From contig JACUUM010000030.1 of the NCBI GenBank assembly GCA_014859305.1, positions 1-32,917 of the forward strand: a stretch of DNA of 32,917 nt, read 5' to 3'. The first letter of the stretch is position 1. Each line of letters opens with the position of its first letter. This document shows positions 1 to 32,917 of the stretch, piece by piece. Source of the DNA: Coriobacteriia bacterium. Lineage in GTDB: Bacteria > Actinomycetota > Coriobacteriia > Anaerosomatales > Kmv31. A program made the translations under genes and the position numbers. Below the pieces are notes generated by a model. That model did no database searches. It was given only the letters and a program-made list of their open reading frames with translations, and was not told where the DNA came from.

Positions 1-441
<441 letters not shown>

Positions 442-510
442 GCAGGATCCCAGAGGAAGTGACGGGGGCGCTCATCGGCGCGCCCGGCGCCTCATTAGGA
501 GGAAGCAACC

Positions 511-4755
<4,245 letters not shown>

Positions 4756-4871
4756 AGGACCTGCCCTCGCGGTGGCGGGCCGCGGAGCGCCCTTCGCGAC
4801 CCGATCCGCCCCTTCCGGCGAACCCCACCGCGGCACTCCGGCCCGAGGGACGATACGCCCGGGCGCGTGGT

Positions 4872-4919
4872 TTGACAGCCACGAGGACGCTTTGGTAGAG
4901 TGCGACCTTGTGACTCTAG
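4872..4919 (+). promoter_or_regulatory. sigma70-type promoter of the str-S10-spc operon
   Basis: A perfect TTGACA -35 box (4872-4877) and a TAGAGT -10 box (4896-4901) are separated by 18 nt. Six nucleotides after the -10 box comes TTGTGACTCTAG (4908-4919), which recurs at the identical offset in the alpha-operon promoter and covers the expected start of transcription. The rpsL start is about 80 nt downstream. No further convincing promoter is seen until map ends, so this one may drive up to 27 genes. The box matches are direct; the start site is inferred. Confidence 0.85.
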
Positions 4920-4990
4920 GCTGCCCGGCGGCGCGCGTGCTGCGTCGGAGGCGTTGCGGCCCGGGACAGGCGAAGACCGAGGAGGGTGCG

Positions 4991-5362
4991 TTGCCCACCA
5001 TCAACCAGCTGGTCAGGAATGGCCGAAAGCAGGTCGCCAAGAAGAGCGCGACCCCCGCGCTCAAAGGTAACCCGCAGAAGCGCGGCGTGTGCACGCGCGT
5101 GTACACGACCACCCCGAAGAAGCCGAACTCCGCGCTGCGCAAGGTGGCGCGCGTCCGGCTGACCAACCAGATCGAGGTAACGGCCTACATCCCGGGCATA
5201 GGCCACAACCTGCAGGAACACTCGATCGTCCTCGTTCGCGGCGGCCGCGTGAAGGACCTCCCCGGCGTTCGCTACAAGATCATCCGGGCGGCGCTGGACT
5301 GCGCCGGAGTGAGCGACCGCAACCAGGCCCGCTCGCGGTACGGGGTGAAGAAGGCCAAGTAG
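4991..5362 (+). CDS. rpsL: 30S ribosomal protein S12
   Basis: S12 sits at the decoding centre of the small subunit. The protein is 123 residues, the normal length, starting [12 protein letters not shown]. The TTG start is supported by AGGAGGG just upstream (4980-4986); the same frame stays open further 5' to 4772, but that extension has no S12 similarity and overlaps the promoter. The signature [13 protein letters not shown] and the loop [21 protein letters not shown] are intact, including the lysines where streptomycin-resistance changes usually occur, so the gene looks wild-type. It is the first gene after the promoter at 4872 and is followed by a strong stem-loop and then rpsG, the standard str-operon order. 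Confidence 0.98.
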
Positions 5363-5364
5363 AC

Positions 5365-5392
5365 CCGGCCCGCCCGTCGGGGCGGGGGCCGG
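5365..5392 (+). other. stem-loop between rpsL and rpsG
   Basis: The RNA here can fold into an 11-bp GC stem with a 2-nt bulge and a GTCG tetraloop (CGCCC 5371-5375 with GGGCG 5380-5384, extended by CCGG 5365-5368 with CCGG 5389-5392). No T-run follows, and the rpsG ribosome-binding site starts 4 nt later, so a terminator is unlikely. In E. coli the rpsL-rpsG junction is where S7 represses its own translation. A similar role here is only a position-based guess; an RNase-processing or stability element is equally possible. Confidence 0.5.
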
Positions 5393-5409
5393 CGTGAGGA
5401 GAGACAGTC

Positions 5410-5880
5410 ATGCCAAGGCGTGCAGCGGCACAGCGCAGGGAGACCCTGCCCGACCCGGTCTACAACAACCGGCTCGTCACCCAGCTCATAAACAAGGTGC
5501 TCCTCGACGGGAAGCGCTCCTTGTCCGAGCGCATCGTCTACGACGCCTTCGACATCATCGAGCGCAAGACGGGCAACGACCCGCTCGCGACGTTCAAGAA
5601 GGCGATGGACAACGTCCGCCCCACGCTGGAGGTGCGTCCGAAGCGTGTCGGCGGTGCGACGTATCAGGTCCCCGTCGAGGTGAACAGCCGCCGCGCGACC
5701 ACCCTGGCGATCCGCTGGATCGTGGGCTTCTCGCGGAAGCGCCGTGAGAAGACCATGTCCGAGCGGCTGGCCGGCGAGATCATAGACGCCGTGGCAGGAC
5801 AGGGCGCGTCCGTGAAGCGCCGCGAGGACCTGTACAAGATGGCCGAGTCCAACCGGGCGTTCAGCCACTACCGCTGGTAG
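5410..5880 (+). CDS. rpsG: 30S ribosomal protein S7
   Basis: S7 nucleates folding of the 16S rRNA 3' major domain and contacts E-site tRNA. The 156-residue product begins [11 protein letters not shown] after a GAGGAGAG ribosome-binding site and has the usual family length. Recognisable blocks are [22 protein letters not shown], the [14 protein letters not shown] beta-hairpin that reaches the tRNA exit site, and the C-terminal [11 protein letters not shown]. It follows rpsL as in nearly all bacteria and precedes fusA by 38 nt. The open stem-loop just before its start is the only unusual feature of its context. Confidence 0.98.
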
Positions 5881-5918
5881 GGGCCGGGCGGCGGTAGGAG
5901 AAGAGGTACCGATCCGAG

Positions 5919-8012
5919 ATGGCTGCGCGTTACCCGCTGACCAAGACACGCAACATCGGCATCATGGCGCACATCGACGCCGGTAAGACCACGACCACCG
6001 AGCGCGTGCTGTTCTACACGGGCAAGACGCACAAGCTCGGTGAGGTCCACGAGGGCGCCGCGACGATGGACTGGATGGTGCAGGAGCAGGAGCGAGGGAT
6101 CACGATCACCTCGGCCGCCACCACCTGCTTCTGGCGCGACCATCGCATCCAGATCATCGACACGCCCGGGCACGTGGACTTCACGGTCGAGGTGGAGCGC
6201 TCGCTGCGCGTGCTCGACGGCGCGGTGGCCATCTTCTGCGCGGTCGGTGGCGTCGAGCCGCAGTCCGAGACCGTATGGCGCCAGGCGGATAACTACGGCG
6301 TCCCCCGGCTCGCCTACATCAACAAGATGGACCGGACCGGCGCGGACTTCCTCAACGTGGTGCGGATGATGAAGGATCGGTTGGACACGAGTCCGGTCCT
6401 GCTCCAGCTGCCCATCGGGGCCGAGGACGGGTTCACCGGGATCGTCGATCTCATCGAGATGCACGCGATCCATTTCAACGAGGACGACAAGGGCATCAAC
6501 CCGACCGTCGGCGATATCCCCTCCGAGCTGGCCGAGGAAGCCGAGCTGCACCGCCACGAACTCGTGGAAGCCGCCGCGGAGCACGACGACGCGTTGCTCG
6601 AGAAGTTCCTGGCTGACGAGGAGATCGGCGTCGCCGAGCTCAAGGCGGCGTTGCGCAAGGCGTGCATCGACAACGCGATCACGCCCGTGACGTGCGGCGC
6701 GTCTTTCAAGAACAAGGGCGTCCAGCCACTGCTCGACGCCATCCTCGACTTCCTGCCCTCGCCGCTGGACGTCCCGGCGATCACGGGGACGGACCTCAAG
6801 AGCGGCGAGGAGGTCGAGCGCCCCGCCGACGACACGGCACCCTTCGCGGCGCTGGCGTTCAAGGTCATGACCGATCCCTACGTCGGCAAGCTCACCTACT
6901 TCCGCGTGTACTCCGGCAAGGCGTCGGCGGGTTCCTACGTGCTCAACTCCACCAAGGGCCACAGGGAACGCGTCGGCCGCCTGCTGGAGATGCACGCGAA
7001 CCACCGGGAGGACGTACCCGACGTCCGTGCCGGCGACATCGTCGCCGCCGTCGGCTTGAAGAACACCACCACCGGCGACACGCTGTGTGCTGAGACGGCG
7101 CAGGTCCTGCTCGAGTCGATGGTCTTCCCCGACCCCGTCATCGACATCGCGATCGAGCCCAGGACCAAGGTCGATCAGGAGAAGCTCTCCGCGAGTCTCG
7201 CCAAGCTCGCCGAGGAGGACCCCACCTTCCGCGTGCGCACCGATGTCGAGACCGGTCAGACGATCATCGCGGGCATGGGCGAGCTGCATCTCGAGGTGAT
7301 CGTCGACCGCCTGCTGCGGGAGTTCAAGGTCGAGGCGAACGTCGGGCGCCCCCAGGTCGCCTACCGCGAGACGGCCGGCAGGCCGGTCGCGAACGTCGAG
7401 GGCAGGTTCGTGCGCCAGACCGGCGGCCGCGGCCAGTACGGGCACGTCGTGCTGAACGTCGTGCCGCAGCAGCCGGGCGCGGGGTACGAGTTCGACAACA
7501 AGATCGTCGGGGGTGCGGTCCCGCGCGAGTTCATCCCGGCCGTGGACCGGGGCGTCCGGGAGGCGATCGAGACCGGCGTGCTGGCAGGCTACCCGGTCGT
7601 CGACATCAAGGTCGAGCTCGTCGACGGCAGCTACCACGAAGTGGATTCCTCGGAGATGGCCTTCAAGGTCGCCGGCTCGATGGGGATCAAGGACGCGCTG
7701 CGCAAGGCCGCCCCTCGGCTGCTCGAGCCGATGATGGCCGTGGAAGTCAACACCCCCGAGGAGTTCATGGGCGACGTGATCGGCGACCTGTCGAGCCGCC
7801 GGGGACACATCGAGGGCATGGAGCCGCGCGGCAACGCGCAGGTCATCAAAGCAAAAGTACCGCTCTCCGAGATGTTCGGCTACGCGACCGACCTGCGCAG
7901 CAGGACCCAGGGCCGCGCAGCGTACACGATGCAGTTCAAGGCCTACGAGGCCGTTCCGAAGAACGTCGCGGACGAGATCGTGAAGAAGGTCGGCGGCGAT
8001 GGCGGCGCCTAG
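5919..8012 (+). CDS. fusA: Elongation factor G
   Basis: EF-G is the cytoplasmic GTPase that drives tRNA-mRNA translocation and, with RRF, recycles ribosomes. At 697 residues it has canonical length. The GTPase domain shows the P-loop AHIDAGKT (residues 17-24), the switch-I stretch [16 protein letters not shown] with catalytic His85 (81-85), and NKMD (135-138). Domains II-V follow, with domain IV recognisable by the [16 protein letters not shown] block. It lies third in the str operon. The expected next gene, tuf (EF-Tu), is missing: only 41 nt separate the fusA stop from the rpsJ start. Product identity is certain; it is the bacterial EF-G rather than TetM or EF4 by its N-terminus and order. 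Confidence 0.98.
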
Positions 8013-8053
8013 GCGCGCGCGGCCGGTGACGAAGGGCGACGGAGGTTAGAGAG

Positions 8054-8362
8054 TTGGCCAATCAGAAGATGAGGATCCGGCTCAAGGGCTACGACCACGA
8101 GATCGTGGACCAGTCGACCAAGATGATCGTCGAGACGGCGCAGAAGACCGGTGCGAAGGTGGCCGGTCCGATCCCGCTCCCCACCGATCGCAACCTGTAC
8201 TGCGTCATCCGCTCGCCCCACGCCAACAAGGACAGCCGCGAGCACTTCGAGATGCGGACGCACAAGCGCCTGATCGACATCCTCGAGCCCACTCCCAAGA
8301 CGGTCGACTCGCTGATGCGTCTCGACCTGCCGGCCGGAGTGGACATCGAGATCAAGCTGTAG
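8054..8362 (+). CDS. rpsJ: 30S ribosomal protein S10
   Basis: S10 (NusE) is a head protein of the small subunit and, in other bacteria, also joins NusB and NusG in antitermination. The 102-residue product has the family length and shows the motif [15 protein letters not shown]-like loop (here [21 protein letters not shown]). The TTG start is supported by GGAGG (8041-8045) 8 nt upstream. In most genomes S10 opens its own operon; here it follows fusA after 41 nt with no promoter-like sequence, so it is probably co-transcribed with the str genes. A perfect stem-loop lies immediately downstream, before rplC. Confidence 0.98.
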
Positions 8363-8367
8363 GACGT

Positions 8368-8387
8368 CCGCCGGGTGCGCCCGGCGG
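8368..8387 (+). other. stem-loop between rpsJ and rplC
   Basis: CCGCCGGG (8368-8375) and CCCGGCGG (8380-8387) form a perfect 8-bp stem with a TGCG loop, 5 nt after the rpsJ stop. Only TCT follows, so it is not a standard intrinsic terminator. The 110-nt rpsJ-rplC gap is the longest within this part of the run, which fits an attenuation, processing or stability element, but nothing in the sequence decides between them. Confidence 0.45.
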
Positions 8388-8472
8388 TCTGCCGGAGGAG
8401 CGGTCCTCTGGGAGCCGGTGAGGGCGCCGGTGAGAAGAGGTCCCAAGACCGCGCGAACGAGAAGGTGATGGA

Positions 8473-9093
8473 GTGGCCAAGACGATACTTGGACGGAAGC
8501 TGGGCATGACCCAGGTCTGGGGCGAGGGCGACATCCTCGTGCCGGTGACCGTCATCGAGGCGGGGCCCTGCGTGGTCTCGCAGGTCAAGACCCCCGAGAG
8601 GGACGGCTACTCCGCCGTTCAGCTCGCCTACGGCGACATCAAGGAGAGCAAGGTCAACAAGCCGATGGCCGGTCACTTCGCCAAGGCGGGAGTGCCTGCC
8701 AAGCGCTACGTCGCGGAGGTGCGCCTGGAGGAGGGCGAGTCCTTCGCCCTCGGCGAGGAGGTCACGGTCGAGGGGTTCGAGGTCGGCTCGAAGGTCCAGG
8801 TGACCGGCACGAGCAAGGGCAAGGGGTTCCAGGGCGTCATGAAGCGGCACAACTACCACGGCGGTCCGGGGGGGCACGGCTCGCACTTCCACCGCGCGCC
8901 GGGCTCCGTCGGTCAGGCATCGACGCCTTCGCGCGTGTTCAAGGGCCTCGGGTTGCCCGGGCACATGGGCAGCGAGACCGTCTCTGTCCGCAGCCTCGAG
9001 GTGGTCGACGTCGATACCGACCAGAACCTGCTGCTCGTCAAGGGTGCCGTGCCCGGCGCCAAGGGCGGGCTGCTCACGATCCGGGCACTCTAG
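8473..9093 (+). CDS. rplC: 50S ribosomal protein L3
   Basis: L3 is an early-assembly 50S protein whose loop reaches the peptidyl-transferase centre. The product is 206 residues, close to the 205-215 typical of the family, and starts [16 protein letters not shown] from a GTG codon. The long central loop [21 protein letters not shown] contains the Gln in SVGQ that PrmB methylates in E. coli. The C-terminus ([15 protein letters not shown]) is standard. It heads the rplC-rplD-rplW-rplB string of the S10 cluster. The upstream GGTGATGGA is a modest ribosome-binding site. Confidence 0.98.
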
Positions 9094-9133
9094 GGCCCGG
9101 TGCGGACCGACTGATGGGTGAGGAGTAGACGAG

Positions 9134-9757
9134 ATGCCAAGCATCGACATCAGGGATGGCGCGGGGAAGAAGGTGGGCACGGCCAAGCTGGCCGACTCCA
9201 TCTTCGGCATCGCGCCCAACCCGTTCGCCGTGCACCAGGTCGTCCGCAGCCAGATGGCGGCACGCCGCGCCGGCACCCACTCGACGAAGGGCCGCAGCGA
9301 GGTCGCCGGCGGAGGCGCCAAGCCGTGGCGCCAGAAGGGTACCGGCCGTGCCCGGCAGGGCACGATCCGCGCCCCGCAGTGGAAGGGCGGCGGCGTCGTC
9401 TTCGGGCCCACTCCGCGGAGCTACGCGTTCAGGCTGCCGAAGAAGGTGATCAAGCTCGCGATGCGCAGCGTGCTCTCCGCCAAGGCATCCGAGGGCGTGC
9501 TGCACGTCGTCGAGAGCGTGGCGTTCGAGACGCCCTCGACGAAGCGCGCGATCGAGATGCTCCGCAATCTCGGCGTCGATGGGCGCGTGACGGTGGTCGT
9601 CGGCAACGACGACGAGGCGGCGGTCAAGTCGTTCCGCAACATACCGGCCGCTCGCGTCATCACCGCCGTCGAGGCTAACACCTACGACCTCGTCGACAAC
9701 ACCGCGCTCGTGCTGACGAAGCCGGCGCTGGAGTACCTCGAGGGGGTGCTGAAATAG
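9134..9757 (+). CDS. rplD: 50S ribosomal protein L4
   Basis: L4 lines the polypeptide exit tunnel and in E. coli also represses the S10 operon. The protein is 207 residues, normal for the family. The extended tunnel loop is clear: [11 protein letters not shown], then [17 protein letters not shown] and the aromatic-rich stretch around APQWKGGG (about residues 47-85), flanked by the globular domain. The ATG is preceded by GAGGAG. The stop codon directly abuts the rplW start, so translation is probably coupled. No E. coli-type S10 leader is visible upstream of rpsJ, so autoregulation by L4 cannot be assumed. Confidence 0.98.
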
Positions 9758-10042
9758 ATGGACCCCCGCCAGGTGATCATCCGGCCCGTGGTGTCCGAGA
9801 AGTCCTACGGGCTGATCGAGAAGAACAAGTACACGTTCGAGGTCGACAAGCGCGCGACGAAGCCCCAGATCGCGTCGGCCGTCCAGGAGGTCTTCGGCGT
9901 CACCGTCACGAGCGTCAACACGATGAACATGACCGGAAAGCCGCGGCGCTTGCGCTACGCCAAGGGTCACACGCGGTCCTGGAAGAAGGCCATCGTCACC
10001 CTGAGGGAGGGTGACACCATCGAGCTGTTCGGGTCGCCCTAG
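9758..10042 (+). CDS. rplW: 50S ribosomal protein L23
   Basis: L23 sits at the exit of the peptide tunnel and docks trigger factor and the signal recognition particle. The 94-residue product begins MDPRQVIIRPVVSEKS; Glu14 in VSEK corresponds to the trigger-factor contact (E. coli Glu18). The rRNA-binding loop TGKPRRLRYAKGHTRSWKKA is intact. Its ATG follows the rplD stop with no gap, and the ribosome-binding site GAGGGGG lies within rplD. A 139-nt spacer with a short GC hairpin separates it from rplB. Confidence 0.98.
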   Translation: MDPRQVIIRPVVSEKSYGLIEKNKYTFEVDKRATKPQIASAVQEVFGVTVTSVNTMNMTGKPRRLRYAKGHTRSWKKAIVTLREGDTIELFGSP

Positions 10043-10181
10043 GGGCCGCCCCGCCGGCACGGCTGCCCGCCTCCGTCGTTGAGATGGAGCCGCCCGGCAC
10101 CGTGGCAGTCCGGCGTCGGATCCGCGGGGAGGCGAGGCCTCCCGGTCCCGGCGGAGCCGGCAATCGGACGGAAGGAGAGAC

Positions 10182-11012
10182 ATGGGACTGAAGAAGTACA
10201 AACCGACATCGCCGGGACGGCGCTTCCAGTCGGTCTCCGACTTCGCCGAGGTGACGAAGACGGAGCCGGAGAAGTCGCTGCTCGGACCGATCTCCAAGAA
10301 GGGCGGCCGCAACAACAACGGTCGCATCACGACGCGCCACCAGGGCGGCGGACACAAGCGGCGGTACCGCCGGATCGACTTCAAGCGCGACAAGGACGGC
10401 GTTCCCGCCAAGGTCGCCTCCATCGAGTACGACCCGAACCGCTCGGCCCGCATCGCGCTGCTGCACTACGCCGACGGCGAGAAGCGCTACATCATCGCGC
10501 CGCAGAGACTGAAGGTCGGCGACACGGTCCAGTCCGGCAAGGGCTCGGACATCCGCCCGGGGAACGCGTTGACGCTCTCCGACATTCCGACCGGTACCGT
10601 CGTGCACGCGATCGAGCTGCAACCCGGGAAGGGCGCGGCCATGGCACGCTCGGCGGGCACGTCGGCGCAGCTGATGGCGAAGGAGGGCGACTACGCGATC
10701 CTGCGCACGCCATCCTCGGAGACGCGGATGGTGCTGCTGACCTGTCGCGCTACCGTGGGCGTCGTCGGCAACCCCGAGCACGAGGGAGTCTCCGTCGGCA
10801 AGGCGGGACGCGCGCGCTGGAAGGGCAAGAGGCCGACCGTCCGCGGTACCGCCATGAACCCGGTCGACCATCCGCATGGCGGCGGCGAGGGCAAGAACAA
10901 GACCGCCGGACGCCATCCGGTGAGCCCATGGGGAGTCCCCACCAAGGGACATCGCACCCGTGCGCGGCGCAAGTCGTCCGACCGCCTGATCATCCGCCGC
11001 CGCAAGAAGTAG
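10182..11012 (+). CDS. rplB: 50S ribosomal protein L2
   Basis: L2 is needed for subunit association and the structure of the peptidyl-transferase centre. At 276 residues it has the usual length and starts [14 protein letters not shown] after GAAGGAGAG. The N-terminal [25 protein letters not shown] block and the C-terminal [12 protein letters not shown] are both intact, with His230 matching the conserved E. coli His229. The gene follows rplW in the standard S10-cluster order. The 139 nt before it (10043-10181) hold no other gene and only a 7-bp hairpin, GGGAGGC/GCCTCCC, at 10127-10143. Confidence 0.98.
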
Positions 11013-11051
11013 TGGCGCGGCAGAGACGTTGACGAGGAGCTGGAGTCGCTG

Positions 11052-11321
11052 ATGAGCAGGAGTCTGAAGAAGGGACCCTACGTCGAACCTCGGTTGCTGG
11101 ACCGGATCCACGCGATGAACGAGGCCGGCGAGAAGCGCGTCGTCAAGACGTGGTCCCGCGCGTCGACGATCTTCCCCGAGATGGTCGGGCACACGATCGC
11201 CGTGCACGACGGCCGGAAGCACGTCCCCGTCTACGTGAGCGAGTCGATGGTCGGGCACAAGCTGGGCGAGTTCGCGCCCACTCGCACGTTCCGCGGTCAC
11301 GCGGGCAAGGGCCGCAGGTAA
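11052..11321 (+). CDS. rpsS: 30S ribosomal protein S19
   Basis: S19 binds S13 in the head of the 30S subunit near the A-site tRNA. The 89-residue protein starts [16 protein letters not shown] and has the core [21 protein letters not shown] followed by [16 protein letters not shown]. It is a few residues shorter at its C-terminus than some homologues (92-93), ending AGKGRR, which is within normal variation. GAGGAG and GGAG lie upstream of the ATG. Position between rplB and rplV is the standard S10-cluster order. Confidence 0.97.
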
Positions 11322-11375
11322 GGGCGAGACGCCGGCCGCGTGAGCGCGGCCGCGATGTGGAGGTCGGAGCAAGAG

Positions 11376-11717
11376 ATGGAAGCGAAAGCGGTTGCCAGGT
11401 ACGTGCGGGTAAGCCCGCGCAAGGCCCGCCAGGTCGTCGACCTGATCCGGGGCAAGTCGGCGGGCGAGGCCTCGGCGATCCTCAAGTTCACCCCGCGAGG
11501 GGCGGCCGAGGTCGTCGAGAAGGTGCTGCACAGCGCCGTGGCCAACGCCGAGAGGAACCTGAAGATCCCGGCGGACACCCTGTACGTGTCGGAGACCTAT
11601 GTGGACGAGGGGCCGACGCTGAAGCGCATCAGGCCCCGCGCGATGGGGCGCGCGTTCAGAGTGGACAAGCGTACGAGCCACATCACCGTGGTCGTGAAGC
11701 AGCGGAAGGAGGCGTAG
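11376..11717 (+). CDS. rplV: 50S ribosomal protein L22
   Basis: L22 spans the 50S subunit, and its beta-hairpin narrows the exit tunnel beside L4. The start is set at the ATG giving [20 protein letters not shown], which matches the family N-terminus; a GGAG at 11366-11369 lies 6 nt upstream. An in-frame GTG at 11340 would add 12 non-conserved residues and is disfavoured. The 113-residue product shows the tunnel hairpin as [20 protein letters not shown] near the C-terminus. The gene ends 3 nt before rpsC, whose ribosome-binding site AAGGAGG is inside rplV. Confidence 0.97.
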
Positions 11718-11720
11718 AGG

Positions 11721-12449
11721 ATGGGCCAGAAGGTCTACCCGATCGGGTTCCGTCTCGGCATCACCGAGGACTGGCGGTCCCGGTGGTTCGAGGGCAAGGG
11801 GTACAGTCGGACGCTGGCCGAGGACCTGCGCATCCGTAGCTATCTGTTCAAGAAGCTGCGCCGCGCCGCGGTCTCGCGGGTCGAGATCCAGCGCAAGGGC
11901 GACAAGGTGATCGTCGAGGTCTGGACCGCCCGCCCCGGCATCGTCATCGGCAAGAAGGGCGTGGAGGTCGACACCTTGCGCAGGGAGCTCGAGAAGCTCA
12001 CAGGGCACCCGGTCGCGATCAACATCGTCGAGATCAAGCGGCCCGAGCTCGACGCCACTCTGGTGGCCCAGGGTGTGGCCGAGCAGTTGGAGGCGCGCGT
12101 GGCGTTCCGCCGCGCGATGCGCAAGGCGGTCACGTCGGCTACCAAGAGCGGTGCCCTGGGCATCCGGATCCAGTGCGCGGGGCGCCTCGGCGGAGCCGAG
12201 ATGGGCCGCAGGGAGTGGTATCGCGAGGGGCGCGTGCCGCTTCACACGCTGCGCGCGAAGATCGACTACGGCACCGCCGAGGCAGCCACGACGTTCGGCC
12301 GCATCGGCGTGAAGGTCTGGATCTACCGCGGCGAGGTCCTCCCGGGCCAGGCCGCGCCGGCCGGGGCGGACCCCATGCAGGGGCCGTCGCGCCCTGCGCG
12401 CCGAGAGGGTCGCAGCGGCAGGCGCGGCGCCGGCGGAGGGAGGGGCTAG
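11721..12449 (+). CDS. rpsC: 30S ribosomal protein S3
   Basis: S3 forms part of the mRNA entry channel and its helicase activity. It begins [18 protein letters not shown]; the KH RNA-binding domain has the GxxG loop as GKKG at residues 77-80 within [10 protein letters not shown]. The C-terminal domain ([27 protein letters not shown]-like block) is intact. At 242 residues it is a little longer than E. coli S3 (233); the extra length is a basic, Gly/Ala/Arg-rich tail from about residue 210, seen in many high-GC Gram-positives. It directly precedes rplP. Confidence 0.98.
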
Positions 12450-12451
12450 AG

Positions 12452-12877
12452 ATGCTTCTGCCCAAGAGAGTGAAGCACCGCAAGGTGCAGCGGGGGTCCA
12501 TGAAGGGCCAGGCCAAGGGAGGCAGCGCCGTGGACTTCGGCGACTACGGCCTCAAGGCGCTCGAGCCCGCCTGGATCTCGAACCGCCAGATCGAGGCGGC
12601 CCGTATCGCCATGACCCGCTACATGAAGCGTGGCGGGAAGGTGTGGATCAACATCTTCCCGGACAAGCCGGTCACGCAGAAGCCCGCGGAGACTCGCATG
12701 GGCTCGGGCAAGGGAAACCCCGAGAAGTGGGTGGCCGTGGTCAAGCCCGGCCGTGTGATGTTCGAAGTCGCGGGCGTGTCCGAAGACGTCGCGCGGGAGG
12801 CGATGCGGCTGGCCGCGCACAAGCTCCCGATCAAGTGCAAGTTCGTGACGAGGTCCGAGACGGGTGGTGAGGCGTAG
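12452..12877 (+). CDS. rplP: 50S ribosomal protein L16
   Basis: L16 helps position A-site tRNA and completes late 50S assembly. The ATG after GGAGGGAGGGG is chosen because it gives [15 protein letters not shown], the family N-terminus; the frame is open further upstream inside rpsC but without similarity. The protein has 141 residues. The motif [18 protein letters not shown] contains the Arg that is hydroxylated in E. coli. It starts 2 nt after the rpsC stop and its own stop abuts the rpmC ATG, so the three genes are probably translationally coupled. Confidence 0.98.
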
Positions 12878-13093
12878 ATGAAGCCCGAGGACATCCGCGA
12901 TCTCGCCGAGAGCGAGATCGAGCAGAAGATCAGGGACTCGCGCGCGGAGCTGTTCAACCTCCGCTTCCAGCTCGCGACCGGGCAGCTCGACAACCCGAAC
13001 CGCATCAAGACGGTCAAGAAGGACATAGCGCGCCTGCACACCGAGATGCGGATGCGCGAGATCGACGCCGCTCGCAACGCGGCGGCATCGTAG
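12878..13093 (+). CDS. rpmC: 50S ribosomal protein L29
   Basis: L29 is a small two-helix protein next to L23 at the tunnel exit. The 71-residue product starts [18 protein letters not shown] and shows the conserved [21 protein letters not shown] hinge between its helices. It is slightly longer than the E. coli protein (63) because of an Ala-rich end. Its ATG follows the rplP stop directly; GGTGAGG within rplP serves as ribosome-binding site. The next gene is rpsQ, as usual. Confidence 0.97.
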
Positions 13094-13112
13094 GCGCAGG
13101 CGGAGGTAGCAG

Positions 13113-13373
13113 ATGAGCAACGAACGGGGCAGCCGCAAGCAGCGGCAGGGAGTGGTGGTCTCGGCCGGAGGCGACAAGACGTGCGTCGTGAAGGTCCAGG
13201 ACCGCAAGCGGCATCCGCTGTACGGCAAGATGATGACCGTGAGCTCCAAGTTCCACGCGCACGACGAGAACAACGACACGGGCGTGGGCGACACCGTCGT
13301 GATCGCGGAGACGCGTCCGCTCTCCAAGATGAAGCGGTGGCGTCTGGTCCGCATCGTGGAGAAGGCCAAGTAG
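13113..13373 (+). CDS. rpsQ: 30S ribosomal protein S17
   Basis: S17 is an OB-fold primary binder of the 16S rRNA 5' domain. The 86-residue protein has the family pattern: [36 protein letters not shown], and [21 protein letters not shown]. The N-terminal extension MSNERGSRK is short and charged. GGAGGT lies 5 nt before the ATG. The order rpmC-rpsQ-rplN marks the S10/spc boundary in classical maps; here 54 nt separate rpsQ from rplN with no recognisable promoter. Confidence 0.98.
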
Positions 13374-13427
13374 CACCGCGGGCAGGGCCGGCGCGGCCGG
13401 CAGCCCGAGGAGGTGACGGAGGGACAG

Positions 13428-13796
13428 ATGATCCAGGCAGAGACGCGACTCAGGGTCGCGGACAACTCCGGGGCCCGGCAGGTGCTCTGCATCAAGGTGC
13501 TGGGCGGCTCCAAACGGCGCTACGCGCGCGTGGGTGACACCATCGTGTGCGCCGTCAAGGAAGCCATCCCGAACGGCCAGGTGAAGAAGGGTGACGTGGT
13601 CAGAGCGGTCGTCGTTCGCACAAAGAAGGAGTCGCGGCGCCCCGACGGCAGCTACATCAAGTTCGACGAGAACGCCGCCGTCATCATCGACAACCAGGGC
13701 AACCCTCGGGGAACGCGCATCTTCGGCCCGGTCGCTCGCGAACTGCGCGACCGCCGCTACATGAAGATAGTGTCGCTGGCCCCGGAGGTCCTGTGA
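13428..13796 (+). CDS. rplN: 50S ribosomal protein L14
   Basis: L14 lies at the subunit interface and forms bridges with 16S rRNA and L19. Starting at the ATG that gives [18 protein letters not shown] yields 122 residues, exactly the family length; GGAGGG (13418-13423) sits 4 nt before it. A GTG at 13413 would add five residues but leaves too little room for its ribosome-binding site. Core blocks [37 protein letters not shown] and [13 protein letters not shown] are intact. It begins the spc segment. Confidence 0.97.
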
Positions 13797-13810
13797 CAGG
13801 AGGCGCGACC

Positions 13811-14134
13811 ATGACTCACTCCATGAGGATCCGCAAGGGCGACCGGGTGCGCGTCATCACCGGCAAGGACAAGGGCAAGGAAGGCAAGGTGCTCTCGTCC
13901 GACCCGGAGAAGAAGCGCCTCGTCGTCGAGAACGTGAACATGATCAAGAAGCACGCGAGGCCGACCCAGCGCAACCCGCAGGGCGGGATCATCGAGCGCG
14001 AGGGCACCATCCACGTCTCCGACGTGATGCTCGTCTGCCCCAGCTGCTCGGAGCCCTCGCGCGTGGGCGTGCTGCGCGAGGACGGCGCGCGCATCCGGAC
14101 ATGCAAGGAGTGCGGGACCCGGATCGACAAGTAG
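13811..14134 (+). CDS. rplX: 50S ribosomal protein L24
   Basis: L24 is an assembly initiator for the 50S subunit with a KOW RNA-binding domain. The ATG at this position has an ideal AGGAGG (13798-13803) 7 nt upstream; an in-frame GTG overlapping the rplN stop would add six residues and is less likely. The 107-residue product shows the KOW motif KGDRVRVITGKDKGKEGKV and a C-terminal part with two CxxC pairs (CPSC and CKEC), a putative zinc ribbon common in Gram-positive L24 proteins. It is followed by a 72-nt gap with a perfect hairpin before rplE. Confidence 0.97.
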   Translation: MTHSMRIRKGDRVRVITGKDKGKEGKVLSSDPEKKRLVVENVNMIKKHARPTQRNPQGGIIEREGTIHVSDVMLVCPSCSEPSRVGVLREDGARIRTCKECGTRIDK

Positions 14135-14155
14135 GGCCGAGCCGGCCCGAGGAGT

Positions 14156-14180
14156 CACGCCGGGTCGGACATCCGGCGTG
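14156..14180 (+). other. stem-loop between rplX and rplE
   Basis: CACGCCGG (14156-14163) and CCGGCGTG (14173-14180) form a perfect 8-bp stem around a 9-nt loop, ending 26 nt before the rplE start codon. No T-run follows. In E. coli the L24-L5 junction carries the S8 binding site that represses the spc operon. The location here is analogous, but I did not see a clear match to the S8-binding consensus, so the role is open. Confidence 0.45.
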
Positions 14181-14206
14181 CGAGAGAGAGACGTGGAGGA
14201 CCCGAC

Positions 14207-14755
14207 GTGGCCCCTAGGCTCAAAGAGAAGTACCGTGACGAGATCGTCCCCCGGCTCAAGGAGGAGCTCGCCCTCGCCAACGTCAACGAAGTGCCGCGAC
14301 TCGTGAAGATCGTGGTGAACGTGGGCGTCGGCCAGGCCGTGCAGGATCCGAAGGTGCTGGAGGCGGCGGTCGAGGACGTCTCGACCATCGCCGGGCAGAG
14401 GCCGGTCGTCACCCGGGCGAAGAAGTCGATCGCCGGGTTCAAGCTCCGCCAGGGGATGCCCATCGGCGTCAAGGTGACGCTGAGGGGCGACCGCATGTGG
14501 GAGTTCATGGACAGGCTGCTCGCCACCGCCCTGCCTCGCATACGTGACTTCCGGGGTCTCAACCCCGACTCGTTCGACGGTCGCGGCAACTACTCGATGG
14601 GCGTGACCGAGCAGCTGATCTTCCCCGAGATCGACTACGACAAGGTGCAGGGCATCCGAGGCATGGACATCACGTTCGTCACCACCGCCGAGGACGACAC
14701 GGCGAGCCGCGCGCTGCTGGACGCCCTCCAGTTCCCGTTCGCGAGGCAGCTCTAG
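14207..14755 (+). CDS. rplE: 50S ribosomal protein L5
   Basis: L5 binds 5S rRNA and sits in the central protuberance. It begins [17 protein letters not shown] from a GTG codon preceded by TGGAGGA at 6 nt. The 182-residue protein shows [36 protein letters not shown], and [20 protein letters not shown], all family hallmarks. Length is normal (about 180). It lies between rplX and the short zinc-type rpsN. Confidence 0.98.
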
Positions 14756-14784
14756 GACGCTCGAGTCCTCGAAGGAGGTTGTAG

Positions 14785-14970
14785 GTGGCCAAGAAGTCGA
14801 TGATCGCCAAGGCGAAGCGCCAGCCGAAGTACTCGACGCGTGCGGTCAACCGGTGTATGCGCTGCGGCCGGCCGCGCGCGGTCTACCGCCGGTTCGCCCT
14901 CTGCCGCATCTGCGTTCGCGAGCTCGCGCACCGCGGCGAGATGCCCGGCGTCCGCAAGGCGAGCTGGTAG
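14785..14970 (+). CDS. rpsN: 30S ribosomal protein S14, zinc-binding type Z
   Basis: S14 is a late-assembling protein of the 30S head. This is the short 61-residue zinc form: Cys24, Cys27, Cys40 and Cys43 make the CxxC...CxxC site, and the ending GVRKASW is characteristic. The GTG start follows AAGGAGG at 6 nt. The long, zinc-free S14 of some actinobacteria is normally encoded elsewhere with rpmB/rpmG, so this locus copy is the housekeeping one. It adds to a set of zinc-binding ribosomal proteins here (S14, S4, L36 and probably L24). Confidence 0.98.
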
Positions 14971-15070
14971 GCCGCACGGGCGGCCCAAGATGACGGCAGG
15001 CGCCGGTGCTACGGGCGCGGGCGAACCGCCGTCGGAAGTGTCCCGGCGAGGACCATAGGAGGAACCACAG

Positions 15071-15469
15071 ATGAGCATGACCGACCCCATCGCCGACATG
15101 CTGACCCGCGTGCGCAACGCGAACTCGGCCTTCAAGACGACGGCCAGCATACCCTCCTCGCGCAAGCTGGTGGAGATCGCGCGCATCCTGAAGGAGGAGG
15201 GCTACATCGTCGACTACCGGGTGGTTGCCGGCGAGCCCCAGGCCACGCTCGAGATCACGCTGAAGTACGGGCCGAAGAAGGAGCGCACCATAACCGGCGT
15301 GCGCCGCATCAGCAGGCCCGGCCTTCGTGTGTACGCCAAGAAGGACGAGCTGCCGCGCGTGCTCGGAGGCCTGGGCACGGCGGTCATCTCGACCTCGAGC
15401 GGCGTCATGACCGACAAGCAGGCCCGCGTCGCCGGTGTCGGCGGCGAGGTCATCGCCTACATCTGGTGA
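15071..15469 (+). CDS. rpsH: 30S ribosomal protein S8
   Basis: S8 binds the central domain of 16S rRNA and in E. coli represses the spc operon. The 132-residue protein starts [18 protein letters not shown] after AGGAGG and ends [11 protein letters not shown], both diagnostic. The core [22 protein letters not shown] and [14 protein letters not shown] are present. It is preceded by a 100-nt gap (14971-15070) in which I see no gene or clear signal. Next is rplF. Confidence 0.98.
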
Positions 15470-15497
15470 CGGACGGACTGAGAAAGGAGCGAAAGCC

Positions 15498-16034
15498 GTG
15501 TCCCGTATCGGCAAGCAGCCCATCCCGGTCCCGTCCGGGGTCGAGGTGAGCATCGACGGCTCGGAGGTGACGGTCACGGGTCCCAAGGGGACGCTCGCCC
15601 GAAGCTTCGATCCCTCCATGCGCATCGACCAGGAAGAGGGCTCGGTGCTCGTCACGCGTCCCAGCGATTCGCGCGAGCACAGGTCGCTGCACGGCCTGAC
15701 GCGCACGCTGATCAGCAACATGGTCGTGGGCGTCTCCGACGGCTTCTCCCGCAACCTCGAGATCGTCGGCGTGGGGTACCGCGCCGTCCTCAAGGGCCGC
15801 GACCTCGAGATGAGCCTCGGCTTCAGCCACCCCGTCGTGAAGAGGGCCGAGGAGGGCATCACGTTCGAGGTGCCCGCGCCGAACCGCGTGACGGTCCGCG
15901 GCATCGACAAGCAGCGGGTCGGCCAGATCGCCGCGGAGATCCGAAAGGTCCGGCCGCCGGAGCCCTACAAGGGCAAGGGCGTCCGCTACGAGGGCGAGCA
16001 CGTTCGCCGCAAGCTCGGCAAGACCGCCAAGTAG
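15498..16034 (+). CDS. rplF: 50S ribosomal protein L6
   Basis: L6 lies near the factor-binding site of the 50S subunit. The GTG start gives [19 protein letters not shown], the family N-terminus, with AAAGGAG 8 nt upstream; the frame is open back into rpsH, but that part is unrelated. The protein has 178 residues, with [10 protein letters not shown], the GFSHPV segment and the C-terminal [20 protein letters not shown]-type rRNA-binding block. It follows rpsH by 28 nt and precedes rplR by 52 nt. Confidence 0.98.
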
Positions 16035-16086
16035 CGACATCGGGCGCGCGGAGCGCGCATGGCACCTGAGGGAGTGATCGGACGGC

Positions 16087-16455
16087 ATGGACAGGCTGAA
16101 GGCGAAGAGGGAGCAGCTCTCCCGGCGCCGCCGAAGGGTCCGCGGCAAGGCGCACGGTACCGCGGGACGCCCCCGGCTGCGCGTCACCCGGACCAGCGAG
16201 CACATCTACGCGCAGCTCATCGATGACGTGACGGGCAGGACGATAGCGGCGTCGTCGACGATCGACCCGGACGTGCGGATAGCGGCGGGCAAGGGCTCCC
16301 CCGTGGAGGCCGCCAAGCTCGTCGGCGAATCGGTCGGGAGGCGCGCCGCGGAGGCGGGCATCACCGAGGTCGTGTTCGACCGCGGCGGTCGCCTGTACCA
16401 TGGACGTGTCAAGGCACTTGCGGACGGTGCGCGCAGCGCCGGGCTCGAGTTCTAG
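16087..16455 (+). CDS. rplR: 50S ribosomal protein L18
   Basis: L18 binds 5S rRNA and, with L5, anchors it in the central protuberance. The protein is 122 residues, the usual length. It has an Arg-rich N-terminus ([12 protein letters not shown]), then [24 protein letters not shown] and the C-terminal [22 protein letters not shown], all characteristic. The 52-nt gap before it holds a small GCGCGC-gga-GCGCGC hairpin. It is followed by rpsE after 11 nt, with rpsE's ribosome-binding site overlapping the rplR stop. Confidence 0.98.
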
Positions 16456-16466
16456 GAGGATGACGC

Positions 16467-16976
16467 ATGGCGCGTAACGCGGCCCCAGTGCCGGAACTCC
16501 AGGAGAAGGTCGTATACATCAATCGGGTCGCCAAGGTGGTCAAGGGCGGCCGGCGCTTCTCGCTCACCGCCCTGGTGGTCGTGGGCGACGGTGCGGGCAA
16601 GGTGGGCGTCGGGATGGGCAAGTCCGCCGAGGTGCCCATCGCGATCAAGAAGGGCATCGAGGACGCCAAGAAGAACATGTTCCAGGTGCCGCTGTCCCGC
16701 TCCACGATCCCGCACGCGGTGACGGGCGTCTTCGGCGCCGGTCGCGTGCTGCTCAAGCCCGCCGCTCCCGGTACCGGCGTGATCGCCGGCGGCCCCGTGC
16801 GGGCGCTGCTGGAGCTGGCCGGCGTGCGCGACGTGCTGTCGAAGTCGCTCGGGAGCGACAACGCCCTGAACATGGTGAAGGCGGCCGCCGAAGGGCTGAA
16901 GTCGCTCTCCAGCCCCGCCGAGGTGGCGCGGCGCCGGGGCAAGACCGTGCGCGAGCTGTACGGGTTGGAGGGCTGA
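16467..16976 (+). CDS. rpsE: 30S ribosomal protein S5
   Basis: S5 lies at the mRNA entry side of the 30S subunit and influences decoding accuracy. The 169-residue product contains the double-stranded-RNA-binding N-terminal domain ([30 protein letters not shown] in overlapping blocks) and the C-terminal domain with [31 protein letters not shown] provides a good ribosome-binding site 7 nt before the ATG. The N-terminus preceding [17 protein letters not shown] is short. The order rplR-rpsE-rpmD is standard. Confidence 0.98.
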
Positions 16977-16977
16977 C

Positions 16978-17178
16978 GTGACCGCCAAGGCCAAGAGAAC
17001 CAAGACCATACGCATAACGCAGGTCCGCAGCTCGATCGGCTCCCCCGCGGACCAGAAGGCGACGATCCGGGCGCTGGGCCTCAAGCGGCTGCGGCACACG
17101 GTCGAGCGGCCGGACACGCCCGCCGTGCGCGGGATGGTCTTCAAGGTGAAGCACCTCGTCGAGGTCGACGAGGGGTAG
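16978..17178 (+). CDS. rpmD: 50S ribosomal protein L30
   Basis: L30 is a small surface protein of the 50S subunit. The 66-residue product has the family motif [32 protein letters not shown] followed by [13 protein letters not shown]. The GTG start lies one base after the rpsE stop, with GGAGGG inside rpsE as ribosome-binding site. The N-terminal extension TAKAKRTKT is slightly longer than in E. coli. A GGGCGC-TGCG-GCGCCC hairpin overlaps the region right after its stop codon. Confidence 0.97.
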
Positions 17179-17268
17179 GGCGCTGCGGCGCCCGACGACA
17201 GTCAGCCGGCGGCGAGCGGCCGGCGCCGGGAGACACCCCGGCCGGATGCGAACCGATAGGAGAGAGCC

Positions 17269-17712
17269 ATGCAACTGAACGACCTCTTCCCCGCCCCCGG
17301 ATCGAGGAAGGACCGCAAGCGCGTCGGGCGCGGGCACGGCAGCGGCCGCGGCGGTCGTTCCGGAAGGGGCGACAAGGGGCAGCTCTCTCGTTCCGGGGGC
17401 GGGAAGGGCCCCGGCTTCGAGGGGGGGCAGAACCCGCTGCACATGCGCCTCCCCAAGCTGCCGGGCTTCAAGAACCGCTTCCGCAAGGAGTACGTCGTGG
17501 TCAACGTCTCACGGCTCGAGGAGCTCTTCGAGAGCGGTGCCGTCGTGGACATCGACTCCCTGTTCGCCTCAGGCGTCACCAAGAGCAAGACGGTGCCGGT
17601 CAAGGTCCTCGGCGACGGGGAGCTCACGAAGGCGCTGACCGTCCGCGTGGACAAGGTCTCCGGCGCCGCTCGGGAGAAGATCGAGGCAGCCGGAGGGACG
17701 GTCGAGGCTTGA
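17269..17712 (+). CDS. rplO: 50S ribosomal protein L15
   Basis: L15 is a late-binding 50S protein with a long, Gly- and Arg-rich N-terminal extension. The 147-residue product begins MQLNDLFPAPGSRKDRKRVGRGHGSGRGG, then GFEGGQNPLHMRLPKLPGFKN, and has a globular C-terminal domain, all typical. TAGGAGAG is positioned before the ATG. The 90 nt before it are GC-rich with short inverted repeats but no gene. The stop codon is one base from the secY ATG, so secY is probably coupled to it. Confidence 0.98.
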   Translation: MQLNDLFPAPGSRKDRKRVGRGHGSGRGGRSGRGDKGQLSRSGGGKGPGFEGGQNPLHMRLPKLPGFKNRFRKEYVVVNVSRLEELFESGAVVDIDSLFASGVTKSKTVPVKVLGDGELTKALTVRVDKVSGAAREKIEAAGGTVEA

Positions 17713-17713
17713 G

Positions 17714-18973
17714 ATGCTGACCGCACTGGCGAATGCGTTCAAGATCCCCGACCTTCGGCGGAAGATCCTCTTCACGCTGATGATCCTGGGCCTGTACCGG
17801 GTGGGTGCGCACGTTCCCGCGCCCGGCATCGACATCGAGAAGGTCCAGGCGGCCGTGCAGGAGAGCGCCGCGCTCGGCCTTCTGAACCTCTTCTCCGGCG
17901 GCGCGCTCGAGAACGTCGCGGTCTTCGCGCTGGGCATCATGCCCTACATCACGTCGTCGATCATCATGCAGTTGCTGCAGGGCGTCATACCGAAGCTCGA
18001 GCAGTGGGCCAAGGAGGGTGAGACCGGGCAGCGCAAGATCACCCAGTTGACCCGGTACATGACGCTCGGCATAGGCCTGATGCAGTCCATCGCGCTGATC
18101 GCGTTCTTCCGCGACGCGCTGCGCTTCACGCCCGCCGACGGCGCCGCCTACACGGTGACGTTCGCGGTCATCATCATCACGATGCTGGCCGGCGTCGCGC
18201 TCATCATGTGGATGGGCGAGCTGATAACCCAGCGCGGGATCGGCAACGGGATGTCGCTGATCATCTTCGCGAGCATCGTCGCGCGGTTCCCTTCGGCCAT
18301 CATCGGCTCGCTCCAGATCGCCAGCCCGCTGCTCGTGCTGCTGCTCGTCCCGGTCTTCCTGTTCATCGTGGTCTCGATCGTCACGATGGAGCGCGGACAG
18401 CGCCGCATCCCGGTGCAGTACGCGAAGCGCGTCGTGGGCCGGCGCGTCTACGGCGGGACGGGGACGTACATCCCTCTGAAGGTCAACGGCGCGAACGTGA
18501 TCCCGATCATCTTCGCCTCGGCGATCCTGTTCTTCCCGGCGCAGATCGCACAGATGACCGGCGTCGCCGCCCTCGAGCGCGTCGCTACGTCGTTGACGGC
18601 GGGCTGGCCGTACTTCGTGTTCCAGGCGGCGCTCATCATCTTCTTCACGTACTTCTACACGGCGCTCGTGTTCAACCCCATCGACCTTGCCGACAACCTG
18701 CGCAAGAACGGCGGTTTCATCCCCGGCGTCCGTCCCGGCAAGGCCACCGTCACCTACATCGAGAACGTCATCAACAGGATCACCCTGCCGGGCGCGATCT
18801 TCCTGGCGGCCATCGCGGTCGCACCGACGCTGCTCTTCCGGCTCACCAACGTCCCGGGGCTCCAGGAGTTCGGCGGCACCTCGATCCTGATCATGGTGGG
18901 CGTCTCGCTCGAGACGATGAGGCAGCTCGAGAGCCAGCTGCAGATGCGACACTACGAGGGCTTCTTCAAGTAG
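17714..18973 (+). CDS. secY: Preprotein translocase subunit SecY
   Basis: SecY is the channel-forming inner-membrane subunit of the SecYEG protein-export machine. The 419-residue product has the ten hydrophobic segments expected, beginning with KIPDLRRKILFTLMILGLYRVGAHVPAPGI split over the first cytosolic stretch and TM1, then the plug region LNLFSGGALENVAVFALGIMPYI and SSIIMQLL. The basic cytoplasmic loop MERGQRRIPVQYAKRVVGRR, which binds SecA and ribosomes, and RKNGGFIPGVRPGKAT are intact. Location at the end of the spc cluster, between rplO and adk, is the common arrangement. It is slightly shorter than E. coli SecY (443). Confidence 0.98.
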   Translation: MLTALANAFKIPDLRRKILFTLMILGLYRVGAHVPAPGIDIEKVQAAVQESAALGLLNLFSGGALENVAVFALGIMPYITSSIIMQLLQGVIPKLEQWAKEGETGQRKITQLTRYMTLGIGLMQSIALIAFFRDALRFTPADGAAYTVTFAVIIITMLAGVALIMWMGELITQRGIGNGMSLIIFASIVARFPSAIIGSLQIASPLLVLLLVPVFLFIVVSIVTMERGQRRIPVQYAKRVVGRRVYGGTGTYIPLKVNGANVIPIIFASAILFFPAQIAQMTGVAALERVATSLTAGWPYFVFQAALIIFFTYFYTALVFNPIDLADNLRKNGGFIPGVRPGKATVTYIENVINRITLPGAIFLAAIAVAPTLLFRLTNVPGLQEFGGTSILIMVGVSLETMRQLESQLQMRHYEGFFK

Positions 18974-19025
18974 GCCAGCCGAGGGGCGTACCGGGCCACC
19001 CGGTCCGCCCGACAGGGAGGATCGG

Positions 19026-19667
19026 ATGGACATCGTCCTGCTCGGGGCGCCCGGCGCCGGAAAGGGCACGCAGGCGGAGCGCCTGGTGGGGACCTTCGGG
19101 CTGGCGCACGTGTCGACCGGGGACATCCTCCGCGCAGCCGTGGCGGACGCCACACCGTTGGGCTCGGCGGCCAAGGAGTACATGGACAAGGGCGAGCTCG
19201 TGCCCGACGACGTGGTGATCGGCCTGGTGAGGGACCGGCTGTCCCGGCCCGATGCGGACAGGGGGTTCATCCTCGACGGCTTCCCGAGGACGGTCGCCCA
19301 GGCCGAGGCGCTCGACACTGCGCTCGCCGAGATGGGCAGGGCGATCGACGCGGTGGTCAACATCCATGTGGACCCGGCGATCATCGTCGACCGCCTGACC
19401 TCGCGCCGGACCTGCAGGGGCTGCGGACGGATCTTCAGTGTGAAGAGCCTCGGCGACGATCGCGTCTGCGAGGCCTGTGGGGGCGAGATCCACCAGCGTG
19501 ACGACGACACCGAGGCGACCGTGAGGAACCGGCTCGACGTCTACCGGCGCTCCACTGAGCCGCTGATCGAGTACTACCGGCGGAAGGACCTTCTCCGTGA
19601 GGTCGACGGCGACCGGCCGGTCGACGCGGTCTTCTCCGACGTGCGCTCGGTCGTCGAGGGGCGCTAG
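19026..19667 (+). CDS. adk: Adenylate kinase, zinc-LID type
   Basis: Adenylate kinase interconverts ATP + AMP and 2 ADP in the cytoplasm. The P-loop GAPGAGKGT occupies residues 7-15 and the AMP-binding motif FILDGFPRT residues 81-89. The LID domain carries Cys130, Cys133, Cys148 and Cys151, a structural zinc site typical of Gram-positive long-form enzymes. Length is 213 residues, as expected. GGGAGGATC lies just before the ATG. It sits between secY and map, the standard spc-cluster tail, and its stop is 7 nt from the map start. Confidence 0.98.
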   Translation: MDIVLLGAPGAGKGTQAERLVGTFGLAHVSTGDILRAAVADATPLGSAAKEYMDKGELVPDDVVIGLVRDRLSRPDADRGFILDGFPRTVAQAEALDTALAEMGRAIDAVVNIHVDPAIIVDRLTSRRTCRGCGRIFSVKSLGDDRVCEACGGEIHQRDDDTEATVRNRLDVYRRSTEPLIEYYRRKDLLREVDGDRPVDAVFSDVRSVVEGR

Positions 19668-19674
19668 CGGCGAG

Positions 19675-20421
19675 GTGATCATCCGGAAGTCCGCATCCGA
19701 GATCGAGTCGATGCGCCGGGCCGGCTGCGTGTCGGCCCGGGCCCTCCGGCTCGTCGGCGAAGCGGTGCGGCCGGGTGTCACCACCGGCGAGCTGGACCGG
19801 ATCGCCGAGACGGCGATCCTCGAGGACGGGGGGACGCCCGCCTTCAAGGGCTACCACGGCTTCCCCGCCTCGATCTGCGCGTCTCCGAACGAGCAGGTCG
19901 TCCACGGGATCCCGAGCCCGAGGCGTCTCGTCGAGGGGGACATCCTGTCGGTGGACGTAGGGGCGATCGTGGACGGCTACTACGGCGACAACGCCATGAC
20001 CTTCGCCGTCGGCCCGGTCGACGCCAAGGCACGGGCGCTGATGGATGGGACGCGAAGGGCGCTCGAGGCCGGGATATCCAAGTGCGTGCCCGGTATGCGG
20101 CTCTTCGACATCTCGCACGCCGTGCAGACCGTGGCCGAGGGCGCGGGCTTCTCCGTGGTGCGCGAGTACGTCGGGCACGGGATCGGCAGGCAGATGCACG
20201 AGGAGCCGCAGATCCCGAACTTCGGGCCGGCGGGCAAGGGCCCGGTCATCAAGGAAGGGATGGTCTTCGCGATAGAGCCGATGGTCAACGCGGGCGGAGC
20301 GGCGGTCAGGCAGCTGGAGGACGGATGGACGGTGGTCACCTCCGACGGCGAGCTGTCCGCGCACTTCGAGCACACCGTCGCGGTGACCGATGCGGGGCCG
20401 CTGGTGCTCACCCTGGAATAG
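19675..20421 (+). CDS. map: Methionine aminopeptidase, type I
   Basis: This enzyme removes the initiator methionine from nascent proteins. The GTG start gives [17 protein letters not shown] (248 residues), the type I N-terminus, and lies 7 nt after the adk stop; the ribosome-binding site is weak, so coupling to adk is likely. The two-metal site is complete: Asp94, Asp105, His168, Glu201 and Glu232, with the substrate-binding His78 in VVHGIP. No insert or N-terminal SH3-like extension is present, so it is the short type Ia-like form. It is the last gene before the alpha-operon promoter. Confidence 0.97.
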
Positions 20422-20429
20422 CCCGTGTG

Positions 20430-20476
20430 TGGACGTCGCGGCGCGTGGTGGATATACTACTCATTTGTGACTCTAG
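20430..20476 (+). promoter_or_regulatory. sigma70-type promoter of the alpha operon
   Basis: TGGACG (20430-20435) and a strong TATACT -10 box (20453-20458) are 17 nt apart. Exactly 6 nt later comes TTGTGACTCTAG (20465-20476), the same 12 bases at the same offset as in the promoter before rpsL. The infA TTG start is only about 30 nt from the expected transcript start. A second shared stretch, GGCGCGTGGT, lies in the spacer here (20440-20449) and just upstream of the -35 box in the rpsL promoter (4862-4871). Confidence 0.8.
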
Positions 20477-20495
20477 CCAGCGGGAGTGTCGGCCT

Positions 20496-20717
20496 TTGAG
20501 CAAGCGCGAAGATGCCATAGAGATGGAGGGCGTGGTCGTCGAGCCCCTCCCCAACGCGATGTTCCGCGTGGAGCTCGACAACGGTCATCGTGTGCTGGCC
20601 CACATCTCCGGTAAGATGCGCATGCACTACATCAGGATCCTCCCGGGCGACCGCGTCGTCGTAGAGCTGTCGCCGTATGACCTGTCCCGAGGCCGGATCA
20701 CGTACCGCTTCAAGTAG
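20496..20717 (+). CDS. infA: Translation initiation factor IF-1
   Basis: IF-1 is an OB-fold protein that occupies the 30S A site during initiation. The TTG start yields [14 protein letters not shown] and a 73-residue protein, the family length; GGGAG (20482-20486) lies 9 nt upstream. The frame is open far upstream inside map but without similarity. The motif [28 protein letters not shown] and the end [13 protein letters not shown] are diagnostic. It is the first gene of the alpha operon, right after the promoter, and is followed by a hairpin and rpmJ. Confidence 0.98.
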
Positions 20718-20727
20718 GGGCGCGGTG

Positions 20728-20747
20728 GACACGCCCGGCGGCGTGTC
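20728..20747 (+). other. stem-loop between infA and rpmJ
   Basis: GACACGCC (20728-20735) and GGCGTGTC (20740-20747) form a perfect 8-bp stem with a CGGC loop, 10 nt after the infA stop. The following AACACC rules out a classical terminator. The 106-nt infA-rpmJ gap contains no gene. The element could stabilise or attenuate the alpha-operon transcript; no protein-binding signature is evident. Confidence 0.45.
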
Positions 20748-20823
20748 AACACCTTCGGGCACGAAAGACGACGCCTGCGGCTGGGCGTGGAGATAGATAG
20801 ACAGCGGAAGGATTGCAGGAAAG

Positions 20824-20937
20824 ATGAAAGTTCGACCCTCGGTCAAGAGAATCTGCGAGAAATGCAAGGTCGTCCGCCGCCACGGACGGGTCCTCGTGAT
20901 CTGTGAGAATCCGCGTCACAAGCAGCGGCAGGGCTAG
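20824..20937 (+). CDS. rpmJ: 50S ribosomal protein L36
   Basis: L36 is the smallest 50S protein and binds zinc. The 37-residue product starts [17 protein letters not shown], with Cys11, Cys14, Cys27 and His33 forming the zinc ribbon, and ends NPRHKQRQG. This is the zinc-containing (C+) form. AGGAAAG lies close before the ATG. Position between infA and rpsM is universal in Gram-positive alpha operons. Confidence 0.97.
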
Positions 20938-20955
20938 GCAGGGAGGAGAAGCGTC

Positions 20956-21330
20956 TTGGCGCGCATCGCAGGCGTCGACCTCCCTCGCGAGAAGCGGGTG
21001 GAGATCGGCCTCACGTACATCTTCGGCGTAGGCCTCACGACGAGCCAGACGGTCCTTCGGGAGACGGGGATCGACCCGGACACCCGGGTCCGCAACCTCA
21101 CCGAGGAAGAGGTCGTCCGGCTCCGTGAGCACATCGACCGCAGCGTCAAGGTGGAGGGAGACCTCCGCCGTGAGGTGAGCCAGAACATCAAGCGTCTGAT
21201 GGAGATCGGTTGCTATCGCGGTCTCCGGCACCGCCGTGGTCTGCCCGTGCGCGGTCAGCGCACGCATACCAACGCCCGGACCCGTAAGGGTCCGAGACGG
21301 CAGATCGGCGCGAAGAAGAAGGGCAAGTAG
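20956..21330 (+). CDS. rpsM: 30S ribosomal protein S13
   Basis: S13 contacts P-site tRNA and forms intersubunit bridges in the 30S head. The TTG start, preceded by GGGAGGAG, gives [22 protein letters not shown], the family N-terminus. The 124-residue protein shows the helix-two-turn-helix motif and the C-terminal [22 protein letters not shown], whose basic tail reaches the tRNA. Length is normal. It is followed by rpsK after 2 nt. Confidence 0.98.
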
Positions 21331-21332
21331 CC

Positions 21333-21734
21333 ATGGCCGCTAAGAAGAAGGGCGCGAAGACCCGTCTGCGCCGCAGCGAGCGCAAGAACATCGCGGTGGG
21401 CCAGGCGCACATCAAGAGCACGTTCAACAACACGATAATCACGATCACCGACCCCGGCGGCAACGTGATCTCCTGGCAGTCCGCGGGCACCGTCGGCTTC
21501 AAGGGCTCCCGGAAGTCGACGCCCTTCGCCGCACAGATGGCGGCCGAGGCGTGCGCGAAGATGGCCCAGGAGCACGGCGTGCGAAAGGTCGCGGTGTTCG
21601 TGAAGGGCCCCGGTTCCGGTCGCGAGACCGCCATCAGGTCGCTGCAGGCCGCCGGGCTCGAGATCACGAGCATCCAGGACCGGACGCCGGTCCCCCACAA
21701 CGGGTGCCGGCCGCGCAAGCGCCGCCGGGTGTAG
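21333..21734 (+). CDS. rpsK: 30S ribosomal protein S11
   Basis: S11 lies in the 30S platform near the Shine-Dalgarno duplex. The 133-residue product has [27 protein letters not shown], then [15 protein letters not shown], and ends in the conserved [18 protein letters not shown], all characteristic and collected in the normal order. The basic N-terminus is [12 protein letters not shown]. Its ATG follows the rpsM stop by 2 nt; the only upstream purine tract, AAGAAGGG, is within rpsM, so coupled translation is likely. Confidence 0.98.
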
Positions 21735-21756
21735 TCACGCAGGGAGGAAGAATCGA

Positions 21757-22383
21757 ATGGCACGATACACCGGGGCGGACTGCAGGCTGTGCCGCCGCGA
21801 AGGCATCAAGCTGTTCCTCAAGGGCGACCGCTGTTACGGCGACAAGTGCGGCGTCGAGCGCCGGCCCTATCCGCCGGGTCAAGCCGGCCGCAGGCGCCCG
21901 AGGGACTCGGAGTACCGCGTGCAGCTTCGCGAGAAGCAGCGGGCCAAGCGCATGTACGGGCTGCTGGAGAAGCAGTTCCGCAGCTACTACGAACTGGCCA
22001 ACCGCCAGGCGGGCATCACCGGCGAGAACCTGCTGAGGCTGCTGGAGAGCCGTTTGGACAACGTCGTGTACCGCCTCGGCTTCGCCGCCTCGCGCGACGA
22101 GGCCCGTCAGACGGTGCGCCACGGGCACATCAACGTCAACGGGCGGCGGGTCGACATCCCGTCGTACCGCGTGCGCCCGGGCGACAGCGTCGCCGTGGAG
22201 GAGAAGGCGAAGGACTTCTCCGTGGTGAAGGCCGCCGTCATCTCCTCGGCGAAGGTGGAGGTGCCCGGGTGGCTGGAGGTCGATGTCGAGAAGCTCTCCG
22301 GCAAAGTGCTGTCCCTGCCCACGCGCGAGCAGATCGACGCTCCGGTGCGCGAACAGCTCATCGTCGAGCTCTACTCGAAGTGA
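21757..22383 (+). CDS. rpsD: 30S ribosomal protein S4, zinc-binding form
   Basis: S4 is a primary 16S rRNA-binding protein that starts assembly of the 5' domain. The 208-residue protein begins [16 protein letters not shown]; Cys9, Cys12, Cys26 and Cys31 form the N-terminal zinc finger of the C+ variety. The S4 RNA-binding domain is seen as [23 protein letters not shown] then [26 protein letters not shown] precedes the ATG. In this genome S4 lies directly before rpoA, as in many actinobacteria and E. coli but not in B. subtilis. Confidence 0.98.
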
Positions 22384-22411
22384 TCGTCCGACAGCCAAGG
22401 AGGCTTCCTAG

Positions 22412-23350
22412 ATGACGGAGTTCATGAGGCCCCAGGTGACGGTCGAAGGGGTGGACGACCGCACTTCCCGCTACATCGTCGAGCCGCTGGAGCGCGGCTT
22501 CGGCTACACGCTGGGCAACTGCATGCGCCGGGTGCTGCTCTCCTCGCTGCAGGGGTCGGCCGCGACGTCGATGCGGCTCGAAGGCGTGCAGCACGAGTTC
22601 TCGACGATCGACGGGGTGCGCGAGGACGTCACCGACATAGCGCTGAACGTGAAGGCGCTCGTGTTCAGGGAGACCGGCATCGGCATCCCGGATGCGGTGG
22701 CCACGCTCTCGGCGACGGGGCCGGGCGTGGTGACCGCATCCGACCTGCGGGTCCCGGCCGAGTTCGACCTCGTCAACCCCGAACAGCCGATCGCCACGCT
22801 GAACGACGGCGCCAAGCTCGAGATGAGCGTGCGCATCGGGGTCGGCCGCGGGTACGTTTCGGCGGACCGGAACAAGCGTCCCGAGGACCCGCTGGGCGTC
22901 ATCCCGGTGGACTCGCTGTTCAGCCCGGTGACGCGGTGCGCCTACACGGTGGAGAACACGCGCGTGGGCCAGCGCACCGACTACGACAAGCTCACCGTGG
23001 AGGTGGAGACGAACGGCTCGATCGAGCCGGCAGACGCCGTCGCCCAGGCCGCCCGCGTGATCGACGAGCACATGAACCTCTTCGTCGAGCAAGCCGTCAG
23101 CGCGCTGCCCGAGGAGGGCATCTTCTCGGCGGTCCTGGAAGAGGGCGACACGCTGATGGAGACGCCGATCGAGGAGCTGGACCTCTCGGTGCGCAGCTAC
23201 AACTGCCTGAAGCGGCAGGGTGTGAACACGATCGGCCAGCTCACGGAGTGCTCCGAGGCGGATCTGCTCAACATCCGCAACTTCGGCGCGAAGTCCATCG
23301 AGGAAGTGAAGGACAAGCTGCAGCAGATGGGCCTCGGCCTGAAGCAGTGA
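22412..23350 (+). CDS. rpoA: RNA polymerase alpha subunit
   Basis: Alpha forms the dimer on which RNA polymerase assembles. AAGGAGG precedes the ATG. The 312-residue protein has a complete N-terminal assembly domain (GFGYTLGNCMRRVLLSSLQG, with the conserved dimer and beta/beta' contacts) and, from about residue 250, a C-terminal domain IEELDLSVRSYNCLKRQG. That domain keeps Arg261, Asn264 and Cys265 (E. coli R265, N268, C269) and the NFGAKSIEE loop, so UP-element DNA binding should be intact. The extension found at the end of RpoC closely resembles this domain. It is next to rplQ, the standard arrangement. Confidence 0.98.
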   Translation: MTEFMRPQVTVEGVDDRTSRYIVEPLERGFGYTLGNCMRRVLLSSLQGSAATSMRLEGVQHEFSTIDGVREDVTDIALNVKALVFRETGIGIPDAVATLSATGPGVVTASDLRVPAEFDLVNPEQPIATLNDGAKLEMSVRIGVGRGYVSADRNKRPEDPLGVIPVDSLFSPVTRCAYTVENTRVGQRTDYDKLTVEVETNGSIEPADAVAQAARVIDEHMNLFVEQAVSALPEEGIFSAVLEEGDTLMETPIEELDLSVRSYNCLKRQGVNTIGQLTECSEADLLNIRNFGAKSIEEVKDKLQQMGLGLKQ

Positions 23351-23369
23351 CGGGAGACGGATCCTTAAG

Positions 23370-23756
23370 ATGAGACACCTCAAGAGCGGACGGAAGCTGG
23401 GCACGGACGCCAGTCACACCAAGGCGATCCTGCGCGGGCTCACGATCGCACTGTTGACCAGCGAGCGCATCAAGACCACGGAGCCCCGCGCCAAGGAGGT
23501 GCGCTCGATGGTGGAGCGCGTCATCACGTGGGGGAGGCGCGGCGACGTCCACTCGCGGCGCCTGATCATCGCCGAGCTCGGCGGCGACCCGACCGTCGAG
23601 CCGCCCTCCGGCGAGCCCGTGGAGCTCTCGCACCGCGTGATCGCCCAGCTCGCGCCACGCTTCGAGGGGCGTGAAGGCGGATACACCCGCATCCTCAAGC
23701 TCGGCCCCCGTAAGGGCGACGCAGCCCCCGTGGTCATCCTGGAGCTGGTGGACTGA
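23370..23756 (+). CDS. rplQ: 50S ribosomal protein L17
   Basis: L17 lies near the tunnel exit of the 50S subunit. The 128-residue product starts MRHLKSGRKLGTDASHTKAILR, with LTSERIKTTEPRAKEVRSMVERVITWGRRGD, and ends YTRILKLGPRKGDAAPVVILELVD, all diagnostic. The start has only a weak GGGAG some distance upstream, so coupling to rpoA (19 nt gap) is probable. It is the last gene of the alpha operon; two stem-loops follow directly. Confidence 0.98.
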   Translation: MRHLKSGRKLGTDASHTKAILRGLTIALLTSERIKTTEPRAKEVRSMVERVITWGRRGDVHSRRLIIAELGGDPTVEPPSGEPVELSHRVIAQLAPRFEGREGGYTRILKLGPRKGDAAPVVILELVD

Positions 23757-23815
23757 GGCGGTCCTTGACCGCCAGGCGTGACGGAGGGAGGGCCTCACCG
23801 CGGGTGGGGCCCTCC
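23757..23815 (+). terminator. tandem stem-loops ending the alpha operon
   Basis: The first hairpin, GGCGGT-ccttg-ACCGCC (23757-23773), begins right after the rplQ stop. The second is a 13-bp stem with one G-U pair, GGAGGGCCTCACC (23787-23799) with GGTGGGGCCCTCC (23803-23815), around a GCG loop. No T-run follows either, so termination may be incomplete or may need another factor; the stems could equally protect the 3' end of the alpha mRNA. No promoter is evident before ecfA1, so read-through may supply the next genes. Confidence 0.6.
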
Positions 23816-23853
23816 GCGCGCATGAGGCGACACCGCAGCCGAGGAGCCAAGCG

Positions 23854-24672
23854 ATGATCCGCGTCTCGGACGTCTCGTTCAGCTACGACACGCCGGAGGG
23901 GCCGCGAACGGCCCTTCGCGGGGTCTCCCTCGCCCTTCACCCGGGCCGTCACGTGGCGGTACTCGGCGCCAACGGCTCGGGGAAGTCCACTCTCGCCAAG
24001 TTGCTGGACGGGCTGCTGCTCCCGGACCGGGGCAGCGTCACCGTCGACGGCATGGACACGCGCGAGCCGGGTACGGCATGGGACGTGAGGGCGCGTGTCG
24101 GGATCGTGTTCCAGGACCCGGACAACCAGATCGTCGGGACGGTCGTGGAGGAGGACGTGGCCTTCGCGCCCGAGAACCTCGGGCTCCCGCGTGAGGAGAT
24201 CCGACGGCGCGTGGACGAGGCGCTGGAGGCCGTCGGACTGGCCGAGGTGCGCTCGCGCGAGCCCCACCTGCTCTCCGAAGGGCAGAAGCAGCGGCTCGCC
24301 ATCGCGGGCGTGCTCGCGATGCGCCCCGCCTACGTGGTCTTCGACGAGCCGGCGGCGATGCTCGACCCGCGCGGCCGCGAGGACGTTTCCGAGCTGATGG
24401 AGCGGCTGCGGGCCGACGGGCACGGGATCCTTCACGTGACGCACGACCTGTCGTACGTGCCGGCCGCGGACGAGACACTCGTCCTGGCGGGAGGACGGGC
24501 GGTCTTCGCCGGCCCGCCCGCGGAGCTGCTCGCGAGCCCCGAGGTGCTCACCTCCGCCGGCCTCGCGCTGCCGCCGATCGGCCGACTCGCCGAGGGCCTG
24601 CGGCGGCGCGGGGTGCCCGTGCCGGCCGTGGCGCTGGACGCCGAGAGCGTGGTGGCCTCGCTGTGGCGCTGA
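23854..24672 (+). CDS. ecfA1: Energy-coupling factor transporter ATPase (EcfA1-like)
   Basis: This is one of the two ATPases of an energy-coupling-factor importer, which takes up vitamins or metals with interchangeable S subunits. The 272-residue protein has Walker A GANGSGKST (residues 38-46), Q-loop Gln87 in VFQDPDNQIVG, signature LSEGQKQR (140-147; Glu in place of the usual Gly is common in EcfA), Walker B with Asp164-Glu165, and His197 in VTHD. Walker B is followed by PAAMLD where PTAMLD is usual. GAGGAG precedes the ATG. It overlaps the next ATPase gene by 10 nt. The substrate cannot be read here because no S subunit is present. Confidence 0.93.
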   Translation: MIRVSDVSFSYDTPEGPRTALRGVSLALHPGRHVAVLGANGSGKSTLAKLLDGLLLPDRGSVTVDGMDTREPGTAWDVRARVGIVFQDPDNQIVGTVVEEDVAFAPENLGLPREEIRRRVDEALEAVGLAEVRSREPHLLSEGQKQRLAIAGVLAMRPAYVVFDEPAAMLDPRGREDVSELMERLRADGHGILHVTHDLSYVPAADETLVLAGGRAVFAGPPAELLASPEVLTSAGLALPPIGRLAEGLRRRGVPVPAVALDAESVVASLWR

Positions 24673-25505
24673 CCGCCACACGCCTCGGCCACGTCTACGG
24701 AGCCGGCACCGGGTTCGCCAGCCGCGGCGTCGCCGGGGTGGACCTGAGCGTGGAGCGCGGCACACTCGCGCTCGTGCTCGGACCGACGGGCTCGGGGAAG
24801 TCGACCCTGCTGAGGATGCTCGCCGGTCTGTTGACCCCCACGGAGGGCCGGGCCGCCGCCGACGGCGTCCCGCTCACCGGGAAGGACCATGCCCCGCACG
24901 GCACGGTGGGGCTGGTCTTCCAGGACCCCGAGTCCCAACTGTTCGCCGAGACCGTCGCTGCCGACGTTGCGTTCGGGCCGGCGAACCTGGGTATGAGCGG
25001 CGAGGCCGCCGCCGCCGCGGCCGAACACGCGCTGGCCCGCGTCGGTCTCGACCCCGCCGATTTCGGGTCGCGTTCGCCCTTCGCGCTCTCCGGCGGGGAG
25101 GCGCGCCGCGTGGCGGTCGCCGGCGTGCTCGCGATGTCCCCGGCATACCTGCTCCTGGACGAGCCGACGGCGGGCCTGGACGCCGGAGGGCGGCGCGCCG
25201 TCGGTTCCGCCGTCGCTGCAGCCAAGGAGGGTGCGGGTGTCGTCGTGGTCGCGCACGACGCCGAGGAGTTCCTCGGCATGGCGGATCACGTGCTCGTGCT
25301 CGCGGACGGCCGGCCGGCGTTCGCGGGCACGGTCGGCGCCCTCGTGGAGGACCCGTCGCCACTGGTCCGTGCGGGGCTGGCCGTCCCCGAGGTGCTGCGG
25401 GCGCAGCTGCTCGCCGAGGAGCGCGGACTGCGCCTGGCGGGACGGACGATGCGTCCCGAGGCGGCCGCCGAGCGCCTGGCGGACGCAGGGGGGTGGCGGG
25501 GATGA
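24663..25505 (+). CDS. ecfA2: Energy-coupling factor transporter ATPase (EcfA2-like)
   Basis: This is the second ATPase of the ECF module, expected to pair with the product of the preceding gene. The 280-residue protein has Walker A GPTGSGKST (40-48), Q-loop Gln87 in VFQDPESQLF, signature LSGGEARR (142-149), Walker B with Asp166-Glu167 (LLLDEPTAGLD) and His198 in VAHD. The GTG start overlaps the ecfA1 stop by 10 nt; the ATG of ecfT overlaps its own stop. Signature Glu instead of Gln at the fifth position is the main departure. The Ala-rich segment around residues 113-125 reflects local GC bias. Confidence 0.93.
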   Translation: MALTATRLGHVYGAGTGFASRGVAGVDLSVERGTLALVLGPTGSGKSTLLRMLAGLLTPTEGRAAADGVPLTGKDHAPHGTVGLVFQDPESQLFAETVAADVAFGPANLGMSGEAAAAAAEHALARVGLDPADFGSRSPFALSGGEARRVAVAGVLAMSPAYLLLDEPTAGLDAGGRRAVGSAVAAAKEGAGVVVVAHDAEEFLGMADHVLVLADGRPAFAGTVGALVEDPSPLVRAGLAVPEVLRAQLLAEERGLRLAGRTMRPEAAAERLADAGGWRG

Positions 25506-26299
25506 GGATCACCGCGCCGTTCGGCCAGTACGTGCCTGTCGCGTCCCCCGTGCACGCGCTCGAGCCTCGAGCGAAGATGGCGCTGGCGGCGGCCTACACG
25601 GTCCTGCTCTTCACCGTGGAGGGTTTCGCCGGCCTCGCGTTCGCCGCGGTGCTCGGCGCCGCGGCCCTGGCGGCGTCGCGCGTACCTGCCCGGCTCGCGC
25701 TGCGCGGGGTGCGCACGGTCTCGATCCTGCTCGCGTTCACCGTGGCCGCCCACTCGCTGCGCTGGGAGCCGGCGACCGTGGCCCTGCTGCGCGTAGGCTC
25801 CCTCGGGATCGACGGCGAGGGGCTGGCCACGGGCCTCTTCCTCGCGTTGCGGATCGTGCTCCTGGTCGTGGCGACCTCCCTGCTGACGCTCACCACCACG
25901 CCTGTCGAGCTCACCGACGCGCTCGAGAAGCTGATGCGCCCGCTGCGCGCCGTCGGCGTGCCCGTGGGCGACGTGGCCATGATGCTCTCAATAGCCCTGC
26001 GCTTCATCCCCACGACGGCCGAGGAGGCGGAGAAGGTGATCGTCGCGCAGACCGCGCGAGGCGCGCGGCTGGGCGAAGGAGGGCCCCTGAGGCGGGCCCG
26101 CGCCTACGTGCCGGTGCTCGTGCCGCTCTTCGTGGGTCTGTTCCGGCGAGCCGACGAGCTGGCCACCGCGATGGAGGCGCGGTGCTATCGTGGCGGCGAG
26201 GGGCGCACGCGCTTGCGCGAGAGGCGCATGTGCCCCTCCGACTGGGCCGTGCTGGCCGCGGGGGTGACGCTGATGGTCGCGGGGAGTGTCGCGCTGTGA
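25502..26299 (+). CDS. ecfT: Energy-coupling factor transporter transmembrane protein EcfT
   Basis: EcfT is the membrane scaffold joining the two ATPases to S subunits. The start is the ATG in an ATGA overlap with ecfA2; a GTG three codons earlier is possible. The 265-residue protein begins with FGQYVPVASPVHALEPRAKM, the family N-terminus, and has about five hydrophobic segments. The two cytoplasmic coupling motifs are visible as TARGARLG and MEARCYRGG. Together with the ATPases this is a group II (shared) ECF module; its S subunits are probably encoded elsewhere. Next, truA starts in a GTGA overlap, as in many Firmicutes. Confidence 0.95.
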   Translation: MRITAPFGQYVPVASPVHALEPRAKMALAAAYTVLLFTVEGFAGLAFAAVLGAAALAASRVPARLALRGVRTVSILLAFTVAAHSLRWEPATVALLRVGSLGIDGEGLATGLFLALRIVLLVVATSLLTLTTTPVELTDALEKLMRPLRAVGVPVGDVAMMLSIALRFIPTTAEEAEKVIVAQTARGARLGEGGPLRRARAYVPVLVPLFVGLFRRADELATAMEARCYRGGEGRTRLRERRMCPSDWAVLAAGVTLMVAGSVAL

Positions 26300-27102
26300 G
26301 CACGGGCCTCGTCGGCAGCGCCTCCTCCGACGCTGGGGTGTCGGTGGCGCTGCGCGTAGCCTACGACGGCGCCTCCTTCGCGGGGTTCGCCCGCCAGCGC
26401 GGGCTCGAGACGGTCCAGGGGCGCCTGGAGGACGCGCTGCGCACCGCGATGCGTCGCGACGTGCCGACCGTGGGCGCCGGCCGCACCGACGCCGGTGTGC
26501 ACGCGCTCGGCCAGGTCGTGAGCTTCGCCGCGGGAGCCGGGGAGATCGACCCGCCCGAGCTGCTGCGCTCCCTGAACGCCCTCGCCGGGCCGCGCATCGT
26601 CGTGACGGACGTGCGGCTCACTCCGCCGGGCTTCGACGCCCGGCACTGGGCGACCTCGCGGGAGTACCGGTACCGTCTGGTGCCCGGCTCGGTGCCGCCA
26701 CTGTTCCTCGCCCGGTTCGCATGGTGGGTCCGGGCCCTGGACGTGCGCGCGATGCGCGAGGCGGCGGGACCGCTCGTGGGCGAGCACGACTTCACGTCGT
26801 TCTGCAGGGCGGACGGCGTCGAGGGGCGGCGCGTCGTCCGCACCCTGGGCGCCCTGGACGTCGAGCCGGACTCCGAGATGGGGGAGCACTGCCTGGTGGT
26901 GCGCGCCCGCGCTCGGTCGTTCATGCGCTCGATGGTGCGTATCCTCGTCGGCACGCTCGTCGAGGTCGGTACGGGCAGGCGGGCCCCCGAGTGGGCCGCT
27001 GAGGCACTGGCCGCGCGCGACCGCGCAGCCGCCGGGCCGACCGCGCCCCCGCACGGCCTGACCCTATGGAGCGTCGAGTACCCGGAGGGCGTGTGGCTGT
27101 AG
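26296..27102 (+). CDS. truA: tRNA pseudouridine synthase A
   Basis: TruA converts uridine to pseudouridine at positions 38-40 of the anticodon stem-loop of many tRNAs. The catalytic Asp65 lies in [15 protein letters not shown]; the N-terminal [14 protein letters not shown] and the later SREYRYR and [17 protein letters not shown] blocks are diagnostic. The GTG in the GTGA overlap with ecfT gives 268 residues; another GTG at 26338 would remove 14 poorly conserved residues, so the exact start is uncertain. The frame stays open well upstream but without TruA similarity. It closes the ECF block, after which rplM has its own promoter. Confidence 0.96.
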
Positions 27103-27149
27103 GCAGGGTGGGAGGCCGACCTGCGGTGGGATGGATACGCCCGGCAGCG

Positions 27150-27178
27150 TTGACTAGGGCGGAGGCCGTGGATATAGT
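27150..27178 (+). promoter_or_regulatory. sigma70-type promoter of rplM-rpsI
   Basis: TTGACT (27150-27155) and TATAGT (27173-27178) are separated by exactly 17 nt, a near-consensus arrangement. The rplM TTG start is 82 nt downstream of the -10 box, leaving a leader of about 75 nt. Unlike the two operon promoters upstream, the bases following the -10 box are ACAAGGGTTC and do not match TTGTGACTCTAG. The boxes are clear; activity is inferred. Confidence 0.85.
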
Positions 27179-27260
27179 ACAAGGGTTCGCTCGGAGCCCC
27201 GTGAAGGCCAGGATGCGGACGCGTAAGGCGGAGCGCGCGAGCGCACGTTTGGAGGACGAG

Positions 27261-27695
27261 TTGAAGACCTACCATGCCAAGCCCGGCGAGGTCGAGCGCG
27301 AGTGGCTCGTGGTCGACGCGACCGACGTGGTCCTCGGCCGGCTTGCCAGCGAGGTGGCGCAGATCCTGAAGGGCAAGCGCAAGCCGACCTACACGCCGCA
27401 CGTGGACACCGGTGACTTCGTCATCGTCGTCAACGCGTCGAAGGTCCGGCTCACAGGCAACAAGCTCGAGAGCAAGAAGCTCTACCGCCACTCCGGCTAC
27501 ATCGGCGGCCTCAAGGAGGTGCCGGTCTCCCGGCTCCTGGCGACCAGGCCCGAGCGCGTCATCGAGCACGCCGTCAAGGGCATGCTGCCGAAGAACACCC
27601 TGGGCCGGCAGATGGCCAGGAAGCTCAAGGTCTACGCGGGTCCCGACCACCCGCACGAGGCGCAGAAGCCGCGTCCGATCACCCTGGAGGGTTAG
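27261..27695 (+). CDS. rplM: 50S ribosomal protein L13
   Basis: L13 is an early 50S assembly protein. The TTG start gives [15 protein letters not shown], the family N-terminus, with GGAGG (27251-27255) 5 nt upstream, and yields 144 residues (E. coli 142). The same frame is open back to 27066, but that extension would overlap the promoter at 27150 and truA and has no similarity, so it is rejected. The blocks [15 protein letters not shown] and [20 protein letters not shown] are characteristic. It forms a two-gene unit with rpsI, whose ATG is 3 nt downstream. Confidence 0.98.
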
Positions 27696-27698
27696 CGC

Positions 27699-28097
27699 AT
27701 GGCAGAGAGCAAGGCCGTCTACTACGGCACCGGACGCCGCAAGACCGCCGTGGCCCGCGTCCGTCTCACCCCCGGTTCCGGCGTCGTCACCGTCAACGGC
27801 AGACCCTTCTCGGAGTACTTCGGCCGGGCGCACGTGCAGACGTTCGTGGAGCAGCCCTTCAAGGTGACCGAGACGGCCGGGCACTTCGACGTGGTCGCCA
27901 AGATCCACGGGAGCGGCCCGTCCTCCCAGGCCGGCGCGCTTCGTCACGGCATCGCCCGCGCCCTGTTGGAGGCCGGAGAGGACTATCGCGCCGAGCTGAA
28001 GCGCGCGGGCCTGCTGCGCCGCGACCCGCGGATGGTCGAGCGGAAGAAGTACGGCCTGAAGAAGGCCCGCAAGCGCCCGCAGTTCTCCAAGCGCTAG
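27699..28097 (+). CDS. rpsI: 30S ribosomal protein S9
   Basis: S9 lies in the 30S head and its C-terminal residues contact P-site tRNA. The 132-residue protein begins [21 protein letters not shown] and ends [12 protein letters not shown], with the universal final Lys-Arg. The core [30 protein letters not shown] and [19 protein letters not shown] are intact. GGAGGG within rplM provides its ribosome-binding site. A convincing terminator follows 33 nt after the stop, closing the rplM-rpsI unit. Confidence 0.98.
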
Positions 28098-28130
28098 GAG
28101 CGGCGGGAGCGACCGCAAGGACCCGAGACC

Positions 28131-28160
28131 GAGGCCCGTCGCGCGGCGGGCCTCTTCCTT
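28131..28160 (+). terminator. terminator after rpsI
   Basis: GAGGCCCG (28131-28138) and CGGGCCTC (28147-28154) form a perfect 8-bp GC stem around an 8-nt loop and are followed by TTCCTT. This is the most T-rich tail of any hairpin in the window and fits an intrinsic terminator for rplM-rpsI. The tail also takes part in a separate 11-bp inverted repeat with 28197-28207. Confidence 0.7.
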
Positions 28161-28207
28161 ACCGTCTCGGAACGGAGGAGCCCTCGCTCGTCGCAGGGTA
28201 AGGAAGA
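28153..28207 (+). repeat. 11-bp inverted repeat in the rpsI-glmM gap
   Basis: TCTTCCTTACC (28153-28163) is the exact reverse complement of GGTAAGGAAGA (28197-28207), with 33 nt between. The left arm overlaps the tail of the terminator after rpsI. The right arm lies about 50 nt before the glmM start. It could be an operator or an alternative RNA pairing; no known family was recognised. I see no convincing promoter for glmM in this gap. Confidence 0.5.
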
Positions 28208-28256
28208 CTGGTACGTTTCCTCCGTCAGGGGAAGAGCGCACAGGAGGAGCGATCCA

Positions 28257-29591
28257 ATGTCAGGACTCTTCGGGACCGACGGCGTCCGGGGCATCGCGAA
28301 CGCGGACCTCTCCCCGGAGCTGGCCTTCAGGCTCGGAGAGGCGGCCGGACACTTCCTGGGCGAGTACGGGCGCGGCCGCATCGTCGTCGGGAAGGACACG
28401 CGGCGCTCCGGCGACATGCTGGAAGCGGCGCTCGTCGCCGGGATCTGCTCGGGGGGCGCGCAGGCGCTGCTGTGCGGCGTGATCCCCACCCCCGGCGTGG
28501 CCTACGTCACGCGCACCCTGGAAGCCGACGGGGGCGTCGTCATCTCGGCCTCCCACAACCCCGCCGAGTACAACGGCATCAAGTTCTTCAGCCGCGAAGG
28601 TTTCAAGCTCCCGGACGAGCTGGAGGACGAGATCGGCGAGTTCGTGGTGAGGGACCGCGACTGGGAGAGGCCCACCGGTGCCGGCCTCGGCTCCTGCGAG
28701 CACCTCGCCCAGGCCGTGGAGCTCTACGTCTCGCACGGGTGCGCCTCGCTCCAAGCCGACCTCGCCGGATTGAGGGTGGCCGTGGACTGCGGCCACGGGG
28801 CGTCCTCGGTCAGTACGCCCGAGGCCTTCCGTCGCCTCGGCGCCGAGGTGACGGCGCTGAACTGCGACTGGGACGGCACGGACATCAACCGCGCCTCGGG
28901 CTCCACGCACATCCGAGCGCTCGCCGAACTCGTCCGCGAGGACGGCTTCGACCTCGGCATCGCCCACGACGGCGACGCTGACCGGCTGATCGCGGTGGAC
29001 GAGCGCGGCGAAGAGGTCGACGGCGATCTCGTCATGGCGATCTGCGCGAAGGACCTCAAGGAGCGCGGCCGCCTGGCGCGAGACACAGTGGTGGCCACCG
29101 TGATGAGCAACATGGGGCTCGAGGTCGCTCTTCGGAGTATGGGCGTGACTCTGGTCAAGACGCGCGTCGGCGACCGGTACGTGCTCGACGGCATGCGCGC
29201 CTCCGGGGCCGTGCTGGGCGGGGAGCAGTCGGGGCACGTGATCTTCATGGAGCACAACACGACAGGGGACGGGCTCGTCACCGCGCTGCAGCTCGCCTCG
29301 GTCATGCGCGCCAGCGGCGCGGCGCTGTCCGAACTCGCGCGGGTCATGACGCGGTTCCCGCAGGTCCTCGAGAACGTGATCGTCGCGGACAAAGGACGGC
29401 TCGGTGCCTCCGCCGCCGTGGCCGAGGCGGTGCGCGCCGCCGAGGAGCGCCTCGGCGATGACGGGCGCGTCCTGGTACGGGCCTCGGGGACGGAGCCCGT
29501 GGTACGGGTCATGGCGGAGGCGGCCGACGGGGAGGCGGCGCGGGAGGCCGTCGAGGAGATCGCGGCGGTCGTCCGCGAGGAGCTCGGCTAG
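28257..29591 (+). CDS. glmM: Phosphoglucosamine mutase
   Basis: GlmM converts glucosamine-6-phosphate to glucosamine-1-phosphate, the second step towards UDP-GlcNAc for peptidoglycan. AGGAGG precedes the ATG. The 444-residue protein starts MSGLFGTDGVRGIAN; the phosphorylated serine is Ser99 in ISASHNPAEYNGIKFF, the Mg-binding loop is DGDADR (Asp238, 240, 242), the sugar-binding loop is GGEQSGH, and the phosphate-binding loop is RASGTEPVVRVM. These separate GlmM from phosphomannomutase. Its product's precursor is made by GlmS, encoded 375 nt downstream. Confidence 0.97.
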   Translation: MSGLFGTDGVRGIANADLSPELAFRLGEAAGHFLGEYGRGRIVVGKDTRRSGDMLEAALVAGICSGGAQALLCGVIPTPGVAYVTRTLEADGGVVISASHNPAEYNGIKFFSREGFKLPDELEDEIGEFVVRDRDWERPTGAGLGSCEHLAQAVELYVSHGCASLQADLAGLRVAVDCGHGASSVSTPEAFRRLGAEVTALNCDWDGTDINRASGSTHIRALAELVREDGFDLGIAHDGDADRLIAVDERGEEVDGDLVMAICAKDLKERGRLARDTVVATVMSNMGLEVALRSMGVTLVKTRVGDRYVLDGMRASGAVLGGEQSGHVIFMEHNTTGDGLVTALQLASVMRASGAALSELARVMTRFPQVLENVIVADKGRLGASAAVAEAVRAAEERLGDDGRVLVRASGTEPVVRVMAEAADGEAAREAVEEIAAVVREELG

Positions 29592-29599
29592 GGCCGGTG

Positions 29600-29621
29600 C
29601 CGGCGGCCGGGGCGCCGCCGG
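29600..29621 (+). terminator. GC hairpin after glmM
   Basis: CCGGCGGC (29600-29607) and GCCGCCGG (29614-29621) form a perfect 8-bp stem with a 6-nt loop, 9 nt after the glmM stop. No T-run follows. It lies directly upstream of the putative glmS promoter and could end the glmM transcript, but the missing U-tract makes this uncertain. Confidence 0.45.
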
Positions 29622-29629
29622 GGGTGGCC

Positions 29630-29638
29630 TGCTAGACT
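29630..29638 (+). promoter_or_regulatory. possible extended -10 promoter of glmS
   Basis: TGCTAGACT matches an extended -10 element (TG-n-TAGACT); no -35 box is visible in the GC-rich hairpin upstream, as is tolerated by extended -10 promoters. It is about 85 nt before the ribozyme cleavage site. The bases GACTCTAGGC run from within the box onwards and match the sequence found downstream of the -10 box at the rpsL promoter. This is a moderate-confidence call. Confidence 0.45.
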
Positions 29639-29721
29639 CTAGGCGACCGGACTGCCGCGGCGGCGGCGAGAGGAGGCAGCGAACGAGGCGGACGGATCGC
29701 CGAGACGGGACGAAGACGTGA

Positions 29722-29871
29722 AGCGCCAGGACTGGGAGACGGACGACTCCGCCCCAGTCGACGAGGAGAGGACCGATCGAAGGATTCGGCGGATGGTCCT
29801 CCGGCCCCGAGCCGGGGTCGTGACGGTGCCGACAAATCCGGGGGGCGACCCCCGGGACAAAGCGGCGCCGG
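29722..29871 (+). promoter_or_regulatory. glmS ribozyme (glucosamine-6-phosphate-activated self-cleaving RNA)
   Basis: This leader RNA cleaves itself when glucosamine-6-phosphate binds, which destabilises glmS mRNA and lowers GlmS synthesis. The sequence matches the known core: AGCGCCAGGACT at the 5' end, with cleavage expected between A29722 and G29723; GTCGACGAGG (29757-29766), whose G29760 aligns with the catalytic guanosine; and TTCGGCGGAT (29785-29794). Helices fold by hand: P1 GACTGGG/CCCAGTC (29730-29736, 29753-29759), P2 GAGGACC/GGTCCTC (29768-29774, 29795-29801), P2a CGAA/TTCG, P3 CCCCG/CGGGG (29805-29809, 29813-29817), P4 CGGTGCCG/CGGCGCCG (29824-29831, 29863-29870) with an A-rich internal loop, capped by CCGGGGG-GCGA-like loop and CCCCCGG. 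An open frame across this element is spurious. glmS starts about 95 nt downstream. Confidence 0.93.
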
Positions 29872-29966
29872 ACCGGCTCGTCGCGGCAGACGTCCCGAGC
29901 CGCAGCAGCGGCGCACCGCGCCGCCTCTCGTCATGAACGCTGCGACCTTTGCTCAGGAGGTCTGCG

Positions 29967-31793
29967 ATGTGTGGGATAGTCGGCTACGTCGGCCCGCGTG
30001 AGGCGGCCGGCGTGCTCCTCTCGGGCCTGACGAGGCTCGAGTACCGCGGTTACGACTCCGCCGGCATAGCCGTGGTGGAGGACTCGTCGCTGTGGGTGAC
30101 GCGGCGGGTGGGCAGGCTCGCGAACCTGAAGGCCGCGCTCGACGGCCGTTCGCCCCACGGCACGCTCGGCGTCGGCCACACGCGATGGGCCACGCACGGA
30201 CGGCCCAACGAGGAGAACGCGCATCCACACGTGGACTGTTCGGGCCGGATAGCAGTGGTCCACAACGGCATCATCGAGAACTTCCTCGAGTTGCGCGCGG
30301 AACTCGAGCGCCAGGGCCACGCCCTGCGCTCCGAGACGGACACCGAGACGGTGGCGCACCTGGTGGAGGGCTACTACGACGGCGACCTGGCCGAGGCGCT
30401 GCGCCGTGCGATCGGGCGGCTGGAGGGCTCGTACGCGCTCGCCGTCGTGCACCTCGACCGCCCCGGGGAGCTCGTGGCGGCGCGAAACGACTCCCCGCTG
30501 ATCATCGGGCTGGACGAGGGCGAGAACATCGTGGCCAGCGACATACCCGCCGTGCTCGAGTACACGCGCGAGGTGCTGGTGCTGGCCGACGGGCACGTGG
30601 CCGAGGTCACCAGCGAGGGGGTGCGCGTCACCGACGGGGCGGGGGGCGAGGTGGCCCCGGAGGTCATGCACGTGGAGTGGGACCTCGCCGCCGCCGAGAA
30701 GGGCGGCTACGAGGACTTCATGCTGAAGGAGATACACGAGCAGCCCCGCGCGGTGCGCGAGACGCTGCTGGGGCGGATGGCCGAGGACGGGACCGTTCGT
30801 CTCGACGAGCTGCAGATGACCGACGAGCAGATCGCGGGGATCGCCCGCGTCTTCATGATCGCGTGCGGGACCTCCTACCATGCCGCGGTCGTGGCCAAGA
30901 GCCTGATCGAGGCGTGGGCGCGCGTACCGGTGGAGGTCGCCGTCTCCAGCGAGTTCCGCTACAGCGACCCGATCATCGGCGACGACACCCTCGTCGTGGC
31001 GATAACGCAGTCCGGTGAGACGGCCGACACGCTGGCCGGCGTGCGCGAGGCACGCGACCGCGGCGCGAAGATGCTCGCGATCACCAACGTCGTCGGCAGC
31101 CGGGTGACCCGGGAGTCCGACGGGTGCATCTACACCCACGCCGGCCCCGAGATCGGCGTTGCGGCGACCAAGACGTTCACCGCTCAGATCGCGGCGCTGT
31201 ACGTGCTCGCGCTGAAGCTCGCTCAGACCAGGGACGCGCTGCCCGCCTCCGTCATCGACGGGCATTGGAGGGACCTGCAGGCCGTGCCCGGTATGCTCGA
31301 GACCATCCTCTCCGACACCTCGGCGATCCAGCGCTGCGCGGCCGCCTACACCGACGGCTGCTCCTCGCTCTTCCTCGGCCGCGGCATCGGGGTACCGATC
31401 GCGATGGAGGGCGCCCTGAAGCTGAAGGAGATCAGTTATATCCACGCGGAGGCCTACCCCGCGGGTGAGATGAAGCACGGGCCCATCGCGCTCATCAGCG
31501 ACGACGTGTCGGTCGTGGTGGTGGCGACCCAGGGACACACCTACGAGAAGGTGGTCAGCAACATACAGGAGGTGCGCGCGCGAGGAGCGTCGGTGATCGC
31601 CGTGGCGAGCGAGGGCGACGAGGAGATCCGCCGACACGCCGAGCACGTGCTCTTCGTCCCTCGCACCTCCGAGGAGATGTCGGCCATCCCGGCGGTCGTG
31701 CCGCTGCAGCTGCTCGCGTACCACATCGCGAAGCTGCGAGGCTGCGACGTCGATCAGCCGCGCAACCTGGCCAAGTCGGTGACGGTGGAGTGA
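29967..31793 (+). CDS. glmS: Glutamine-fructose-6-phosphate aminotransferase (isomerizing)
   Basis: GlmS makes glucosamine-6-phosphate from fructose-6-phosphate and glutamine, the entry step to amino-sugar and cell-wall synthesis. The ATG with CAGGAGG 6 nt upstream places Cys2 at the N-terminus (MCGIVGYVG), which becomes the glutaminase nucleophile after Met removal; an upstream in-frame start would bury it. The glutaminase domain shows GHTRWATHGRP and HNGIIENF. Two SIS isomerase domains follow, with ACGTSYHA, ITQSGETADT and GRGIGVPIAMEGALKLKEISY. It ends DQPRNLAKSVTVE, the typical C-terminus, at 608 residues. Expression is probably controlled by the ribozyme upstream. Confidence 0.98.
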   Translation: MCGIVGYVGPREAAGVLLSGLTRLEYRGYDSAGIAVVEDSSLWVTRRVGRLANLKAALDGRSPHGTLGVGHTRWATHGRPNEENAHPHVDCSGRIAVVHNGIIENFLELRAELERQGHALRSETDTETVAHLVEGYYDGDLAEALRRAIGRLEGSYALAVVHLDRPGELVAARNDSPLIIGLDEGENIVASDIPAVLEYTREVLVLADGHVAEVTSEGVRVTDGAGGEVAPEVMHVEWDLAAAEKGGYEDFMLKEIHEQPRAVRETLLGRMAEDGTVRLDELQMTDEQIAGIARVFMIACGTSYHAAVVAKSLIEAWARVPVEVAVSSEFRYSDPIIGDDTLVVAITQSGETADTLAGVREARDRGAKMLAITNVVGSRVTRESDGCIYTHAGPEIGVAATKTFTAQIAALYVLALKLAQTRDALPASVIDGHWRDLQAVPGMLETILSDTSAIQRCAAAYTDGCSSLFLGRGIGVPIAMEGALKLKEISYIHAEAYPAGEMKHGPIALISDDVSVVVVATQGHTYEKVVSNIQEVRARGASVIAVASEGDEEIRRHAEHVLFVPRTSEEMSAIPAVVPLQLLAYHIAKLRGCDVDQPRNLAKSVTVE

Positions 31794-31797
31794 GCGC

Positions 31798-32322
31798 GTG
31801 ATCTCGGGCCTGGGCGTGGACATCGTCGAGATAGCGCGGATGCGCGAGGCACTGGAGCGGCGCCCGCGCCTGCGCGAACGCCTCTTCTCCGCCGAGGAGC
31901 GCGCCTACTGCGACTCCCGCACGCGCCCCGAGGTCCACTACGCCATGCGCTTCGCTGCCAAGGAGGCGGTCCTCAAGGCGCTGGGCACGGGTTTCTCGGG
32001 CATGCGCTTCACTGACGTAGAGGTGGTGCGCGACGACCGCGGGCGCCCCGCCCCGCGGCTCTCCGGGCGCGCCGCCGAGGTCGCCGAGGAGCTCCGCGTC
32101 CTCGAGATGCACCTGTCGCTCTCGTTCACGCATAGCAACGCGGTCGCCTCGGCGGTAGCGTTGACCGAGGCTCACCGTGTGGCGCCCGAGGATGGCCCCG
32201 AGGACCCGCTTGCGGCGCTGGCGTCCTCCTTCAGGGAGGCCCGAGCGATGCTCGATGAGGTCGGCTCCCCGGCCGCCGACGAAGCCTCGGAGGGTGCGGG
32301 CGGCGGGACGGCCGCCGGATGA
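31798..32322 (+). CDS. acpS: Holo-[acyl-carrier-protein] synthase with C-terminal extension
   Basis: AcpS transfers the 4'-phosphopantetheine arm of CoA to acyl carrier protein for fatty-acid synthesis. The GTG start follows the glmS stop by 4 nt, with GTGGAGTGAG as ribosome-binding site. The protein begins MISGLGVDIVEIARM; Asp8 and Glu56 (metal) and Lys60 in RFAAKEAVLKALGTG are in place, and LSLSFTHSNAVASAVAL ends the catalytic domain near residue 122. AcpS is normally about 120-130 residues; here about 48 more follow, Glu/Asp-, Ala- and Gly-rich with one helix-like stretch (PLAALASSFREARAMLDE). The extension has no function I can name. The next gene is nnrE, a common neighbour. Confidence 0.95.
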   Translation: MISGLGVDIVEIARMREALERRPRLRERLFSAEERAYCDSRTRPEVHYAMRFAAKEAVLKALGTGFSGMRFTDVEVVRDDRGRPAPRLSGRAAEVAEELRVLEMHLSLSFTHSNAVASAVALTEAHRVAPEDGPEDPLAALASSFREARAMLDEVGSPAADEASEGAGGGTAAG

Positions 32323-32347
32323 CGGCCCGCCCGAGAGAGGGGTGACG

Positions 32348-32917
32348 GTGCGATACGCGCTGTCTGCCGAACGGATGCGTCGAGCCGAGGAGCGTGCGGT
32401 CGCCGAGAGCGGTGCCTCCCTGGCGGAGCTGATGGAGCGCGCCGGTGCGGCCGTGGCGCGACATGCGGAGTCCATGGCGGGGCGAGGCCGTGTCGTCGTG
32501 CTCGCGGGAACAGGCAACAACGGCGGCGACGGTTGGGTGGCCGCCGACGCCCTGCGGGCCGAGGGCCGTGACGTGGCCGTCATCGCGCCCGGAGGGCTGC
32601 CCTTGCGCTCCCCGGCCGCCGACGCCGCCTCGCGCGCTCTGTCTCGGGGTGTGGCCTGGCGCGAGGGCTTGGACGGGGCCGAGGGGATCCTGGCGGACGC
32701 GTCGCTCGTCGTCGACGCGCTGTTCGGCTTCGGTTTCCGCGGCGGCGCCCGGGAGCCCTTCGCCTCGGCGATCCGGGCAGCCGGCGCCTCAGGCAGGCCC
32801 GTCCTCGCCGTGGACGTGCCGTCCGGGGTAGACAGCGACACGGGAGCGGCCGACGGCCCGGCCATCGCTGCCGTGCGGACGCTGACCTTCTCCACTCTCA
32901 AGCCCGGGCTGCTCCTG
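32348..32917 (+). CDS. nnrE: NAD(P)H-hydrate epimerase domain (YjeF N-terminal), partial
   Basis: This enzyme epimerises damaged NAD(P)H hydrates so that the paired dehydratase can repair them. The GTG start, after GAGAGGGGTG, gives MRYALSAERMRRAEERAV; the frame is open for 190 codons to the window edge. The YjeF_N signature GTGNNGGDGWVAA (54-66), then DALFGFGFRG and AVDVPSGVDSDTG, are clear, and the last residues reach the TFSTLKPGLLL segment. In many bacteria this domain is fused to the NAD(P)H-hydrate dehydratase (NnrD); whether it is fused here cannot be seen. It follows acpS by 25 nt. Confidence 0.92.
   Translation, partial: MRYALSAERMRRAEERAVAESGASLAELMERAGAAVARHAESMAGRGRVVVLAGTGNNGGDGWVAADALRAEGRDVAVIAPGGLPLRSPAADAASRALSRGVAWREGLDGAEGILADASLVVDALFGFGFRGGAREPFASAIRAAGASGRPVLAVDVPSGVDSDTGAADGPAIAAVRTLTFSTLKPGLLL

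Follow-up and report, generated by a model that had tools for sequence, protein, structure and literature searches.

A conserved eight-base element at fixed spacing from the -10 box of rpoB, rpsL and infA promoters in an order of Coriobacteriia: a candidate initiator-like element

What does it mean that two promoters of ribosomal operons carry the same 12 nucleotides at the same place? The original prediction held that, within the window (the whole stretch of DNA analysed here, 32,917 nucleotides from a Coriobacteriia bacterium), an identical 12-mer stands 6 nt past the -10 box of both the rpsL and the infA promoters. A search of the window confirmed both copies of TTGTGACTCTAG on the + strand, at 4908-4919 and 20465-20476. 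The two promoters are laid out as follows.

4852-4870, + strand: GATACGCCCGGGCGCGTGG, directly 5' of the -35 box of rpsL; its conservation is confined to rpsL; includes most of GGCGCGTGGT
4872-4877, + strand: -35 box TTGACA of the rpsL promoter; conserved in relatives
4896-4901, + strand: -10 box TAGAGT of the rpsL promoter; kept in relatives
4902-4907, + strand: 6-nt discriminator GCGACC of rpsL, purine-poor near the start; 28 of 30 genomes have C as its second base
4908-4919, + strand: first 12-mer copy; conserved core TTGTGACT at 4908-4915, predicted start G at 4910
4991-5362, + strand: rpsL (S12, by Pfam), TTG start; heads the rpsL-rpsG-fusA unit
20430-20435, + strand: -35-like box TGGACG of the infA promoter
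20453-20458, + strand: -10 box TATACT of the infA promoter; kept in relatives
20459-20464, + strand: 6-nt discriminator ACTCAT of infA
20465-20476, + strand: second 12-mer copy; conserved core TTGTGACT at 20465-20472, predicted start G at 20467
20496-20717, + strand: infA (IF-1, by Pfam), TTG start; the unit runs on to rpsM, rpsD, rpoA and rplQ

Both promoters are of the housekeeping sigma-70/A type, with spacers within the 16-18 nt range (TTGACA-18-TAGAGT and TGGACG-17-TATACT) and -10 boxes retained in relatives.

Taken alone, the two copies inside the window are weak evidence; at least two matches to TTGTGACTCTAG at two or fewer mismatches were found in 16% of shuffles of the window. The whole 2.13 Mb assembly holds exactly two copies, both 6 nt 3' of a -10 box (rpsL and infA), and the single copy with one mismatch lies within a coding frame. 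The exact 12-mer can be ruled out as the conserved unit, as it is present in only 2 of 41 genomes, and the CTAG within it can be ruled out as a meaningful part, positions 15-18 after the -10 box being variable across relatives. The comparison indicates that the CTAG is local chance and that the 12-mer is how this genome spells a conserved core, TTGYGRCT. It is because this core is conserved in relatives that the sharing goes far beyond chance. Genome-wide statements in this work are based on pattern and profile searches.

Relatives were compared through the rpsL and infA upstream regions of other genomes of the order, 29 of each, and nearly all of these carry TTGYGRCTY or a near form at the position of the 12-mer. 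When 41 genomes were searched with the pattern TANNNT-N6-TTGYGRCTY, the matches fell mostly at rpsL, at infA and at a third site some 8 kb upstream of rpsL. This third site is the rpoB promoter, as was borne out by the rpoB upstream regions of relatives; in the present genome its copy reads TACCCT-atcatt-TTGCGACTTC and lies between rplL and rpoB. Altogether the element occurs in 89 of the 90 rpoB, rpsL and infA promoters of the order, with a gap to the -10 box of 6 in all 89, in a count that allowed gaps of 3-10 nt and tolerated one mismatch in the seven-base core. Numbered after the -10 box, T7, T8, G9, Y10, G11, R12, C13 and T14 are invariant or near-invariant, and the spacing is invariant to one base across three promoters and 16 families. 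As a control on spacing, we took 1496 TANNNT sites of these loci: 73 distinct sites are followed by TTGYGRCT at gap 6, and all other gaps from 0 to 15 together yield 8. In these alignments hardly any of the order's genomes examined lacks TTGYGRCT.

The distance from the element to the start codon is 44-49 nt at rpoB, 71-101 nt at rpsL and 31-41 nt at infA (overall 31-101). Since the gap to the -10 box is fixed while this distance varies, the element is anchored to the -10 box and not to translation; a translation signal was ruled out, given start-codon distances that differ by 70 nt. A minimal TTG-TGA open frame was likewise rejected, as the C variants of the motif contain no stop. The original prediction was therefore correct that the shared sequence is linked to promoters, spans the expected start and is common to growth-related operons. 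Conservation holds for the core and not for the exact 12-mer or the CTAG, and the prediction's set of two promoters, right as to rpsL and infA, was incomplete in that rpoB is a third member. The core is conserved upstream of rpsL and infA and is not common in non-promoter DNA, the two points on which that prediction had offered itself for refutation.

A second shared stretch, GGCGCGTGGT, at 4862-4871 and 20440-20449, had been suggested to be a possible coincidence, and this proved sound. The rpsL copy belongs to an element that relatives also keep; in the infA upstream regions of relatives we looked for conservation of GGCGCGTGGT and found none. Its sharing by both promoters is therefore chance, and as a shared element it was ruled out.

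Is the element restricted to these three promoters? A sequence-only profile run over the 41 genomes gave 98 matches, of which 89 lie at rpoB, rpsL or infA promoters, the best 64 among them. The profile was built from these promoters, so that their recovery is by construction, and the information lies in the fact that no other promoter joins them. Read in context, the nine remaining matches in the 41 genomes are weak, have no -10 box and are coding-like. The profile thus found no further promoter with the element in the 41 genomes, although a few could escape through incomplete MAGs and strict filters, and no promoter of rRNA or of other ribosomal proteins was among its matches. In one lineage (f7) the copies are weakened (TTGTGGTT, TTGCGATT). 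The three operons encode rpoB, rpoC and rpoA (the last in the infA unit) plus infA, fusA and ribosomal proteins.

We next consider where transcription would begin. In E. coli, transcription begins at one of positions 6-9 after the -10 box, with a mode at 7 and rarely beyond +2 or -1 of it; the start is a purine following a pyrimidine, and pyrimidine-rich discriminators move it to position 9 (PMC5730371). In 86 of 89 promoters the G at position 9 of the motif is the sole purine among positions 6-9, positions 6-8 being pyrimidines. From these rules, all of which derive from E. coli RNA polymerase, and from G9 as the only purine, a GTP start is predicted at G9. The pyrimidines at 6-8 would leave G9 as the sole good start, and the RNA would begin pppG-Y-G-R-C-U (GYGRCUU). 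Such a start would lie two bases past the usual position 7 and would need a scrunched open complex, and through it output would depend on GTP and on the early steps of escape. The infA promoters also have a conserved C-purine step at positions 4-5 (C in 28 of 30, A or G in 27 of 30), and position 5 could be an alternative start there.

Several known systems offer parallels. E. coli rrnB P1 starts nine bases after its -10 box, with a scrunched template in the open complex (PMC7822876). The promoters described here resemble it in the pyrimidine-rich sequence before the predicted start, in a predicted start at 9 and in serving growth-related genes. The second discriminator base of rrnB P1 (GCGCCACC) is C, as it is in 28 of 30 rpsL promoters; this nontemplate C at discriminator position 2 (C-7) is found in 20 of 30 infA and 5 of 29 rpoB promoters. 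Unlike in rrnB P1, the predicted start base is G rather than A and the conserved sequence extends past the start; the element here is at rpoB, rpsL and infA, and the profile matches include no rRNA promoter. Promoters of the rrnB P1 type are further marked by a short-lived open complex and by sensitivity to ppGpp/DksA. GTP-initiated stringent promoters of Firmicutes sense GTP and couple growth genes to it (PMC9304144), and an initiating GTP at growth genes is likewise predicted here. In those promoters, however, it is the start base that matters, whereas here there is an eight-base element at fixed spacing. A third parallel is with pausing. The elemental pause consensus ends in T-G-Y-G, which the TGYG of the motif fits, and within the element TGYG also fits the Y-1 G+1 part of the consensus. 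A YG step in the first bases (Y-1 G+1, as at the lac promoter) can pause initial transcription (PMC7057261). The YG of the motif is at positions 10-11 after the -10 box and its register in the RNA depends on the predicted start: with a G9 start the match falls at RNA length 2, unlike the initial pause element at 6, and only a start at position 5 would put it at RNA 6-7. A further difference from a pause element is that other lineages carry TTGCTG. Lastly, a short consensus that spans the start at a fixed distance from an upstream core element recalls the eukaryotic initiator (Inr), although the machinery is different and the analogy is one of layout only.

Given the start-site rules and the parallels with rrnB P1, GTP starts and YG pausing, our preferred reading is an initiator-like element that the initiating polymerase itself reads, and the gene content of the three operons (polymerase subunits, infA, fusA and ribosomal proteins) fits this. 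We consider it somewhat probable that TTGYGRCT, at positions 7-14, is an initiator-like core promoter element that determines, for growth-coupled genes, where transcription starts, with which nucleotide, and how the polymerase escapes. It would probably serve to keep the synthesis of polymerase and ribosomes in step with growth rate through GTP and ppGpp. The step from sequence to regulation is an inference, and so are the roles that had been proposed for the 12-mer: coordination, stringent control or promoter escape. Besides the C-purine step at infA, two observations sit poorly with the initiator-like element: the start-site rule alone leaves the conservation of YGRCT 3' of the G unexplained, and the absence of rRNA and other ribosomal protein promoters from the profile matches is odd for a general growth-rate sensor.

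The main rival is a separate regulator, a DNA-binding protein that would bind TTGYGRCT across the start and act as a common repressor or activator of the three operons, which we regard as unlikely. The motif is short, sharply bounded and has few genomic copies; some lineages keep a different conserved sequence at the site (TTGCTG, TCGCG, TCTGGTG), as a coevolving site would; and the element is at a greA promoter in two genomes of another class. Yet the TTGYGRCT consensus has no inverted or direct repeat and none of the symmetry that a palindromic operator would have, and the invariant spacing to the -10 box at three promoters in 16 families is sooner to be expected of a sequence read by the initiating polymerase than of a separate operator.

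Less likely than a separate regulator, and improbable in our estimation, is an element of the RNA 5' end, in which GYGRCUU would act in transcript stability, 5'-end processing or translation. The conserved bases are mostly 3' of the predicted start, and in several leaders the Shine-Dalgarno region offers a pairing partner for CUU. This pairing was ruled out because coevolution of motif and Shine-Dalgarno is no greater than in cross-species pairing. Against an RNA element there are also the conserved TT 5' of the predicted start, the differing predicted folds of the three leaders and the absence of any Rfam family near the sites; the leaders have neither a nearby Rfam match nor a common fold nor coevolution, as sought for a ribosomal-protein autoregulatory leader. 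A lead noticed by eye, in which UUGYGRCUUCA could pair with the conserved sequence UGAAGUCGUAA of the 16S decoding region, was dropped because rpoB copies and CTCTA variants lose the right half, and also because UU would fall 5' of the predicted start. That two unrelated start regions should be identical by chance, in favour of which stand there being only two exact copies and the unconserved CTAG end, is very improbable: it is already contradicted for the core, conserved in relatives at invariant spacing, and would hold for the last four bases only.

Returning to the initiator-like element, we tentatively put forward a broader proposal, which we hold to be possible but rather doubtful: a bacterial initiator, that is, a start-spanning core element read by polymerase that would mark RNA polymerase and translation operons and give control of self-synthesis through start choice, GTP use and early pausing. 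If this were true, the polymerase would control its own synthesis. Little conserved sequence is generally expected in the start region of a bacterial promoter; here an eight-base element lies across the predicted start, at fixed spacing, in three promoters of an entire order, and in looser form in other classes. It may offer a simple handle on polymerase and ribosome synthesis versus growth in a poorly studied lineage. We found no description of such an element in the literature searched, which was partial in coverage, with most subscription journals outside it.

Other orders of the class have looser forms at this position: TTGCTGCTT, TTGCTGTC, TCGCTGT and TTGCGCC at infA; TTGCGAC, TTGCGCC, TCGCGTC and TCGCGCC at rpsL; TTGCGAC, TTGCGATA, TTGCTGA and CTGCTG at rpoB. 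Some rpsL regions of families f87 and f19 are among the exceptions with no relaxed form. In other classes of the phylum the element is found at infA (f24, f69, f22, f23), rpsL (f24) and rpoB (f24, f33), and it is missing from the infA start regions compared in many further families of the phylum. The G at position 9 is also retained outside the order, by most of the rpoB, rpsL and infA promoters in other orders and in some other classes.

Other observations concern these start regions and their surroundings. At the same spacing, the infA start regions of f33 and f49 (L274, L275, L280) have another sequence in common, TCTGGTGY. Two related f33 genomes of another class (L211, L212) have TATAAT-agcaay-TTGTGACTCCGGG upstream of greA, a transcription-factor gene identified by eye from its translation. 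Two Olsenella records have a related rpsL start region. The stretch GATACGCCCGGGCGCGTGG (4852-4870), next to the rpsL -35 box on its 5' side, shows strong conservation across the order and class, and ACACGCCCG-N-CGCGGG sequences resembling it precede rpsL in many other actinobacteria. Many rpsL leaders (for example L027, L029, L033) have a strong predicted hairpin soon after the motif, its sequence variable between genomes, and rpoB leaders (for example L178, L190) end in a AAGGAGGAATCGCCTG-GTG whose near-invariance across families goes beyond a plain Shine-Dalgarno sequence. The C-terminus of rpoC (511-4755) contains, at 4561-4728, a domain matching the alpha-subunit CTD (Pfam RNA_pol_A_CTD, E 4e-13). 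By eye a similar beta' tail is present in most of the relatives read, and all six tested were above cut-off (6/6); other relatives have instead a tandem Cys/His zinc-finger-like beta' tail. A glmS ribozyme is found at 29711-29880 (Rfam RF00234, 92 bits).
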